A stretch of 64,000 bases of DNA, taken from positions 124,501 to 188,500 of the forward strand of contig NZ_JAAGSC010000023.1 in NCBI RefSeq assembly GCF_010499265.1. Direction: 5' to 3'. Each line of letters begins with the position of its first letter. The stretch's first letter is position 1. Under the pieces are notes generated by a model, which searched no databases, was not told where the DNA came from, and worked only from the letters and a program-made list of their open reading frames with translations. A program made the translations under genes and the position numbers. This document shows, one piece after another, positions 1-64,000 of this stretch. The DNA comes from Wenzhouxiangella limi (GTDB taxonomy: Bacteria; Pseudomonadota; Gammaproteobacteria; Xanthomonadales; Wenzhouxiangellaceae).

Positions 1-617
1 GATGGTGTAGTCGGCCCCGGCGATGTAGGCCTTGTCCGACAGTTCCCGGTCGAGCACGTCGAGCTGGCGCTTGGCCTCCATGGCAAAGCGGTCGATGCAG
101 TACTTGATCTTGACCGGCGCGTAGGCGTAGAAATGACCGAAGCCGCCGCCCAGGTAGGGCGCCGAGCCCATCTGCCAGAACAGCCAGTTCATGCACTCGG
201 TGCGCGCAGCGCGCTGTGCAGGCAGGAAAGCGCCGAACTTTTCGGCCAGGTAGAGCAGGATGGACCCGGATTCGAACACCCGCTGCACCGGCTCGACGCT
301 GCGGTCGACCAGGGCCGGTATCTTTGAATTGGGGTTGATCTCGACAAAGCCCGAGCCGAACTGCTCGCCCTTGCCGATGCGGATCAGCCAGGCATCGTAT
401 TCGGCCTCTGCAATGCCAAGCGCCAGCAACTCCTCGAACATCACGCCGGCCTTGACCCCGTTGGGCGTGGCCAGCGAGTAAAGCTGGTGTGGATGCCGCC
501 CCACCGGGAGTTCTTTCGGATGGGTGGCGCCGGCTTCGGGGCGGTTGATATTGGCGAACTTGCCGCCGCTTTCGCTATCCCATTGCCAGACTTTCGGCGG
601 GGTATAGTCCGAATCAC

Positions 618-621
<4 letters not shown>
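1..621 (-). CDS. yghU: YghU-family glutathione S-transferase / disulfide-bond oxidoreductase, 3' end outside window
   Basis: Reading leftward from a GTG at 621 (AGGAGG about 6 nt upstream) the frame is open to the window edge, 207 codons visible. The N-terminal segment is typical of YghU (YTPPKVWQWD, ANINRPEAG, LPVGRHPHQLYSL), followed by NPNSKIPALVD and ESGSILLYLAEKFG of the thioredoxin-fold GSH site, then the start of the helical domain (MNWLFWQMGSAPYLGGGFGH). YghU proteins bind two glutathiones and have disulfide reductase and organic peroxide activity in the cytosol. The start overlaps the maeB stop by four bases (GTGA), so it is probably co-transcribed with maeB and the aldolase. The C-terminal ~80 residues are missing only because the window ends. 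Confidence 0.9.
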
Positions 622-2911
<2,290 letters not shown>

Positions 2912-2912
<1 letters not shown>

Positions 2913-3934
2913 CAGTTCTCTTCTTCTTCGCTCCATTCGCCCAACGCCGCCAGGCCGTTCATGCGGGCCCGGTGAAGCAGGATCTGCTGGGCTTTTTCCC
3001 GGTTGGCCTTCGGGTCGGCGGCCCAGGTCTTGAGACATTCTGCCTGCAGTGCGCGGCCGTAGGAAAAGCTCAGCGGCCAGGGCATGTCACCCATCTTGTT
3101 CATGGCATCCAGGTGACAGGTCGCCTCGACGTCGTCCTGACCGCCGGACAGGAACACGACCCCGGCGGTGGCGGCCGGCACCGCGTTGAGCAGGCAGTCG
3201 ACCGTGGCCTCGGCCACTTCCTCGACCCCGGCACGGTCTTGCGCTTCGCTACCCGAAATCACCATGGAGGCCTTGAGCACCAGACCTTCGAGCATGACGT
3301 TTTGCTCGTACAGCTGGACAAACAGGGCCTTGAGCGTGGCCTCGGTGACGTCGAACGAGGTGTCGAGGTCGTGATCGCCGTCCATCAGCACTTCCGGCTC
3401 GACGATGGGCACGATGCCGGCTTCCTGGCACAGGGCCGCGTAGCGAGCCAGGGCATGGGCATTGGCATCGATACAGGCGCGCGAGGGAATTTCGTCGCCG
3501 ATGGTGATGACCGCACGCCACTTGGCGAACTTCGCACCCAGCTCGGCGTACTCGGCCAGGCGCTCGCGCAGACCGTCCAGGCCCTCGGTGACCTTCTCGT
3601 CCTCGAAGCCGGCCATCGCCTTGGCGCCCTTGTCGACCTTGATGCCGGGCAAAATGCCGGCCTGTTCCATCAGGCTGACCAGCGAGGTCCCGTCCGGCAG
3701 CTGCTGGCGGATGGTCTCGTCGAACAGGATGGCGCCCGAGATGTGCGTTCCCAGGCCTTCGGTGCTCAGCATCATCGAGCGGTAGTCGAGGCGGTTGGCC
3801 TCGGTGCTTTCGACACCGACGCTGTCGAACCGCTTCTTGATCGTGCCACCGGATTCGTCGATGGCGAGAATACCCTTGCCCGGGGCCACCAGGGCCTGGG
3901 CGATTTCAACCAGCTGTTCGTATCGATCGGTCAT
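2912..3934 (-). CDS. class I fructose-bisphosphate aldolase
   Basis: 340 aa. This is the eukaryotic-like class I (Schiff-base) aldolase: GKGILAIDESGGTIKKRF near the N-terminus, KVDKGAK, IVEPEVLMDGDHD, the lysine-bearing strand EGLVLKASMV, and FLSGGQDDVEATCHL. It cleaves fructose-1,6-bisphosphate to DHAP and glyceraldehyde-3-phosphate without a metal. Start ATG 3934 has a clear AGGAG 6 nt upstream; a start six codons earlier has none. It is first in the fba-maeB-yghU overlapping operon, while pyruvate kinase lies two genes away on the same strand, so this is a glycolytic neighbourhood without gapA or pgk. Confidence 0.93.
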
Positions 3935-3981
3935 GTCCGCTCCTGACTGCAATGGAAAAAGTGAGGCTTGTTATCGCTGCT

Positions 3982-3987
3982 ATTGTA
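3982..3987 (-). promoter_or_regulatory. -10 element of the aldolase operon promoter
   Basis: On the minus strand the hexamer reads TACAAT, about 48 bases ahead of the aldolase ATG. The same TACAAT hexamer stands before several other genes here (hemW, ggt, speA, argS), which suggests the preferred -10 of this genome's housekeeping sigma factor. The -35 is weak. Confidence 0.5.
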
Positions 3988-4027
3988 GCCAGCCGAACAT
4001 GGCCAGACAGCCTTTTCGAGGCTTTCT

Positions 4028-7000
4028 TCAGAAAGGCTGCGCGCCGACCGCTACCGTCAGGCGCTGCAGCTGGCCGAGCAGTTCTTCGCGAGTCGATTCC
4101 AGTTCGGGCAACCGGACCAGCGCGGCGTGGACATCGCGCTCCCGGCGGACACGGATCATTTCAGCCGCCAGGGCGTGCAGGCGTTCGTGGGTCCTCGCCA
4201 ACTGCTCGCCCAACGACTCGGTCTGGCGGACAAGCGGATTGGAGCGCAGCACCCGGCCCAGGCGCGAATCGGAAGCGACCAGCGGTGGCGGCGCCGTGAC
4301 CACCCCCTTCAGGTAACCGGTCAGGTCTCTGACCCAGGCGCGCTGTTCGACTTCGGCATACAGCAGTTCCAGTCCGGCGGCATCCAGCCGTTTCACCTGC
4401 GACCAGTCCGGGGGCAGCTTCCAGCCACCAATCCAGTCCGGAATACCGGCCGCCGGCATGGGGCGGGCGATCACAAATCCCTGGGCGGCTTCGCAGCCGA
4501 GCTGCAGCAACACCCGCCCATGCTGCAGGCTCGAGACGCCTTCGGCGATGGCGTGCAGACCGAACGCGCGGGCCAGGTTGAGAACACCGTCGAGGATGGC
4601 CAGATCATCCGGATCGTGCAGCATGTCGCGCACGAAACTCTGGTCCATCTTGAGCACGCGCACCGGCAGACGTTTCAGGTAAGTCAGCGAGGAATAGCCG
4701 GTCCCGAAATCATCCAGCGCCACTTCCACGCCCAGTTCGGCACAGCCGGCGATCACGTCAGACACCTCGCCGACGTCTTCGAGCGCGGTGCTTTCGACCA
4801 CTTCCAGCTGCAGCTTCGACGGATCCAGCTCCGGATATCTGCGCAGCAGTCCGGCCAGTTCCGTGACGAAGTCGGGATGCTGAATATGATCCCCGGCGAT
4901 GTTGACGCTGACCGGCAGCTTCAGACCCTTGCGCTGCCACACGTTCATATGCGACAGGGCGCGGCGCAGCACCCAGCGCCCCAGGTCGACCTCCAGGCTA
5001 TGGCGGCTGATCAGCGGCAAAAACGCCGCCGGCGACAGCAGGCCGCGCTGCGGGTGCTGCCAGCGGATGAGCGCCTCGGCACCGATCACCTCACCGCTGC
5101 GCATGTTGACCTTGGGCTGAAAGTAGAGCGTCAGTTCATCCTGCTCCATGCCCCGTCGCACCTGTTCAACGTGCTCATGGCGACCGCGCAGGTCGCTGTC
5201 GCGGGCGACGTCGAACAACCGGTAGCGATTCTTTCCGGCCAGCTTGGCTTCATACATCGCCTGGTCGGCCTGGCGCAGCAGCTGGTCGGCGTCGATGTCA
5301 TCGGCTTGCGGGTACAGACTGACCCCGATGCTGGCCGAAACCTGCACTTGATGCCCATCAATCATCTCCGCCGCGGCCAGCGCCACCAGCAAGCGATCAA
5401 GCAGCTTGGCGTAAGCGGCCAGGTCGTCCATATCGGTCATTACGACCGCGAACTCATCGCCGCCCAGCCGGGCGACGGTATCGGTTTCGCGCAGGCAGTT
5501 CTGCATCCGCCGCGCGAGTTGAACCAGCAGGCGATCACCGGCATCGTGGCCGTGGGTGTCATTGACCGTCTTGAACCCGTCCAGATCAATGAAGGCCAGG
5601 GCCAGGGGGCTCCGACTGCGCCGCGCCCGGGCCATGGCCAGGGCCAGCCGATCGGCCAGCAGCACGCGGTTGGGCAGGCCGGTGAGCGCATCGTAGTGGG
5701 CAATGTGATGCAGCTTGCGCTCGTTTTCTTTCTGCCGGGTGATGTCGTCGAACAGAGTGACCGAACCTTCCTGTTCGCTCAACGGAACGCTGGTCACGGA
5801 GACCTCAACGGCCAGGCCATCGCGTCGCCGGAAGCGCTGCTCACCGGTAAAGCGCTCGCCCCGGGCGGTGGCCGAAAGAATCGGACAGGGCAGACTGTCG
5901 TCGCGCGGCTCGCCCAGATGGACGTGAAACAACTGGTGCGCTTTCTGCCCGACCAGTTCATCCGGCTCAAAGCCCAACAGCTTGCACGCCCTCGGGTTGA
6001 CCTCGGTGATCACGCCCTGGGCGTCAAGCGCATACATGCCCTGACCCAGCGAGCGGGTAATCAGATGCAGCCGCTCGCGCTCGGCGAACTTCTCCGAGGC
6101 GACCCGGATCAGGTAATGCGCCCCGAGACCGAGCAGCAGGATGGCCAGCCCGACCAGCGCCAGATTGAGCAGAAAGGCATGCTCCAGGCGGGTCAGCGCC
6201 GGCTCCGGGGTCGCGGACAACAACAGCCCCACCACGGCGCCGCCCGGATCCACCAGCGGCTCCTGGGTCAAAACGAAATCCTCCCCGCCAACAGAGAGCC
6301 TGAAAGCCGTCGCCGAGCGTTCTTCCACCGCGCCGCGCAATGCCGGCATTTCACCGATCAGTCGGTTCAGGCGATCGGTCACGGCCGCGCTGGAGTTGCC
6401 CTGGGCTCGCCCTTCTTCCGGGTCCGGTTGGCGGATCAGAAACTGCTCGGATCCCGGCCAGGGCCGGAACCGATCGGCCAGCCCGGCGAACAGGATCTCC
6501 TGCTGCACGGCCCGATCCAGCAGGATCTGAAACATGCGGCCCGGCGCGAGCTGTTCCAGCTCCTCCAGCAGCACGGGATACGGAATGCTGAACTCCACGC
6601 TGCCCAGGTGCGTGCCGTCCTCGTCGAGGACCGGAAAAACGCTACGGTACCCAGTGACCAAGCGGCCAGCCTCGAAACCATGCACGGATTCGAGCCGCGT
6701 GTTGGCCAGGCGAATGGAGTCGCGCACTTCCATCAGGTTGTCGCCAAAGCGCGCCGGATCGTGCAGCCGCAGCAGGCTTTCGCCGTCGGGCAGGTGGAAA
6801 TGAAACACGCCGATGCCCCGGGCAGACATGTTCCGGTAGGCCGGCTGCATCAACTCCAGCAGGCGGGCGCGGCTGGCGTCCCGCGTCGATTCGCGAAGGG
6901 CCTCGCGCATCAGCGCCAGCGTCTCCGGCTGCTGGACGTACTGCTCGAAGTAGGTCGAAACGCTGTTTTTGTGCTGGGACTGCACGGACTGCCAGCTCAC

Positions 7001-7300
7001 CCGCTCGGCCGCCAGGCTCTGGGCCAGCAGACTGTCAATATTGGCCTGATGCTGACGATGCAGCTGCATGAACACGAGCACCGCGACAGCGATCACGACC
7101 ACCCAGGTCGCCAGATAGCGCCGATATCGTCTCAAGCCGGCCCGCTGCAGGCTCACCGCATCCGCCCTCGAACTCTCGTCTGTCGCGCCGCTGCCTGCAC
7201 GCTGCCTCCACCCCCCAGTGGTTTGCCAACTCCCGTCGCCCACCGAATGGCGGCGCTGCCTGGACGGCAGCGTTTCGGGGGTCGGCCCGATTATACGCAT
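4028..7300 (-). CDS. membrane-bound PAS-GGDEF-EAL cyclic-di-GMP signalling protein
   Basis: 1090 aa. Transmembrane helix at ~62-80, periplasmic double-cache-like sensor ~81-370, second helix ~374-398, PAS ~410-520, GGDEF ~535-695 and EAL ~710-955. GGDEF is intact at 613-617 with an allosteric I-site RETD at 604-607. The EAL domain keeps E742, DDFGTGYSS at 863-871, K884, AEGV at 919-922 and Q940, so both cyclase and phosphodiesterase activity look possible. The last 120 residues resemble a chemoreceptor zinc-binding (CZB) domain: SRLGRVL at 1012-1018 stands for CxLGxW, and H1038/H1042 are kept, but the Cys and first His are lost. A GTG at 7156 with GAGGGCGG upstream is an alternative start that would remove the first 48 low-complexity residues. 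Confidence 0.92.
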   Translation of the reverse strand: MRIIGPTPETLPSRQRRHSVGDGSWQTTGGWRQRAGSGATDESSRADAVSLQRAGLRRYRRYLATWVVVIAVAVLVFMQLHRQHQANIDSLLAQSLAAERVSWQSVQSQHKNSVSTYFEQYVQQPETLALMREALRESTRDASRARLLELMQPAYRNMSARGIGVFHFHLPDGESLLRLHDPARFGDNLMEVRDSIRLANTRLESVHGFEAGRLVTGYRSVFPVLDEDGTHLGSVEFSIPYPVLLEELEQLAPGRMFQILLDRAVQQEILFAGLADRFRPWPGSEQFLIRQPDPEEGRAQGNSSAAVTDRLNRLIGEMPALRGAVEERSATAFRLSVGGEDFVLTQEPLVDPGGAVVGLLLSATPEPALTRLEHAFLLNLALVGLAILLLGLGAHYLIRVASEKFAERERLHLITRSLGQGMYALDAQGVITEVNPRACKLLGFEPDELVGQKAHQLFHVHLGEPRDDSLPCPILSATARGERFTGEQRFRRRDGLAVEVSVTSVPLSEQEGSVTLFDDITRQKENERKLHHIAHYDALTGLPNRVLLADRLALAMARARRSRSPLALAFIDLDGFKTVNDTHGHDAGDRLLVQLARRMQNCLRETDTVARLGGDEFAVVMTDMDDLAAYAKLLDRLLVALAAAEMIDGHQVQVSASIGVSLYPQADDIDADQLLRQADQAMYEAKLAGKNRYRLFDVARDSDLRGRHEHVEQVRRGMEQDELTLYFQPKVNMRSGEVIGAEALIRWQHPQRGLLSPAAFLPLISRHSLEVDLGRWVLRRALSHMNVWQRKGLKLPVSVNIAGDHIQHPDFVTELAGLLRRYPELDPSKLQLEVVESTALEDVGEVSDVIAGCAELGVEVALDDFGTGYSSLTYLKRLPVRVLKMDQSFVRDMLHDPDDLAILDGVLNLARAFGLHAIAEGVSSLQHGRVLLQLGCEAAQGFVIARPMPAAGIPDWIGGWKLPPDWSQVKRLDAAGLELLYAEVEQRAWVRDLTGYLKGVVTAPPPLVASDSRLGRVLRSNPLVRQTESLGEQLARTHERLHALAAEMIRVRRERDVHAALVRLPELESTREELLGQLQRLTVAVGAQPF

Positions 7301-7345
7301 GCTGCTAGGCCTGCACAGGCCCCGGGCAGCACATCGGCGTCGGGC

Positions 7346-8770
7346 TCAGATCGTCAGGATTTTGAGCGTGTTGGTCCCGCCCGGCTGACCCTGGGTGTCG
7401 CCGTGGGTCATGAGGACGCGGTCACCCCTGGCCGCGAAGCCATGACGACAGACCTGGTCCAGCGCGCGCTGGATCTGGTCGGCCTGCGCTTCATCGGGCT
7501 GGTGGGCAAAAAACAGCGGATGGACGTGCTGAAATAGCCGCATCCGCCGCAGCGAAGCCCGGTTGGGGCTGAGCGCGATAATCGGCGCCGGCGAGCGGAC
7601 CCGGCTGAGCCACTGCGCGGTCGAACCGGAATCGGTCAAGGCGACGATGGCGCGCACCGGCAGGTTGTTGGCCGTCATCATCGCCGCCATGGCGATGGCC
7701 TGGTCGATTCGCTCGGCGCGAACGTTCAGGCGCCGGGCGGGCACGTGGGCCTGGACGTGGCGCTCGGCGCCCTCGCAGATGCGACCCATCGCCTCGATCA
7801 CCTTGACCGGATGCCGCCCGACCGCGGTTTCGGCCGACAGCATGACCGCGTCAGTGCCGTCGATGACGGAGTTGGCCACGTCGAGCACCTCGGCGCGGGT
7901 CGGGATCGGGCTGTCGACCATCGACTGCATCATCTGGGTGGCGGTGATCACCGCGCGGTTCTGGTCGAGGGCGGCGGCGATGATGCGCTTCTGCAGCCCC
8001 GGCAGTTCGGCTTCACCGATTTCCACGCCCAGATCGCCGCGCGCGACCAGCGCGGCATCGGAGGCCTCGATGATGCTTTCCAGGTTCTCGATCGCCTCGG
8101 TGCGCTCGATCTTGGCCACCAGGCCGGCCTGGCCGCCGGCGCGGTGGAGCAGGGCGCGGGCCTGCTCGATGTCGGCGGCGTTGCGCGGGAAAGACACGGC
8201 CAGGTAGTCGACCTGCCACTCGGCCGCGCGCTCGATGTCGGCGGCGTCGGCCTCGGCCAGACCGGGCACGGACAGACCGCCGCCGCGCAGGTTCAACCCC
8301 TTGCGGTCCGACAGTTTGCCGGCCGTCAGCACCGTGCATTCGATCGCGTCGCCGTCGACCCGATCGACGCCCATGGCGATCAGGCCATCGTCGAGCAGCA
8401 GCTCGCTGCCCGGCACCACATCGTCAATCAGACCCAGGTAACCGACCCCGACCCCGGTCTCGTCGCCCGGCGGCGGGTCGGGGCGGGCATACAGGGTAAA
8501 GCGCTGCCCGGCCTGGAGTTCCACCGCGCCCTCGCGGAAGCGATCGATACGGATCTTGGGGCCCGACAAGTCGGCCATCACGGCCACGTCGGTGTCGAGC
8601 TCGCGCGCGACCGCGCGCACCATGCGAATGCGGCGGGCGTGGGTTTCGGGATCGCCGTGCGAGAAGTTGACCCGGACCACGTCGCAGCCGGCTTCGATCA
8701 GGCGCTCGAGTACCTCCGGTTCGTCGGTCGCCGGCCCCAGCGTGGCGACGATCCGGGTCCGGCGCTTCAT
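7346..8770 (-). CDS. pyk: pyruvate kinase
   Basis: 474 aa. Begins with the canonical RRTRIVATLGPAT, then GCDVVRVNFSHG, DLSGPKIRID, the catalytic VAKIERTEAIEN, VARGDLGVEIG and ITATQMMQSM, followed by the substrate loop and C-terminal domain. It transfers phosphate from phosphoenolpyruvate to ADP at the end of glycolysis. The gene lies 33 bp beyond spoT on the same strand and 45 bp ahead of the GGDEF-EAL gene. Whether it is read from the spoT transcript or its own promoter is not visible. Confidence 0.96.
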   Translation of the reverse strand: MKRRTRIVATLGPATDEPEVLERLIEAGCDVVRVNFSHGDPETHARRIRMVRAVARELDTDVAVMADLSGPKIRIDRFREGAVELQAGQRFTLYARPDPPPGDETGVGVGYLGLIDDVVPGSELLLDDGLIAMGVDRVDGDAIECTVLTAGKLSDRKGLNLRGGGLSVPGLAEADAADIERAAEWQVDYLAVSFPRNAADIEQARALLHRAGGQAGLVAKIERTEAIENLESIIEASDAALVARGDLGVEIGEAELPGLQKRIIAAALDQNRAVITATQMMQSMVDSPIPTRAEVLDVANSVIDGTDAVMLSAETAVGRHPVKVIEAMGRICEGAERHVQAHVPARRLNVRAERIDQAIAMAAMMTANNLPVRAIVALTDSGSTAQWLSRVRSPAPIIALSPNRASLRRMRLFQHVHPLFFAHQPDEAQADQIQRALDQVCRHGFAARGDRVLMTHGDTQGQPGGTNTLKILTI

Positions 8771-8803
8771 GAGCCGCTCGCGCCCCGACCGAAGCGGCTC
8801 GAA

Positions 8804-10921
8804 TCAGGCCAGATCACGACTGATCCGCATGACGTTGGGATTGCGCCGCAGCCGACGCATAACGCGGGCAAGCTGGTCGCGCCCGGTCACGCTCAGGACA
8901 AAGCGCAGCACGGCCGTCTCGCGGGTGGAGTGGCTCTGGTCGACCTGCTCGATATTGGCGCCGATCTGGCCCAGGGCGGCCGATATCGAGGCCAGCACCC
9001 CGGGACCGTTGACGGTGATCAGGTTCAGCGCGACCGAGAAATGTCCGTGGATCAGGGGCTCCCAGGTCACCTCCAGGCAGCGGTCGGCGTAGTTCTTTTC
9101 CAGTTCGGCCACGTTCGGACAGCGCTGGCGATGGATCACCACACCCTTGCCGGGCGAGAGGTAGCCCATGATCGGGTCGCCGGGAATCGGATGGCAGCAC
9201 GAAGCGTAGATCACCGCGCTGCCCTCGTCGCCGCCGATGGTCAGGCTGGCCTGGTCGCCGTCGGGGTCCTTGCGGTGACGCTGGGTCAGCGGCAGCAGTT
9301 TTCCGGCCACCGCCCGGGCCAGCAGATCGCCGCGAGCGATGCGCACCAGCAGGTCCTCGAGCCGTTCCAGCCCGGACTTTTTCAGGTAGCGCTCCAGGCG
9401 CCGCTGGGAGATGGTTTCCAGCGAGTAGCCGCGCCGGCCCAGGGCCTGGTCGAGCAGCCGATCGCCGATCGCCACCGAATCGGCCTGCTCGAGATTCTTC
9501 ATGTGCCCGCGGATGGCCGTGCGGGCCTTGGAGGTGACCACGAACTCCAGCCACTCCGGCTGCGGCTTGGCCCCTTGCCGGGTGATGATCTCGATGGTCT
9601 GGCCGTTTTCCAGCCGGGTGTTGAGGGGCAGGGCGATGCCGTCGATGCGCGCGCCCACGGCCTGGTTGCCGACGTCGGTGTGGATGGCGTAGGCGAAATC
9701 GAGCGCGCAGGATTCGGCCTTCAAGTCGATGATCTTGCCGCGCGGGGTGAACACAAAGATCTCGTCGGGGAACAGTTCGGCCTTGGCCGAGCTCATGAAG
9801 TCGTTGGCGTCGGGTGCGCGCGACTGGGTCTCGACCAGCTTGAGCAGCCACTCGCGCGCGCGCACCGCGGTCGAGCGATCCGGCGAGGCCTTGTACAGCC
9901 AGTGGGCCGCCGCGCCCTTTTCGGCCACCAGGTCCATCTCCTCGGTCCGGATCTGGATTTCCACCGGCACCCCGAACGAGGAGTTGAGCACCGTGTGCAG
10001 CGACTGGTAACCGTTGGCCTTGGGCAGCGCGATGTAGTCCTTGAAGCTGCCGGGCTTGGGCTTGTAGAGCGCGTGGGCCACGCCCAGGGCCTGGTAGCAG
10101 TGGGGCTCGGAATGGGTGACGATGCGGAAGGCATAGACATCCATCACCCGTTCATAGGGCACGTTCTTGTCGCGCATCTTGCAGTAGATGCTGTACGGGG
10201 TCTTGGTTCGGCCCTCGATCCGGCACGGAATCCCGGCCTCGCCCAGGCGCTTCTTGAGCGCGGAAGTGATCGAGTCGATCACCTCCTGGCGGTTGCCGGC
10301 CAGCTTGGCCACCCGCCGCTCGATGACCCGGTGACGGTTGGGATAGAGGTTGGCGAAACCGAGTTCCTCGAGCTCTTCCTTGAGCACGTTCATGCCCAGC
10401 CGGTCGGCGATCGGGGCGTAGATCTGCAGGGTCTCGCGCGAGATGCGGTGGCGGGCGGTGGCCGACATGGCGCCGATGGTGCGCATGTTGTGGGTGCGGT
10501 CGGCCAGCTTGATGAAGATCACCCGCAGGTCGCGACTCATGGCCAGCAGCAGCTTGCGGAAGCTTTCCGCGTCGGCCTCGAGCCGGGTGCGGAACTTCAT
10601 CTTGTCGAGCTTGGTGACCCCGTCGACCAGCTTGGCGACGTCGGCGCCGAATTCGCGCACCAGGTCGTCGCGCTCTACCGGCGTGTCTTCGATGGTGTCG
10701 TGCAGGATGGCCGCGGTAATGGTCTGGTGGTCCATGCGCATCCCGGCCAGGATGCGCGCCACGGCGACCGGATGCAGGATGTAGGGTTCGCCGGAGCGAC
10801 GGGTCTGGCCTTCATGGGCGTTGGCGCCGATTTCGTAGGCGCGCAACACCATCGCGACCTGCTCCGGCTCAAGATAGGTGTTGAGCAGATCCCTGAGTTC
10901 GCGGACCGGCCCCGGCAGCAT
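8804..10921 (-). CDS. spoT: bifunctional (p)ppGpp synthetase/hydrolase
   Basis: 705 aa with the full Rel/SpoT layout. The HD hydrolase domain (residues ~25-180) has its HDTIEDT motif and LADRTHNMRT, so hydrolase activity is expected. The synthetase domain (~235-345) contains KTPYSIYCKM, SFKDYIALPKANGYQSLHT and EIQIRTEEMD. TGS at ~385-445 (VFTPRGKIIDLKAESCALDFAYAIH begins it) and ACT at ~630-705 follow. It makes and degrades the stringent-response alarmone. The order yicC-gmk-rpoZ-spoT on one strand is the classic gammaproteobacterial arrangement; rpoZ ends 18 bp upstream. Confidence 0.97.
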   Translation of the reverse strand: MLPGPVRELRDLLNTYLEPEQVAMVLRAYEIGANAHEGQTRRSGEPYILHPVAVARILAGMRMDHQTITAAILHDTIEDTPVERDDLVREFGADVAKLVDGVTKLDKMKFRTRLEADAESFRKLLLAMSRDLRVIFIKLADRTHNMRTIGAMSATARHRISRETLQIYAPIADRLGMNVLKEELEELGFANLYPNRHRVIERRVAKLAGNRQEVIDSITSALKKRLGEAGIPCRIEGRTKTPYSIYCKMRDKNVPYERVMDVYAFRIVTHSEPHCYQALGVAHALYKPKPGSFKDYIALPKANGYQSLHTVLNSSFGVPVEIQIRTEEMDLVAEKGAAAHWLYKASPDRSTAVRAREWLLKLVETQSRAPDANDFMSSAKAELFPDEIFVFTPRGKIIDLKAESCALDFAYAIHTDVGNQAVGARIDGIALPLNTRLENGQTIEIITRQGAKPQPEWLEFVVTSKARTAIRGHMKNLEQADSVAIGDRLLDQALGRRGYSLETISQRRLERYLKKSGLERLEDLLVRIARGDLLARAVAGKLLPLTQRHRKDPDGDQASLTIGGDEGSAVIYASCCHPIPGDPIMGYLSPGKGVVIHRQRCPNVAELEKNYADRCLEVTWEPLIHGHFSVALNLITVNGPGVLASISAALGQIGANIEQVDQSHSTRETAVLRFVLSVTGRDQLARVMRRLRRNPNVMRISRDLA

Positions 10922-10939
10922 CAGGCAGGGTACCGGGAA

Positions 10940-11212
10940 TCAGTCGTCGTCGTCTTGCGGCGGTGGCGGCACCTCGGCCTGCATGGCCGCCAGGCGGGCG
11001 TCCAGATCGGCCTGCAGTTCGCCGATGTTCTCGTCGTCGACCACGCCGTCGGCGATCTCGCGCAGGGCGATCACGGTCGGCTTGTCGGACGACTCCTCGA
11101 CCAGCGGATCGGCGCCGTTGGCAATCATTCGGGCGCGCTGGGCGGCGGTGACCACCAGCTCGAAGCGGTTGGGTACTGCGTCGATACAGTCTTCTACGGT
11201 AACTCGTGCCAT
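10940..11212 (-). CDS. rpoZ: DNA-directed RNA polymerase omega subunit
   Basis: 90 aa. [20 protein letters not shown] and the [10 protein letters not shown] and [13 protein letters not shown] segments are diagnostic of omega, which helps assemble beta-prime and, with it, forms one of the ppGpp sites on RNA polymerase. The tail is acidic with a run of prolines ([10 protein letters not shown]). It lies between gmk and spoT; a TACAAT on the minus strand at 11242-11247, inside the end of gmk, could be an internal promoter. Confidence 0.96.
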
Positions 11213-11226
11213 GACCGGCTCTTTTT

Positions 11227-11868
11227 CTACGGATAGCCGTCTATTGTAATGCTGCCGGCGGCTTCATCCAATAGGCACTGAACGTGCGCGTTCTGGCGCG
11301 ATCTGCGCTGCGGCCAGGCCGAAACGATCGCCACCAGCTCGGCCAGGGCGGCATCGAAGTCGTCGTTGACCACCATCCAGGAAAAATCCCGGCAGGCCTC
11401 GATCTCCCGACGGGCCTCGCCCAGGCGGCGGCGGATCACCTCCTCGGCGTCCGAGCCGCGGCTGCGCAAACGCTCGGCCAGGGCGGCCATGGAGGGCGGC
11501 AGGATGAAGATCGAGCAGGCCTCGGGAAAGTGACGCGCGACCTGGGCCGCGCCCTGGACGTCGATTTCCAGCAGCACGCTGCGGCCGCGCGCCCACAGCG
11601 CCTCGACCCGGGAACGATCGGTGCCGTAGTAGTTGCCAAAGACTTCGGCGTACTCCAGATAGCGGCCCTGTTCAATGCCGCCCCGAAAGGTCTCGATGTC
11701 GACGAAGTGATACTGCTCGCCGTCGATCTCGCCGACCCGGGGCGGCCGGGTGGTATCGGAAACCGACAGCGCCAGGTGATCGAGACGCGCCAGCAGCGCG
11801 CGCAGCAGGCTGGTCTTGCCGGTGCCGCTGGGCGCGGCGATCACGTACAACTCGCCGTCACTCGACAT
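11227..11868 (-). CDS. gmk: guanylate kinase
   Basis: 213 aa. Walker [12 protein letters not shown] at residues ~12-22, then [23 protein letters not shown] and the GMP-binding [21 protein letters not shown], and [11 protein letters not shown]. Phosphorylates GMP to GDP, feeding GTP, dGTP and alarmone pools. Its start overlaps the end of yicC by 11 bp, which suggests translational coupling, and rpoZ follows after 14 bp. Confidence 0.97.
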
Positions 11869-12730
11869 TCTGGATCTGCTCGCGCATCTGCTCGATGAGC
11901 ACTTTCAGCTCCACCGCCGCCTGGCCGGTCTCGACCACTGCGGCCTTGGAACCCAGGGTGTTGGCCTCGCGGTTGAGCTCCTGCATCAAAAAGTCCAGGC
12001 GCCGGCCCACCGGCTCGTCCAGCCCGAGCACGCGCCGGATCTCGGCCACGTGCACGCCCAGGCGATCGAGCTCTTCGTCGACGTCGAGCTTCTGCAGCGC
12101 CAGGACGACTTCCTGTTCGATCCGGCCGGGGTCGACCGGCTGTTCCAGCGCGGCCAGGCGCTCGCGCAAACGCTGATCCAGCCCGGCGCGGATTTCGGGC
12201 AGGTGGGCGCGTACCTCGGCCACCTGCTGCTCGATGCCGGCCAGGCGCTCCTCGATCATTGCCGCGATCGCCGCGCCTTCCTGCTCACGCGCCGCCACCA
12301 GCGCCAGCAGCGCCTCACCGAGCAGCTCGACGGCGGCCACGTGCTCGCGCTCGAAATCGAGGCGCTCGTGGGTGACCAGTCCTGGCCAGCCGAGCAGGTT
12401 GACCAGATCCGGTTCGGCGGCATGGCTGCCGGTCTGGGCGGCCAGGTCACGGACGAGATGACCGAGGCGCTGGGCCAGCTGTGTATCGAGCGTCAAGTGG
12501 GCCGATTCGGCGCCCGGGTCGGGCTGAAAGCGCAGGCTGGCCTCGACCTTGCCGCGGTTCAGGGTCTGCTTCAGGGCGTCGCGCACCTGGGGTTCGAGCA
12601 CGCGGAACTCCTCGGGCAGACGCAGATGCAGGTCCAGGTAGCGCTGGTTGACCGAGCGCAGCTCCCAGGTCAACTGACCGCGGTCGGTCTGCAGCGAGCG
12701 CTGCGCGTAGGCGGTCATGCTTCGAATCAT
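11858..12730 (-). CDS. yicC: YicC-family endoribonuclease
   Basis: 290 aa. The N-terminal [10 protein letters not shown] and [20 protein letters not shown] are the family signature, and the C-terminal [18 protein letters not shown] and EANTLGSKA are equally diagnostic. YicC proteins are metal-dependent endoribonucleases implicated in small-RNA turnover. The gene is first of the yicC-gmk-rpoZ-spoT series and diverges from rph across 93 bp, which must hold promoters for both directions. Confidence 0.95.
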
Positions 12731-12823
12731 GGTCGTTTAAGGGTATCCGGCGGTGGGTTTGCGGGTCTGGGCCCGGAACGACATGGTAACCTTGCCGCCC
12801 GCAAAACAGGAAAGGAATGCATC

Positions 12824-13546
12824 GTGACCAGACCCTCAGGCCGCGCCGCCGATCAGCTGCGCCCGGTCGTCATCGAGCGCCATTTCACCATGCACGCTGA
12901 AGGGTCGGTGCTGATCAGCTGCGGCGACACGCGCGTGCTGTGCACCGCGAGCGTGGAAGAACGCGTGCCGCCCTGGCTCAGGGGCAAGGGCCAGGGCTGG
13001 GTCACGGCCGAGTACGGCATGCTGCCGCGCGCGACCGGCACCCGCAACCAGCGCGAGGCCAGCCGCGGCAAACAGGGTGGCCGCACGCTCGAAATCCAGC
13101 GCCTGATCGGCCGCAGCCTGCGCGCGGTCATCGACCTGGAAGCCGTCGGCGAGCGCTCGATTACCCTGGACTGCGATGTCCTGCAGGCCGACGGCGGCAC
13201 CCGCACCGCCTCGATCACCGGTGCCTACGTGGCCCTGGTCGACGCCGTCGACCGGCTGTTCGACGCCGGCAAGCTCAAGCGCAACCCCATCCACGGCCGG
13301 GTCGCCGCGGTCTCGGTGGGCATGCTCGGCAGCGACGCCGTGCTCGACCTGGACTACGCCGAGGATTCGACCGCCGACACCGACTTGAACGTGGTCATGA
13401 ACGACGGCGGCGGCCTGATCGAAATCCAGGGCACCGCCGAGGGCCATGCATTCCATCGGCACGAGCTCGACGCCATGCTCGCCCTGGCCGAAAAAGGCGT
13501 CGACGAATTGATCCAGGCCCAGGAGGCCGCGCTCAGTGGCGCTTGA
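12824..13546 (+). CDS. rph: ribonuclease PH
   Basis: 240 aa from GTG 12824, with AGGAAAGGA just upstream. The reading frame is open for a further 1 kb upstream, but that part is only the antisense of yic[15 protein letters not shown] and the catalytic [14 protein letters not shown] are the family signature; [20 protein letters not shown] covers the phosphate site and [16 protein letters not shown] the conserved core. The enzyme trims tRNA 3' ends phosphorolytically. It overlaps rdgB by 11 bp, a common gammaproteobacterial pairing. Confidence 0.96.
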
Positions 13547-14132
13547 GCAGCTGGTCCTGGCCAGCGGCAACAAGGGCAAGCTCAAGGAGTTCCGGCACCT
13601 GTTCGAGCCGCTGAATATCGAAGTCCACGCCCAGTCGGAGTTCAAGATCCCGCCGGTGGCCGAAACCGGGCTGACCTTTGTCGAAAACGCCCTGCTCAAG
13701 GCGCGCGCGGCCGCCCGGGTGGCGAAGCTGCCCGCCCTGGGCGACGATTCCGGCCTGGTCGTCCATGCGCTCAAGGGTCAGCCCGGCATCTACTCGGCGC
13801 GTTTTGCCGGCGCCCGCGCCAGCGACCGCGACAACAATGACCTGCTGCTGGAAAAACTCACCGGCGTGACGCCGGAGCATCGATCCGCCCGGTTCTACTG
13901 CTGCCTGGTCCTGCTGCGCCACCACCGCGACCCGGCCCCGATCATCGTCAGCGGCACCTGGCACGGGACCATCCTGGAAGCCCCGCGCGGCAAGGGCGGC
14001 TTCGGCTACGACCCGCTGTTCTTCGATCCCCAGCTCGGCGCCGGCGCCGCCGAGCTTTCGATGGCTGAAAAAGCCCAGGTCAGTCACCGCGGGAAGGCGC
14101 TCAAGGCCTTGATTGAAGATTTGAAGGGTTAA
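13536..14132 (+). CDS. rdgB: XTP/dITP diphosphatase (Ham1/RdgB)
   Basis: 198 aa. [12 protein letters not shown] at the N-terminus, then [31 protein letters not shown] and [10 protein letters not shown], and late [12 protein letters not shown]; all are hallmark Ham1 motifs. It hydrolyses non-canonical purine triphosphates to keep inosine and xanthosine out of nucleic acid. Start overlaps rph. The stop codon falls inside the first unit of the heptamer-rich repeat that follows. Confidence 0.97.
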
Positions 14133-14230
14133 GGGTTAAGGGTTCAGGTTTCAGGGGTGGCCTCGGCAAGCCTTTCCTGAACCCTGAACCCTGAAACCTG
14201 AACCCTGAAACCTGCAACCTGAACCCTTGC
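14130..14230 (+). repeat. heptamer-rich inverted repeat between rdgB and hemW
   Basis: The left half is built of AAGGGTT/CAGGTTT-like heptamers and the right half of CCTGAAC/CCTGAAA-like heptamers. A perfect 17-bp inverted repeat pairs 14139-14155 with 14190-14206, and further heptamers extend register-shifted pairings. It could form a long hairpin acting as the rdgB terminator, though there is no T-run. It looks like a simple-repeat, slippage-prone element. Confidence 0.8.
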
Positions 14231-14233
14231 ATT

Positions 14234-14246
14234 TACAATCTCCCCG
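14234..14246 (+). promoter_or_regulatory. candidate leaderless promoter of hemW
   Basis: A TACAAT hexamer at 14234-14239 ends only six bases before the hemW GTG at 14246, so initiation at the usual distance would put the 5' end on or next to the start codon. No Shine-Dalgarno sequence is seen. The -35 region lies inside the heptamer repeat and is weak. Confidence 0.4.
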
Positions 14247-15400
14247 TGCTCCAGCTGCCTCCGCTATCGCTCTACATCCACTTCCCCTGGTGCGTGGCCA
14301 AGTGCCCCTATTGCGATTTCAATTCGCATGCGCTCAACGGCGAGCTACCCGAGGATCGCTACATCGACGCCCTGCTGGCCGACCTGGAGCTGGAGTTGCC
14401 GCGGGTCTGGGGCAGGCCGGTGCACAGCATCTTCCTGGGCGGCGGGACGCCGAGCCTGTTCCCGGCCGCGGCGATGGATCGGCTGCTGTCGGGGGTGCGC
14501 GCAAGGCTGACGCTGGCCCCGGACGCCGAGATCACCATGGAGGCCAATCCCGGCACCATCGAGCATGACCGTTTCGAGGACTACCGGTCGGCCGGCATCA
14601 ACCGCATCAGTCTAGGCATCCAGACCTTCAGCGATCGCCATCTCAAGACCCTGGGCCGGATTCACGGCGGCGACGAGGCGCGGCGCGCGATCGCGGCCGT
14701 GCGCGCGGCCGGTTTCGACAACTTCAACCTCGACCTGATGTGGGCCCTGCCGGACCAGAGCCTGGACGAGGCCGTCAACGACGTCGAGCAGGCCCTGGCC
14801 TATGCGCCCGCGCATCTGTCGCACTATCACCTGACCATCGAGCCCAACACGGTTTTCGCGGCGCGGCCGCCGACGCTACCCGACGAGGAGGCCGCCTGGG
14901 ACATGCAGGAGGCCTGCGGGCAGCGACTGGCGGAGGCCGGGTTCGATCAGTACGAGGTCTCGGCCTGGGCCCGGCCCGGCGCGATCAGCCGCCACAACCT
15001 CAACTACTGGCGCTTCGGCGATTACCTGGGCATCGGCGCCGGCGCCCACGGCAAGATCACCCTGCCGGCCGAAGACCGGATCGTTCGCACCCGCCGCAAG
15101 TCCCATCCGCGGCCGTACCTGAAGGCGCTGGAAGACGCCAGCTTCATGGCCGAGGAGAAAACGCTGAGCGCCGAAGACCGCATCTTCGAGTATTTCCTCA
15201 ACCGCCTGCGGCTGGGCGAGCCGTTCGACGTCGGCGAATTCAGCGCCCTGACCGGCATTGCCGCCAGCCAGGTCACCCCACGGCTGGACCGCGCGCTGGC
15301 GCTGGGGCTTCTGGAGCGGTCCGGCGAACGCTACAGCGTCAGTGCACGCGGCAATCGATATCTGAACGATCTGCAGGTCCTGTTTCTGCCTGAGGGGTAG
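14246..15400 (+). CDS. hemW: radical SAM heme chaperone HemW
   Basis: 384 aa. SLYIHFPWCVAKCPYCDFN carries the CxxxCxxC that binds the 4Fe-4S cluster; FLGGGTPSLF and the conserved ISLGIQTFSD and LMWALPDQS follow, ending in the HemW C-terminal winged-helix-like domain. HemW is related to HemN but is a heme-trafficking protein rather than the coproporphyrinogen dehydrogenase. The GTG start at 14246 is forced: no other start precedes the conserved strand. rdgB-hemW adjacency is common in gammaproteobacteria. Confidence 0.93.
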   Translation: MLQLPPLSLYIHFPWCVAKCPYCDFNSHALNGELPEDRYIDALLADLELELPRVWGRPVHSIFLGGGTPSLFPAAAMDRLLSGVRARLTLAPDAEITMEANPGTIEHDRFEDYRSAGINRISLGIQTFSDRHLKTLGRIHGGDEARRAIAAVRAAGFDNFNLDLMWALPDQSLDEAVNDVEQALAYAPAHLSHYHLTIEPNTVFAARPPTLPDEEAAWDMQEACGQRLAEAGFDQYEVSAWARPGAISRHNLNYWRFGDYLGIGAGAHGKITLPAEDRIVRTRRKSHPRPYLKALEDASFMAEEKTLSAEDRIFEYFLNRLRLGEPFDVGEFSALTGIAASQVTPRLDRALALGLLERSGERYSVSARGNRYLNDLQVLFLPEG

Positions 15401-15409
15401 ACTTCCCTG

Positions 15410-18400
15410 ATGGGTCTTCGACACAACATGCTGGCGGTCGCCCTGGCGGCACTGCTAGGTTTTCTTCCGGGATCCCGGGCCCTGGCCGACGAGGTCTGGG
15501 TGCGCATCGATCAACCGGACACGATGCTGCGGGCGCAGCTGCCGGATGAGGCCATCGACTACGGCGCCTTCGTCTGGATGCCGGAGCGGGTGCTGCCGGA
15601 CGCCGCCCGCGGTGTTTCGCGCATCCACCGGCAAGAGCGGCCGTTTTCTATGCCCGTGGCGGGCCGCACGACCGACCCGGCAACACTGCCTGACGCTGGC
15701 CGCCGAGTGACCGCTGATCCTGAAGAATCCGGATTCCACCTGGTCCAGTTCCGCGGTCCCGTGAAGCATGCCTGGCTGAACAGCCTGCGGGCTCGCGGAC
15801 TGGAACCGATGCAGTTCATCGCACCCAACGCCTACCTGGTCTGGGGCCGCGAGGATCAGCTGCCGCCCAGCCATGCCCGAAGCGGTCATCCGGTGCGCTT
15901 TGCCGGGTCCCTGCCCAGCAGCACGCGCGTGCATCCACTTCGAAACACACCGGATCCACACGAACACGCCCGGGCAATGATCTACGGGCCTGCTGCGCAC
16001 GCAACCCTGGCCGCCATGCGCAAGGCCGGCGCGCGCGTGCGCGACTGGCGGGCGGTGGGCGGTCGCTTGTTCGTCGTCGATATGCAGGTCGAACCGGCAC
16101 GCTACCCGGACCTGCTCGCCATCGCCGGCGTACTGACCGTCCAACAGGTCAGCCAGGACGCCGGCCCGCGTGGCGAGATGGCCAACCAGTCGGTGGTCAC
16201 CCTCCGCACGCCCGGGCAAACGCTGGAGCCCGGCTACCGCGACTGGTTGAACGCCATCGGCCTGGACGGCGACGGCGTAGTGGTGGCCGTCGTCGATGCC
16301 GGCGTTCGCCAGACCCATCAGGACCTGGCCGGACGATTCGTCGACTGCGCACCCGGCACCACCACCCCGAGTTCCTGCAGCCAGGCCAACGACGACCATG
16401 GCACGCATGTCGCCGGTGCGATAGCGGGTACAGGGGCAAGCAACACCCTTGACGATGCCGGGTTCCTGCGCGGCCTGGGCATGGCCCCCGGCGCCCGCCT
16501 GGTCCAGCAGCGCTACCCGCCACTCCTGGCAGCCGGGCCGGCCGGCATGCTGCCCGGCGGGATGCTGACCATTTTTGCTGAATCCGCGCTCAGTGGGGCA
16601 GTGCTGGCCAACAATTCCTGGGGTCCCAGCGGCACGCCACAGGGCTATGACATCCCCAGCCGGGAAGTCGACCTGGTCACCCGCAACGCCCTGCCCGATG
16701 CACGCCATCCGGCGCCCATCCTGCCGGTGTGGTCGATCATGAACGGCGGTGGCGACAACCCCGACAGCGTATGCGCCCCGGCCTCGCTGGGCGCCCCGGA
16801 CGAGGCCAAGAACGTGCTTGCCGTTGGTTCGAGCAAGATGCAGTTCGGTGACGGCAGCCAGCGCCCGGGCCTGTTCGATATCTCGGCCAACAGCGCCCAC
16901 GGCCCGGCCTGCGATGGGCGTCGGGTGCCGCAGTTGATCGCGCCGGGCTGCGCCACCGACAACCCCATCGCCACCGCCGACGACGCCTACAGCAGCAACT
17001 TCTGCGGCACCTCCATGGCCTCGCCCGTGGTCACCGGCGCCGCCGCGCTGTTTGTCGAGCAATACCGCGCAAGCCACGGCGGTGCCACACCCAGCCCGGC
17101 ACTGATCAAGGCCCGGCTGACCGCCAGCGCCCGCGACCTCCAGGGTTTTCGCGACGCCGATGGTCTTGTTCTGGAGCATCGGCCCGACCGCAAGCAGGGC
17201 TGGGGCCGACTGGACGCCGAGGCCGTCCTGCGTCCGGATCAAGAGGTGTTCATGCTCGACCAGACGCGCATTTTCAACGCCACCGGCCAGGCCTGGACCG
17301 GTCGTTTCACCCCCGTCGATCCGACCGCGCCCATGCAGGTCATGCTGGCATGGAGCGATGCCCCCGGCCACGGTCTGGGCGGCACCATGCCGGCGTGGGT
17401 CAACGACCTGGATCTGATCGTTCATCAGGAGGGGGTGTCTTTATACGGCAACGGCTTCGGCACCGACGGCTTCTCGATCACCGGCACCAGCCCGGACCCG
17501 GCCAATAACCTGGAGGGCGTCGTTCTCGCCGCCGACCAGCATCAAGGCGAGCCCGTGCGGATCGAAGTGCTGGCGGCCAACCTGGCCGCCGACGCCATCG
17601 ACCCCTGGAACCCCGGCGTGCCGGCGCAGGACTTTGCCCTGGCCTGCGTCAACTGCGAGCGTGCGCCGGATTTCACCCTCAGCCTGTCGCCGCAAGCCTT
17701 GCGCGGGTGCGTGGACGAGGGCCCGCTGACCGCGCAGGCAACCGTGCGCTCGGTGCTGGGATTCGAAGAACCCGTCAGCCTGACCGCGCAGGCGCTGGAC
17801 GGCTTCGGCGGCACGCTGGATCTGCAAGCTGTCACCGAGCTTCCGGCTTTCAGCACAACGCTGTCGGTCGAAACCAAGGCCGTCGAGGCCGGCGACTATC
17901 GGGTTTTGATCGAGGGCTCGTCCGTCGAGGCCGGCAGCATCAGCAGCATTCTCGATCTTGGACTGGATGCCCCGTTAAGCACGGGCCCGGACGCCGTTTC
18001 TCCATCCTCGGAAGAACCCGTCTCCATCGCCGCGGGGTTTGCCTGGACGGCGCTGGACGGGGCCGAACAGTACCGCTTCGAACTGGCCAGCAGCCCGGAT
18101 TTCAGCAATCCGCTGGAACAGCGGGTACTCGAAGTCCCGGCGTGGCAGCCCCAGCGCTGGCTGGAACCCGGCAGCACCTATTACTGGCGCGTGCGCGGTG
18201 AAAACGCCTGCGGCGCCGGCACGGTGTCAGAAACCTTCTCGATCGAGACCGAGACCGGCCCCGCCTCAGCCCTTGGATTCGTCACCCAGCCCGACCCGGA
18301 CGGCCAAGGCGGGTTCGTGGCGCCGATCGAGGTCGAAATCCTCGACGCCGACGGCGAGCGAATGACCGGTGACAACCAGAGCCTGGTCGAACTCAGCCTC

Positions 18401-19024
18401 GATCAGGCTCCCGACGGCACCGGCCTGACCGGGACCCTGGTCAGCCGGGCCAATGCCGGCGTTGCGACCTTTGAGGATCTGGGCATCAGCGCCGAAGTCG
18501 ACGGCGATTTTGCGCTTCGCGCCAGCCTGAACGCGAACGAATCACTGGCCCTGGAAGGATTCAGTCTCGGCACGCTGCAGACCGAAGTGCGCGAAGCCGC
18601 CGCCGGCCTGACCAGCGCCTCATCGGTGGTCGGCCTGGCGTTTTCCGGGACCGTCACGGGCATCACCGACAGCCCCAGTTTCGCTTCCGACCTGCGTCTG
18701 GTCATCAGCGCACCGGACGGGCGTGGCGCCAGCCTTGGGGGATTTGAGACCGCGTCTGATCAGCCGTGGGAGTTCGAGGGCGAGGACTCCAGCAGCGACG
18801 GCGCTTACCGAAGCGAGCATCCCACCCTGTTCAGCGATCCGGGCGCGCCCGTCGCCGACGAGGGTTTCTGGCAATTCGAATTCCGCAACGACTTTGCCAG
18901 CGGCGAACTCATGAGCTGGGACGAAGTCGTAATCACCCTGATCAAACAGCCCATCGAAACCGTGAGCGACAGCGCGCCAATCCAGGGCTCCCGCATCTTC
19001 CAGGACCGCTTCGAGACCGACTAA
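15410..19024 (+). CDS. secreted S8 (subtilisin-like) serine peptidase with C-terminal FxDRFE tail
   Basis: 1204 aa. Signal peptide at 1-27 (MLAVALAALLGFLPGSRALA, cleavage before DEVW). A prodomain-like region is followed by the S8 core: Asp in VVAVVDAGVRQTHQDLAG, His in DDHGTHVAGA, Ser in CGTSMASPVVTGAAAL. Beyond the catalytic domain come a cysteine-containing beta domain, a fibronectin-III-like module (AWTALDGAEQYRFELA to YYWRVRGENACG) and a P/homoB-like beta domain near residues 1060-1180. The last residues, GSRIFQDRFETD, match the tails of two other secreted proteases in this window. Begins 9 bp after hemW. Substrate unknown. Confidence 0.88.
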   Translation: MGLRHNMLAVALAALLGFLPGSRALADEVWVRIDQPDTMLRAQLPDEAIDYGAFVWMPERVLPDAARGVSRIHRQERPFSMPVAGRTTDPATLPDAGRRVTADPEESGFHLVQFRGPVKHAWLNSLRARGLEPMQFIAPNAYLVWGREDQLPPSHARSGHPVRFAGSLPSSTRVHPLRNTPDPHEHARAMIYGPAAHATLAAMRKAGARVRDWRAVGGRLFVVDMQVEPARYPDLLAIAGVLTVQQVSQDAGPRGEMANQSVVTLRTPGQTLEPGYRDWLNAIGLDGDGVVVAVVDAGVRQTHQDLAGRFVDCAPGTTTPSSCSQANDDHGTHVAGAIAGTGASNTLDDAGFLRGLGMAPGARLVQQRYPPLLAAGPAGMLPGGMLTIFAESALSGAVLANNSWGPSGTPQGYDIPSREVDLVTRNALPDARHPAPILPVWSIMNGGGDNPDSVCAPASLGAPDEAKNVLAVGSSKMQFGDGSQRPGLFDISANSAHGPACDGRRVPQLIAPGCATDNPIATADDAYSSNFCGTSMASPVVTGAAALFVEQYRASHGGATPSPALIKARLTASARDLQGFRDADGLVLEHRPDRKQGWGRLDAEAVLRPDQEVFMLDQTRIFNATGQAWTGRFTPVDPTAPMQVMLAWSDAPGHGLGGTMPAWVNDLDLIVHQEGVSLYGNGFGTDGFSITGTSPDPANNLEGVVLAADQHQGEPVRIEVLAANLAADAIDPWNPGVPAQDFALACVNCERAPDFTLSLSPQALRGCVDEGPLTAQATVRSVLGFEEPVSLTAQALDGFGGTLDLQAVTELPAFSTTLSVETKAVEAGDYRVLIEGSSVEAGSISSILDLGLDAPLSTGPDAVSPSSEEPVSIAAGFAWTALDGAEQYRFELASSPDFSNPLEQRVLEVPAWQPQRWLEPGSTYYWRVRGENACGAGTVSETFSIETETGPASALGFVTQPDPDGQGGFVAPIEVEILDADGERMTGDNQSLVELSLDQAPDGTGLTGTLVSRANAGVATFEDLGISAEVDGDFALRASLNANESLALEGFSLGTLQTEVREAAAGLTSASSVVGLAFSGTVTGITDSPSFASDLRLVISAPDGRGASLGGFETASDQPWEFEGEDSSSDGAYRSEHPTLFSDPGAPVADEGFWQFEFRNDFASGELMSWDEVVITLIKQPIETVSDSAPIQGSRIFQDRFETD

Positions 19025-19030
19025 AAGGCC

Positions 19031-20329
19031 ATGCAAGCCATCATCGCCATCGCCACGCTGCTGGTGGGTATTGCCATCATCCTGATCGGCAACGGTCTGC
19101 TGGGCACCCTGCTGGGGGTGCGCGGCGGGCTGGAAGGCTTTTCCAGCGCCATGCTGGGCCTGATCATGGGGGTGTACTTTGCCGGCTACGTGGCCGGCAC
19201 GCTGGTCGTACCGGGCATGATCCGCCAGGTCGGCCACATCCGCATCTTCACCGCGCTGGCCTCGATCGCTTCCATCGCCACCCTGACCCACGGCCTGGTG
19301 GTCCACCCGGTCAGCTGGATGCTGGGCCGGGCGGTAACCGGTTTTTGCATCGTCGGCATGTACATCGCCATCGAAAGCTGGCTCAACAGCAAGACGGCCA
19401 ACGACAGCCGCGGCCACGTGTTTTCAGCCTACATGACGACCACCCTGCTCGGGCTGGGCCTGGGGCAGGTCCTGCTGCTGGCCGGCGATGTCGACACCCT
19501 GTTCCTGTTCGCCCTGGCGTCGGTGCTGCTGTCGCTGGGGCTGGTGCCGGTGGCCCTGACGCGCGTGCGCGAGCCGGTCATCGAGGACGTCGAGCGGCTG
19601 GGCCTGCGCAAGCTCTATGAGGTCTCACCGTCAGGCGTGATCGGCAGCCTGTTCGCCGGCCTGGGCACCGGCGCGCTGTGGGGCCTGGGGCCGGTGTTTG
19701 CCAGCGGCATCGGACTGGGAACGCGCGGGATCGCGGGCTTCATGGGCCTGACGATTCTGGGCGGGATCCTGATGATGTGGCCGGTCGGCAAACTGTCCGA
19801 CCGCTTCGACCGCCGCTTGGTCCTGATGTGGGTCTGCCTGTCATCTACCCTGGCCGCTATCGCCGCGCTGTGGCTGACCCGCATCGACACCGGCTGGGTG
19901 TTGCTCGGCGGGTTCCTGTATGGCGCTGTCAGCTTCAGCGTGTTTTCGCTGGCGGTGGCCCACACCAACGACCACGTCGACTACGCCCAGATGCTGGAAA
20001 CCACCGCCAGCCTGCAGCTGCTTTGGGGCAGCGGGGCGGTGGTCGGACCGATCCTGGCCGGCTTTTTCATGCAGTGGATCGGGCCGATGGCCTTCCTGCC
20101 GTTCCTGGCCGTCGCCGCGCTGATCCCGGCCATCTTCACCCGCTACCGCATGATCGTCAGCGAGCCGGTCGCGGCGGCCGAACAGAGCGACTACATCCCG
20201 CAGTTCGCCACCAGCCCGGTGGCGCTGGAGATGTATCCCGAGCAGGTAGAAGAAATCGAGGAGACCGTCCAGGACGGCGACGACGAAGCCACGCCAGTCT
20301 CGGAAGACAGCACGACCGACAGAAGCTGA
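19031..20329 (+). CDS. MFS transporter, YcaD-like
   Basis: 432 aa with about twelve hydrophobic helices. GVYFAGYVAGTLVVPGMI holds the first-half pattern, and WPVGKLSDRFDRRLVL is the classical MFS loop motif (G-x-x-x-D-R-x-x-R-R) between helices 8 and 9. The C-terminal ~60 residues are acidic, cytoplasmic and probably disordered. The overall pattern is that of the YcaD group of major facilitators; the substrate cannot be told. It starts 6 bp after the protease stop, so the two may share a transcript although their functions have no evident link. Confidence 0.85.
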   Translation: MQAIIAIATLLVGIAIILIGNGLLGTLLGVRGGLEGFSSAMLGLIMGVYFAGYVAGTLVVPGMIRQVGHIRIFTALASIASIATLTHGLVVHPVSWMLGRAVTGFCIVGMYIAIESWLNSKTANDSRGHVFSAYMTTTLLGLGLGQVLLLAGDVDTLFLFALASVLLSLGLVPVALTRVREPVIEDVERLGLRKLYEVSPSGVIGSLFAGLGTGALWGLGPVFASGIGLGTRGIAGFMGLTILGGILMMWPVGKLSDRFDRRLVLMWVCLSSTLAAIAALWLTRIDTGWVLLGGFLYGAVSFSVFSLAVAHTNDHVDYAQMLETTASLQLLWGSGAVVGPILAGFFMQWIGPMAFLPFLAVAALIPAIFTRYRMIVSEPVAAAEQSDYIPQFATSPVALEMYPEQVEEIEETVQDGDDEATPVSEDSTTDRS

Positions 20330-20334
20330 CGGAT

Positions 20335-20475
20335 TCAGAACGAATCGCACCGCTCGATCACCGCCCCGGCACGCGCCATGCTCAAATCCAGGGGTACGGT
20401 CACGATCACGCCCACCGCCGGCACCGTGTGCATCGGCGCCGCGGCCCACAACGGCACACGCGGTGCGCTGTCTGT
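20335..20475 (-). pseudogene. possible 3' remnant of an unidentified gene
   Basis: Between the MFS gene and the histidine kinase, the minus strand has an open stretch ending at a TGA at 20335-20337. It reads as a plausible protein tail (PLWAAAPMHTVPAVGVIV ... ERCDSF) with coding-like composition, but no convincing start and no family I recognise. The position directly downstream of an AlgZ-like kinase is where an AlgR-like regulator would be expected; the tail does not look like a LytTR domain. It may simply be non-coding. Confidence 0.2.
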
Positions 20476-21500
20476 CAGGTGATCGGAAAAGTCAGCTCGG
20501 CGATGAACTGCCCGCCTTCGATTCGGGTCTTGAGCCCGTAGCGCTCCTCGTAGGCCAGGGCCAGGCGCTGGCGGATGTTTTCCAGGGCCGAGTGGTTGCC
20601 CTCAACCGGCCGGCTGTCGGTATCGGCCAGCGGATTGGTGACGGTAAAACGGATGCGGCCGAAGCGGATGCGCCGGCCTTCGATCCGAAGCGTCCCGCCA
20701 TCGGCCCGGCGCGAGATGCCGTGGATCACGGCGTTTTCGACCAGGGGCTGGAGCAGCAGCGGCGGCATCTGCTGATCCAGCGGCAAGCCCTCGCCAAGCT
20801 GCCAGTCGACGTTCAGCCGGTCCCCCAGCCGCAGCTTCTCGATACGCAGGTAGCCCTCGATCAACTCGATCTCATCGGACAAGGCGTGGGTGGCATCTTC
20901 CTTCAAGCCTGTCCGGAGCAGATCCGACAAATCCACCGTCGCCTGCTCGGCCTGGTCGGGGTGGTCGTGGATCAGGCTGGAGATGGTGTTTAAGGTGTTG
21001 AAAAGAAAGTGGGGGCGGATTCGGGATTGGAGTTCAAGCAACTTTGATAAAGATTCGGCGCGCCAAGACAGGCGCCGGGACTTTATCATCCTCAATAACC
21101 AAATGGATACCGCTGACATAATAGCTGAAAGCAGACCATTCCGAATTACAAAATATAACGAGCCGCTTGCTAACTGCTCATCAGACAAAATTTCAAATTT
21201 AGGGTCGACGTTTACCGTATAAGAAAAACCGATTACAAACACCGGCAAGACTGCAAACGCGCGGATGGAAATATCAACTAGAGAATTCTTCACCTGTTCA
21301 GAAAATGACAAACCTCCTATCAACAAGCTGAGAATCGCACACCACGTAGAGAACAAAAGTACTCTTACAAACGTATTAGTGGCTTCTACAAACCCGCCGG
21401 TTACAGAAAGAGAGAAACCGGCAGAAAAGGCAATGACGATAAAAATAAAATACAAGACAAGCCTCGCTGGAAGAAAAAACGAGGCTTTCTTGATGAGCAT
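20475..21500 (-). CDS. AlgZ/FimS (LytS-type) membrane sensor histidine kinase
   Basis: 341 aa. Four or more membrane helices in residues 1-140, then SRIRPHFLFNTLNTISSLI with phospho-acceptor H164, a His_kinase domain, and an ATP-binding N-box LQPLVENAVIHG. This is the AlgZ/FimS/YehU architecture. AlgZ with the regulator AlgR controls minor pilin operons in Pseudomonas, which fits the pilin genes next door, but no LytTR regulator gene is in the window. Base composition is split: the sensor half (about 21080-21500) is AT-rich like the adjacent pilin operon, while the catalytic half (20475-21000) is GC-rich like the chromosome. The switch falls at the H-box. No frameshift is visible. Confidence 0.87.
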   Translation of the reverse strand: MLIKKASFFLPARLVLYFIFIVIAFSAGFSLSVTGGFVEATNTFVRVLLFSTWCAILSLLIGGLSFSEQVKNSLVDISIRAFAVLPVFVIGFSYTVNVDPKFEILSDEQLASGSLYFVIRNGLLSAIMSAVSIWLLRMIKSRRLSWRAESLSKLLELQSRIRPHFLFNTLNTISSLIHDHPDQAEQATVDLSDLLRTGLKEDATHALSDEIELIEGYLRIEKLRLGDRLNVDWQLGEGLPLDQQMPPLLLQPLVENAVIHGISRRADGGTLRIEGRRIRFGRIRFTVTNPLADTDSRPVEGNHSALENIRQRLALAYEERYGLKTRIEGGQFIAELTFPIT

Positions 21501-21546
21501 TGGCCAACTAAACTCACATTATCTCACGCCTATAACTGAAAGACTA

Positions 21547-22899
21547 TCAGCTATTCCAAACTTGCCCCCAATCCAGTAAGACCACCTCACCAGTACCGGT
21601 AGAGGTGTCCGCGCCACCCCCAAGAGAACTGGCACCAACAAATGTAAAAGAGCCGTTTAATCTGAGATCGCCATTCATGATAATTTGCCCACTTAAAACA
21701 GAATTGCCATTCTGCGTCATATCTCCACCAGCAAAAAATCGACCATCAAACGGCGTATCAGGATCGTTCCCTGTGGAACCGTTAAACGTCATATCCCCGC
21801 CAGCGTAAAATACGTTATTAACTTCACCGCCACCACCTTGGCGGATGGCACCGTTATGTTCCATATCACACGTTGCAATGACCGTCATATTCTCAAAGGT
21901 CGAATTACCACCACCCCCACTAATCGATACATTGCCGTTAACAAAGACGACATCACCAGCGGAATAGTTCGACAGATCCAAGGAATATGTAGATGCCGAA
22001 TTACAATTGACGGAGGCAGTGCCGCCGAAATTGTTAATGTCGTTTGAGATTGGGACGGCATCAGCCGAACCAAAAGGATATGGTTCAAACACCCCTTGGT
22101 CATTAATTTCCGTAAACGTGACTTCACCAACTCCTCCAGCAGCCACGTCTGTGTCCACTTCATTGCGCCATGTTTCAATTCGGTCGACAAAATTAGGTGG
22201 AGGAAGCACTAAGCCTGCGTCTTCAATTATTGCGCAGTCTATGCATCTATCTGTATCTCCGTCTGGATCCAGATTGATATTTGTTGTGCCATTCGCAGTA
22301 ACTCGCGAATTAGTCAATATCGTATTGCCGCCCGTTATCCGGACCTCCTCCAAGTTGCCATCGGAATGTATGTACGTGTTTGTTAAATATGCATTGCCGT
22401 TAATTCTAATGGTGCCGTTCGTCCAAATGTCCTTATCGCCACCCAGTGGAATTAATGATGAGTCATAACGCACAATTGCTCTTAACTGAGTCTCTGCAAG
22501 TACATCCTGGCCAGAAAATGACTGACCTCGAACATTAAGGATACATCTGCTATCAACGCTTGAACACGAACTAGCCGGACTTGTGAATGACTGCCATGAG
22601 TCAATTATAAATCTCGAGTTTGGCCCAGCTCCGTAGCTTACAAACGTACTCAAGCTTGGATGCACTGCCCCCCAGTTGGCATCGGGATCAGCTCGCAACC
22701 AGCCGATATGCTCTTGTAAGGCACCTTCCGCTGCCATGCTCGATTCTGCAATCCGCTTCTGATTTCCAGACATGCGCTCCTGCAAACTCGAGCTATTAAG
22801 CATTGCCACGCCAAGCACGGTAAGCACGACTAAAATTATTAGTGCGATAACCAAGGCGACGCCTTTGGACTTTTCAGCTTTAAATTGTTTGACGTTCAT
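21547..22899 (-). CDS. pilX: PilX-like minor pilin with long repetitive beta-solenoid-like C-terminal domain (AT-rich operon)
   Basis: 450 aa, far longer than a usual PilX (~170-200). The N-terminus is a PilX prepilin: KGVALVIALIILVVLTVLG then SSSLQERMSGNQKRIAESSM, lacking Glu5 as PilX proteins do. From residue ~150 the chain is rich in Gly/Asn/Thr with recurring turns (GDMTFNG, GDMTQNGNS, GDLRLNGS), suggesting a right-handed solenoid similar to bactofilin-like domains (my inference). Several cysteines are present (CIDCAII, VNCNSAS). ATG 22899 has AGGA 8 nt upstream. Last gene of the AT-rich minor pilin operon; no pilY1 follows. Confidence 0.85.
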   Translation of the reverse strand: MNVKQFKAEKSKGVALVIALIILVVLTVLGVAMLNSSSLQERMSGNQKRIAESSMAAEGALQEHIGWLRADPDANWGAVHPSLSTFVSYGAGPNSRFIIDSWQSFTSPASSCSSVDSRCILNVRGQSFSGQDVLAETQLRAIVRYDSSLIPLGGDKDIWTNGTIRINGNAYLTNTYIHSDGNLEEVRITGGNTILTNSRVTANGTTNINLDPDGDTDRCIDCAIIEDAGLVLPPPNFVDRIETWRNEVDTDVAAGGVGEVTFTEINDQGVFEPYPFGSADAVPISNDINNFGGTASVNCNSASTYSLDLSNYSAGDVVFVNGNVSISGGGGNSTFENMTVIATCDMEHNGAIRQGGGGEVNNVFYAGGDMTFNGSTGNDPDTPFDGRFFAGGDMTQNGNSVLSGQIIMNGDLRLNGSFTFVGASSLGGGADTSTGTGEVVLLDWGQVWNS

Positions 22900-22951
22900 G
22901 ATGCTGTCCTCGCATATTAATGCCTTTGTTTGGGGTCTTAGTCATAAAGGC

Positions 22952-23545
22952 TCAGAAAACCTCTCGGATTACAGGATTCCGGAACGCTACGACAAATCTG
23001 TAATTGACATCTTGAAATGGATCATCTTCTTGAAATGGATCATCTTCTAGAGCGACGTCAATTGTCAGTCCAATAGGTGTTACCCCGTCCGAAGCAAGGG
23101 TTTGAGTGAACGTGAGGCTTGATATGCCCTCCAGCATCGTACCTACAAGGCCCTGGCCACCATCGCATCGAAGCTGTGTACCCACAAGAGAATAAGTGTT
23201 TGTGGCTATGCCATTTGTTGGTGCTGTGTCTTGTCCCAGACAATTAGTACTTGCTTCATAATTTACTTCTACGGATGTTGATGATGGTAGCGAGAAAAAT
23301 TTTGAAGGCGGGCTGGGCACCAGGGGGAAAGATCCCGTCATCCGTAGTTCCTGAACGAGAAAGTTCGATATAAATCGAAGATTCTCTTGAGCTCGGGCCA
23401 TCTCTTCCGCATCTCTTGCTGAGCTTGCACCGGAGCCAGCTAATAAAATTGCACCACCAATCAGAAACACACTGAGGGTCAGCGAAACCATCAATTCAAC
23501 CAAGCTGAATCCTCTTGGAGCTAAATCTTTTTTTATTGGATTCAT
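22952..23545 (-). CDS. pilW: PilW-like minor pilin (AT-rich operon)
   Basis: 197 aa. Type III prepilin signal RGFSLVELMVSLTLSVFLIGG with Glu5, then the long helix with AQENLRFISNFLVQELRMTG typical of PilW. It is short for the family because little follows the pilin core. Near the C-terminus the sequence EDDPFQ occurs twice in a row, encoded by a perfect 18-bp tandem repeat. It lies 52 bp upstream of pilX and one base downstream of pilV. It is predicted to be an inner-membrane pre-pilin cleaved by PilD and built into the priming complex at the pilus tip. Confidence 0.85.
   Translation of the reverse strand: MNPIKKDLAPRGFSLVELMVSLTLSVFLIGGAILLAGSGASSARDAEEMARAQENLRFISNFLVQELRMTGSFPLVPSPPSKFFSLPSSTSVEVNYEASTNCLGQDTAPTNGIATNTYSLVGTQLRCDGGQGLVGTMLEGISSLTFTQTLASDGVTPIGLTIDVALEDDPFQEDDPFQDVNYRFVVAFRNPVIREVF
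23011..23046 (+). repeat. 18-bp perfect tandem repeat (two copies) in pilW
   Basis: CTTGAAATGGATCATCTT occurs at 23011-23028 and again at 23029-23046. On the coding (minus) strand it duplicates six codons, giving EDDPFQ twice without changing frame. The exactness at DNA level points to a recent slippage duplication. Confidence 0.95.
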
Positions 23546-23546
23546 G

Positions 23547-23972
23547 TCAGGGCGCTACCGGCAGTCTCGTTCTATAAGCAAACTCTTCAGCATCGTCGGC
23601 TAGACCGAAACGGGAGTCTGCCCAGCTGATTTCAATGTCAACGTCTATCCAGCCATTTCCTGTCGCTACTTGACTGATCTCGACATCCAATTGCGGAAGA
23701 TTAGTAAATGACCACTCTGCAAGCACGTCGGACTCAATGTCAGAAAGACTGTAGCTGCCAGTTTCACCGAGTTCCAGCCAGGCACGCTCTTCCGCATCAA
23801 TCGCAATCATGCTGGCGATTGAGCTGAAGTACGCAGAGTGGGATGCTTGTAATGATCTGAGATTCAATCCAGCAAGTCCCGCAAGTCCAATAGCTAGGAC
23901 CAATGCGGCCACCAAAACTTCAATTAAGGTAAGGCCCCGCTGCGTTCTGCAAATTTTCACTTGTGTGTTCAT
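23547..23972 (-). CDS. pilV: PilV-like minor pilin (AT-rich operon)
   Basis: 141 aa. Prepilin signal RGLTLIEVLVAALVLAIGLAGLAGLNLRSL is the PilV hallmark (I-E-V-L-V-A, then G-L-x-G-L). ATG 23972 overlaps the upstream fimT/fimU stop (TAATG); the longer frame begins with TTG and is less likely. Follows the order fimU-pilV-pilW-pilX seen in other type IVa pilus loci. DNA is AT-rich compared with the flanking chromosome. Confidence 0.87.
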   Translation of the reverse strand: MNTQVKICRTQRGLTLIEVLVAALVLAIGLAGLAGLNLRSLQASHSAYFSSIASMIAIDAEERAWLELGETGSYSLSDIESDVLAEWSFTNLPQLDVEISQVATGNGWIDVDIEISWADSRFGLADDAEEFAYRTRLPVAP

Positions 23973-24466
23973 TAGGTTCCCGAGCAACTTTCGAATGTTC
24001 GTCTCACAGATCCACTTATTAAAATGTTGAGCACTGCGCGCTGACGCTGCCCACTGCAGGGCTCGTGCTCAACAGCCAGGGTTACTTCTCCAGAAGACAA
24101 TACGGAGCGGTCATTAAAAATCAGCGGTAGAGAACCACTCTCTGCAGTCAAATCAGTATTCTCAAACGTTACCTGCTTCACAACACAAGCTGGCGAACAA
24201 TCTAAATTTTGTACCTCCACTGTCCAACTGTCCGAACCCGTTGTTTTTATCAGCTGGTATCCATTGACACTTGCACTTGCCTGGCTCCGTGCATAAGCGA
24301 TCAATGAGCTCAACTCATTACTTTGCGCGGTTACGCGATTATTTCTAATAAAGTTTTGTAAGCCCGGAGTTGCTAGTGTAATGAGTATTGAAGCCACAAC
24401 AATGACAACCATAAGCTCAATGAGCGTTATTCCTACTGGAATTTGTTTTAGAAAATTTCGCGCCAT
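23972..24466 (-). CDS. FimT/FimU-like minor pilin (AT-rich operon)
   Basis: 164 aa from ATG 24466, which shares a base with the pilE stop (TGATG). Prepilin motif VGITLIELMVVIVVASILITLATPGLQNFI, then NRVTAQSNELSSLIAYARSQA, the H-type pseudopilin core of FimT/FimU/GspH. It has paired cysteines (LDCSPACVV, EPCSGQ, ESCSGT), probably disulfide-bonded in the periplasm. FimT-type proteins in some Xanthomonadales-related bacteria bind DNA during natural transformation, but nothing here proves that role. Confidence 0.83.
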   Translation of the reverse strand: MARNFLKQIPVGITLIELMVVIVVASILITLATPGLQNFIRNNRVTAQSNELSSLIAYARSQASASVNGYQLIKTTGSDSWTVEVQNLDCSPACVVKQVTFENTDLTAESGSLPLIFNDRSVLSSGEVTLAVEHEPCSGQRQRAVLNILISGSVRRTFESCSGT

Positions 24467-24855
24467 CACGAACCCCAGCATCTGTCGTTATCACTACCGG
24501 CGTCGCGTTCACCGTCTTGTTTGAGCGTGAATGTTCCGCACGGGTCGTCTGACTGTGAACCTTGTGGAACCGCCTGAAGGGTATAGGTCGTCGCGGTGGG
24601 GCCAGCCGCGAAGGAAATCGTGTAAAAACCATCGTCGGTAGGGCCCGTCACAGTCGGGCAGTCGTTGTACACATTTTTACGGGTGAAACAACGTTCAAGC
24701 ACTTGGGCAGCATTAAGCAAGGACGATTGCGCATCCGCCCGCCGCGTCTTCTGCACCTGATTTTGATAAGAAGGAATCGCAATCGCGGCCAAGATGGCGA
24801 TCACGGCCACCACGATCATCAATTCAATCAGCGTAAATCCACGAACTTTCATCAT
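24466..24855 (-). CDS. pilE: PilE-like minor pilin (first gene of the AT-rich operon)
   Basis: 129 aa. Textbook type IVa prepilin: RGFTLIELMIVVAVIAILAAIAIPSYQNQ with Gly-1, Phe+1 and Glu+5, then RRADAQSSLLNAAQVLERCF and a short C-terminal disulfide region, all PilE-like. I start at ATG 24855 (MMKVRG); the longer frame begins at TTG. In most loci pilE is last, after pilY1; here a pilE stands first, ahead of fimT/U, and its composition is intermediate between the AT-rich genes and the chromosome. Confidence 0.88.
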   Translation of the reverse strand: MMKVRGFTLIELMIVVAVIAILAAIAIPSYQNQVQKTRRADAQSSLLNAAQVLERCFTRKNVYNDCPTVTGPTDDGFYTISFAAGPTATTYTLQAVPQGSQSDDPCGTFTLKQDGERDAGSDNDRCWGS

Positions 24856-25110
24856 TTTGGCCTTCAATTGCGGGATGTCAGGCTCTGATTATGGCCCAAC
24901 AGCCGGCCCGGCACCATTGGCCGGGCGGAACGGAAACCTGCAATTTGAGGATACGCCCGCGCCCCTGCTAATCCAAGCGCGGGCCGACGGGCGGGGTTGT
25001 TTGGTGGACAGGCGGTCATGGCGGCACTCCTCAGGGGGAGTTTCCGCAAGGTCGGCCATTGGGGGCGTCAGCTAAAGCGCGCCATAGATGACACCCGTGG
25101 CACCGGTGTC
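24856..25110. other. intergenic region between the two minor-pilin operons
   Basis: 255 bp without a credible gene. It must carry the promoter of the pilE-first operon, but I see no sigma-54 -24/-12 pair. A 6-bp stem (GACACC at 25090-25095 with GGTGTC at 25105-25110) just past the upstream pilX stop could slow transcription. Confidence 0.5.
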
Positions 25111-26352
25111 CTAATGGATTTCCTGCCAGCGGGTCATAGCTAGAGCGCTGACAGGGCCAGGCGCTTCCGGCAAGGGAAGAATGTTGGAAAAACTATCGCT
25201 TTGTTCATAGGTGAAATTGCCCGGTAGACGGATGTTGCCGCCGGCAACTATTGAACCGCCAAGGCTCCCTCGGCCATTCTGGCGAACATTGCCCTCTGCC
25301 CAGAAAACACCATACATGTCACTTCGGCCGTTCAACGTGATATTTCCACCCGAGATCAAGGCAACCGAAAGTTCATTATTTGCTCCCAAGTAAGACCTAC
25401 CACGGTGGGTGATGTCACCGGAGGCCATGAAAGTTACATTTGACAATCCCTGTTGTTTGGGGAGGGTCAGATCGCCGTCACAAAAGTAAATAACGCCGCC
25501 GCCATCACCATCGTCTGGGAGGTCATCAGTTTCGCAGGTCTCAATAACGTTGCCGTCGCCTTTGGTTTCGTCAATAAACTCGGCTGCCGACGGAACATCT
25601 ATCTCTTGCGCATTTGATTGGATTCGTGGGGAACTTGATGGGTCATTGGGGTCATGAGGTGTACTTCCTCCAAAATCCACTTCGCCCTGGGCCGTAATGG
25701 TATTTTCAATAGTTACTGGGTCACCGTTCTCATCAATCCCCTGGCGATCCTTAAGCTCACTGTTACCGGAAGTATTCGTAAAATTTCCGTTGGCATGAAT
25801 GCTACCTTGAAAGGTCGCTTTCCCGTTGGTGGTGATGTTTTCGTTGGCCAGCATGCCCTTAAAGAAAGCCGGGTTGATCTGCATGCCACCGGACTGCGGC
25901 CGTTCGAATTCCACCGCCAGCGCGGTCTGGGCCAGCACCTCATTGCCGGTGAGTGAAACGCCGCGGACAGTGACGGTTACATCGTCGTCGGTCCACGACA
26001 GGGCCGGATCGATCCAGAAATAACCGCTGGCGCCAACGTTCGGGGTCGGGTTCTGTGGCAGGCTGGCCGGCAAGGCATTCGTCCAACCAGTGCGCCAATC
26101 GTCGTCGGTCCAGTCCAGCGTTCCGTCTGCAAATTCCTGCTGCAGCCAATCCCAGAACTGCGCACCACCGGCCTCGGCAGCCATAAAGGAGATGGCCTTG
26201 TTGTTGGTGTTGGCGGTCATCCGTTCCTGCATCAGGCCGGCATTCATGCCGGTTATACCGACCAGGGTCGCGATGAACAACAGTATCAGGATGATGGCAA
26301 GTGCGACGCCCTGTTGCCTGTTTTGAAACGATGGATTGGTCATGCGCGTCAT
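25111..26352 (-). CDS. pilX: PilX-like minor pilin with repetitive beta-solenoid-like C-terminal domain (GC-rich operon)
   Basis: 413 aa. N-terminus QGVALAIILILLFIATLVG then NAGLMQERMTANTNNKAISF is the PilX prepilin pattern. The C-terminal ~250 residues repeat a G-[ND]-[IV]-x-x-[NR]-G theme: GDITHRGRS, GNITLNGRS, GNVRQNGRG, GNIRLPGN. This parallels the PilX at 21547-22899 (compare FWAEGNVRQNG with FFAGGDMTQNG), so the two are divergent paralogues with the same unusual fusion. ATG 26352 overlaps the pilW stop (ATGA). As in the other operon no pilY1 follows. Confidence 0.86.
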   Translation of the reverse strand: MTRMTNPSFQNRQQGVALAIILILLFIATLVGITGMNAGLMQERMTANTNNKAISFMAAEAGGAQFWDWLQQEFADGTLDWTDDDWRTGWTNALPASLPQNPTPNVGASGYFWIDPALSWTDDDVTVTVRGVSLTGNEVLAQTALAVEFERPQSGGMQINPAFFKGMLANENITTNGKATFQGSIHANGNFTNTSGNSELKDRQGIDENGDPVTIENTITAQGEVDFGGSTPHDPNDPSSSPRIQSNAQEIDVPSAAEFIDETKGDGNVIETCETDDLPDDGDGGGVIYFCDGDLTLPKQQGLSNVTFMASGDITHRGRSYLGANNELSVALISGGNITLNGRSDMYGVFWAEGNVRQNGRGSLGGSIVAGGNIRLPGNFTYEQSDSFSNILPLPEAPGPVSALAMTRWQEIH

Positions 26353-27398
26353 TGGCAGACTCCCGCAGAGATAGAAAATGAGGTATTGTTTTTGATATTG
26401 CCGCCGGGTTCGTTAGCGTCGCAACAGTTGTTTGAGCATGACTCCGCGTTGCTCGGATCAGATATCAGGGTCGAGCCTTTGTTTTTGAACAAACATTGGC
26501 AGGTCCCAGGATCCGGTGAACCGCTGGCTGAATCGCCATCGTCGTCGTTGTTACCATCAGTACCCCCGTCGCCATCGCCGTCATCTTCGTTGGTTCCATC
26601 GTCATTTCCGTCGTCGTCGGTGCCACCAGTGTCATCGGTTTGATCGTTGGCATCCGACCCATCATTCTCGTCATTACTATCGTTGCCTGCGCCTTCGCTG
26701 CCGTTGGTGCCGCTCCCGCCACCCGGCGACCCGCCCGCCCCGCCAATGCCCGAGGCTTCTTCCAGAACAGGCATCCGCATGGTCGCTGAGAAACGGCCCA
26801 CGCGGCCGTGACTCTGCCCAGAGCGATCCAGCATCGCCAGGCTGACGTTGACGCTGCGCACGTCGTCCCAGTCGGTGACTGAAGCGGGAACTTTCCACTG
26901 GTCGTTGTCTGCCCAGTACTGATCGCTGGCCTGGCCGAACAGCACGACCGAATTGCTTGCATCCAGTCCACCGACGATGGTTTCGGTGAGGGTGCCATCG
27001 GCGTTGGCGGCCGAGCAGCGCAAGTTGCCATCAACGATGCTGAAGGTGTTGGTCGTCTCAATGGTGATCTCACGTCCCAGGCAGTCCTTGTAGCCATTTT
27101 CACCTTCCGGCCTGATGACCACCTTCAGCCACTCACCGCTTGCCGGGGTTTCAATCTCATCTCCCTGCCGAACCACCCGCTTGATGGTGTGCGAGGCAAA
27201 CCGAAACGCCTCCTGGGCGTTGTTCAGGTCGGCCTGGGCGCGGGAGGTCTGCTGGTTGGCGGCAAAAACGCCAATGATGGCACTGATCACGATCAGGCTC
27301 AGGGCCATGGCCACCATCAACTCGACCAGGCTGAAGCCTTGATTTCGGTTTGCAGGGCGGGGGAATCTGGAGCTCATGCGGTCAGTCTCCTTGTTCAT
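26349..27398 (-). CDS. pilW: PilW-like minor pilin with Asp/Gly-rich linker and Cys-rich tail (GC-rich operon)
   Basis: 349 aa. Prepilin NQGFSLVELMVAMALSLIVISAIIG, then NNAQEAFRFASHTIKRVVRQ of PilW. After a conventional pilin head (to ~residue 225) there is a ~75-residue stretch almost wholly of D, G, N, T, S and E with D-x-D-G-x-type spacing reminiscent of thrombospondin type 3 calcium-binding repeats. A small tail with six cysteines (TCQCLF, CSNNCCD, GVCQ) closes the protein. It overlaps pilV and pilX by ATGA. The linker is absent from the paralogue in the AT-rich operon. Confidence 0.87.
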   Translation of the reverse strand: MNKETDRMSSRFPRPANRNQGFSLVELMVAMALSLIVISAIIGVFAANQQTSRAQADLNNAQEAFRFASHTIKRVVRQGDEIETPASGEWLKVVIRPEGENGYKDCLGREITIETTNTFSIVDGNLRCSAANADGTLTETIVGGLDASNSVVLFGQASDQYWADNDQWKVPASVTDWDDVRSVNVSLAMLDRSGQSHGRVGRFSATMRMPVLEEASGIGGAGGSPGGGSGTNGSEGAGNDSNDENDGSDANDQTDDTGGTDDDGNDDGTNEDDGDGDGGTDGNNDDDGDSASGSPDPGTCQCLFKNKGSTLISDPSNAESCSNNCCDANEPGGNIKNNTSFSISAGVCQ

Positions 27399-27877
27399 GT
27401 CGAGCAGTCGACCCGGGGCAGACGGAAGTTGTGGACGAACTCGATGGTCGCGGGCTCTCCGTCGCGGGCCGTGCGCTCGTTCCAGCGGATGGTCAGTTCA
27501 ATGACGGTACCCACCGAGTCGGCGGCGTCCTGGTAATCCAGGGCCGGGCTGGACCAGCCGGTCCCGGCCAGCGTGCCTTGTTGCTGCGCCTCCCAGGCAG
27601 CCTTGATGGTGTCGGCCTCGGCCTCGACAAAATCGCCATCGTCGTCATACAGGTCGCAGAGTCCGGCCCACATGCGCTCGACCAGGTCATTGGCCTGCAT
27701 CACGGCCACCGAGCGTTCGTAGCTGGCCTGGCTGCCCTGCAGACCGGTCAGGTTGAGCGCGGCCAGGCCCAGAAGACCGAACGACAAGATCAACACTGCG
27801 ACCAGAATCTCGATCAGGGTGAAGCCGGCAGCCCGACTTGAAGACGTGCGGTTGGGACGAGGACGAATCACGGGCAT
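27395..27877 (-). CDS. pilV: PilV-like minor pilin (GC-rich operon)
   Basis: 160 aa. AAGFTLIEILVAVLILSFGLLGLAALNLTGLQ is a PilV-type prepilin signal and helix, followed by ERSVAVMQANDLVERMWAGL. A short basic N-terminal leader precedes the cleavage site. It overlaps the fimU end by 10 bp and pilW by 4 bp, so the four genes are a single translationally coupled operon. Confidence 0.9.
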   Translation of the reverse strand: MPVIRPRPNRTSSSRAAGFTLIEILVAVLILSFGLLGLAALNLTGLQGSQASYERSVAVMQANDLVERMWAGLCDLYDDDGDFVEAEADTIKAAWEAQQQGTLAGTGWSSPALDYQDAADSVGTVIELTIRWNERTARDGEPATIEFVHNFRLPRVDCST

Positions 27878-28374
27878 GTCTCGTCTCCATCGATAATTCG
27901 GGCGTTGCCGGCCAGCGACATGCAGACCGTGCGCTCAGCCGATGCCACCTGGATATCAAAATCGATAATGGTCTGGCCCTCCAGGGTGCCGGTATTGGAA
28001 AACACCCATTCCTCAGCGCCGTCGATGTCGATCGAGGAACCCGGCGATGCCTGGGCGCGCAGAATTTCGGGGTTTCCGGATCCGTCCTCGCCCAGAACGA
28101 TCCAACCGCCTTCCCACTGACCACCGCTTGTACAATCGGTCGCGCCGGGACAAACGGTAATGTCCTGGCCGTTGGCGATGGCCGCGCTGCGGGCAAACTG
28201 CAGGCTGGCCAGCAAATCGTTGGCGGTGCTGGTGGCCCGGTTCTGCGCCACCAGCGCCTGGAAACCTGGGATACCAATGCTGGCCAGGATGGCAAGCACG
28301 GCCACCGTCACCATCAGCTCGACCAGCGTCAGGCCGCGTTGCGTGCGATAGCTTGTCGTCTTGTGCAAAGGCAT
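27868..28374 (-). CDS. fimU: FimU/FimT-like minor pilin (first gene of the GC-rich operon)
   Basis: 168 aa from ATG 28374. QRGLTLVELMVTVAVLAILASIGIPGFQALV then ATSTANDLLASLQFARSAAI is the GspH/FimU core. VCPGATDC and VCMSLAGN with DETC provide disulfide cysteines. The longer frame starts at TTG 28416 and would overlap the sigma-54-like promoter, so it is rejected. FimU links the minor-pilin tip complex to the major pilin in type IVa pili. Confidence 0.88.
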   Translation of the reverse strand: MPLHKTTSYRTQRGLTLVELMVTVAVLAILASIGIPGFQALVAQNRATSTANDLLASLQFARSAAIANGQDITVCPGATDCTSGGQWEGGWIVLGEDGSGNPEILRAQASPGSSIDIDGAEEWVFSNTGTLEGQTIIDFDIQVASAERTVCMSLAGNARIIDGDETCP

Positions 28375-28411
28375 TGTCAGTCGCGATGAAATCCGGTCCT
28401 GCAGTCCCAAA

Positions 28412-28427
28412 TGCAACTAAAATGCCA
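28412..28427 (-). promoter_or_regulatory. sigma-54 (RpoN) type -24/-12 promoter of the GC-rich minor-pilin operon
   Basis: On the minus strand TGGCAT (28427-28422), a 5-nt spacer, then TTGCA (28416-28412), against the RpoN consensus TGGCAC-N5-TTGCA: a single mismatch. Transcription from it would start near 28400, giving a leader of about 26 nt before the fimU ATG. RpoN with PilR drives pilin genes in Pseudomonas and Xanthomonas. Confidence 0.7.
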
Positions 28428-28709
28428 AACTTTAGAACGTGGCCGTAAAAAACCACGCCAGACTTGCTGGAATGGCCCTTAACTAACTGTCTAAACAACA
28501 GAACTTTTTTTCGAAGAGACTTTTTGGAAAAATCTGCCTGTTCTGGGCTCATGACGCAACCGCGCGGTGCAAATTGACCAACAGGGTCAGCGTTTGTCGC
28601 GGAGCGGGAGCCCGGAGGGCGGGCGATTTGGAGGCGGACGAGGAACGGAAAATATCCGCTGCACCATGAAATACGGAAAACGCCCTTCAAAATTTCATGG
28701 GCGCGGTCG
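28428..28709. other. non-coding region upstream of the minor-pilin promoter
   Basis: 282 bp with A/T tracts near 28440-28530, the expected place for enhancer (PilR-like) and bending-protein sites. A minus-strand reading frame crosses it, but its downstream half is the shifted frame of fimU and no family is recognisable. I see no gene here. Confidence 0.5.
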
Positions 28710-28814
28710 GCTTACTTGCCGCCGTAGCGCTTCTTGAACTTGTCGACGCGGCCGCCGGCGTCCATGATCTTGTGCTTGCCGGTGTAGAAGGGGTGGGACT
28801 TGCTGGAGACTTCC
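28710..28814 (-). pseudogene. displaced 3' fragment of rpmE2 (ribosomal protein L31 type B)
   Basis: 105 bp nearly identical to the 3' end of the intact rpmE2 gene (29808-29909), in the same orientation, differing by one 3-bp insertion near the stop (one extra glycine before the terminal lysine) and a C/T change. The 5' part of the gene is missing. It forms the left arm of a direct repeat around the Xre/RES toxin-antitoxin genes. Confidence 0.9.
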
Positions 28815-28924
28815 GAAGTCGCGTTGCTGATCAGGCTCCTCACGCTGCGTGGTCTTTAAAACGCTTGCAGATCTTCCATATGCCGCATAAAATGCCCTGG
28901 TAATAGGTCAACCTGTGAGCACTT

Positions 28925-29293
28925 ATGCAACCAACAGCCAATTTTCTGGCCAAGGGCTATGGTCGTGACGGGATGATCGCGGTTGACGAACTGGTCGAGT
29001 ACCTGCACGTCAACAAGACCGAGCTGGCGGCGGCCGCGGGCCTTCCCCGAGATGCGGTCTCGAAAAAGTCCCGACTCGCCTCTCTGCGGACTCAACGCCG
29101 ACTTGGCGAAATCGTCGAAATCATCAACCGTGTCATTCCCTGGACGGGCACGGTGCAGGCGGCATTCGCCTGGTACCGCTCCCAGCCCCTGCCCTCGTTC
29201 GGAGGCCTGACGGCCGAGGACCTGGTCAAGGCCGGCCGTGGAGAGGCCGTTCGTGCCTACCTGTCGCGAGTTGCCGTCGGTGGCTATACCTGA
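28925..29293 (+). CDS. Xre/MbcA/ParS-family antitoxin of a RES-Xre toxin-antitoxin system
   Basis: 122 aa. An N-terminal helix-turn-helix-like region (LHVNKTELAAAAGLPRDAVS) is followed by the ParS/MbcA toxin-binding domain (LGEIVEIINRVIPWTGTVQ, AFAWYRSQPLPSFGGLTAEDLV). Such antitoxins neutralise RES toxins and repress their own promoter. The start at ATG 28925 could instead be the ATG at 28973. Upstream, 28815-28924 has a TTGCAG and CATAAA pair usable as a promoter. The toxin gene overlaps its end. Confidence 0.85.
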   Translation: MQPTANFLAKGYGRDGMIAVDELVEYLHVNKTELAAAAGLPRDAVSKKSRLASLRTQRRLGEIVEIINRVIPWTGTVQAAFAWYRSQPLPSFGGLTAEDLVKAGRGEAVRAYLSRVAVGGYT

Positions 29294-29822
29294 GATTCGG
29301 TTTCAGGGGCAGGCTTTTCGAGCACACGACCCGCGCTGGGCCTGGGATCCGGAGTCCGGCGAGGGCGCGCGCCTTCATGGCGGGCGCTTCAATCCCTGTG
29401 GAATGCCGGCCCTGTACCTGTCGCTGACGCCCGAAGGGGCTTGGGCCGAAGGCCAGCAAGCGTTTCCCTTCAAACCTCAGCCCCTGACGATCTGCGCGTA
29501 TCAGATTGACTGCGAGCGCATCGTTGATCTTCGCGATACTGCGGCGCGGGAATCTGCAGGAGTCTCGGGTGAAGACCTAGCCTGTGCCTGGGAAGAGATC
29601 ATGGCCCGCAACGCAGTTCCGCCGACACATGAGCTGGCACGGCAACTGATCGAGACCGGGGTTGCCGGCATTCTCGTGCCAAGCGTCGCGCCGGGCGCAC
29701 CGGATAGAGCCGCCAATTTCGTAGCCTGGCGCTGGAGCCGTAATCATCCGCACCGGATTGAGTGCATTGACGAAGAAGGGCGCCTGGCGGCGCCAGAGGG
29801 CTTGAGCGCTTACTTGCCGTAG
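29238..29822 (+). CDS. RES-domain toxin
   Basis: 194 aa from GTG 29238; GTG 29280 ([20 protein letters not shown]) is equally possible and gives a smaller overlap with the antitoxin. The RES signature is present: the arginine in [23 protein letters not shown], a downstream Glu in EGAWAEGQ, and a late serine. Characterised RES toxins degrade NAD+, stopping growth until the antitoxin recovers. The last four codons (AYLP and stop) lie in DNA that, on the other strand, encodes the end of L31, so the toxin gene terminates inside the repeat arm. Confidence 0.87.
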
Positions 29823-30049
29823 CGCTTCTTGAACTTGTCGACGCGGCCGCCGGTGTCCATGATCTTGTGCTTGCCGGTGTAGAAGGGGTGGGACTTGCTG
29901 GAGACTTCCACCTTGACCAGCGGGTATTCCTGGCCTTCGAATTCGATGGTTTCCTTGGTCTGGACGGTCGAGCGGGTCTTGAAGACCAGATCGCTGGACA
30001 GATCCTGGAAAACGACTTCGCGGTAGTTCGGGTGGATATCGGCCTTCAT
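29810..30049 (-). CDS. rpmE2: 50S ribosomal protein L31 type B
   Basis: 79 aa. [16 protein letters not shown], then [21 protein letters not shown] at the end; no CxxC, so this is the zinc-independent type B (RpmE2/YkgM) form. Bacteria often make this form when zinc is short. Its 3' end overlaps the convergent RES toxin gene by 13 bp and is duplicated about 1.1 kb away. A GATAAT -10 stands on the minus strand at 30088-30093. Confidence 0.95.
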
Positions 30050-30087
30050 GACGGCAAACCTGTGCAGGAGTTCGAAGATAGCCGCGC

Positions 30088-30093
30088 ATTATC
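30088..30093 (-). promoter_or_regulatory. -10 element upstream of rpmE2
   Basis: Minus strand GATAAT about 39 bases before the rpmE2 ATG. No clear Zur-type palindrome could be found by eye in the 225-bp gap between rpmE2 and ggt. Confidence 0.35.
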
Positions 30094-30261
30094 CCGCAGA
30101 CTCTGCCCGGATTCAAGCGATTTGCGCGACGGCTTGTCGAGGATTGTCATGCAGGCGCTGTTCGCAGCGTTGACGTGATGCTGGTGGTCGGCGGCAGACG
30201 CGACAGGCAAAGCCTGCTGCAGCGTCGGCTTCTACGCCGCTGAACCGGAGCACCATCCGCC

Positions 30262-30275
30262 TACAATAGGGGTTA
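30262..30275 (+). promoter_or_regulatory. candidate leaderless promoter of the gamma-glutamyltransferase gene
   Basis: TACAAT at 30262-30267 ends seven bases before ATG 30275, so the predicted first transcribed base is at or beside the A of the ATG. AGGGG between them could instead be a poorly spaced Shine-Dalgarno. Confidence 0.4.
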
Positions 30276-31822
30276 TGGCCAGCTCTCCCCCATCTTGGTC
30301 GTGGCGCATCGCCACCGGGCATTCGCAGACCACCCGCGCGGCGCAGGATGTGCTCGACGACGGCGGCAACGCCGCCGATGCGGCCGTTGCCGCAGCGCTG
30401 GCGGCCAGCCTGGCCGAGCCGCTGCTGTGTTCGCTGGGCGGCGGCGGGCATGCCCTGGTCCAGCGCGACGGCCAGGCGCCGCTGGCGCTGGATTTCTTTG
30501 CCCAGAGCCCGCGTCGACGGCGCAGCGGCGAGCTGGATTTCTACCCCATCGTGGGCAATTTCGGCCCCGACACCCAGGAATTCCACGTCGGCATGGCCTC
30601 GATCGCCACGCCCGGGGTCGTGGCCGGCCTGTTTGCCCTGCACCAGCGCTACGGCAGCCGGCCGATGAGCGAACTGGTTGCCCCCGCCGTAGGCCTGGGT
30701 CGCGACGGGCTGACGCTGAACCGCGTGCAGGCTTTTACCCTGGCCATCCTGGAGCCGATCGTGCGCGCCACCGATCCGGGCGCGCGCGTGTTCGGCCTGG
30801 CCGACCGGACCGCGCCACTGCCGAACGAAGGCGACCCTCTGCAAAATCCCGAGCTGGCCGATTTCCTGGAAGCGCTCGGGCGTGAAGGGCCGGCGCTGTT
30901 CTACCAGGGCGAGGCGGCCCGGCGGCTGGCGCGCGACTCGGTCGAGCAGGGCGGGCACCTGCGGCTGGAAGATCTTTCCGGTTATCGCGCACGCTGGCGC
31001 AGGCCGCTGCGCTGGCGCTACCGGGACGCGGTGCTGTGGTCGACCCCGCCGCCGGCTTTCGGCGGCATCATGCTGGCCCTGGCCTGTCAGCGCCTGGCCC
31101 TGCACTTGGGCCCGCGCCGCGGCGGCTTCGGCTCGCCGGCGCATCTGCAGGCCTTGTGCCTGGCCATGGCCGAGTCCGAAGACCTGCGCACCCGGCTCGA
31201 ACAGCCCGAAATGCTGGCCTCGGATCGCGCCCTGCGCGCGGCGTTTGCCGGCCTGAGTGGCCATGCGCACCAGGTCAGCCGGCGCGGAACCACCCACATC
31301 AGCATCGACGACGGGCGCGGCCTGGCCGTGGCCCTGACCCTGTCCAACGGCGAGGCCTCGGGCTACGTGATTCCAGGCACCGGCATCATCATGAACAACA
31401 TGCTCGGCGAAGAAGACCTCAACCGTTCGGGCTTCCACAACTGGCCGGTCAACCGCCGCCTGGCCTCGATGATGGCGCCGACCATCATCCGCCGCGGCGA
31501 GCACCGCTACCTGCTCGGCAGCGGCGGATCGAACCGCATCCGCACGGCCCTGGCCCAGGTGATCTGCAACCTGATCGATTTCGGCATGGACCTGAGATCC
31601 GCCGTCAACGCCCCGCGCATTCACCTGGAGCGCGGTCATCTGAGCGTGGAGCTGGCCGAGCGCTGGCCGCCCGAAGCCCAGGACTGGCTGATGCAGCACT
31701 TCCGCGACGCCCGCGCCTGGCCCGAACGCAACCTGTTCTTCGGCGGCGTCCACGCCGCCGGCCCCGATTCAGCCGCCGCCGACAGCCGGCGTGGGGGGCA
31801 TGCAGCGGTGGGCGATCGTTGA
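30275..31822 (+). CDS. gamma-glutamyltranspeptidase family protein
   Basis: 515 aa. ATGHSQTTRAAQDVLDDGGNAADAAVAAAL is the family N-terminus; SLGGGGHALVQ, STPPPAFGGIMLAL and the autoprocessing site RRGTTHISIDD (nucleophile the second Thr) follow. LSNGEASGYVIPGTGIIMNNM and GSGGSNRIRTALAQV mark the small subunit. There is no signal peptide, so unlike the periplasmic E. coli enzyme this looks cytoplasmic. It is probably a hydrolase/transferase for gamma-glutamyl compounds; glutathione is the family substrate but is not proven here. It stands alone between rpmE2 and a toxin-antitoxin pair. Confidence 0.9.
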   Translation: MASSPPSWSWRIATGHSQTTRAAQDVLDDGGNAADAAVAAALAASLAEPLLCSLGGGGHALVQRDGQAPLALDFFAQSPRRRRSGELDFYPIVGNFGPDTQEFHVGMASIATPGVVAGLFALHQRYGSRPMSELVAPAVGLGRDGLTLNRVQAFTLAILEPIVRATDPGARVFGLADRTAPLPNEGDPLQNPELADFLEALGREGPALFYQGEAARRLARDSVEQGGHLRLEDLSGYRARWRRPLRWRYRDAVLWSTPPPAFGGIMLALACQRLALHLGPRRGGFGSPAHLQALCLAMAESEDLRTRLEQPEMLASDRALRAAFAGLSGHAHQVSRRGTTHISIDDGRGLAVALTLSNGEASGYVIPGTGIIMNNMLGEEDLNRSGFHNWPVNRRLASMMAPTIIRRGEHRYLLGSGGSNRIRTALAQVICNLIDFGMDLRSAVNAPRIHLERGHLSVELAERWPPEAQDWLMQHFRDARAWPERNLFFGGVHAAGPDSAAADSRRGGHAAVGDR

Positions 31823-31877
31823 CTTCAATCAATCTGCTTAAGTACTATTCAAATCCAATCACGACCGAGGCTCAACC

Positions 31878-32150
31878 ATGGCGAAGACTGACACCCGAGT
31901 GTTGACGGCTCATATACCGGTACCACTGGCGGAAAGGGTTGATGTGATGGCCGAGCGCCTTGAGAGATCGCGCGGCTGGGTCGTCAAGCAGGCGCTGGCC
32001 AGCTGGATTGCGCAGGAGGACGAGCGCGATCGTCTCACGCACATGGCTCTGGCCGACGTTGATGCCGGGCGAGTCATTGATCATGAGACTGTGCTGGAGT
32101 GGGCTGACAGCCTTGGTGCAGATCAGGAGTTGCCGGTACCGCGCAAATGA
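31878..32150 (+). CDS. ribbon-helix-helix (CopG/ParD-like) antitoxin
   Basis: 90 aa. A ribbon strand (TRVLTAHIPVPLAERVDVMA) followed by two helices (RLERSRGWVVKQALASWIAQE) is the RHH fold; the acidic C-terminal part would bind the toxin. The next gene begins inside its stop (ATGA), the usual order antitoxin then toxin. Autorepression of its own promoter (in the 55 bp after ggt) is expected from the family. Confidence 0.88.
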   Translation: MAKTDTRVLTAHIPVPLAERVDVMAERLERSRGWVVKQALASWIAQEDERDRLTHMALADVDAGRVIDHETVLEWADSLGADQELPVPRK

Positions 32151-32422
32151 AACTGTCGTGGAGCAACGAAGCCGTTGCAGACTTGAAACGCCTGCACGAC
32201 TTTCTTGCCGCAGTCAACAAACCCGCCGCAGCCAAGGCTGTGCAGGCGCTCGTCAGAGCACCCGCAGTGTTGCTGGCCAACCCACGCCTTGGGGAACAGC
32301 TGTTTCATTTCGAGCCGCGTGAGGTCCGGCGCATTCTCGTTCGTGAATACGAGCTTCGTTACGAAATTCAGGGCTCGACCATCTATATCTTGCGCCTGTG
32401 GCATACCCGGGAACACCGTTAG
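32147..32422 (+). CDS. RelE/ParE-family toxin
   Basis: 91 aa. MKLSWSNEAVADLKRLHDFL then NPRLGEQLFHFEPREVRRIL and YELRYEIQGSTIYILRLWHTRE matches the ParE/RelE fold, nearer ParE (gyrase poison) because of the R-x-L-x-x-x-x-Y-x-L-x-Y strand pattern and terminal W-H-x-R-E. It partners the RHH protein immediately upstream. Ends one base before the convergent speE stop. Confidence 0.9.
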   Translation: MKLSWSNEAVADLKRLHDFLAAVNKPAAAKAVQALVRAPAVLLANPRLGEQLFHFEPREVRRILVREYELRYEIQGSTIYILRLWHTREHR

Positions 32423-32423
32423 T

Positions 32424-33260
32424 TCAAGGCAGCTGCGTCGCCAACGCCCCCACGTGCACGCCGGGGTTGAAGTAGCGGGTCTGGATGCCACTGGCGGCAA
32501 AGCGCTCGGGGCTGACCGCCTCGATGGTGCCGCCCTTGCGGGCCTGGGTGGCTGACCACCAGCCCGAGGGGTAGCACGGCTGCGGAAAGCCCAGGGTGCG
32601 GATGTCGTCGAAGCCGGCCTGTTCCATGTTGGCGCGGATGCCGCCGATCAGTTTCTGGTGCAGCAGGGGCGATTCGCTCTGCTGGACCAGGATGCCGCCG
32701 GGGGCCAGGGCGGCAAAGCAGTCGGCGATAAAGCCGGGGCCGAACAGGCCTTCGGCCGGGCCGATCGGGTCGGTGGAATCAACGATGATCACATCCACGC
32801 TGCCGGCAGCGATGCTCTTGATATAGGCCAGGCCGTCGTCGAACATCAGCCGCGCGCGCGGGTCGCCGTTGCGCTCGCACAGCTCGGGGAAATGCTGCTC
32901 GGCCAGGCGGGTGACCTGCTCGTCGATCTCGACCTGGGTGACCGACTCGACGCCCTGATGGCCCAGGACTTCGCGCAGCGTTCCACAGTCACCGCCGCCG
33001 ATGATCACCACCTGCTTCGGGTCCGGGTGGCTGAACAGGGCCGGGTGGGTGAGCATCTCGTGGTAAAGGAAGTTGTCCCGGCTGGTCAGCATCACGAAGC
33101 CGTCGATGACCATCAGGTTGCCCCACTGGGTGGTGCGGTAGACGTCGATGGTCTGGAAATCGGTAGTCTCGTGGGCCAGGTGGGCGTCGATACCCCAGGA
33201 AATGGCCGAGCCGGCCTCCTTGCAGACTTCGGTGAACCACTTTTCGTTGGCGGGCAGCAT
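32424..33260 (-). CDS. speE: spermidine synthase
   Basis: 278 aa. Near-complete SpeE pattern: WFTEVCKEAG, TTDFQTIDVYRTTQWGNLMVIDG, the decarboxylated-SAM site VVIIGGGDCGTLREVLGH, VEIDEQV, and DSTDPIGPAEGLF with the catalytic Asp. It transfers aminopropyl groups from decarboxylated SAM to putrescine. It is divergent from speA, which makes agmatine from arginine, so the two belong to the same pathway; agmatine-to-putrescine enzymes are not in the window. Confidence 0.95.
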   Translation of the reverse strand: MLPANEKWFTEVCKEAGSAISWGIDAHLAHETTDFQTIDVYRTTQWGNLMVIDGFVMLTSRDNFLYHEMLTHPALFSHPDPKQVVIIGGGDCGTLREVLGHQGVESVTQVEIDEQVTRLAEQHFPELCERNGDPRARLMFDDGLAYIKSIAAGSVDVIIVDSTDPIGPAEGLFGPGFIADCFAALAPGGILVQQSESPLLHQKLIGGIRANMEQAGFDDIRTLGFPQPCYPSGWWSATQARKGGTIEAVSPERFAASGIQTRYFNPGVHVGALATQLP

Positions 33261-33331
33261 GGCGCGGACTCCGGGGCAGATGCGGGAAGCGGCATCTTAC
33301 CGCGGATGCGGCGTGGCTCATGGTCGGGCGG

Positions 33332-33337
33332 TACAAT
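33332..33337 (+). promoter_or_regulatory. -10 element upstream of speA
   Basis: TACAAT 38 bases before the speA ATG, within the 115-bp divergent speE-speA region. The -35 is not obvious. Confidence 0.4.
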
Positions 33338-33375
33338 CCCGGCTGCTGCCCATCGCGTCATTGTCGAGACCTGCC

Positions 33376-35250
33376 ATGAAGCCCGATCCCGTTGCCGAGG
33401 CCCGACGTCGCTACGCCATGGCGCGCTGGTCGGAGGGATTTTTCGATATCGATGCAGCCGGGCGCCTGCTGGCCCGGCCGAGCCTGGACTCCGGTGAAGG
33501 CGTTGCCCTGGCCGAAGTCGTCGAACAGGCCCGAGCCCAGGGCCTGCGCCTGCCGCTGCTGGTGCGCTTTCCGGAAATCCTGCGCCAGCGCGCCGGTCAG
33601 CTCACACAAGCCTTCGCCCAGGCCATGAAAGAGGCCGACTACCCGGCCGGCTATACCCCGATCTACCCGATCAAGGTCAACCAGCAGGCCACGGTGGTGC
33701 GCACGCTGGCCGGACTGGATGGCTTGGGGCTGGAGGTCGGCAGCAAGCCCGAGCTGATCACCGCCCTGGCCGTCAGCCGACCCGGCACCACCATCATCTG
33801 CAACGGCTACAAGGACGCCGCCTACATCCGCCTGGCCTTAAGCGGGATCAAGCTGGGGCTGATGCCCGTCATCGTGATCGAAAAGCCGGGCGAATGGCCG
33901 TTGATCGAGCGCGAGGCCAATGCGCTTGGCGTGACCCCGACCGTGGGCGTGCGCCTGCGCCTGGCCTCCCTGGGTGCCGGCAACTGGCAAAACACCGGCG
34001 GCGAGCGGGCCAAGTTCGGCCTGGCCGCCAGCCAGCTGCTGGACCTGGTCGAGGCCATGCGCCAATCCGGCTGCCTGGACTGGCTGGGCCTTTTGCATTT
34101 CCACATGGGCTCGCAGATTTCCAACCTGCGCGACATCCAGCGCGGCGTGCGCGAGGCCGGCCGGTATTTCACCGAGCTGAGCGCGGCCGGGGTCAAGGTC
34201 CGCTACCTCGACATCGGCGGCGGTCTGGGCGTGGACTACGAGGGCGGCGGCACGCGCAGCTTCTGCTCGATGAACTACTCGCTGGCGCAGTACGCCCATG
34301 CCATCGTCGCCGGCATTGCCGAGCTGTGCCGCGAGCGCGGGCTGACCCCGCCGCACCTGCTGTCCGAATCCGGCCGCGCCCTGACCGCCCACCACGCCGT
34401 GCTGATCACCAACGTGACCGCCACCGAGCGCCTGCCGCGCACGCCGGGCCGGCCCGGTGAGGACGATCACGCCGTCATTCGCGGGCTGTTCGAGGTCCTC
34501 GGCGGGCTCGACCGACACGAGCCCGAAGAGCTCTTTCTGGAAGCAGAGCATTTGCTCGAGGAAGGTCGAAATCTGTTTTTGTATGGCGACCTCAGCCTGG
34601 CCGACCGGGCGCGGATCGAGCCGCTGTACTACGCGATCCTTGAGGCCGTCGGCACGCGCCTGGACCCGGAGCACCGCCGCCACCGCGAGCTGCGCGACCG
34701 CATCCGCTACCAGCTGTCGGACAAGTACTTCATCAACCTGTCGATCTTCCAGTCGCTGCCCGACATCTGGGCCATCGACCAGGTCTTTCCGATCGTGCCG
34801 CTGGCCCGACTGGACGAAGTCCCGACCGCGCGCGCCGTGCTCGAGGACCTGACCTGCGATTCCGACGGCCGGATCGATCAGTACGTCGATCGCGGCCTGC
34901 TCGAGCCGACCCTGCCGGTGCACGAAATCGCCCCCGGCGAGACTTATCTGCTGGGAATTTTCATGGCCGGCGCCTACCAGGAAACCCTGGGCGACATCCA
35001 CAACCTGTTCGGCGACACCGACAGCGTCGATGTCAGCCTGGACGGCCAGGCCTTGCGCCTGGACAACAACCGCTCCGGTGATTCGGCCGATATGCTGCTG
35101 GCCCTGTGCGGCTACGATCCGCGCGCGCTGATGACGGCCTGCCGGGCCAAGGTCTCGGCGGCCGGGCTGGAACGCGATCAGGCCGAGATGCTGGAACGCC
35201 TGCTGGCCGAGGGACTGTCGGCCTACACCTATCTGGAGACCAAACCATGA
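33376..35250 (+). CDS. speA: biosynthetic arginine decarboxylase
   Basis: 624 aa from ATG 33376; the reading frame extends upstream only as antisense of speE. Alanine racemase-fold PLP domain: YPIKVNQQATVV carries the PLP lysine, then GLEVGSKPELI, CNGYKDAAYIRLAL, LHFHMGSQISN, LDIGGGLGVDYEG, and LLSESGRALTAHHAVL. LPVHEIAPGETYLLGIF and GAYQETLGDIHNLFGD are in the C-terminal half. It decarboxylates arginine to agmatine. Overlaps the next gene by four bases. Confidence 0.95.
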   Translation: MKPDPVAEARRRYAMARWSEGFFDIDAAGRLLARPSLDSGEGVALAEVVEQARAQGLRLPLLVRFPEILRQRAGQLTQAFAQAMKEADYPAGYTPIYPIKVNQQATVVRTLAGLDGLGLEVGSKPELITALAVSRPGTTIICNGYKDAAYIRLALSGIKLGLMPVIVIEKPGEWPLIEREANALGVTPTVGVRLRLASLGAGNWQNTGGERAKFGLAASQLLDLVEAMRQSGCLDWLGLLHFHMGSQISNLRDIQRGVREAGRYFTELSAAGVKVRYLDIGGGLGVDYEGGGTRSFCSMNYSLAQYAHAIVAGIAELCRERGLTPPHLLSESGRALTAHHAVLITNVTATERLPRTPGRPGEDDHAVIRGLFEVLGGLDRHEPEELFLEAEHLLEEGRNLFLYGDLSLADRARIEPLYYAILEAVGTRLDPEHRRHRELRDRIRYQLSDKYFINLSIFQSLPDIWAIDQVFPIVPLARLDEVPTARAVLEDLTCDSDGRIDQYVDRGLLEPTLPVHEIAPGETYLLGIFMAGAYQETLGDIHNLFGDTDSVDVSLDGQALRLDNNRSGDSADMLLALCGYDPRALMTACRAKVSAAGLERDQAEMLERLLAEGLSAYTYLETKP

Positions 35251-36113
35251 GCGAAGCCAATACCGGCTGGATCGGACTCGGCGCCATGGGCTGGCCGATG
35301 GCCGGCCACCTGCATGCCGCCGGGCATTTGAAAGCCGTCTGGAACCGCACCCTGAGCAAGTCCGGCGCTTTTGCCGAGCAGCACCCGGACACGCTCGCCG
35401 CGACCACCCTGACCACGCTGGCCGAGCGCTGCCAGGTCATCATGCTGTGCGTCTCGGCCGATGAGGACCTGGAGGCGGTGGTTGAGGAACTGCTGCCGGC
35501 GCTCAAGCCCGGCCAGGTGCTAGTCGACCACTCCACGGTCAGCCCGGCCACCGCGCGCAAACTGGCAGCCCGGCTGGCCGAGCACGAGGTCGGCTTTATC
35601 GACGCGCCCGTCACCGGCGGGGTCGAGGGCGCGGTCAAGGGCCAGCTCGCGATCATGGCCGGCGGCGACTGGGACACCTTCCAGGCCGTCCAGCCGCAGC
35701 TCTCGGCCTACGCCCGGGTCACCCATCACCTGGGTCATGCCGGCAGCGGGCAGTCGGCCAAGGCGGTCAACCAGCTCATGGTCTCCGGCATCGCCGAGGC
35801 GGTGTGCGAGGCCCTGGCCCTGATGGACAAGCTGGACCTGCCGCGCGAGCACATGCTCGAGCTGCTCTCCGGCGGAGCGGCCAACAGCTGGTTTCTGGAA
35901 AAACGCGGCCGCACCATGCTGGCCGACGAGTTCGACGTCGGCTTCGCCCCGGCGCTGCTGCTGAAAGACCTCAAGATCTGCCGCAGCCTGTGCGAAGAGG
36001 CGGATTTCGACTCCAGCGTGGTACGTCAGGCGATTGCCGACTACGGCCAACTCGTCGCGCAGGGCGAGCCAGGCAAGGATATCTCCGCCCTGATCCGGCT
36101 GAAGCGGCAGTAG
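35247..36113 (+). CDS. NAD(P)-dependent beta-hydroxyacid dehydrogenase (3-hydroxyisobutyrate dehydrogenase family)
   Basis: 288 aa from the ATG that overlaps the speA stop (ATGA). Rossmann GWIGLGAMGWPMAGHL, catalytic VDHSTVSPATARKLA, IDAPVTGGVEGA, and GHAGSGQSAKAVNQL with the conserved lysine. The family reduces or oxidises 3-hydroxyisobutyrate, tartronate semialdehyde, glyoxylate or succinic semialdehyde; I cannot choose among them. Coupling to speA is notable because no polyamine-pathway role is known for this family; a semialdehyde from polyamine catabolism is one conceivable substrate (inference only). Confidence 0.87.
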   Translation: MSEANTGWIGLGAMGWPMAGHLHAAGHLKAVWNRTLSKSGAFAEQHPDTLAATTLTTLAERCQVIMLCVSADEDLEAVVEELLPALKPGQVLVDHSTVSPATARKLAARLAEHEVGFIDAPVTGGVEGAVKGQLAIMAGGDWDTFQAVQPQLSAYARVTHHLGHAGSGQSAKAVNQLMVSGIAEAVCEALALMDKLDLPREHMLELLSGGAANSWFLEKRGRTMLADEFDVGFAPALLLKDLKICRSLCEEADFDSSVVRQAIADYGQLVAQGEPGKDISALIRLKRQ

Positions 36114-36126
36114 GTCTGGCTGGAAC

Positions 36127-36144
36127 CGGCGGCCTCAGCCGCCG
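36127..36144 (+). terminator. hairpin between convergent dehydrogenase and moaA genes
   Basis: CGGCGGC-CTCA-GCCGCCG forms a 7-bp stem with a 4-nt loop, 14 bases after the dehydrogenase stop and covering the moaA stop. No T-run follows, so termination efficiency is uncertain. Confidence 0.4.
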
Positions 36145-37175
36145 ATGTAGTACATCTCGATCTTCTCGCGCTCGCCGCTGAGCTGGGTGCGCATTTCGCT
36201 GTAGCGGTCGCTGCGCTTGCGCCAGATGCCGTCGATGATCTGACCCAGGGTGGCGTCGTCGACGCCTTCGCGCAGCGGGCCGCGCAGGTCGGTGCCCTTG
36301 TTGGCGAACAGGCAGGTATACAGGCTGCCTTCCGAGGACAGCCGGGCGCGGGTGCAGTCGCCGCAAAATGGCTGGGTGACCGAACTGATGAAACCGATCT
36401 CGCCCTGGCCGTCGGCGTAACGATAGCGTTGCGCGACTTCGCCCCGGTAGTTGGCGTCCAGCGGCTCCATCGGCCAGCGCTGTTCGATGCGCTCGAGCAG
36501 TTCGGCCGAGGGCACGAGCTGGTTCTCGTCCCAGTCGTTGAGCGTGCCAACGTCCATGAACTCGATGAAGCGCACCACCACGCCGGTGCCGCGAAAGCGC
36601 TCGAGCAGGTTGTGCACGGTCTCGTCGTTGACGCCGCGCTGGATCACGGTGTTGATCTTGACCGGGGTCAGACCGGCCTCGACCGCGGCATCGATGCCGT
36701 CGAGCACCTGTTCGGGGCTGCCGCGTCCACCGCTGAGCATCCGGAAGATGTCGGGATCCAGCGAATCGAAGCTGACCGTGACCCGGTCCAGGCCGGCGGC
36801 CTTGAGGGCGGCGGCGTGCTGCGGCAGCATGATGCCGTTGGTGGTCAGGGCCAGGTCCTCGACGCCGTCGATCAGGCTGAGCTCGCCGACCAGGTCGACC
36901 AGGTCGCGGCGCAACAGCGGTTCGCCGCCGGTCAGGCGCAGCTTGGTCACGCCGCGCTCGACGAACAGCCGCGACAGGCGCACGATCTCGGCAAACGACA
37001 GGCGCTCGCTCTTGTGCAGAAACTGGAAGTGCCGGTCGTACTTGTCTTCGGGCATGCAGTAGGGGCAACGGAAGTTGCACCGATCCATCACCGAGATGCG
37101 CAGATCGCGCAACGGGCGCCGACGGGTATCGGTCAGCACGCGCAGCTTCAGCACGTTCTGGTCTTGTTCAGTCAT
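36135..37175 (-). CDS. moaA: GTP 3',8-cyclase (molybdenum cofactor biosynthesis)
   Basis: 346 aa. N-terminal radical SAM cluster CNFRCPYC in SVMDRCNFRCPYCMPEDKY, LRLTGGEPLLRRDL, LTTNGIMLP, and the second 4Fe-4S cluster CGDC-x13-C (FCGDCTRARLSSEGSLYTC). The chain ends in IGG, the conserved C-terminal double glycine needed for activity. It converts GTP to 3',8-cyclo-GTP, the first step to molybdopterin. No other moa gene is nearby. Confidence 0.96.
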   Translation of the reverse strand: MTEQDQNVLKLRVLTDTRRRPLRDLRISVMDRCNFRCPYCMPEDKYDRHFQFLHKSERLSFAEIVRLSRLFVERGVTKLRLTGGEPLLRRDLVDLVGELSLIDGVEDLALTTNGIMLPQHAAALKAAGLDRVTVSFDSLDPDIFRMLSGGRGSPEQVLDGIDAAVEAGLTPVKINTVIQRGVNDETVHNLLERFRGTGVVVRFIEFMDVGTLNDWDENQLVPSAELLERIEQRWPMEPLDANYRGEVAQRYRYADGQGEIGFISSVTQPFCGDCTRARLSSEGSLYTCLFANKGTDLRGPLREGVDDATLGQIIDGIWRKRSDRYSEMRTQLSGEREKIEMYYIGG

Positions 37176-37249
37176 TCCCGAACTCTTTCTCTCTCATCCG
37201 ACCGACTAGGTTACTCTGCCGCGCAACGAAATTCCAGACCGATTTAGTC

Positions 37250-38638
37250 TTATTTCGGTTTGTTGCGGTCGCGCAGCTGATTGAAGTAGTCCAGCTTCTC
37301 GCGCGCCATGACGCCACCAAGCAACAGCAGCGCCACCAGGTTGGGCGCGGCCATCAGGCCGTTGAAGGTATCGGCAATGTCCCACACCAGCTCGAGCGCG
37401 CCGACCGAACCCAGAAAGACGAAGACCAGGAACAGCAGCCGGTAGGGCAGCACGACCTTGCGCCCGAACAGGTATTCCCAGCTTTTCTCGCCGTAGAAAT
37501 TCCAGGTCAGCATGGTGGTGTAGGCGAAAAACACGATTGCCACCAGGACCACGTAGCCGCCCAGGCCGGGCAGCCCCTGGGTGAAGGCCTGGCTGGTCAG
37601 CACCGCGCCGGTGACCACTTCACCGGTTTCGTCCACGGTTCCAAGCACGCCGGTGACCAGGATGACCAGCGCCGTCATGGTGCACACCACCAGGGTGTCG
37701 ATGAAGACTTCCCACACCCCCCAGAAGCCCTGGCGGAAAGGATGGTTACGGGCCTGGGCATGGACGATGGAGGCCGAGCCCAGCCCGGCCTCGTTGGAGA
37801 AGATGCCGCGCGCGACCCCCATGCGAATCGCCATCGCGACCGAGGCGCCGGCAAAACCGCCCATGGCCGACATCGGCTGGAACGCGTGCTGGACGATCAT
37901 GCCCAGCGCCGCCGGGACTTCGGTGATGTGAATGGCCAGGATGCCGAGCGCCCCGGCCAGGTAGGCCACCGCCATGATCGGGACGACTTTTTCTGCCGTC
38001 ACCGCGATCCGGCTGATGCCGCCCAGGGTGACCGCACCGACCAGCACCACCAGCACCATGCCGGTCATCCAGGTCGGTACGCCGAAGCCGGTGGCCACCG
38101 ACTGGGCCAGGGTGTTGGACTGGACCATGTTGCCGATGCCGAAGGCGGCCAGGCCGGCGAGAAAGGCGTACAGCACGGCCAGCCATTTCCACTGCGGCCC
38201 CAGGCCGTTTTCGATGTAGTAAAACACCCCGCCGGAGATGTGCCCGTCGGCGTCGACGTGGCGATACTTCAGGCCCAGCGTGGCCTCGGCCATCTTGGTC
38301 GCCATCCCGACCAGGGCGACCATCCACATCCAGAAAATCGCCCCGGGACCGCCGAGCACGATGGCGGTGGCCACCCCGGCGATGTTGCCGACGCCAATGG
38401 TGGCGGCCATCGCCGCGGTCACCGCCTGGAACGGCGAGATGGCGCCGGTCTCTGCGCGCGCGCCGGGCCGGAAAATCAGCCCGAAACTGTGCCGCCAGGC
38501 GTGGCGCAGGTGGCGAAACTGGAAAAACCCCAAGCGCACGGTCAGGTAGACGCCCGTGCCGACCAGCAGAATCATGAACGGCGGCCCCCAAACGATGCCG
38601 TTGAGCCAGGCGTTGGCAGTGGTGATCAGATCCAGCAT
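37250..38638 (-). CDS. sodium:alanine/glycine symporter (AGCS family)
   Basis: 462 aa, about eleven membrane helices. Family signatures: GVYLTVRLGFFQFRHL, GAISPFQAVTAAMAATIGVGNIAG, VGMATKMAEATLGLKYR, GGVFYYIENGLG, and GIFSNEAGLGSASIVHAQA. It imports alanine or glycine with Na+ at the inner membrane. Monocistronic by spacing: 74 bp to moaA and 66 bp to the SPOR gene. Confidence 0.94.
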   Translation of the reverse strand: MLDLITTANAWLNGIVWGPPFMILLVGTGVYLTVRLGFFQFRHLRHAWRHSFGLIFRPGARAETGAISPFQAVTAAMAATIGVGNIAGVATAIVLGGPGAIFWMWMVALVGMATKMAEATLGLKYRHVDADGHISGGVFYYIENGLGPQWKWLAVLYAFLAGLAAFGIGNMVQSNTLAQSVATGFGVPTWMTGMVLVVLVGAVTLGGISRIAVTAEKVVPIMAVAYLAGALGILAIHITEVPAALGMIVQHAFQPMSAMGGFAGASVAMAIRMGVARGIFSNEAGLGSASIVHAQARNHPFRQGFWGVWEVFIDTLVVCTMTALVILVTGVLGTVDETGEVVTGAVLTSQAFTQGLPGLGGYVVLVAIVFFAYTTMLTWNFYGEKSWEYLFGRKVVLPYRLLFLVFVFLGSVGALELVWDIADTFNGLMAAPNLVALLLLGGVMAREKLDYFNQLRDRNKPK

Positions 38639-38704
38639 GCGATGTCCCTCGGCGAAACCGGACCATAGCCTAGCCGAAAATCAGCCAATCGCGAAATCGC
38701 GGTG

Positions 38705-39247
38705 TCAGCCGCCTGTGAGCACCATGGCCTCAAAGCCGTTTTCGAGCAGTCGCCGGCGCGCCTCGTCGGCGGCCCGGGCGGTTTCGAAGGGACCCACCCG
38801 GACCCGGTGCCAGGTGCTGTCATCGACGGTCACGTTCTGGACGCGCGCACTCAAGCCCAGCAGGGTGACCTGGGCGCGCAGGCCTTCGGCGTCATCGGCA
38901 CTGCGGAATGAGCCGACCTGGAGCAGGTATGGACCGGCCGATGCGGCGTCTGGCTCCGGCTCGATGCTGCGGGCGCGCTCCTCGATCTCGCTGTCGGGCA
39001 CGACCACCTCGATTTCCGGCAGCACGGTAAAGAACTCGTAGCTGCGCGAGCGTTCAGGGGCCTCGCTTTCGGCAATCGGCGGCTCATCACGGCCCGAGGG
39101 TTCAGCAGGCGCCGCCGCCTCGCGCGCACCCGGGACCACGCCCGAGAGAATGGCTGCCGTGGCCAGGGCCAGGCCGCAGACCAGCCCGCTGGCAAACCAC
39201 AGCAGGCCATGGCCGCCGGCGCCGCGCCGCGCCTGCTTTCGCGCCAT
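38705..39247 (-). CDS. SPOR-domain inner-membrane protein, FtsN-like
   Basis: 180 aa. Basic cytoplasmic N-terminus, one helix (LLWFASGLVCGLALATAAIL), an acidic/proline-rich periplasmic linker, and a C-terminal SPOR domain at ~105-178 (YLLQVGSFRSADDAEGLRAQ, HRVRVGPFETARAADEA). SPOR domains bind denuded septal peptidoglycan. The start codon directly abuts the argS stop, and argS-SPOR adjacency is widely conserved. It could be a short FtsN; the FtsN juxtamembrane helices are not evident. Confidence 0.88.
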   Translation of the reverse strand: MARKQARRGAGGHGLLWFASGLVCGLALATAAILSGVVPGAREAAAPAEPSGRDEPPIAESEAPERSRSYEFFTVLPEIEVVVPDSEIEERARSIEPEPDAASAGPYLLQVGSFRSADDAEGLRAQVTLLGLSARVQNVTVDDSTWHRVRVGPFETARAADEARRRLLENGFEAMVLTGG

Positions 39248-41008
39248 CTACATTTCCTCCGGTGCGCTGACGCCGATCAGGGCCAGGCCGTTGCGCAGCA
39301 CTTGTCCGGTGGCATTGATCAGATTGAGCCGGGCGTTGCGCAGCTCGTCGTCTTCGACCAGGAAGTGACTGTTGTTGTACCAGGCGTGAAACAGCGCGGC
39401 GAGCTCGTGCAGGTAATGCGCCAGCATGTGCGGCGAGCGCCGTTCGGCGGCGCTTTCGATGACCTCGGGATAGCGACCAACGGCGCGCAGCAGTTCCTGT
39501 TCATGGTCACTGTCCAGGCGCTCCATGGCGGTCTCGCCCAGCGCCGGGTTGTAGCGATGGGCGGTCTCGCCGAGCTTGCGGAAAACGCTCTGGATGCGGG
39601 CATGGGCGTACTGGATGTAGTAAACCGGATTCTCGCTGGCGCGCGACTTGGCCAGCTCCAGGTCGAAGTCCAGGTGCTGGTCGTGCGAACGCATGACGTA
39701 GAAATAGCGTGCGGCGTCTTTGCCGACTTCCTCGCGCAGCTCGCGCAGGGTCACGAAGCTGCCCGAGCGGGTCGACATCTGCACCCGCTCGCTGCCGCGG
39801 TAAAGCACGGCGAACTGCACCAGCTGGACTTCAAGGCGCTCGGGATCAACCCCCAGGCCGCGGGCGGCGGCTTTCAGCCGCGGCACGTAGCCGTGGTGAT
39901 CAGCCCCCAGGATGTAGAGCGACGTGCCCGGGCAGCGCTCGAACTTGTCGAGCAGGTAGGCCACGTCGGAGGCAAAGTAGGTGCTGCGGCCGTTGTCGCG
40001 GACCACGACCCGATCCTTGTCGTCGCCCAAGTCGGTGGCGCGGAACCAGGTCGCGCCGTCCTTCTCATAAAGCCAGCCGCCATCCCGAAGCCGCTGCAGG
40101 GCCCGGTTCAGCGCCCCGGAGCGCTCCAGGCTGCGCTCGGAGAACCAGCGGTCGAAGGTGACGCCGAACTCGTCGAGATCGCCTCGGATATCGTCAACCA
40201 TGGTCTCCAGCGCGGCGCGGAAACAGGCCTCGTAGCCGGACTCGCCCAGCAGTTCGCGCGCGCGCTTGATGAGGGCGTCGATGAAGACCTCCGGATCGCC
40301 GTCGTCGCCGGTATCGGGCGGCAGGCCGTCGGTGACATCCGGGCCGTTGTGGCGCAGGTCGTCACCGTGGCGGCTGCGGACCTCGCGGGCGATGTCGTAA
40401 ATGTAGTCGCCGCGGTAGCCGTTGGCCGGAAAGACGACGCGCTCGCCGGCCAGCTCCAGGTAACGCATCCACACCGAGACCGCCAGGATGTCCATCTGCC
40501 GGCCGTAGTCATTGACGTAGTACTCGCGGTGCACCGTATGGCCGGCGGCGGCCAGGATGGCGCTCAGGCTGGCGCCGTGGGCGGCGCCGCGGCCATGGCC
40601 GACGTGCAGCGGCCCGGTCGGGTTGGCGCTGACGTATTCCAGCAGGACGTCCTCGCGGCTGCCGGCCGGCGAGCGACCGTAGTCGTCGGCATCGCGGAGG
40701 ATGTCGCGCACGACCATGCGCAAGTGGTGGGAACTGGCGAAGAAGTTGAGAAACCCGGGACCGGCGATCTCGACTTTCTCGATCCGCTTGGAGTCCGGCA
40801 GCCGATCACGAATTTTGGCCGCCAGATCGCGGGGCTTCATGCCCAGACCGCGGGCGAGCACCATGGCGATGTTGCAGGCGTAGTCGCCGTGCTCGCGCGA
40901 GCGGGTTCGTTCGACCTCCGGCACCGGTTCGGTCTCGAAGGTCAGTTCGCCGTCGCGTTTGAGGTACCCCAGCGCCTGGCTGACCAGTTCCTTGATGTGG
41001 GCGCGCAT
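39248..41008 (-). CDS. argS: arginyl-tRNA synthetase
   Basis: 586 aa from ATG 41008 (MRAHIKELVSQAL), which has CAGGAA immediately upstream; the longer frame uses TTG. The N-terminal Add1 tRNA-binding domain has EHGDYACNIAMVLA. The catalytic core contains IEKVEIAGPGFLNFF, the HIGH-equivalent HVGHGRGAAHG, and YILGADHHGYVPRLKA. QMSTRSGSFVTLRELREE is the KMSK-equivalent region with the Lys replaced, as is normal in many ArgRS. The DALR anticodon domain closes the protein. A TACAAT -10 lies at 41037-41042 (minus). Confidence 0.97.
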   Translation of the reverse strand: MRAHIKELVSQALGYLKRDGELTFETEPVPEVERTRSREHGDYACNIAMVLARGLGMKPRDLAAKIRDRLPDSKRIEKVEIAGPGFLNFFASSHHLRMVVRDILRDADDYGRSPAGSREDVLLEYVSANPTGPLHVGHGRGAAHGASLSAILAAAGHTVHREYYVNDYGRQMDILAVSVWMRYLELAGERVVFPANGYRGDYIYDIAREVRSRHGDDLRHNGPDVTDGLPPDTGDDGDPEVFIDALIKRARELLGESGYEACFRAALETMVDDIRGDLDEFGVTFDRWFSERSLERSGALNRALQRLRDGGWLYEKDGATWFRATDLGDDKDRVVVRDNGRSTYFASDVAYLLDKFERCPGTSLYILGADHHGYVPRLKAAARGLGVDPERLEVQLVQFAVLYRGSERVQMSTRSGSFVTLRELREEVGKDAARYFYVMRSHDQHLDFDLELAKSRASENPVYYIQYAHARIQSVFRKLGETAHRYNPALGETAMERLDSDHEQELLRAVGRYPEVIESAAERRSPHMLAHYLHELAALFHAWYNNSHFLVEDDELRNARLNLINATGQVLRNGLALIGVSAPEEM

Positions 41009-41036
41009 TTCCTGGCATCGTGGCAAGACAGGCGCT

Positions 41037-41042
41037 ATTGTA
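41037..41042 (-). promoter_or_regulatory. -10 element of the argS promoter
   Basis: Minus strand TACAAT, 28 bases before the argS ATG. The DnaA-box pair at 41072-41094 is centred about 45 bases further upstream, over or just beyond the expected -35. Confidence 0.5.
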
Positions 41043-41071
41043 ACGGGCTGGCCATTGCGGCGGTTTCGGGG

Positions 41072-41094
41072 TTATCCACAAAAGCTGTGGACAA
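41072..41094 (+). promoter_or_regulatory. pair of inverted DnaA-box-like sequences upstream of argS
   Basis: TTATCCACA at 41072-41080 is a perfect consensus DnaA box. TGTGGACAA at 41086-41094 reads TTGTCCACA on the other strand, one mismatch. They face each other with a 5-bp gap in the ~300-bp argS / carbonic anhydrase divergent region, which holds no gene. They may regulate argS or titrate DnaA. Confidence 0.5.
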
Positions 41095-41305
41095 CTCTGT
41101 GGGCAGTATTTTGATGCGCGCTGCAAGCAGTGATCCGACGGCGGAGCGCAGCGATTTGGGCAGAAATCAATCAGTCCAGATAATAGTATATTTATCAAAT
41201 GCTTATGGGCTATAGCTGGAAGTGAAGCCAGCTCATGGCCGCTAAACCCCTGTTTTCCGTTACCTGCGCATGACCATGTGCATAACTGCAAGGAGAATTT
41301 CAGCG

Positions 41306-41845
41306 ATGACGGCAATCCGACCCTATCTGGACCACCGGCCGCGGCTCGGTGAACGCGTTTACGTCGATCCCGACTCAACCGTCATCGGCCGGGTGGAGCT
41401 CGCCGACGATGTGTCGATCTGGCCGCGGACGGTGCTACGCGGGGATGTGAACGACATCACGGTGGGCGAACGCACCAACATCCAGGACGGAACCATCTGC
41501 CACCTGACCCACGACGGTCGCTACACCCCCGGCGGCATCCCGCTGATCCTCGGCGCCGATATCACCGTGGGCCACGGCGCCATCCTGCACGCCTGCACCA
41601 TCGGCGACCGCTGCCTGGTCGGGATGGGCGCCATCCTGCTCGACGGTTGTGTCATCGAAGACGAGGTGATGATCGGCGCCGGCAGCCTGGTCAGCCCCGG
41701 CAAGCGGCTGGAGTCCGGCTGGCTGTATCGCGGGCGACCCGCCACCCAGGCGCGCCGCCTGAAACCTGAGGAACTGGAGATGCTGCGCTACTCGGCGGCC
41801 CACTACGTCAAGCTCAAGGATCAGTATTTGGCGGACGGCAACTGA
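41306..41845 (+). CDS. gamma carbonic anhydrase-like protein (YrdA/PaaY family)
   Basis: 179 aa from ATG 41306, AAGGAG upstream; the longer start overlaps this ribosome site. A left-handed beta-helix of hexapeptide repeats: VIGRVELADDVSIWPRTVLRGD, ITVGERTNIQDGTICHLTHD, ITVGHGAILHACTIGDRCLVGMGAILLDG. The histidines in ICHLTHD, VGHG and ILHA are the zinc ligands. Family members are trimeric; some hydrate CO2, others act as thioesterases or lack activity. Divergent from argS. Confidence 0.92.
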   Translation: MTAIRPYLDHRPRLGERVYVDPDSTVIGRVELADDVSIWPRTVLRGDVNDITVGERTNIQDGTICHLTHDGRYTPGGIPLILGADITVGHGAILHACTIGDRCLVGMGAILLDGCVIEDEVMIGAGSLVSPGKRLESGWLYRGRPATQARRLKPEELEMLRYSAAHYVKLKDQYLADGN

Positions 41846-41935
41846 AACGGCGAAAGACGGCGTTCCCTAAATTGTCAATTTTGCTTAAACTTGCGCTTCG
41901 CCAGACAGTTGGTCGTTGACAAGGGAGCCTGAGCC

Positions 41936-42778
41936 ATGACGGTGGAAGTGCCGCGCATTGCCGCAAACGGAATGAATATGCCTGCACTGGGCATTGGTAC
42001 CTGGCAGATTCGGCCAGAGACGGTGGAAGCGATCGTGCCGGTGGCGCTGGAGGCCGGCTTTCGCCATATCGATACCGCCCAGATTTACCGCAACGAAGAC
42101 GCGGTGGGCAAGGCGGTGGCCGAGTCCGGCGTCGCCCGGGACGAGGTCTTCCTCACCACCAAGGTCTGGGTGGATCGCTACGCGCCCGATGATCTGCTGG
42201 CTTCGGTGCACGAAAGCCTGGAGCGGCTGCAAACCGACTACGTCGATCTGTTGCTGCTGCACTGGCCGGTTTTCGAAGGCCACGGCATGAACCCTACCCT
42301 GGAGGCCCTGATGCGGGCGCGCTCCGATGGCCTGGCGCGACACATCGGGATCAGCAATTTCAACATCGACCAGACCGAACAGGCGGTGGCGTTTTGCGGT
42401 AACGGCATGCTTTCGGCCAGCCAGGTGGAATACCACGTCTACCTGGCCCAGGAGCGGCTGCGCTGCGTGCTCGCCCGGTACGATCTGGTGATGACCGCCT
42501 ACATGCCGCTGGCCCAGGCCAACTGCGTGAACGATCCGGTACTGTGGGAAATCGGGTCGCAGTACGACAAGACCGCACCCCAGGTCGCCCTGCGATGGCT
42601 GATCGAGCAGGACCGCGTGGCCGCGATTCCCGCCACCTCCAACCCGCATCACGCGAAAGCCAATATCGAAATCTTCGACTTTGCGCTCAGCGTCGAGGAT
42701 CGTCAACGCATCGCCGAACTGGACCGGGGGATGCGGCTTTGTAAGCCCGAGGGACTGGCGCCGGAATGGGACGACTAG
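41936..42778 (+). CDS. aldo/keto reductase (2,5-diketo-D-gluconate reductase-like)
   Basis: 280 aa. TIM-barrel AKR with the full catalytic tetrad: Asp and Tyr in HIDTAQIYRNEDAVG, Lys in LTTKVW, His in DLLLLHWPVF; IGISNFNIDQ and the NADPH-site IPATSNPHHAKANIEIFDF follow. It reduces small aldehydes and ketones with NADPH; DkgB/methylglyoxal reductase is the nearest function. The stop codon sits inside the terminator hairpin. Confidence 0.92.
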   Translation: MTVEVPRIAANGMNMPALGIGTWQIRPETVEAIVPVALEAGFRHIDTAQIYRNEDAVGKAVAESGVARDEVFLTTKVWVDRYAPDDLLASVHESLERLQTDYVDLLLLHWPVFEGHGMNPTLEALMRARSDGLARHIGISNFNIDQTEQAVAFCGNGMLSASQVEYHVYLAQERLRCVLARYDLVMTAYMPLAQANCVNDPVLWEIGSQYDKTAPQVALRWLIEQDRVAAIPATSNPHHAKANIEIFDFALSVEDRQRIAELDRGMRLCKPEGLAPEWDD

Positions 42779-42797
42779 TGGGCGACGCGCCCACTAG
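42775..42797 (+). terminator. perfect 10-bp hairpin at the aldo/keto reductase stop
   Basis: CTAGTGGGCG-ACG-CGCCCACTAG (42775-42784 with 42788-42797), 3-nt loop, overlapping the TAG stop at 42776-42778. It lies between convergent genes, so it could serve both. No T-run. Confidence 0.65.
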
Positions 42798-42820
42798 ATT
42801 CGCTCGCCCAGTAGATTCGT

Positions 42821-43273
42821 TCAGGAGTCGCCGATAAAGCGCACGCCGTCGGCGATCAGCTGCAGTTCATAGAGCCGCTCCAGGACGATCGGGTCGGCGC
42901 CATACTGGTCGACCATGCGACGGGCGTACTCGGGCGAGACTTCGACCCGCGACAAGACGCCGTGGGCCACCGCCTGCCCGCGCAACTCCGAAGGAATCGC
43001 GAAATTGTGGTCGCGCACCTTGATCCGCAGCATCTCGCCGTTTTGCTCAAACACCGCCCAGCAGCCGCGGCCGGTGCAGACATCGGTCATCCGGCCGGTC
43101 ACCATCAGCGGCTGATCGATCAGCTCCTCACTGCCGGCCAGCACCTCGACGACGTCGACCGGCGCGGTCTCGGTTTCAGGCGTCTGACCGAACCATTCTT
43201 CAGAAGCCAGCACCGGCAGAGCCAGCAGCAGGGCGGCCAGCGAACTCAGGCAAAAAACGACTTTCGATTTCAT
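42821..43273 (-). CDS. secreted DUF4920 protein
   Basis: 150 aa. Signal peptide ([19 protein letters not shown], cleavage before SEEW). The domain contains [23 protein letters not shown], the V-C-x-x-x-G-C-W motif of DUF4920, whose two cysteines may form a redox or metal site. Function unknown. It overlaps the slipin gene by four bases (ATGA), suggesting a link with the slipin/NfeD membrane-quality pair. Confidence 0.8.
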
Positions 43274-44055
43274 GATTTCTCCTTGTTGTCCTTGTTGCTT
43301 TCCATATTTTTCATGAAGGGACGAATGATATCCAGCGGCAGCGGGAAGACAATGGTGGAATTGTTCTCGCCGCCGATTTCGCTCAGGGTCTGAAGATAGC
43401 GCAGCTGCATTGCGCTGGGGGCTTCGGCCAGCTCGGTGGCCGCCTCGACCAGCTTCTTGGCCGCCTGCTGTTCGCCGTCGGCCAGAATGACCTTGGAGCG
43501 CCGGGTGCGCTCGGCCTCGGCCTGGCGGGCGATGGCGCGGATCATCGATTCGTCGAGATCGACGTGCTTGATCTCGACGTTGCTGACCTTGACCCCCCAG
43601 CCGTCGGTCTGGCGGTCAAGGATCACCTGGATATCCTCGTTGAGCTTGTCGCGCTCGGACAGCATCTCGTCGAGCTCGTGCTTGCCGAGCACCGAGCGAA
43701 GGGTGGTCTGGGCCAGCTGGCTGGTGGCGTCCATGAAGCGTTCGACGTTGATGATCGCCTTTTGCGAATCGACCACCTTGTAGTAGATCACCGCGTTGAC
43801 CTTGACCGAGACGTTGTCGCGCGAGATCACGTCCTGGGTCGGCACGTCGAGCACGATGGTACGCAGATCGACCCGCACCATCTGCTGGATGAACGGAATC
43901 ACGATGATCAGCCCCGGCCCCTTGACCTTGTAAAAGCGGCCCAGGGTAAAAATCACCCCGCGCTCGTACTCGCGCAGAATCTTGATGGTGTTGGCGATCA
44001 ACAGGACGAGGATCACCACGACCGTGGTCATGAAGTATAAAAAGTCGATGTTCAT
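43270..44055 (-). CDS. slipin (SPFH/stomatin-like membrane protein)
   Basis: 261 aa. One N-terminal helix ([15 protein letters not shown]), then the SPFH domain: [53 protein letters not shown], then the coiled region with [19 protein letters not shown]. Slipins form membrane rings and pair with NfeD-type proteases, here 14 bp upstream on the same strand. Confidence 0.93.
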
Positions 44056-44069
44056 AAAAGCAGTCTCCT

Positions 44070-45593
44070 TCAGACGTGCGATGAATGATCGGCGGGACGC
44101 ACCTGGACCACCAGGCCATCGACCGCTTCGATTTCGACCCGGTCGCCGGTTCGAATGCTCTCGGGTCCGCGCGCACTCCAGTCCTCGCCCTCGACATGGA
44201 CCCGACCCTTGCCGTCGTCAAAGTCGGAAATGGATTCCGCCTTGAGCCCCACCAGGGCTTCGGTGCCGCTGACGCGCGGATTGCGGTGCGAGCGGGCGGC
44301 GAGATAGATGATCACGAAAAACGTCAGGGCGGCGGCCAGGCCCATGGCGGCAATCAGGCCGGTATTGACGGCAAAGCCGGGGACATCGGTATCCATCAGG
44401 ATGATCGATCCGAACACCACGGCAAAGACACCGCCAATACCCAGAATTCCAAAAGATGGCACGAACAACTCCACGGCAATCAGCGCAAAACCCAGCACCA
44501 TCAGGGCCAGACCGGCATAGTTGACCGGCAGGATCTGGAAAGCATACAGCGCCAGTAAAAGACTGATGCCGCCGATCACGCCCGGCACCAGTGCGCCTGG
44601 ATTGTAGCCTTCCAGGATCAGGCCGTAGATGCCGACCAGCAAGAGGATGTAGGCCAGGCTGGGGTTGGTGATCACGCCCAGAAAGCGGCTGCGCCAGTCC
44701 TGCTCGATCACCACCGTGCGCACGCCGGCGGTTTCCAGCACCTGCGTCCCGTCGTGCATGCGGACTTCGCGTCCGTCGACGGCTTCCAGCAGTTCGGTCA
44801 GGGATTCTGCAACCAGGTCGATGACGTTGATCTCCAGCGCCTCGCTGGCGGTCAGGCTGACCGCCTCGCGCACCGCGCGCTCGGCCCATTCGGCATTGCG
44901 GCCGTGGCGCTCGGCCAGCCCGCGGATATAGGCCGAGGCGTCTTCGAGTACCTTGCGTTCGGTGGCCGAACCCGGCGCCGACTGCGGCTCCGGCTCGGGC
45001 TCCGATTCCGCCTCGGGTGCTTCTTCGGCGCCGTCGGCCTCGCCCGACCCCTGGTCTTCTTCGGCCGATTCTTCGGCCGACTCCCCGGCGCTGTCGTCCA
45101 GCGCATCGCGGGCGCGTTCCAGCGGCGAGCGCGGTTGTTCAGCCTCATCATTACCCCCGCCACCGATCTGCACCGGGGTGGCCGCGCCCAGGTTGGTCGA
45201 CGGCGCCATTGCCGCCACATGCGAGGCGTACAGCATGTAGGTGCCGGCACTGGCGGCGCGCGCGCCGGCCGGGCCGACCCAGGTCGCGACCGGCACGTCG
45301 GCGTTAAGCATCTTGCTGATCATGTCGCGCATGGACGCGTCCAGCCCGCCGGGCGTATCCATGCGAAGCACCACCAGCCGCGAGCCTTCCTCTTCGGCCT
45401 GCTCAATGCCCCGGACCATGAAGTCCTTGATCGCCGGACCGATCGGCCCGTCGATGTCGAGGACGTGAACGACCGGGTCGTCGGCGCGCGGCTGCGGCAG
45501 GGCAAGCAACACAATGGCCAGGCCCACAAGAACCAGTCCGGTCAAACCGAACAGTCCGCGGCGCGGGGTGCGAACAAACGATTGCTGCTTCAT
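44070..45593 (-). CDS. NfeD family membrane-bound serine protease (stomatin partner, long form)
   Basis: 507 aa. Signal/anchor helix at ~13-33, ClpP-like protease domain with the Ser-Lys dyad in [10 protein letters not shown] (Ser115) and [15 protein letters not shown] (Lys214), several membrane helices ~310-450, and a C-terminal OB-fold NfeD domain (ALVGLKAES to VVQVRPAD). The archaeal homologue cleaves stomatin's hydrophobic tail. Between Ser and Lys there is an acidic low-complexity insert (about residues 144-210, D/E/S/A-rich) that roughly doubles the dyad spacing known from the archaeal enzyme. It is expressed with slipin. Confidence 0.92.
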
Positions 45594-45759
45594 AATCTCC
45601 CATTAGACGCGCGGCAGCCTGAGCAAGGCGTCAATGCCCACCGCTATCAAGGCCTTAAGACCACGGAGCGGGCGGCACGTTCCGACGGCTTGCGTTGAAT
45701 CCGCGTCCTGCAGCCCTAATGTGCAGCCTTATCCACACGCATCAGGCAACCAGAACGCC

Positions 45760-46170
45760 ATGGAAAAACCCAACCAGGATCAGTTCCGCATGGACACCGC
45801 TCAGCTCGTGCGCGAGGAGAGCTACACCGACCAGCGGATCGGATCGATCCGCGTCCTCATCCCCGTTTTGCTCGACGGCCAGCCCGATCCCGAACGCAGC
45901 AAGAGCTACGTCGGCCAGACCCAGGTCATGACCCAGGCCGGCCCGCTGCCGCTGAGCTTCGAGCTGCCGGGTCGATCCCTGGCAGACGCCATCGAAGGCT
46001 TCCCGGCCGCGGCCGAAAAGGCCATCGAAGAGGCGGTCGAAGAAATCAAGCGCATGCAGCGCGAACAGGCCTCATCGATCATGGTGCCCGGCCAGGGCGG
46101 CGGCGGTATGGGCGACCTCCCGGGCGGCAACAGCGGCAGCATGCCCGGCGGCGGGATCAAGCTGCGCTGA
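45760..46170 (+). CDS. conserved hypothetical cytoplasmic protein
   Basis: 136 aa from ATG 45760. I know no function. FRMDTAQLVREESYTDQRIGSIRVLIPV and YVGQTQVMTQAGPLPLSFEL resemble a small family seen in gammaproteobacteria. A central amphipathic helix (ADAIEGFPAAAEKAIEEAVEE) is followed by a Gly/Met/Pro-rich tail (GQGGGGMGDLPGG). No signal peptide or membrane helix. It is divergent from nfeD; a consensus DnaA-box TTATCCACA lies upstream at 45729-45737. Confidence 0.7.
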   Translation: MEKPNQDQFRMDTAQLVREESYTDQRIGSIRVLIPVLLDGQPDPERSKSYVGQTQVMTQAGPLPLSFELPGRSLADAIEGFPAAAEKAIEEAVEEIKRMQREQASSIMVPGQGGGGMGDLPGGNSGSMPGGGIKLR

Positions 46171-46178
46171 GGATCAGG

Positions 46179-46208
46179 CGGGCCGGCGTCATCAAGAGCG
46201 CCGGCCCG
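46179..46208. terminator. bidirectional 10-bp GC hairpin
   Basis: CGGGCCGGCG (46179-46188) pairs perfectly with CGCCGGCCCG (46199-46208) across a 10-nt loop, exactly between convergent genes ending at 46170 and 46217. No T-run. Confidence 0.65.
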
Positions 46209-46216
46209 GTCACGGT

Positions 46217-49200
46217 TCAGGGCTGCTCGAAGCGGTCGTAGAAGAGCGGGAGTTCAACCTGGGTCCAGGTCCTGAGGGAATCACTCCGGCCTGACTCATC
46301 CTCCAGCAAGGCCTCATTGATGATTAGCCCGGTTCGATCGGCATCCGTCTGGACGCTGAATTCGAGATTCTGAGAATCAACCGAAGAACCCCCGCCCAGC
46401 ACATCACCGCTGGCCGGCAGGGTGCCGGCACCATTGAAATACAGCAATTCCCCCAGCGAACCACCTGCAAACTGGGCCCCAACCGTCATTTCGTCCCAGT
46501 CCCCCAGGATGACGTTGCCATACACAAACCAGAAGTTTTCGCCGCCTTTCTCGATCCAGACCTGGAAGGACAATGGCTCGGCATTGGCTAACGGATCGAA
46601 CAAGGGCACCTGATCCCACTCGAACACGTAAAACTCGTTGGAGTCCAGCGGCACGATCGCCACTCGCAACGCACCGCTGTCGCAGACAATCATGTCTGTC
46701 CACATCGGTGCAATCAGAGCAGGCAGCTGCGGATTCGGCAAAGATTGATTGTTGGCGCTGACGGCCGACAGGCTTTCCCGCCCCGGTTCCAGGGCGCCGT
46801 TGACCGACCAGATCAACTCGCTGTAGGCACGACCCTGAAAGCGGAAATCCAGACCATTGATCAATACACCGCCTTCATCACACATGTTGTCCGGGACAGG
46901 AAAAGCATCAACACCGAAATCAGCCAGCGACTGGTAGGTCGACACCGGTGGATTATCGGTTGAGCCGAGAACCAATGCTCCCCCATCCATGCTGCCCGAC
47001 CATCTGACCGTTCTGCTGACCGCATCAAAGCTCATCCCGGCGCTCAGGCTGGTTTCATCCAGGGTGACGCCCTCAGGCAGCGGATCGGACAGACGGTAAT
47101 CGCCAGAGAAGAACGGCGCGATTCGGAAACCGTAGACCAGTTCATCACCCGGCCGTGCCGCTGCCCGATCGACGGTCTGCTCAAATTCCAGCGCCGTATC
47201 CGCCGATGCCGAAAAAGCAGCCAGCGGCATGGTGAAGCCGGGCACGCCCTCGGCCTGGTTCTCGAAAGCAAGACGCCCGAACTGCCAGGCGTCCTGATCG
47301 ACCCGCGAAAGATCGGCATCGATCTGCAGGCTGCGCTCCTGTCCCGGACCCAGCGTGAAGCTGCTGGGGCTGATCGCTACTTCACCGTCGCCCTGGTAGG
47401 AAACCGACCAATCTACCGATTGGCCAAGCGCACTGCGAACACTGCGTCGCCAGCTGCATTGCCGGCCGCATGCCGCATCCTGCAGGCTGGGGAGGTTGAG
47501 GGTTCGTGGGTCACCGCCAGTAGTCGGGTCGGCCGCTGCGAAGTCGACAACCGATTCATTCATCAACAGTCCGCTGCGCGCGGCACGCTCGACGTCGATT
47601 CGGCCGCTGCCGCCATCGAACGGGTTTGCCTCAGCCAGGGTTTCGGTGCGCACAGCATCAGGCAGCGCCGTGCCCATCAGGGCTGAGCGGATCTCGCTCG
47701 GGGTCCAGGTGGGATGGATCGCCCGCAGCAAGGCCGCCGCCCCGGCGACGTGCGGACTCGCCATGGAAGTCCCGCTATAGACGCCGTAGGTTTCCGGATT
47801 GCCACCGTCGGCGGCAACGGCGGCCAGAATCGCCACGCCAGGAGCCGTCATGTCGGGCTTGATTACGTCCACATTCAACGGGCCGCGCGAACTGAATCCG
47901 GCCAGCACATCGGCCGTGTCCGCATCCGCCGTGATGGTTGTACCCGCGATGGCCCCCTGATGATTGCTCCCGGTTGCCAACCACTGCCGCAAGGCCTGGC
48001 CGTCTTCGGCAGTGATATGAACGGCCGGCAGAACGTGCGCGTCGGCGACCAGCCCACTGCCGTCATCGACCAGGATGAGTCCGCCAGCACCGCCGGCTGC
48101 GACATTGTCCCCTTTCTGGACCCGCCCGATCTCCCCGCGGGTGCAGATCACGATTTCTCCATTCCAGGTCTCGGCAGGAAAGGCGTCCAGGCACTGGGCA
48201 TCACCGGCGTCGGCAGCATCGACAATGGGCGCGGGCCCGTAGCCGCTGGTCAGGCTGGCGCCGGTGATGTCACCAAGCGCATCATCGCCACCGCTGAAGT
48301 CCACCAGTCGATTGATATAGGCACGCGGATGGGATGCTGCAGCCACCGAAGCAGTCCAGACCGGCTCGGTATCGACACTCCGTGCCCCCGGCCCGGAGTT
48401 GCCAGCGGCGCGCACGGCCATGATGCCGGCATCCAGCACACCAAGATAAGCCTGCTGCTTGGCTCCCCGGAAAATATCTCCGCCGATACCAATCGACTCG
48501 TTGACCACATCCACGCCGTCTTTGATCGCCTGATCCAGCGCTGCGACCACATCGGAGGTTCTGCAGAGTTCAGCACAGACGTCATAGGCAATGAGGTTGG
48601 CCTGCGGAGCAACTCCCGAAATCGCCGAACTCAAGCTCACTGTCGGCGCCTGAACGGTCGCACTGCTCAATGGATTCCCGGCTACGGTGGCGGCGACGTG
48701 AGAGCCGTGACCCTGGTTATCTTCGGGTCCGTCGGACTCCTCTTCCCACGCGGCATCGGCGAAATCCCAGGCGCCGATCAGTTTGTCATTACAGGCATAG
48801 GATGCATCGTAATTGAGATTTTCCGGGTCGCACCAGCCAAGATAATTGCCGCTGCCAAGCGGATTGGTATGGGTGTACCCGTCTTCAGTCGTTGCGGCAA
48901 ACGATGGATGACCGAAATTGATCCCGGTATCGAGAATTCCGACGACGATACCCTCACCACGTTCACCGGCGGTGGCTGCAGAGATGCCTTCCCACAATTG
49001 ATCGGCCCCGATCCACTCTGGACCATAATCCGTGGTCAGCGGGAGCGCCCGGTCACGCTCGATATGGGCAACCTGTTCGAATCTGGCCAGTTCGGCGGCT
49101 TCAGCCGGGTTCAATCGAACCGTGACAGCGTTGATGGCCCACTGGTGTGCGCGCTCCGGGCGAATCGTGCGCCGAACTCGATTGGACAAGGCATCCAGGT

Positions 49201-49528
49201 GCGCTTGCTGCTGCCGGGCCAGCCAGTTCCGGTAGGCGCGCGCAGCATCGCTGTCGACATCCAGCCGCTGCCCGGTTCCGGGCGGCGGCGCCGTGGCACG
49301 AAGACCGGGAACACCGCCCCGGTAAGAGGCCACCGGCGCCTCGACAAAGCGCACGATGTAACGTTGCTCGCCGAGCGCCGTCGCCGGATTTTTGGCAGGC
49401 CCGGGCACGCCGACCACCTCTGCCGCAAGCACTGCGGGAACAGTCCCAAGGATAGCAATCACCATGAGCGCTCGGGCCATCGCCGGTAGATATGCAAACA
49501 ACCGAGGCTTGATTGACCGGTTCATCAT
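46217..49528 (-). CDS. secreted S8 (subtilisin-like) peptidase with PA insert and C-terminal FxDRFE tail
   Basis: 1103 aa from ATG 49528, GGGAGG five bases upstream; the longer frame uses TTG. Signal peptide ~1-36 (ending AVLA-AEVV), inhibitor I9-like propeptide (RYIVRFVEAPVAS ... ERDRAL), then the catalytic domain: Asp in VVGILDTGINFGHPSF, His in NQGHGSHVAATVAG, Ser in YSGTSMASPHVAGAAALL, with a PA domain inserted between His and Ser (GEIVICTRGEIGRVQKGDN). A fibronectin-like domain and a large beta C-terminal region follow. The protein ends LFYDRFEQP, like the protease at 15410-19024. Confidence 0.9.
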   Translation of the reverse strand: MMNRSIKPRLFAYLPAMARALMVIAILGTVPAVLAAEVVGVPGPAKNPATALGEQRYIVRFVEAPVASYRGGVPGLRATAPPPGTGQRLDVDSDAARAYRNWLARQQQAHLDALSNRVRRTIRPERAHQWAINAVTVRLNPAEAAELARFEQVAHIERDRALPLTTDYGPEWIGADQLWEGISAATAGERGEGIVVGILDTGINFGHPSFAATTEDGYTHTNPLGSGNYLGWCDPENLNYDASYACNDKLIGAWDFADAAWEEESDGPEDNQGHGSHVAATVAGNPLSSATVQAPTVSLSSAISGVAPQANLIAYDVCAELCRTSDVVAALDQAIKDGVDVVNESIGIGGDIFRGAKQQAYLGVLDAGIMAVRAAGNSGPGARSVDTEPVWTASVAAASHPRAYINRLVDFSGGDDALGDITGASLTSGYGPAPIVDAADAGDAQCLDAFPAETWNGEIVICTRGEIGRVQKGDNVAAGGAGGLILVDDGSGLVADAHVLPAVHITAEDGQALRQWLATGSNHQGAIAGTTITADADTADVLAGFSSRGPLNVDVIKPDMTAPGVAILAAVAADGGNPETYGVYSGTSMASPHVAGAAALLRAIHPTWTPSEIRSALMGTALPDAVRTETLAEANPFDGGSGRIDVERAARSGLLMNESVVDFAAADPTTGGDPRTLNLPSLQDAACGRQCSWRRSVRSALGQSVDWSVSYQGDGEVAISPSSFTLGPGQERSLQIDADLSRVDQDAWQFGRLAFENQAEGVPGFTMPLAAFSASADTALEFEQTVDRAAARPGDELVYGFRIAPFFSGDYRLSDPLPEGVTLDETSLSAGMSFDAVSRTVRWSGSMDGGALVLGSTDNPPVSTYQSLADFGVDAFPVPDNMCDEGGVLINGLDFRFQGRAYSELIWSVNGALEPGRESLSAVSANNQSLPNPQLPALIAPMWTDMIVCDSGALRVAIVPLDSNEFYVFEWDQVPLFDPLANAEPLSFQVWIEKGGENFWFVYGNVILGDWDEMTVGAQFAGGSLGELLYFNGAGTLPASGDVLGGGSSVDSQNLEFSVQTDADRTGLIINEALLEDESGRSDSLRTWTQVELPLFYDRFEQP

Positions 49529-49686
49529 GTTGCCTCCCCTCTTTGACAAGGGTTACTTGGATGATCCTGAGGGTAACGCAGGCGAGTGCCCGGTTGAGCC
49601 AAATCAGGGCATTTCCATCCAGTCTGGCCGTGTCGGATGCGCCTGCAGATAACCCCGCTTGGAACCTCGCGAGGCCTCAGGGCTAG

Positions 49687-50724
49687 TTACTGGAAGCGAT
49701 CAGAGAAAATCAAGTCGAGAAATTCACTGCGAATAGGCCAGCCAATATCAGAGAACAGGGCCGGTGTCAGGTCAACCTGGTCGAAAAGGCCGGATGTCAG
49801 GGACGGCTCCATTAGCAGTGACGGTTCTGCTGTCGGAGACCAGTGAGAAATTGATGAGCCGGGCTCTATCGGATCCGGCGCATGCATCCGGAGTTGACCT
49901 TGTGAAAATGCCTCCGGCGCGGTTACTCGGTTTGATTCTGCTGCAACATCGGCACCCGTCCAGACGACAGTGGGATCATTCAGCGCCGACACCTGGCGTT
50001 CAGTGTCGGTCATATCCGACCATGATGAGTCGGTCTCGGTATCAAAAAGAAACCGCATATACGCATCTTCCAGCGGATCCTCGTTGTCCGGCTGGAACAA
50101 TGCCCCGGTCTCGAGATTTACTAAGGTGGCAAATCCGAGCCCGTGAGCGAATTCGTGCAGTACCACCGGAAACAAAGGGATTGTTCCGGCCGGGCGTGAC
50201 GCCTCTGGATCCAGTCCGTAATACCAGCTTGCGCCCCGCAGACATGTCTCATCCCCTTCATCCAGGCGCAAGTTGTAAAAAGTCCCGATATGCTGTCGAT
50301 CTGCTGCCAGCAAACCCCCAGATGCGACAGCCAGGGCCTCCGCCTGGGCGGCCGAATACCAGACGCCTGCTGCCGGCGCGTTAGCGAAATCTTTATAGAC
50401 AAAATTAGACCGCGCTGAGCCCAATACCCCTCGGTCTTCTTCGCAGTCCAATGCAATGAACTCTGCCCCGACACGAATCTCGACGCTCGGATCCAAATCA
50501 AGGAATTCCGCCCAACGATCGGCGGCAGCCTGAAGCACATTCAGTCGTTGCTGGCCAAGCGTGGTCCCGTTGTTGCCGTCAATGGGTTCTCTTTCAGCAG
50601 GATCGTTCAGGCCAACATCAGGATCGTCCAGCACAACAATTTTGAAACCCGCCTCGATTTCGCTGACAAAACACATCCCGGCAACTATCAGGGCCGCACC
50701 AACTGTCATAACACTTGCTCTCAT
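49687..50724 (-). CDS. secreted HExxH metalloprotease with FxDRFQ tail
   Basis: 345 aa. Signal peptide (MTVGAALIVAGMCFVSEIEA), then a metzincin-like zinc site VVLHEFAHGLGFATLV (HExxHxxGF) near residue 190. Toward the C-terminus SSISHWSPTAEPSLLMEPSL and LTPALFSDIGWPI complete a pattern typical of matrixin/leishmanolysin-like secreted proteases of marine and soil gammaproteobacteria. The very end, LDLIFSDRFQ, repeats the tail of the two subtilisins. It starts within the stop of the preceding gene (ATGA) and lies 158 bp from the subtilisin gene. Composition is somewhat less GC-rich than its neighbours. Confidence 0.82.
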   Translation of the reverse strand: MRASVMTVGAALIVAGMCFVSEIEAGFKIVVLDDPDVGLNDPAEREPIDGNNGTTLGQQRLNVLQAAADRWAEFLDLDPSVEIRVGAEFIALDCEEDRGVLGSARSNFVYKDFANAPAAGVWYSAAQAEALAVASGGLLAADRQHIGTFYNLRLDEGDETCLRGASWYYGLDPEASRPAGTIPLFPVVLHEFAHGLGFATLVNLETGALFQPDNEDPLEDAYMRFLFDTETDSSWSDMTDTERQVSALNDPTVVWTGADVAAESNRVTAPEAFSQGQLRMHAPDPIEPGSSISHWSPTAEPSLLMEPSLTSGLFDQVDLTPALFSDIGWPIRSEFLDLIFSDRFQ

Positions 50725-51143
50725 GGCTGGTCCTCCGCTGCGACCGGACGAACTCCCAGGTGGTCGACAAAACTCACCAACTCCCGAATAGTCTCCACGC
50801 AGCGCATCTCCAGCGCTCCGGACTGGTCAACCCGCGCAGTTTGGAGATGACCAAAGCGGCCCTGCAGATCAACATAAACTGTGCCGTCAGGCAGAGTAAC
50901 TGCCTGCAGGCCGGCTGCGGAACGACTCAAGGTGCGTTCAAGGCGCTCGCTGGGCAAGCGTCGCGGGTCCGGAGCTTGGTAGCCCGTGATTTCGCCAGTT
51001 TTGGGATCGATATGCACCGTCATGCCGCTACGGGATTGGATGGATGTTTCTGTGTCTGGCGGGGCGGTAGAAACCGAGGACTCATCTTCAGCAAGCGCCA
51101 TAGCGGTAACAAGCACAACACCAAAAAGTGCAAAACGGATCAT
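50721..51143 (-). CDS. small secreted protein coupled to the metalloprotease
   Basis: 140 aa, function unknown. Signal peptide (MIRFALFGVVLVTAMALA). The mature chain has MTVHIDPKTGEITGYQAPDP and LPDGTVYVDLQGRFGHLQTA, and one cysteine (RCVETIRE). Proteins carrying an IDPxTGE motif with a GTxxVDLxGRF segment commonly sit beside secreted proteases with HExxH sites in related bacteria (from memory, not checked). The four-base overlap with the protease suggests they act together, for example as inhibitor, chaperone or surface partner (inference). Confidence 0.6.
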   Translation of the reverse strand: MIRFALFGVVLVTAMALAEDESSVSTAPPDTETSIQSRSGMTVHIDPKTGEITGYQAPDPRRLPSERLERTLSRSAAGLQAVTLPDGTVYVDLQGRFGHLQTARVDQSGALEMRCVETIRELVSFVDHLGVRPVAAEDQP

Positions 51144-51207
51144 GATTTAAACCTTTGATGCAAAAACAAAAGATAATGGCGACTGTTGGGACTGTCAGAG
51201 GCTGCGC

Positions 51208-51993
51208 TCAAGTCCGCAACCCCACCCCCTTGGTCAACAAACGCATGCAGAAGGCGAACAAGACCACGCCAAACCCCAGGATCATCGCGTAGGCCACCCA
51301 CAGCGGGACGTCGGTCACGCCCAGCAGGCCGTAGCGGAAAGCGTTGACCATGTAGACGATGGGGTTGATCAGCGCGACCTGCTGGGCGATTCCGGGTAGC
51401 AGGCTGACCGAGAAGAACACCCCGCCCAGGTAGGTCATGGGCTGGAGGACGAAGGTCGGGATGATCGATATGTCGTCGAACTTCTGGGCGTAAATCGCGT
51501 TGATAAACCCGCCCAGCGCGAACACGATGGAGGTCATCAGCAAAATCGTGACGGTCACGAACAGGTTGTGCATATGGAAGCCGGAAAAGGCCCCGGCGAC
51601 CAGCCAGACCAAGACGCCGACGGTCATTGCCCGGAACACCGCCCCGGAGACGTAGCCGGCCAGGATGATCCACGGCGGCAGCGGCGAGACCAGCAGTTCC
51701 TCGACGTGCTTGCCGAACTTGGCGCCAAAGAATGAACTGGTGATATTGCCGTAGGAATTGGTGATCACGGTCAGCATGATCAGCCCCGGGACGATGAAGT
51801 CCATGTAGGGCATGCCTTCCATCTCGCCGACCCGGCGGCCGATGATGGCGCCGAAGATGACGAAGTACAGGCTCATGGTGATCACCGGCGGCAGCAGGGT
51901 CTGGGCCCAGATCCGGATGATCCGGGTGACCTCCTTGATCAGAATGGTCTGGTAGCCGATCCAGTACGAGCGCGCCGAGACTTTTTCGGTCAT
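51208..51993 (-). CDS. ABC-2 type transporter permease, YadH-like
   Basis: 261 aa, six predicted helices. RIWAQTLLPPVITMSLYFVIFG, FIVPGLIMLTVITNSYGN, and LVSPLPPWIILAGYVSGAVFRA are YadH hallmarks, as is TYLGGVFFSVSLLPGIAQQVALINP. It is an inner-membrane exporter of unknown substrate, coupled (ATGA) to the ATPase upstream. Confidence 0.92.
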   Translation of the reverse strand: MTEKVSARSYWIGYQTILIKEVTRIIRIWAQTLLPPVITMSLYFVIFGAIIGRRVGEMEGMPYMDFIVPGLIMLTVITNSYGNITSSFFGAKFGKHVEELLVSPLPPWIILAGYVSGAVFRAMTVGVLVWLVAGAFSGFHMHNLFVTVTILLMTSIVFALGGFINAIYAQKFDDISIIPTFVLQPMTYLGGVFFSVSLLPGIAQQVALINPIVYMVNAFRYGLLGVTDVPLWVAYAMILGFGVVLFAFCMRLLTKGVGLRT

Positions 51994-52949
51994 GCGGCAC
52001 CCTCCGTGGCCGGGTCATCGACGCCGGTTGGCGTTTCTCCCTCCGGATGAATCAGGCGGACGAACAACTCCTCAAGCCGGTTGACCTTGTTGCGCATGGA
52101 CTTGACCTCCATCCCCTCGATTTCGAGCGCCTTGAACAGCCGGTTGAGGCTGCGCGACTTCGGGATGCTGGCCTCGAGCGTGGTCGGATCGCGCAGCACG
52201 ATGTCCATACCGTCGACCTGCGGTGGACGCTCGATCGGCTCGCGCAGATCAAGCACGAAGGTCTCGACGTCGAGCTTGCCCAGCAGGGTCTTGACGGTGG
52301 TGTTCTCGACGATATCGCCATGGTCGATGATGGCGATGTTGCGGCACAGGCTTTCGGCTTCTTCCAGGTAGTGGGTGGTCAGGATCACGGTGGTGCCGGC
52401 TTCGTTGATCTCGCGGATGAAGCGCCACATCGAGCGTCGGATTTCAATGTCAACGCCGGCGGTGGGCTCGTCAAGAATCAGCAGGCGGGGTTCGTGGACC
52501 ATGGCCCGGGCGATCATCAACCGTCTTTTCATGCCGCCGGAGAGCTGGCGCGAGGGCCCGAAGGCCTTGTCCCACAGGCTGAGTTGGTTGAGGTAGCGTT
52601 CGGCGCGCTCCTTGGCGACCTTGCGCGGCACGCCGTAATACCCGCCCTGGTTGACGACGATATCGAAAGGCTTCTCGAACTGGTTGAAGTTGATTTCCTG
52701 CGGCACCAGGCCGATCTCGGCCATGGCGCGCGAGCGGTTGTTCTGCACGCTGATGCCGAATACCCGGGTCTCGCCGGCGGTGGCGTTGACCAGCGAAGAG
52801 ACGATCCCGATGAGGGTCGACTTGCCGGCACCGTTTGGACCCAGCAGGGCGAAGAAATCGCCTTCGACAACGTTGAGATCAATGCCTTTCAGGGCCTCGA
52901 CGCCGTTGCCGTAGGTTTTTTTGAGTTGGCAGACTTCCAGCGCATTCAT
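51990..52949 (-). CDS. ABC transporter ATP-binding protein, YadG-like
   Basis: 319 aa from ATG 52949 (MNALEVCQLKKTYGNG); the longer frame runs through the promoter region. Walker A LLGPNGAGKST, Q-loop VPQEINFNQFE, signature QLSGGMKRRL, Walker B LLILDEPTAGVD, H-loop TTHYLEEAE. The C-terminal extension is the YadG-type regulatory part. It powers the adjacent YadH-like permease. Confidence 0.94.
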   Translation of the reverse strand: MNALEVCQLKKTYGNGVEALKGIDLNVVEGDFFALLGPNGAGKSTLIGIVSSLVNATAGETRVFGISVQNNRSRAMAEIGLVPQEINFNQFEKPFDIVVNQGGYYGVPRKVAKERAERYLNQLSLWDKAFGPSRQLSGGMKRRLMIARAMVHEPRLLILDEPTAGVDIEIRRSMWRFIREINEAGTTVILTTHYLEEAESLCRNIAIIDHGDIVENTTVKTLLGKLDVETFVLDLREPIERPPQVDGMDIVLRDPTTLEASIPKSRSLNRLFKALEIEGMEVKSMRNKVNRLEELFVRLIHPEGETPTGVDDPATEGAA

Positions 52950-53035
52950 GACAGATGGCACATTTTTCTGTAACGCAGGTGCTTTAGGGTAAGCTGCCCA
53001 GTGTATCGCCCTCACCGCAAGGACACCGTAACAAC

Positions 53036-54499
53036 GTGCGTATCGGCTATCCGTTTTTACTGCTGAGTCTTGTGCTGGCACCGGCGCTGGCCGCGGCCCA
53101 GGATCGGTATGCCGATCTGGAAGCCTGTGAACTGTCGGCAGCCGGCGGACGCATCACCGCCAGCGCGCGCTGCGGCACCCTCACCGTCGCCGAAAACCCG
53201 GCCGCGCCGGAAGGTCGCCAGCTTGAACTGGCCTATGCCGTGGTACCCGCACGGGCCAACCGCGCGACGCCCGATCCGGTGCTGTTTCTGGCCGGCGGGC
53301 CGGGACAATCGGCTCGCGACATCCTGCCGATCATGCGCCACGCGCTGCGCGAGATCAACGCGCAGCGTGACCTGATCTTTCTCGACCAGCGCGGCACGGG
53401 GGGGTCGAATGCGCTGGAATGCGAGATGGAAGAGCAAGACGAAGCCTGGCTTGACGCCAACTACGACCAGATGGCCGAGCAGCTGGACCGATGCCGCGCC
53501 GGCTGGGACGCCGACCTGCGTTTCTACACGACCTCGGATGCCGCTCGCGATCTCGAGTCGCTGCGCGCCCATTACGGCTTCGAACAAGTCAACCTGATCG
53601 GCGGATCCTACGGGACCCGGCTGGCCCAGGTTTATCTGCGGGCCTACCCCGACCGGGTACGCAGCGTCATTCTCGACGGCGTGGTACCGACCCGCCTGCA
53701 CCTGGGTGCCGAGCACGGCCTGATGCTCGACCGCGCGCTGGGCAAGCTGTTTGCCGCCTGCACCGGCGAACCACAATGTCGTGACACCTTTCCCGAGCTG
53801 GACGATGCCTTTGCCGATCTCAAGGCGCGGTTTCCGGACACCGACGACGGCCCGGACATCCTGGTCACCCATCCCAGGCGCGGGCAGGCGATCGATCTGC
53901 AGTTCACCCGCGCCACCCTGGCCGCGGCACTGCGCTTTCTCGCCTACAGCCCCCAAACCCAGATGATGATTCCCTACCTGGTCCACGAAGCGGCGGCCAC
54001 CGGCGATCCGACCCGGCTGGCGAGCCAGGCGCTGATCGTGACCGACCAGATGGCCGACATGATCGCCATCGGCCTGAATTTCGCCGTCGGCTGCAGCGAG
54101 GACTGGCCCGGCTGGCCCGACGTGCCCGGCCAGGAGGACACCCTGCTGGGCAACTCCATGAAAGAGGTCTACGACCAGGTCTGCGCCGACTGGCCGCGCG
54201 GCGAGCTGCCGCCCGACTTCCATCAACCCTTCGACGCCGACGCCCCCGTGCTGATCCTGTCCGGCGAGCTCGACCCGGTCACCCCGCCGGCCTACGGCGA
54301 CGAGGCCGAGGCGCAGTTTTCCAAAAGTCTGCATCTGGTTGCGCGCGGGCGCGGTCATATCGTCATCACCCAGGACTGCGTCGGCCAGATCGCCAGCCGC
54401 TTCATCGCCGATGCCGATTTCGACGCGCTCGACACCGACTGCCTGGACCGGCTGGGGCCGGAGCCGTTTTTCATCGACCTGCTGGGGCCGGCGCCATGA
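53036..54499 (+). CDS. secreted S33-family peptidase (tripeptidyl aminopeptidase-like alpha/beta hydrolase)
   Basis: 487 aa from GTG 53036. Signal peptide PFLLLSLVLAPALAAA. Oxyanion region FLAGGPGQSA, FLDQRGTGGSNALEC, nucleophile NLIGGSYGTRLAQVY, Asp in LILSGELDPVTPP, His in ARGRGHIVI near the C-terminus; TAP-like C-terminal domain. It would release N-terminal residues (often proline) from peptides in the periplasm. Four cysteines. Overlaps the ABC ATPase gene by four bases, so the peptidase and exporter are co-expressed. Confidence 0.88.
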   Translation: MRIGYPFLLLSLVLAPALAAAQDRYADLEACELSAAGGRITASARCGTLTVAENPAAPEGRQLELAYAVVPARANRATPDPVLFLAGGPGQSARDILPIMRHALREINAQRDLIFLDQRGTGGSNALECEMEEQDEAWLDANYDQMAEQLDRCRAGWDADLRFYTTSDAARDLESLRAHYGFEQVNLIGGSYGTRLAQVYLRAYPDRVRSVILDGVVPTRLHLGAEHGLMLDRALGKLFAACTGEPQCRDTFPELDDAFADLKARFPDTDDGPDILVTHPRRGQAIDLQFTRATLAAALRFLAYSPQTQMMIPYLVHEAAATGDPTRLASQALIVTDQMADMIAIGLNFAVGCSEDWPGWPDVPGQEDTLLGNSMKEVYDQVCADWPRGELPPDFHQPFDADAPVLILSGELDPVTPPAYGDEAEAQFSKSLHLVARGRGHIVITQDCVGQIASRFIADADFDALDTDCLDRLGPEPFFIDLLGPAP

Positions 54500-55236
54500 T
54501 CGAAGTCCAGCGACTGCGCAAGACCTTCAACAAGGGCAAGGTGGTGGCCGTCGACGAGGTCAGCTTCAGCGCCCGCGACGGCCAGATCACCGGGCTGCTG
54601 GGGCCGAACGGCGCCGGCAAGACCACCACCCTGCGCATGCTCTACACCTTGCTCAGCCCGGATTCCGGTCAGATGCGCATCGACGGCATCGATCCGGCCG
54701 CTGAGCCGCTCAAGGTCAAGCAGGCGCTGGGCGTGGTCCCGGACTCGCGCGGCCTGTACGACCGCCTGAGCGCGCGCGAGAACATCCGCTACTACGGCCG
54801 CCTGCAGGGCCTGGCCAAGGCGGATATCGCCGAACGCATCGAACGCCTGGCCGACGTGCTCGACATGCACGAGTTCATCGACCGCAAGACCAACGGCTTT
54901 TCCCAGGGTCAGCGCGTCAAGGTGGCGATTGCCCGCGCCCTGATCCACGAACCGCGCACCGTGTTGCTCGACGAACCGACCAACGGACTGGACGTGATGA
55001 CCACGCGCGCCCTGCGCGGGTTTTTGCAGCAGCTCAAGGCCGAAGGCCGCTGCGTGGTCCTGTCAACCCACATCATGCAGGAGGTGGCCGCGCTGTGCGA
55101 CCGCATCGTCATCATCGCCAAGGGGCGGGTCATGGCCGAGGGCACGGCCGATGAGCTGCTGCGTAGATCGGGCCGCGACAATCTCGAGGATGCCTTCGTG
55201 CAGCTGATCGGATCGGACGAGGGCCTGCTGGCATGA
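54496..55236 (+). CDS. ABC transporter ATP-binding protein, NatA-like
   Basis: 246 aa. Walker A LLGPNGAGKTTTLRML, signature FSQGQRVKVAIARAL (SQGQ in place of SGGQ), Walker B VLLDEPTNGLDV, H-loop STHIMQEVAAL. The family includes NatA, which with NatB extrudes Na+; drug or lipid export is equally possible. Overlaps both neighbours by ATGA. Confidence 0.92.
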   Translation: MIEVQRLRKTFNKGKVVAVDEVSFSARDGQITGLLGPNGAGKTTTLRMLYTLLSPDSGQMRIDGIDPAAEPLKVKQALGVVPDSRGLYDRLSARENIRYYGRLQGLAKADIAERIERLADVLDMHEFIDRKTNGFSQGQRVKVAIARALIHEPRTVLLDEPTNGLDVMTTRALRGFLQQLKAEGRCVVLSTHIMQEVAALCDRIVIIAKGRVMAEGTADELLRRSGRDNLEDAFVQLIGSDEGLLA

Positions 55237-56402
55237 TGAGCGTATTCGCCAAGGAAGTCCTCGACAACTTCCGCGACCGTCGGGTCATCCTCAACACCCT
55301 GATCCTGGGTCCGCTGCTGGGCCCGGTGATCTTCACCGTCATGATCTCGTTCATGACCAGCCAGGCCACCGAGCGCATGGAGTCTGCGCTGGAGCTGCCG
55401 GTGATCGGCGCCGAGAACGCCCCCGCGCTGATCGGGTTTCTCGAGCGCGAAGGCGTGATCATCGAGGCGCCGCCGGAGGATCCGGAAGGGGCCGTCAAGC
55501 GCGAGGAAGAAGAAATCATCCTGCGCATTCCGGCCGACTTCGGCGCGGCCTGGCGCGCGGGGCAGCCGGCGCCGCTGGAGCTGATCGCCGATCAGTCGCT
55601 GCGCTATACCGGCACCACGATTTCACGTGTGAGGGGCTACCTCAACGGCTACGCCAGCCAGATCAGCCAGGCGCGCTTGCAGCTGCGCGGCGTCCATCCA
55701 GAAATCACCCGACCGCTGCAGGTTTCGGTGGTTGATTTATCCACCCCGGAATCGCGCGGCGGCATGCTGCTGGCGTTTCTGCCCTACTTCATCATGATCA
55801 CGGTGTTCATGGGCTCGATGCACATGGCCATCGACACCACCGCCGGCGAGCGCGAGCGCAAATCGCTCGAACCGCTGCTGATCAATCCGCTGCCGCGCTG
55901 GCAGATCATGGCCGGCAAACTGCTGGCAACAACGCTGTTTGCGCTGATGACGCTGGCGCTGGGGCTGGTGGCGTTCGTGCTCGCGATGGGCTTTTTGCCC
56001 ACCGCCGACATGGACATGGCGCTGAATCTGGATTTCCGGGTCGCTGCGCTGGCCTTCATTCTGGTCGCCCCGGTCGCGCTGCTGGCTGCCGCCCTGCTGA
56101 CCATCCTGGCCTCGTTCGCCAAGAGCTTCCGCGAGGCCCAGAGCTACATGGGCATGGTGATCCTGGTACCGATGATCCCGAGCTTCTGGATCATGATCGA
56201 CCCCACCCGCACCGAGACCTGGATGACGCTGGTGCCGCTGCTGAGCCAGAACGTACTGATTCTGGGCCTGGTCCGCGGCGAGCCGCTCAACATGGCGTGG
56301 CTGGCGATGTCGATCGGCTCCACCACCGTGCTGGCGCTGCTGCTGGCCGCGATCGCCGGCACCTTGTACAACCGCCCGAAGCTGATCTTTACCTCGGACT
56401 GA
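55233..56402 (+). CDS. ABC-2 permease, NatB-like
   Basis: 389 aa. An N-terminal helix (ILNTLILGPLLGPVIFTVMI), a large extracytoplasmic domain (~60-180), then five helices. AIDTTAGERERKSLEPLLINPLPRWQ is the NatB/ABC-2 family signature and SYMGMVILVPMIPSFWI follows. It works with the ATPase directly upstream. The end of the gene is followed by the nested palindromic element. Confidence 0.9.
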   Translation: MMSVFAKEVLDNFRDRRVILNTLILGPLLGPVIFTVMISFMTSQATERMESALELPVIGAENAPALIGFLEREGVIIEAPPEDPEGAVKREEEEIILRIPADFGAAWRAGQPAPLELIADQSLRYTGTTISRVRGYLNGYASQISQARLQLRGVHPEITRPLQVSVVDLSTPESRGGMLLAFLPYFIMITVFMGSMHMAIDTTAGERERKSLEPLLINPLPRWQIMAGKLLATTLFALMTLALGLVAFVLAMGFLPTADMDMALNLDFRVAALAFILVAPVALLAAALLTILASFAKSFREAQSYMGMVILVPMIPSFWIMIDPTRTETWMTLVPLLSQNVLILGLVRGEPLNMAWLAMSIGSTTVLALLLAAIAGTLYNRPKLIFTSD

Positions 56403-56466
56403 AGCTGCCGCGGCCGGGCCAGGAGTCCTCGCGGCGCGGCGGTCAGCGGCGGCCGTCAGCGGCAAC

Positions 56467-56710
56467 GCGGCGGCGAGTGATCGGGTGGGCCGGGTCGGCG
56501 TCGGCGACTTCGACGCCGCCGAGCAACGCAGGGCCGGGCGGAAAAGGCTCGCCGTGTGTTTGAGCGGAGGGCCGACAGGCCCGGAGTGAGTTGAGGCGAG
56601 CCCCGCCCGGCCCGAGTAGCGCAGGGCATCCTGGCGGCAAGCGCAGCTTGCTGACAGGACAAGTCGCACGAGCCGACGCCGATCCGGCGCACCCGATCAC
56701 TCGCCGCCGC
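56467..56710. repeat. 244-bp nested palindromic, MITE-like element
   Basis: Terminal 38-bp inverted repeats (56467-56504 and 56673-56710) match at 36 of 38 positions. Inside, 56531-56541 and 56546-56553 pair with 56603-56613 and 56595-56602 (19 bp in all, with a 4-A bulge), and GGGCC-GACA-GGCCC at 56569-56582 forms the tip. It fills most of the 343-bp gap between convergent genes at 56402 and 56746, where no gene is visible. No target-site duplication was recognised. It could act as a bidirectional terminator or be a structured RNA. Confidence 0.85.
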
Positions 56711-56745
56711 TTAGCTACTGGGCCAGGCGGTTGATTGGGAAACGC

Positions 56746-57516
56746 TCAGTCCTTCGGCGGCCAGGGGATAAACGCCGAGGTCGTGCGCTGGTATTCGCGG
56801 TAGGCATCGCCGCGCGATTTCAGCGACTGCTTCTCGGTGTAGGGGATGCCGGTGACGCGGTACAGGAACAGCAGCATCAGCACCGGCCCCAGCCAGGCCA
56901 GCCACTGGAAGGGAGCACCCATCGCGATCAGCGGGTAACTGAACCAGTGTAGCCACTCGAAGAAGTAGTTCGGGTGACGCGAATAACGCCATAGCCCGAC
57001 CTGGCAAACCTTGCCACGATTGGCCGGGTCGCGGCGGAAGGCGGACAGCTGGCGATCCGCCAGCGACTCGCCCGCCAGGCTGACGAACCAGACCACAACG
57101 CCCAGGATGACCCAGACATTCATGGCCGGTGAGGGGTCGTTGGCGACCACCCAGGCCGGTAGTGAAAACAGCCAGGCGATCAGGGCCTGACCCATGAAGA
57201 ACACAAACAGCCAGAACTGCGCCCTCTCGCCCCAGTGCTCGCGCATGGCCTGGTAGCGGCCGTCTTCCTGTTCGTGACCGGCCAGGCGCACGGCCAGATG
57301 CCGGGTCAGACGAAACGACCAGGTCCCCGCCACCAGCGCCACGAGTACCCGCTTTTCAACTGCCCCGTCGCCGAATACCGCATAAAACACGGCCAGCGCA
57401 CCGATGCTGCCGGCCCAGAAAGCGTCCACCCAGTCGGCTCGACCGGACCGGCGCTGCCAAAGCCATACGCCGGACATGAGCAAGACGGTCAACAAAAAAG
57501 CGATCAGGAGGTTCAT
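56746..57516 (-). CDS. DUF1295 / steroid 5-alpha-reductase-like membrane protein
   Basis: 256 aa, about seven helices. SGRADWVDAFWAGSIGALAV, then GLWRYSRHPNYFFEWLHWFSYP and TGIPYTEKQSLKSRGDAYREYQ are the DUF1295 signature, similar to the C-terminal part of isoprenylcysteine methyltransferase and steroid reductases. Substrate unknown. Divergent from the P-type ATPase operon, with the palindromic operator candidate between. Confidence 0.88.
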   Translation of the reverse strand: MNLLIAFLLTVLLMSGVWLWQRRSGRADWVDAFWAGSIGALAVFYAVFGDGAVEKRVLVALVAGTWSFRLTRHLAVRLAGHEQEDGRYQAMREHWGERAQFWLFVFFMGQALIAWLFSLPAWVVANDPSPAMNVWVILGVVVWFVSLAGESLADRQLSAFRRDPANRGKVCQVGLWRYSRHPNYFFEWLHWFSYPLIAMGAPFQWLAWLGPVLMLLFLYRVTGIPYTEKQSLKSRGDAYREYQRTTSAFIPWPPKD

Positions 57517-57650
57517 CCGGCCATGATGGACCTATCCCGTGAGCACTGCAGCAAATCGTCGGAAAATTTACGCGCGCCGAAATCCTGAGGCCCGGCTGGG
57601 TAGGGCTCGTCCACGACATGGCATGGAACAAGACTCACTCGCTATTGCAA

Positions 57651-57691
57651 GTGATTTTTGTTTGATGGTAAATTTTGCGTTTACCAATCAC
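57651..57691 (+). promoter_or_regulatory. nested palindromic operator candidate ahead of the P-type ATPase operon
   Basis: GGTAAA-N7-TTTACC (57667-57685) lies inside GTGATT (57651-57656) ... AATCAC (57686-57691). The stretch is AT-rich, unlike its surroundings, and ends 17 bases before the first ATG with AGGAG between. Two symmetrical half-site pairs suggest repressor control; it does not match the Fur consensus well. Confidence 0.5.
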
Positions 57692-57708
57692 GCAGGAGCA
57701 TCAGTTCA

Positions 57709-58365
57709 ATGTACGACCAGCCTCCCCGCGGCTCGGGCTGCAATCAGGAAGAAGGACCGGATCCGGCGCAACAACAGGCGGCTGGCGGGCCGCCGCCGGG
57801 CTACGGATGGGGCTACTACGGTCCCCCGCCGGGCGCTCCCGGAACCTGGGGTCCGTATGCTGCCGGCCCCGATGCCGCCACGATGCCGGGTTGGGGCCCC
57901 ATGGGTCCGGGCTACGGACCGGTGTACGGTCCCGGACCTCACGGCATGGCCGGACACGGTCCCGGTGGTGGCTACGGACCCGGCGCTGGATATGGGCCTG
58001 GCGGCGCGCCCGGCATGCAGGGGCAAGGACCGGGCGGCGGTCGCGGACCCGGCATGGAGCAAATCATCGAGGAAATGGCCGCAGGCTCGGGTCTGGCAGG
58101 CCTCGGCAAACTGCTCGATTTCGAAGACACCGATTTCTGGAAAGGCGCCCTGGTGGGTGCAGCTGCGGTCTTGCTGCTGACCAACGAAACCGTCCAGCAA
58201 TCGCTCTTCAAAAGCGGCGTCAAGGCCCGCGATGTGGTCGAGAAAGGCCTGGACTCCCTGCGTCCCAAGGCAGCTGAAGAAGAGACTGAACCCGCCGCCA
58301 AGCCGGCTCCGGCCAAAACCCGCAGCACCACAACCCGGACCAAGAAAAAGGAATCCTCGTCATGA
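57709..58365 (+). CDS. Gly/Pro/Tyr-rich membrane protein of the ferrosome-like operon
   Basis: 218 aa from ATG 57709 (AGGAG upstream). Residues ~20-115 are low-complexity Gly/Pro/Tyr (repeated GYGP, GPGP), then MEQIIEEMAAGSGLAGLGKLL, one helix FWKGALVGAAAVLLLTNETV, an amphipathic segment QSLFKSGVKARDVVEKG, and a Lys/Thr-rich tail. The helix plus amphipathic segment is paralogous to the protein at 58688-58960. Low-complexity plus one membrane helix recalls organelle-coat proteins such as MamD/Mms6, but there is no proof of homology. First gene of a chain of overlapping genes ending in the ATPase. Confidence 0.7.
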   Translation: MYDQPPRGSGCNQEEGPDPAQQQAAGGPPPGYGWGYYGPPPGAPGTWGPYAAGPDAATMPGWGPMGPGYGPVYGPGPHGMAGHGPGGGYGPGAGYGPGGAPGMQGQGPGGGRGPGMEQIIEEMAAGSGLAGLGKLLDFEDTDFWKGALVGAAAVLLLTNETVQQSLFKSGVKARDVVEKGLDSLRPKAAEEETEPAAKPAPAKTRSTTTRTKKKESSS

Positions 58366-58691
58366 ACTACTACTATCCCGGCTCCTACCCGATGCAGCCT
58401 GCGCGCCCGCAGCGGGGTTACTACGAGATGGCACGGATTGGCGCGGTGGCCGGTTTCTGCGGCACCGGGGCACGCAATCTGTACCGCCTGCAAAACGGTG
58501 ACATCAGCCGGGCCGATGCCGCGCTCGATACTCTTCGCGGTAGCGCTACGGCCGGACTCGCCGCGGGCGCTGCCAGCCTGGTCGCGTCCCAGTTCCGTTC
58601 CCCGGTCGCGTCTTTCGTGGCCGGTATTGCAACCGGCACCGCGGTCGTCTATGGACTGGAGCGGGCCATGGTCAAAGGAGACGCAGGATGA
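58362..58691 (+). CDS. MamC/Mms13-like small membrane protein
   Basis: 109 aa. Two glycine/alanine-rich helices (ARIGAVAGFCGTGARNL and GIATGTAVVYGLERAM flank the middle) around NLYRLQNGDISRADAALDTLRGSATAGLAAGAA. The pattern N-x-x-x-L-x-x-x-x-I-[ST]-x-x-x-A-x-[DL]-T followed by A-G-L-A is that of the magnetosome membrane protein MamC (Mms13). The match is by memory of the family and should be searched. ATGA overlaps on both sides tie it to the operon. Presence of a MamC-like protein does not imply magnetotaxis. Confidence 0.6.
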   Translation: MNYYYPGSYPMQPARPQRGYYEMARIGAVAGFCGTGARNLYRLQNGDISRADAALDTLRGSATAGLAAGAASLVASQFRSPVASFVAGIATGTAVVYGLERAMVKGDAG

Positions 58692-58960
58692 ACGGCGGCT
58701 ATCCGCTGCGCGATCCGCGCTACCCGACACCCGCACCTCGACAGCCCGGCGGTACCGCTTCCCGCGATCGATTCGTCAAGGGGCTGCTGATCGGTGCGGC
58801 CGCGACTTACTTGCTGACCAACGAGCAGGTGCAGCGCGCGGCGATCAAGAGTTCAGTCAAGGCCTGGTCGACGCTGCAGGGTGGCGTCGAAGAGCTCAAG
58901 GAACGCTTTCAGGATGCCGAGGCCGAGCTGCGCCTGGCAGAGCAGGAGCGTGGCAGCTAG
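58688..58960 (+). CDS. small single-helix membrane protein, paralogue of the first gene's C-terminal module
   Basis: 90 aa. A Pro/Arg-rich N-terminus, then RFVKGLLIGAAATYLLTNEQV, QRAAIKSSVKAWSTLQGG and a charged coiled helix VEELKERFQDAEAELRLAEQ. Compare FWKGALVGAAAVLLLTNETV and KSGVKARDVVEKG in 57709-58365: F-x-K-G-x-L-x-G-A-A-A-x-x-L-L-T-N-E-x-V-Q is shared. YtxH-like in general shape. Its 3' end overlaps the ATPase reading frame. Confidence 0.7.
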   Translation: MNGGYPLRDPRYPTPAPRQPGGTASRDRFVKGLLIGAAATYLLTNEQVQRAAIKSSVKAWSTLQGGVEELKERFQDAEAELRLAEQERGS

Positions 58961-61124
58961 CGCGCTCGCCATCGCCCCGCACGCTGCCGATGCGCCCGCG
59001 CCCGCGCGCCAGGTGTCGCTAACCGAGGGCGCATACATCGTCCATGAATTGCCCGGCAGGCTGCGCTTGCGATTGCCCGCGCTGGCGCAGGCGCGGGATG
59101 CGGTCGGTCAGCTCGAAGCCTGGATGGAGGGAGATCCGTCAGTCACCCACCTTAGGGTCAACGGCTCGGCGCGCTCCCTGGTCGTCGAGTACGAGCCCGA
59201 AGCCGGCGCCAGGGAAGCGGTGCTGAACCGCCTGGCCCGGTTTCGCGTCGATCCCGATCTGGTCGGCGTCAATCCGGAAGAACAAGCCGAGCTGCTGCCG
59301 CTACTGACCGGGCTGATGTCGCTGCTGTTCATCCCGCTTCTCCCCACGACCGGCAAACGTCTGCTGACCCTGCTGGCGGCCGGACCAACGCTGGCGCGCG
59401 GCGCCGACGCGTTCGTTCAGTCGGGGATTGGAACGGAGGTTCTCGATGCGCTGGCCGTCGGCCTGTCGGCGTCGCGTGGCGAGTACTACACGGCCAGCCT
59501 GACCGCCAGCATGCTGGCTTTGGGCGAGTACATGGAAACCCACACCGCGCGCCAGTCCGACCGCATGCTGCGGCGGTTGCTCAGACCACGTCCGGTCATG
59601 GCCTGGGTCGAGCGCGACGGGGCCCTGGAGCAGATCGAAGGCGCCCAGGTCAAGGCGGGCGACATCGTCGTCGTCGGACCCGGAGAGACGGTGGCAGCCG
59701 ACGGGCGGGTCGTGAGCGGAACGGCGCTGGTCAATCAATCGGCGATCACCGGCGAAGATGTCCCGGTTCGTCGCGAACACCTGCAAAGGCTGGTGTCGGG
59801 CTCGGTGGTAATCGATGGCCAGGTTCGTTTCGAGGCCACACGGGTGGGCGAGGAAACCACCACCGCCCGGGTGGCGAAATTCATTCAGGAATCGCTGAGC
59901 CAGCGCTCGCGCACGCAGCGTCTGACCGACGAGCTTGCCGACCGGCGGGTCTACCTGACGCTGGGAACGGGCGCGGCCGTTTATGCCCTGACCCGCGATG
60001 CGCGGCGACTGCAGTCGGTTTTTCTGGTCGACTATTCCTGCGCCCTCAAGCTCGGCACGCCGGTCGCATTCAAGGCCGGAATGGTGCGCTCGGCCCAGCA
60101 GGGCGTCCTGGTCAAGGGCGGCGAGGCCATCGAGGGCCTGGCCAGCGTGGACACGGTGGTTTTCGACAAGACCGGGACCCTGACCCACAGCGATCTGGCC
60201 GTGACCGACGTTGTCGTTCTCGACGGCAGCCGCTGTCAGGACACGCTGCTGGCGCTGGTGGCGTCCATCGAGGAGCACGCCACCCATCCCATTGCCAGCG
60301 CCGTGGTCAAGGCGGCCCGGGAACAGGCGCTGGAGCACATCTCTCACGGCGAGGTCAGCTACCTGGTTGCCCACGGCATGTCGGCCGACGTCGACGGCAG
60401 CCGCCTGTATATCGGCAGCCGGCACTACCTCGAAGAGCATATCGGACTTGATTTCGCCGCTTTCGGGGAGACCATCAACGACCTTCAGGCCCAGGGCAAG
60501 ATCCTGCTCTACGTCAGCGATGATCACCGCCCCGTCGGCCTGATCGCCCTGCGTGACCGGGTCCGCGAAGACGCCAGGGAAACCGTTGACCGCCTGCGCG
60601 AGCTCGGTATCAAGCGCCTGATCCTGATCACCGGAGACCGGAAAAACAAGGCGAGAACGCTGGGACGCCGGCTGGGTCTGGATGAAATCCACGCCGAAAT
60701 GCCGCCGGAAGATAAGGCCGCCATCGTCGAGCGCCTGACCCGCGAAGGCGCCCGGGTGGCTTTTGTCGGCGACGGCGTCAACGACGGGCCGGCGCTGGCC
60801 GCCTCGGAAGTCGGCATTGCCATGCCGCGGGGAGCCGACATCGCGCGGGCGACGGCCGACGTGGTGCTGCTGGAAGACCGTCTGTCGCTGGTCGCCGACG
60901 CGCGCGCCATTGCGCTGGATACCAGCCGCCTGATCCGGACAAATTTCAACCTGGCCGTCGGTATCAACACCACCATTCTCGGCGCCGCCGCGCTGGGTCG
61001 CGTTTCGCCCGTCGGCAGCGCCCTGCTGCACAACGGCAGCACCATGGGAATCTTGCTCAATGCCCTGTCAGGCGGAAAGCTGACCGGCGGCGGCAGGACA
61101 CCGCTTCCGACCGAGGAAGGCTGA
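58914..61124 (+). CDS. P1B-type ATPase with R-rich HMA-like domain and SCA metal motif (FezB-like)
   Basis: 736 aa if ATG 58914 is used; GTG 58950 and GTG 59013 are alternatives (all overlap or follow the small gene upstream). N-terminal HMA fold ~25-100 has HELPGRLRLRLP instead of a CxxC motif. P-type core: actuator ITGEDVPVR, phosphorylation site DKTGTLTH, ATP site with EEHATHPIASAVV, TGDRKNKA, hinge GDGVNDGPALAASEVGIAM. In the membrane metal motif DYSCALKLGTP, SCA replaces CPC/CPH/SPC. These features match the P1B-6 group that includes FezB, the ATPase of ferrosomes, thought to move iron into a membrane organelle. That functional link is an inference. Confidence 0.88.
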   Translation: MPRPSCAWQSRSVAASALAIAPHAADAPAPARQVSLTEGAYIVHELPGRLRLRLPALAQARDAVGQLEAWMEGDPSVTHLRVNGSARSLVVEYEPEAGAREAVLNRLARFRVDPDLVGVNPEEQAELLPLLTGLMSLLFIPLLPTTGKRLLTLLAAGPTLARGADAFVQSGIGTEVLDALAVGLSASRGEYYTASLTASMLALGEYMETHTARQSDRMLRRLLRPRPVMAWVERDGALEQIEGAQVKAGDIVVVGPGETVAADGRVVSGTALVNQSAITGEDVPVRREHLQRLVSGSVVIDGQVRFEATRVGEETTTARVAKFIQESLSQRSRTQRLTDELADRRVYLTLGTGAAVYALTRDARRLQSVFLVDYSCALKLGTPVAFKAGMVRSAQQGVLVKGGEAIEGLASVDTVVFDKTGTLTHSDLAVTDVVVLDGSRCQDTLLALVASIEEHATHPIASAVVKAAREQALEHISHGEVSYLVAHGMSADVDGSRLYIGSRHYLEEHIGLDFAAFGETINDLQAQGKILLYVSDDHRPVGLIALRDRVREDARETVDRLRELGIKRLILITGDRKNKARTLGRRLGLDEIHAEMPPEDKAAIVERLTREGARVAFVGDGVNDGPALAASEVGIAMPRGADIARATADVVLLEDRLSLVADARAIALDTSRLIRTNFNLAVGINTTILGAAALGRVSPVGSALLHNGSTMGILLNALSGGKLTGGGRTPLPTEEG

Positions 61125-61186
61125 GGCGTTAAGAAAAGGCGCAGGCGGCGCCAATCTCGCCGCCGGCTTGTCCTATCTTCTCCGGG

Positions 61187-61555
61187 CTACCGAAGAATGG
61201 TGACCAGCGTGCTCAGGGAGCGCGTGACCGTTTGCTGGGCGACTGCACCAACCACGGCGCGGCTGAAAGTCGCCAGCAGATCTCCATCGCCGGGCGCGGA
61301 GGGTGTTTGTTGAGTGACCTGACCGTTGGGCACGAAACCCTCGGCTGCCAGCATGCCGATGATCCGGATGCCTGTTGCTTCAGAACGATCGTAGTGGATG
61401 GTGATGCTGCCGTTGCGCTCGTTGGTTTTGACGTCCTGAACGCCTTCGGTTTCCATAAGGCGTTCGACGAGGGCTTGAGCATGAGCGACGTCAGAGCGAA
61501 AGCGGCGCGAACGAATACGAATTCGGCCTGGAACGTGATGGAAGTAGTGACTCAT
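61187..61555 (-). CDS. HMA-fold protein with PGRxRxR motif
   Basis: 122 aa from ATG 61555, AGGAGG nine bases upstream. YFHHVPGRIRIRSRRFRSD followed by AQALVERLMETEGVQDVKTNERNGSITIHYD is a ferredoxin-like HMA domain in which H-x-x-P-G-R-x-R-x-R takes the place of CxxC. The ATPase next door has the same substitution (HELPGRLRLR). The C-terminal helix LLATFSRAVVGAVAQQTVTRSL may associate with the membrane. Convergent with the ATPase gene (62 bp apart) but surely part of the same system. FezC-like proteins are the nearest idea. Confidence 0.78.
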   Translation of the reverse strand: MSHYFHHVPGRIRIRSRRFRSDVAHAQALVERLMETEGVQDVKTNERNGSITIHYDRSEATGIRIIGMLAAEGFVPNGQVTQQTPSAPGDGDLLATFSRAVVGAVAQQTVTRSLSTLVTILR

Positions 61556-61618
61556 GGCGCGTGTCCTCCTCAAAAGCATTGATTAAGGATCGGACACTCA
61601 ATATAGAGCATAGAAAAT

Positions 61619-61637
61619 GCAAATGCAAAGCATTATC
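61619..61637 (-). promoter_or_regulatory. Fur-box-like sequence upstream of the HMA gene
   Basis: The plus strand GCAAATGCAAAGCATTATC agrees with the 19-bp Fur consensus at 14 positions and contains the perfect palindrome AATGC-AAA-GCATT (61622-61634). It lies 64 bases ahead of the HMA ATG in an AT-rich stretch, where an iron-responsive operator would be expected. Zur or another metalloregulator is possible. Confidence 0.5.
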
Positions 61638-61643
61638 GTTCTT

Positions 61644-61823
61644 TCAGGCTGATCGGGGCATTGAATCCGATTGATGCGTGCTTTCAGACTCGGCCGGGAG
61701 CTGGCGTCCCGGCCTTGCCTGAGTCTCCAGATGCCGCAGCCAGTCCCGCAAGACTTCATCGCACATCAGCGCCTGGATTTCGCCCCTGTCCGGGCTGTCC
61801 GGACCGTTTTCATGATTCCCCAT
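61644..61823 (-). CDS. small hypothetical protein upstream of the HMA gene
   Basis: 59 aa, ATG 61823 with AGAGG about ten bases upstream, TGA at 61644-61646. Translation is hydrophilic (MGNHENGPDSPDRGEIQALM, then CDEVLRDWLRHLETQARPG) with one predicted helix and a single cysteine. No family recognised. Same strand as the HMA gene 88 bp downstream, with the Fur-like box between the two. Codon use looks coding, but the length is too small to be certain. Confidence 0.45.
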   Translation of the reverse strand: MGNHENGPDSPDRGEIQALMCDEVLRDWLRHLETQARPGRQLPAESESTHQSDSMPRSA

Positions 61824-62052
61824 GGTTTTACTGCCTCTGAAAATGTGAGCATCTTGTTAATGCAGCTTGTGTGCCAAAAAGTTGCTGTAGCCGATTAATT
61901 CACTAAAAACACCAAGGAACCATCCAGAGTCGCTATTTAAACCAGACAACCGCACGTCGCCGGGGACTGCGAAGGGCGCTCCATGTCGGTATTCGTCAGA
62001 TGACGCAGACGTTGAGGCACAATGCCGGGCTTGTCCTCAGCCATCTGTTTGC

Positions 62053-62946
62053 GTGCCCCTGTCCCACTTTCTTCTGCTTGCCCTGATTTGCCTGACATGG
62101 GCGGGCAACTTCATTGCCTCGGCCTGGGCGGTCCAGCAGGTTGAGCCCTTGAGCTTTACCGTGACCCGCTTTGCCGTGGTCCTGATCCTGCTGGCACCGC
62201 TGCTCAAGGTGCCGGCACGGGACCAGTGGGCCCGGCTGCTGTTGACCTGCTGGTCCATGGGCGGGGTCCATTTCGCGCTGCTGTTCATCGCGCTGAGCCG
62301 GTCCAGCGATGTGTCCTCCATCGCCTTGCTGATGCAGGTCTACGTGCCAATGTCCACCGTCCTTGCGGTGCTTTTTCTGGGCGAGCGCATCGGCTGGCGA
62401 ACCACGACCGGCATCATGACCGCGTTCGGCGGTGTACTGGTCATGGGACTGGATCCACTGGTTCTGGCCCAGCTGGACGTGCTGATCCTGGTGCTGCTGG
62501 CAGCGTTGTCGCTGGCCGTGGGCACCATGCTGATGCGACGGATCAAGGGCATCAGCGTGCTCAACTTCCAGGCCTGGAATGCCCTGCTGTCTCTTCCGCT
62601 TTTGAGCGCGCTGGCGCTATTTTTCGGCCAGGGGCCGCTGCCCTCGATGGAGGCGCTGAGCCGGCCCTCGCTCTGGGGTGCCATTGCCTATTCGGCCATC
62701 GGCGCATCGATCGTCGGGCACGGGGGGTTTTATTGGCTGATCCAGCGCCATGAGGTCAACAAGGTGACGCCCTACCTGCTGCTGGTGCCGGTGCTGGCGG
62801 TCATTCTCGGCATCGTATTCTGGGGCGACCGGCCCGGACCGCGTCTGATGATCGGCGGCGGTATGGTGCTGGGGGGCGTGCTGTGGATTACCCTGCGTAT
62901 GCGTTTCCGGCGGCGCACGCCACCGGCACAGCCACCCGCTCCCTGA
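62053..62946 (+). CDS. EamA/DMT-family transporter
   Basis: 297 aa, ten helices in two EamA repeats. LLLALICLTWAGNFIASAWAV opens the first; PLSFTVTRFAVVLILLAP and MQVYVPMSTVLAVLFLGERI are characteristic, and YLLLVPVLAVILGIVFWGDRPGP opens the end of the second. Probably exports amino acids or metabolites; substrate unknown. GTG start at 62053, no strong ribosome site. The 229 bp before it (61824-62052) shows no gene. Confidence 0.9.
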   Translation: MPLSHFLLLALICLTWAGNFIASAWAVQQVEPLSFTVTRFAVVLILLAPLLKVPARDQWARLLLTCWSMGGVHFALLFIALSRSSDVSSIALLMQVYVPMSTVLAVLFLGERIGWRTTTGIMTAFGGVLVMGLDPLVLAQLDVLILVLLAALSLAVGTMLMRRIKGISVLNFQAWNALLSLPLLSALALFFGQGPLPSMEALSRPSLWGAIAYSAIGASIVGHGGFYWLIQRHEVNKVTPYLLLVPVLAVILGIVFWGDRPGPRLMIGGGMVLGGVLWITLRMRFRRRTPPAQPPAP

Positions 62947-62970
62947 CGGCTTTGACCTTGGCGCGAGGTT

Positions 62971-63522
62971 TTACTGGAAGCCGGGCTGACCGATCTGGTC
63001 GGGAAACTGCGGCACTTTCTTCAGATCCGATGAATCAAAGCCCAGTTCCTCGAACCGCGCCAGCAACTGTTCGTAAAGTTCATCATCGATACGGGGCGCC
63101 CGGGCCATGATCCAGGCATAGTTGCGAGAAGGATGTCCGACCAGGCTCCACTGGTAGTCCGGGTCCAGGTCGACGATGTAATAGGCGAAGGTGAGCGGCC
63201 AGTAAAAACGGACCTTCCAGCGCGCGTTGGAATCCTCGTCGACAACCCAGGCCACGCCTTCCAGTCGCTCCTCCGGCGCATCGAAATCTCCGTCGCGGTA
63301 GAGATAGATGTCATCCATTCGCCCGTCTTCGCGCATCCGGTAAATGGCACGCCCGGCGACGTTGCCGCGCTCGCCGAAATAGGGGATGTTGGCAATGACG
63401 TACCACTCGCCCATGTAGCGCTCGAGATCGACCGAATCAACGGTCTCCAGCGGCGGCGAGTTCCAGGTCGAGGCGCAGCCAGACAAGACGCCGGCGAGCA
63501 ATAATAGCAGCAGGTTTTTCAT
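62971..63522 (-). CDS. blc: outer-membrane lipocalin Blc
   Basis: 183 aa from ATG 63522. Lipoprotein signal LLLLLLAGVLSGCAST with lipobox L-S-G-C. Lipocalin motif 1 YMGEWYVIANIPYFGERG, then WKVRFYWPLTFAYYIVDLD, YQWSLVGHPSRNYAWIMARAP of bacterial lipocalins. Binds lysophospholipids at the outer membrane. The residue after the lipid-bearing Cys is Ala, consistent with outer-membrane sorting. Monocistronic. Confidence 0.93.
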   Translation of the reverse strand: MKNLLLLLLAGVLSGCASTWNSPPLETVDSVDLERYMGEWYVIANIPYFGERGNVAGRAIYRMREDGRMDDIYLYRDGDFDAPEERLEGVAWVVDEDSNARWKVRFYWPLTFAYYIVDLDPDYQWSLVGHPSRNYAWIMARAPRIDDELYEQLLARFEELGFDSSDLKKVPQFPDQIGQPGFQ

Positions 63523-63611
63523 CCCCCCATTAAACCCTCCCCAAGTGAACGTTACCTCACCGGGCTTGCCCCAACCCCCGAAAGCCAAAGAAATTGCACC
63601 TGCCCGCTGTT

Positions 63612-63644
63612 CGTGTTAACGTAATAGCGTGTTAATACATTAAC
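63612..63644 (+). promoter_or_regulatory. operator candidate of the TrpR-like gene
   Basis: CGTGTTAA occurs twice, at 63612-63619 and 63628-63635, 16 bp apart (one and a half helical turns). The second copy runs into GTTAAT-AC-ATTAAC (63631-63644), a 6-bp palindrome ending three bases before the ATG. No Shine-Dalgarno is present, so repressor binding would also cover the translation start. Confidence 0.45.
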
Positions 63645-63647
63645 AAA

Positions 63648-63968
63648 ATGAAACAACGCGACCCCCAACACCTGGAAGCCAACCGCGCCGCACGCTCCAG
63701 CCTGGCCGAGGCCTTTCTGGCAATGCGCACGGCCGATGAATGCCGAGCACTGCTGCGCGACCTGACCACGCCGGCCGAACTCGAGGCCCTGGTGGATCGA
63801 TGGCGGGTGGTGAAGTTTCTGGACCAGGGCATGCCCTACCGGGAAATCCATGTCCACACCGGCGTCAGCGTTACCACCATCGGGCGGGTCGCGCGCTACC
63901 TGGAAAACGGCAACGGCGGCTACCGCCTCGCCCTGGAACGAATCAAGCAGACACCCAACCATGACTAG
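63648..63968 (+). CDS. TrpR-related (YerC/YecD family) transcriptional regulator
   Basis: 106 aa. TPAELEALVDRWRVVKFLDQGMPYREIHVHTGVSVTTIGRVARYL is the TrpR-like helix-turn-helix region, and GGYRLALERI the conserved end. Members sit at the head of histidine operons; here hisG follows immediately, its start codon two bases after or overlapping this stop. Likely regulates the his operon and itself through the operator candidate at 63612-63644. Confidence 0.9.
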   Translation: MKQRDPQHLEANRAARSSLAEAFLAMRTADECRALLRDLTTPAELEALVDRWRVVKFLDQGMPYREIHVHTGVSVTTIGRVARYLENGNGGYRLALERIKQTPNHD

Positions 63969-63969
63969 C

Positions 63970-64000
63970 ATGACCAGACTAAAAATCGCCATCCAGAAAT
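63970..64000 (+). CDS. hisG: ATP phosphoribosyltransferase, 5' end only
   Basis: Only MTRLKIAIQK and part of the next codon are in the window, which is the HisG N-terminus. ATG 63961 in the same frame is an alternative start (three residues longer, overlapping the TrpR-like stop). First enzyme of histidine synthesis. The call rests on this short sequence and the conserved neighbour. Confidence 0.65.
   Translation, partial: MTRLKIAIQK

Follow-up and report, generated by a model that had tools for sequence, protein, structure and literature searches.

The question raised by this locus is what kind of system is encoded by a compact gene cluster in Wenzhouxiangella limi, how the cluster came to lie where it does, and what ties a small membrane protein encoded there to MamC, a component of magnetosomes, the magnetic compartments of magnetotactic bacteria. 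The original prediction, made from the letters of the sequence, was of a divergent operon resembling those for ferrosomes, which are bacterial iron-storage compartments. The DNA analysed was a stretch of 64,000 nucleotides (hereafter the window), and all coordinates refer to it.

Five genes, designated A to E, were recognised. Gene A (57709..58365, plus strand, 218 aa) encodes a protein with a Gly/Pro/Tyr-rich N-terminus and one short hydrophobic stretch (WKGALVGAAAVLLLTNETVQ). Gene B (58362..58691, plus strand, 109 aa), which overlaps A by 4 bp, encodes a fez-type small membrane protein of the MamC superfamily. Gene C (58688..58960, plus strand, 90 aa), overlapping B by 4 bp, encodes a small protein with the signature KGLLIGAAATYLLTNEQVQ...EELKERFQDAEAEL. 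Gene D (58950..61124, plus strand, 724 aa), for which a GTG start was inferred and which overlaps C by 11 bp, encodes a FezB-type P1B ATPase with SCA in the metal site of TM6 and an HMA-like N-domain carrying an arginine-rich motif (R-motif). Gene E (61187..61555, minus strand, 122 aa) encodes an R-motif HMA-fold protein with a C-terminal helix. The frames of all five genes are intact, with their motifs present, and the overlaps among A to D are tight. The cluster had been described as a compact block of five genes, the first four overlapping; this was confirmed, with the correction that E is on the minus strand and convergent with D. E therefore lies outside the operon and was dropped as part of the operon transcript.

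A and C are of one family. They share the signature of the hydrophobic stretch, and they could not be separated by profile because the models built for each converge on a single family. Against NCBIfam no family was matched by these proteins, and against Pfam only stray matches were obtained. The first 120 residues of A are 33% Gly, 21% Pro and 7% Tyr. The helix counts given in the original prediction (one each in A and C, two in B) were loosely borne out, the outcome varying with the hydropathy window: with 15 residues, A and C showed one hydrophobic peak each and B two, and with 19 residues and a threshold of 1.3, no segment was found in A or C and one in B.

The SCA metal site predicted for the ATPase was found at residues 363-365 of D. 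As also predicted, CxxC is replaced by an HxxPGRxRxR motif in both HMA domains, reading HELPGRLRLR from residue 32 in D and HHVPGRIRIR in E. D matched general heavy-metal and P-type models, and the cadmium model TIGR01512 was the sole further NCBIfam model over its cut-off; no P1B-6 model was seen in the profile libraries used. On the N-domain of D, Pfam HMA_2 scored 21 bits, below its 30-bit cut-off. An ATPase tree of 59 rows was built, in which fez rows were sorted by [SAT]CA, pieces shorter than 481 residues or without DKTGT were excluded, and row L033 was trimmed to its final 720 residues. The 56 SCA/ACA/TCA rows, D included, were split from three CPC pumps with an SH-aLRT support of 99. 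D and the ATPase of Rhodopseudomonas palustris fell in one clade, apart from the Cu/Zn pumps (an outgroup of three rows, all CPC), and D sat beside 35 rows, mostly of Chromatiaceae (support 83-86). The closest ATPase, with 64% identity, was that of a Thiotrichales metagenome-assembled genome (MAG; locus L041). Grouping of D with Cu/Zn P1B-1/2 pumps, which would have spoken against the prediction, did not occur with the three CPC pumps used. With an outgroup of three rows and an ingroup recruited through a query containing SCA, the split is in part built in; the tree thus argues against grouping with these CPC pumps, and its bearing does not extend to every other subtype.

E is an HMA-fold protein, as had been proposed, with a Pfam HMA_2 score of 40.5 bits (cut-off, 30); its motif segment reads MSHYFHHVPGRIRIR. 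The structure model has an HMA-like topology (mean pLDDT 77.8), with a confident strand/helix domain and a less confident C-terminal helix. A fold search with this model gave nothing at E ≤ 0.001, but HMA domains appeared several times near the top of its list. A profile built from 20 E relatives matched HMA domains, copper and zinc ones, whose structures have been solved (best E 4.2e-16). In the alignment of these sequences (E of the window plus 19 of 52 candidate HMA stretches, chosen by eye as being of the E type), H6, P9, G10, R11 and R13 are invariant in all 20. A second R-motif HMA protein is encoded elsewhere in the genome; the interval from the left neighbour to A is free of HMA genes.

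Related loci were searched for among genomes of bacteria and archaea, one per species, with the fragment around SCA taken from the aligned sequences of the window and genome G305 of the same class, and 52 were obtained. Most are from Chromatiaceae; Thiothrix, Parasulfuritortus, Blastochloris, Rhodomicrobium, Rhodopseudomonas palustris, Rhodocyclus, Sulfurimonas and others are also represented. Synteny was counted on the 43 loci whose sequence reached 2.4 kb or more upstream of the ATPase (two gave no row, and seven fell short of this length). B was present in 42 of these and two A/C proteins stood beside the ATPase in 41, frequencies that place the association of the genes beyond chance. Two B genes were found in 9 of the 43, and an R-motif HMA protein was nearby in 31. 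A strong match to feoB was seen in 6 of 60 loci searched and a weaker one in 2 more; it was absent from most.

The locus of R. palustris strain XCP (L055) has the order HMA-A-B-C-D-HMA and lies directly behind feoB and a small frame; its last HMA frame, a weak match (3e-5), reads MTHLVHRLPGRLRFKVP. Same-strand HMA proteins likewise flank the operon on both sides in L051, L053 and L058. In a passage of PMC12016538, six fez genes (RPA2333-2338) of R. palustris CGA009 are said to make ferrosomes. From the content of A to D and the synteny with strain XCP, the cluster of the window is, on sequence grounds, a ferrosome (fez) operon of a known kind. The expectation of a fez-like operon with an SCA-type P1B ATPase and a MamC-like protein was borne out by synteny with the R. 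palustris cluster. The word "divergent" was not: since Chromatiaceae carry the same gene set, the system is not especially so.

At E ≤ 1e-100, the ATPase was found in 1 of 61 near relatives, namely the genome of the window itself, and in 2 of 274 genomes of the class; at E ≤ 0.001, a search of 30 genomes of the genus for E gave 1, again the window's own. The genes flanking the cluster, which we take to encode a DUF1295-like protein to the left and an EamA-like transporter to the right, are separated by 4,537 bp in the window and by only about 110-690 bp in 11 of 15 congener loci; the remaining four loci gave no match to the right neighbour within the 1.5-kb flank. The inserted module, absent from the 11 comparable congener sites, extends approximately over 57480..61640. 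The originally predicted span, 57651-61823, goes wrong at its right end, where it includes a small minus-strand gene (about 61640-61823) that is probably part of the old site, because a counterpart, read by eye, was found in one congener. The insert therefore comprises A to D plus E. Comparison of these sites indicates that the fez operon was apparently acquired by insertion relative to the congeners.

The family match expected for the MamC-like protein was obtained: B matched the NCBIfam model MamC (NF038051) with E 5.5e-6 and 26.6 bits, below the equivalog cut-off of 100. When the MamC profile was run over the whole genome of the window, B, in the fez operon, was the sole match at E ≤ 1 (6.4e-5). 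Of 20 fez genomes, 18 gave a match at E ≤ 1 and 17 had the B of the fez locus as best match; in Rhodocyclus the best match was not B, and two genomes gave none. Among 14 control genomes, 8 matched at E ≤ 1 and none at E ≤ 1e-4. In the order of genome G428, 39 of 317 genomes matched at E ≤ 1e-4, 31 of them over the cut-off. The eight below it comprised G429 (locus L058), G448 (51 and 31 bits in a pair of adjacent pieces) and six new ones (30-40 bits), and these six all lie in fez-like clusters. In five of the six clusters the ATPase is of the SCA or ACA type; the sixth (L096) lacks it and has an R-motif HMA protein together with what looks by eye like a protein with a Pro-rich tail. In G545, a second match, below the cut-off (73 bits; L101), yielded no fez part in the fetched stretch.

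Profile-profile comparison of 62 B sequences with 25 MamC sequences aligned 87 columns with a probability of 98.6% (E 1.2e-15). The B set includes six rows found through MamC, as well as L045 and L060, and the HH-suite filter kept 59 of the 62. When the six rows were removed, the probability was 98.45 (E 4.2e-15). In the controls, 20 of 20 column-shuffled versions gave at most 0.43%, the reversed alignment 0.32 and the C family 1.35. Individually, 41 of 43 members of B (the window plus 42 of 55 B stretches from named loci) matched the MamC model at E ≤ 0.01, a rate from a favourable subset, since long-extended or second copies and the two weakest sequences, L045 and L060, were left out; every other NCBIfam model was matched by at most one member.

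The reverse search, in which a B profile without MamC sequences was run at E ≤ 1e-5 over 398 genomes of the phylum, matched 16: the genome of the window, two other fez operons and 13 of MamC type, scoring 131-171 bits with the MamC model. The 13 had no fez ATPase in the fetched stretch, and the three that were scanned with NCBIfam were all over the MamC cut-off. These ATPase-less matches were considered as a sign that B occurs independently of iron organelles, a reading dropped because their scores show them to be of MamC type. With the single sequence of B as query, only B itself was found in 369 genomes of the class, and B plus one weak match, in G049, in 61 relatives. The structure model of B has three helices and low confidence (pLDDT 62). 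Judged by these several controlled tests at the sequence level, the likeness of B to MamC is homology.

In a passage of PMC6206293, NMR on a peptide of the MamC loop placed its contact with iron at Asp14 and Glu18, and mutation of MamC Asp66 and Glu70 is given as abolishing the interaction with magnetite. By our reading of the numbering, Asp14 and Glu18 of the peptide are Asp66 and Glu70 of the protein. In the joint alignment, the Asp66 column holds Asp in 22 of 25 MamC sequences and an acidic residue in 40 of 62 B sequences (25 Asp, 15 Glu), the window having Asp. The Glu70 column holds Glu in 25 of 25 MamC and 0 of 62 B sequences; B has Ala in 27, Thr in 22, Gly in 6, Ser in 4, and Phe, Val and Met in one each, the window having Gly. 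MamC and B formed separate branches (SH-aLRT 99). Because this tree was built on few columns, lacks an outgroup and drew long-branch warnings, no direction of descent is claimed. We read B and MamC as one superfamily with a putative common loop function, in which the second acidic contact would be found only in the magnetosome branch. A stronger version, that the two are branches of a superfamily dedicated to iron-mineral organelles, each with a luminal hairpin contacting the mineral, is in our estimate about as likely to be right as wrong.

Regulation was considered through Fur-box-like sites. The best such site of the window (14/19; 61619..61637) is in the promoter of E and is weak evidence; before A there is none of at least 12/19. 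Upstream of the fez operons, sites of at least 13/19 were found in 13 of 47 loci, vs 19 of 214 stretches matched for AT content from those loci and 15 of 470 shuffled stretches. At 14/19 or better the counts were 6 of 47 vs 9 of 214, and at 15/19 or better 1 of 47 vs 4 of 214, with no excess. The count uses 47 of 51 rows, with L009 taken on the wrong side, its operon being on the other strand. The enrichment of Fur-box-like sites upstream of fez operons is modest, and we take it as weak evidence of regulation by iron or Fur.

The cluster is very probably a horizontally acquired ferrosome operon of the Rhodopseudomonas/Chromatiaceae type, whose product would be a compartment storing iron. By homology to ferrosome operons, D would be located in an internal vesicle membrane and pump Fe(II) from the cytoplasm inward. 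In D and E the HMA domains, arginine-rich and lacking CxxC, might, at a guess, handle iron that is complexed by phosphate or nucleotides or ligated by oxygen, and not thiol-bound copper or zinc. The arginine motif occupies the place at which CxxC would bind a soft metal. A and C may serve as anchors for tails rich in Gly and Pro, by which the surface of the vesicle would be crowded or scaffolded. MamC is held to contact the mineral through its loop in magnetosomes, and B may form a hairpin with its loop toward the vesicle lumen, touching the iron deposit. As originally predicted, the low-complexity and MamC-like proteins may shape the compartment. The compartment would store iron and buffer its toxicity.

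The same genes could be read as a plasma-membrane exporter that detoxifies a transition metal (Fe, or Co, Ni or Zn) with small accessory subunits and no organelle. P1B pumps mostly export, and profiles class D among them, the cadmium subfamily model scoring over its cut-off. Synteny with the R. palustris cluster stands against an exporter, as does the finding that the only relatives of B at E ≤ 1e-5 among the 398 genomes were fez and MamC-type genes, and we consider this reading unlikely. The operon could also have been carried in by a past transfer and since have decayed or fallen silent. Its presence in only the window's genome among the sampled genomes of the genus, the long end branches of D (0.8) and B (1.34), and the G305 copy, which is split by a frame break, would fit such a history. 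The five frames, intact in the window, with their motifs and tight overlaps, speak against it, and we consider it slightly less likely than an exporter.

Least likely of the three is that B resembles MamC merely as a small Gly/Ala-rich membrane protein. A score of 26.6 of the required 100 bits, the poor model of B, the matches at E ≤ 1 in 8 of the 14 controls, and the Rhodocyclus genome and the two matchless fez genomes are what might be expected of such a chance likeness. Against it, the match was lost in all 20 column-shuffled versions and on reversal, and it survived removal of the rows found through MamC. The specificity of the MamC model for B among 41 of 43 members, the position of B as genome-wide best match in 17 of 20 fez genomes, the lack of control matches at E ≤ 1e-4 and the recovery of MamC by the reverse search also speak against it.

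The acquired ferrosome operon thus remains the preferred reading, and its link to magnetosomes through B and MamC is the interesting part. To our knowledge, magnetosomes and ferrosomes have been treated as separate inventions. A common membrane protein would be a concrete, testable tie between them. A literature search found no published link between MamC and ferrosomes; the founding ferrosome papers were beyond its reach and may already note the likeness. A search for ferrosomes with Shewanella putrefaciens and R. palustris also found nothing. If the superfamily reading is true, the two organelles have a structural component in common, and the invariant Glu as second acidic residue would mark the magnetosome branch as the form suited to magnetite in ordered crystals. 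Does B lie in the ferrosome membrane, facing the lumen and controlling how large the iron deposit grows or what state it is in? Did MamC arise from a ferrosome part? The locus also adds a fez operon, with its insertion site visible, to a genus whose other sampled genomes lack one.

Among known systems, MamC (Mms13, NF038051) is homologous to B over 87 columns, with Asp at the Asp66 position in B; B differs in falling below the equivalog cut-off, in having Gly at the Glu70 position and in forming a separate branch. The fezABC genes of Desulfovibrio magneticus and the fez genes of Clostridioides difficile, likened by description, have a FezB-type transporter in common with the window. In passages of the published accounts, this transporter is required for ferrosomes in C. 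difficile and is a putative iron transporter in D. magneticus, and FezC of D. magneticus is a DUF4405-like haem protein. Unlike FezC, the five proteins of the window gave no DUF4405 match. The R. palustris fez operon (strain XCP compared) is alike in its A-B-C-D order, SCA-type ATPase, R-motif HMA proteins, MamC-like B and one-helix C. Compared with the six-gene set of R. palustris, the window has no upstream HMA gene and its E is inverted, so the set is incomplete; the long Gly/Pro-rich tail is on A in the window and on C in R. palustris. Nearest to the window by ATPase are the fez operons of purple sulfur bacteria and their relatives (most of L012-L052). The tails of C in these operons are longer than that of the window, and in the Thiotrichales MAG (L041), E is convergent behind D, as in the window.

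Two MamC-like B genes, encoding small membrane proteins of the MamC superfamily, were present in 9 of the 43 loci. The doubled gene was observed in L012, L013, L018 and L019 and in further Chromatiaceae loci.

A further R-motif HMA protein, 140 aa in length and probably equipped with a membrane tail, is encoded in the same W. limi genome (L010:3647-4069; contig G000:C36), distant from the fez operon of the window and with a transposase-like frame close by. By visual comparison, this protein resembles the type found in the fez loci L032, L036, L046, L047, L049 and L060, and possibly represents a fez component, either lost or additional. A fez-like cluster in locus L096 included an R-motif HMA protein alongside B, as well as, by visual inspection, a repeat-rich protein with a Pro tail; no ATPase match was found in the 11.5 kb fetched for this locus.

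In locus L095, a second P1B ATPase, of the CPC type (1-2160, minus strand), adjoins a fez operon and shares the R-motif N-domain, SIPGRVRLRVRP. In genome G305, of the same class, a frame break splits the fez ATPase (L009/L008), which is adjoined by feoB and a feoC-like gene.

The interval of the original prediction also includes a small gene to the right of E (61640-61823, minus strand), a counterpart of which is located at the ancestral site, the locus lacking the fez module, in one congener. Elsewhere in the window, a block of lower GC content (20475-28416; 47-60% GC) carries a sensor-kinase-like gene together with genes for prepilin-like proteins, which are probably minor pilins of a type IV pilus.
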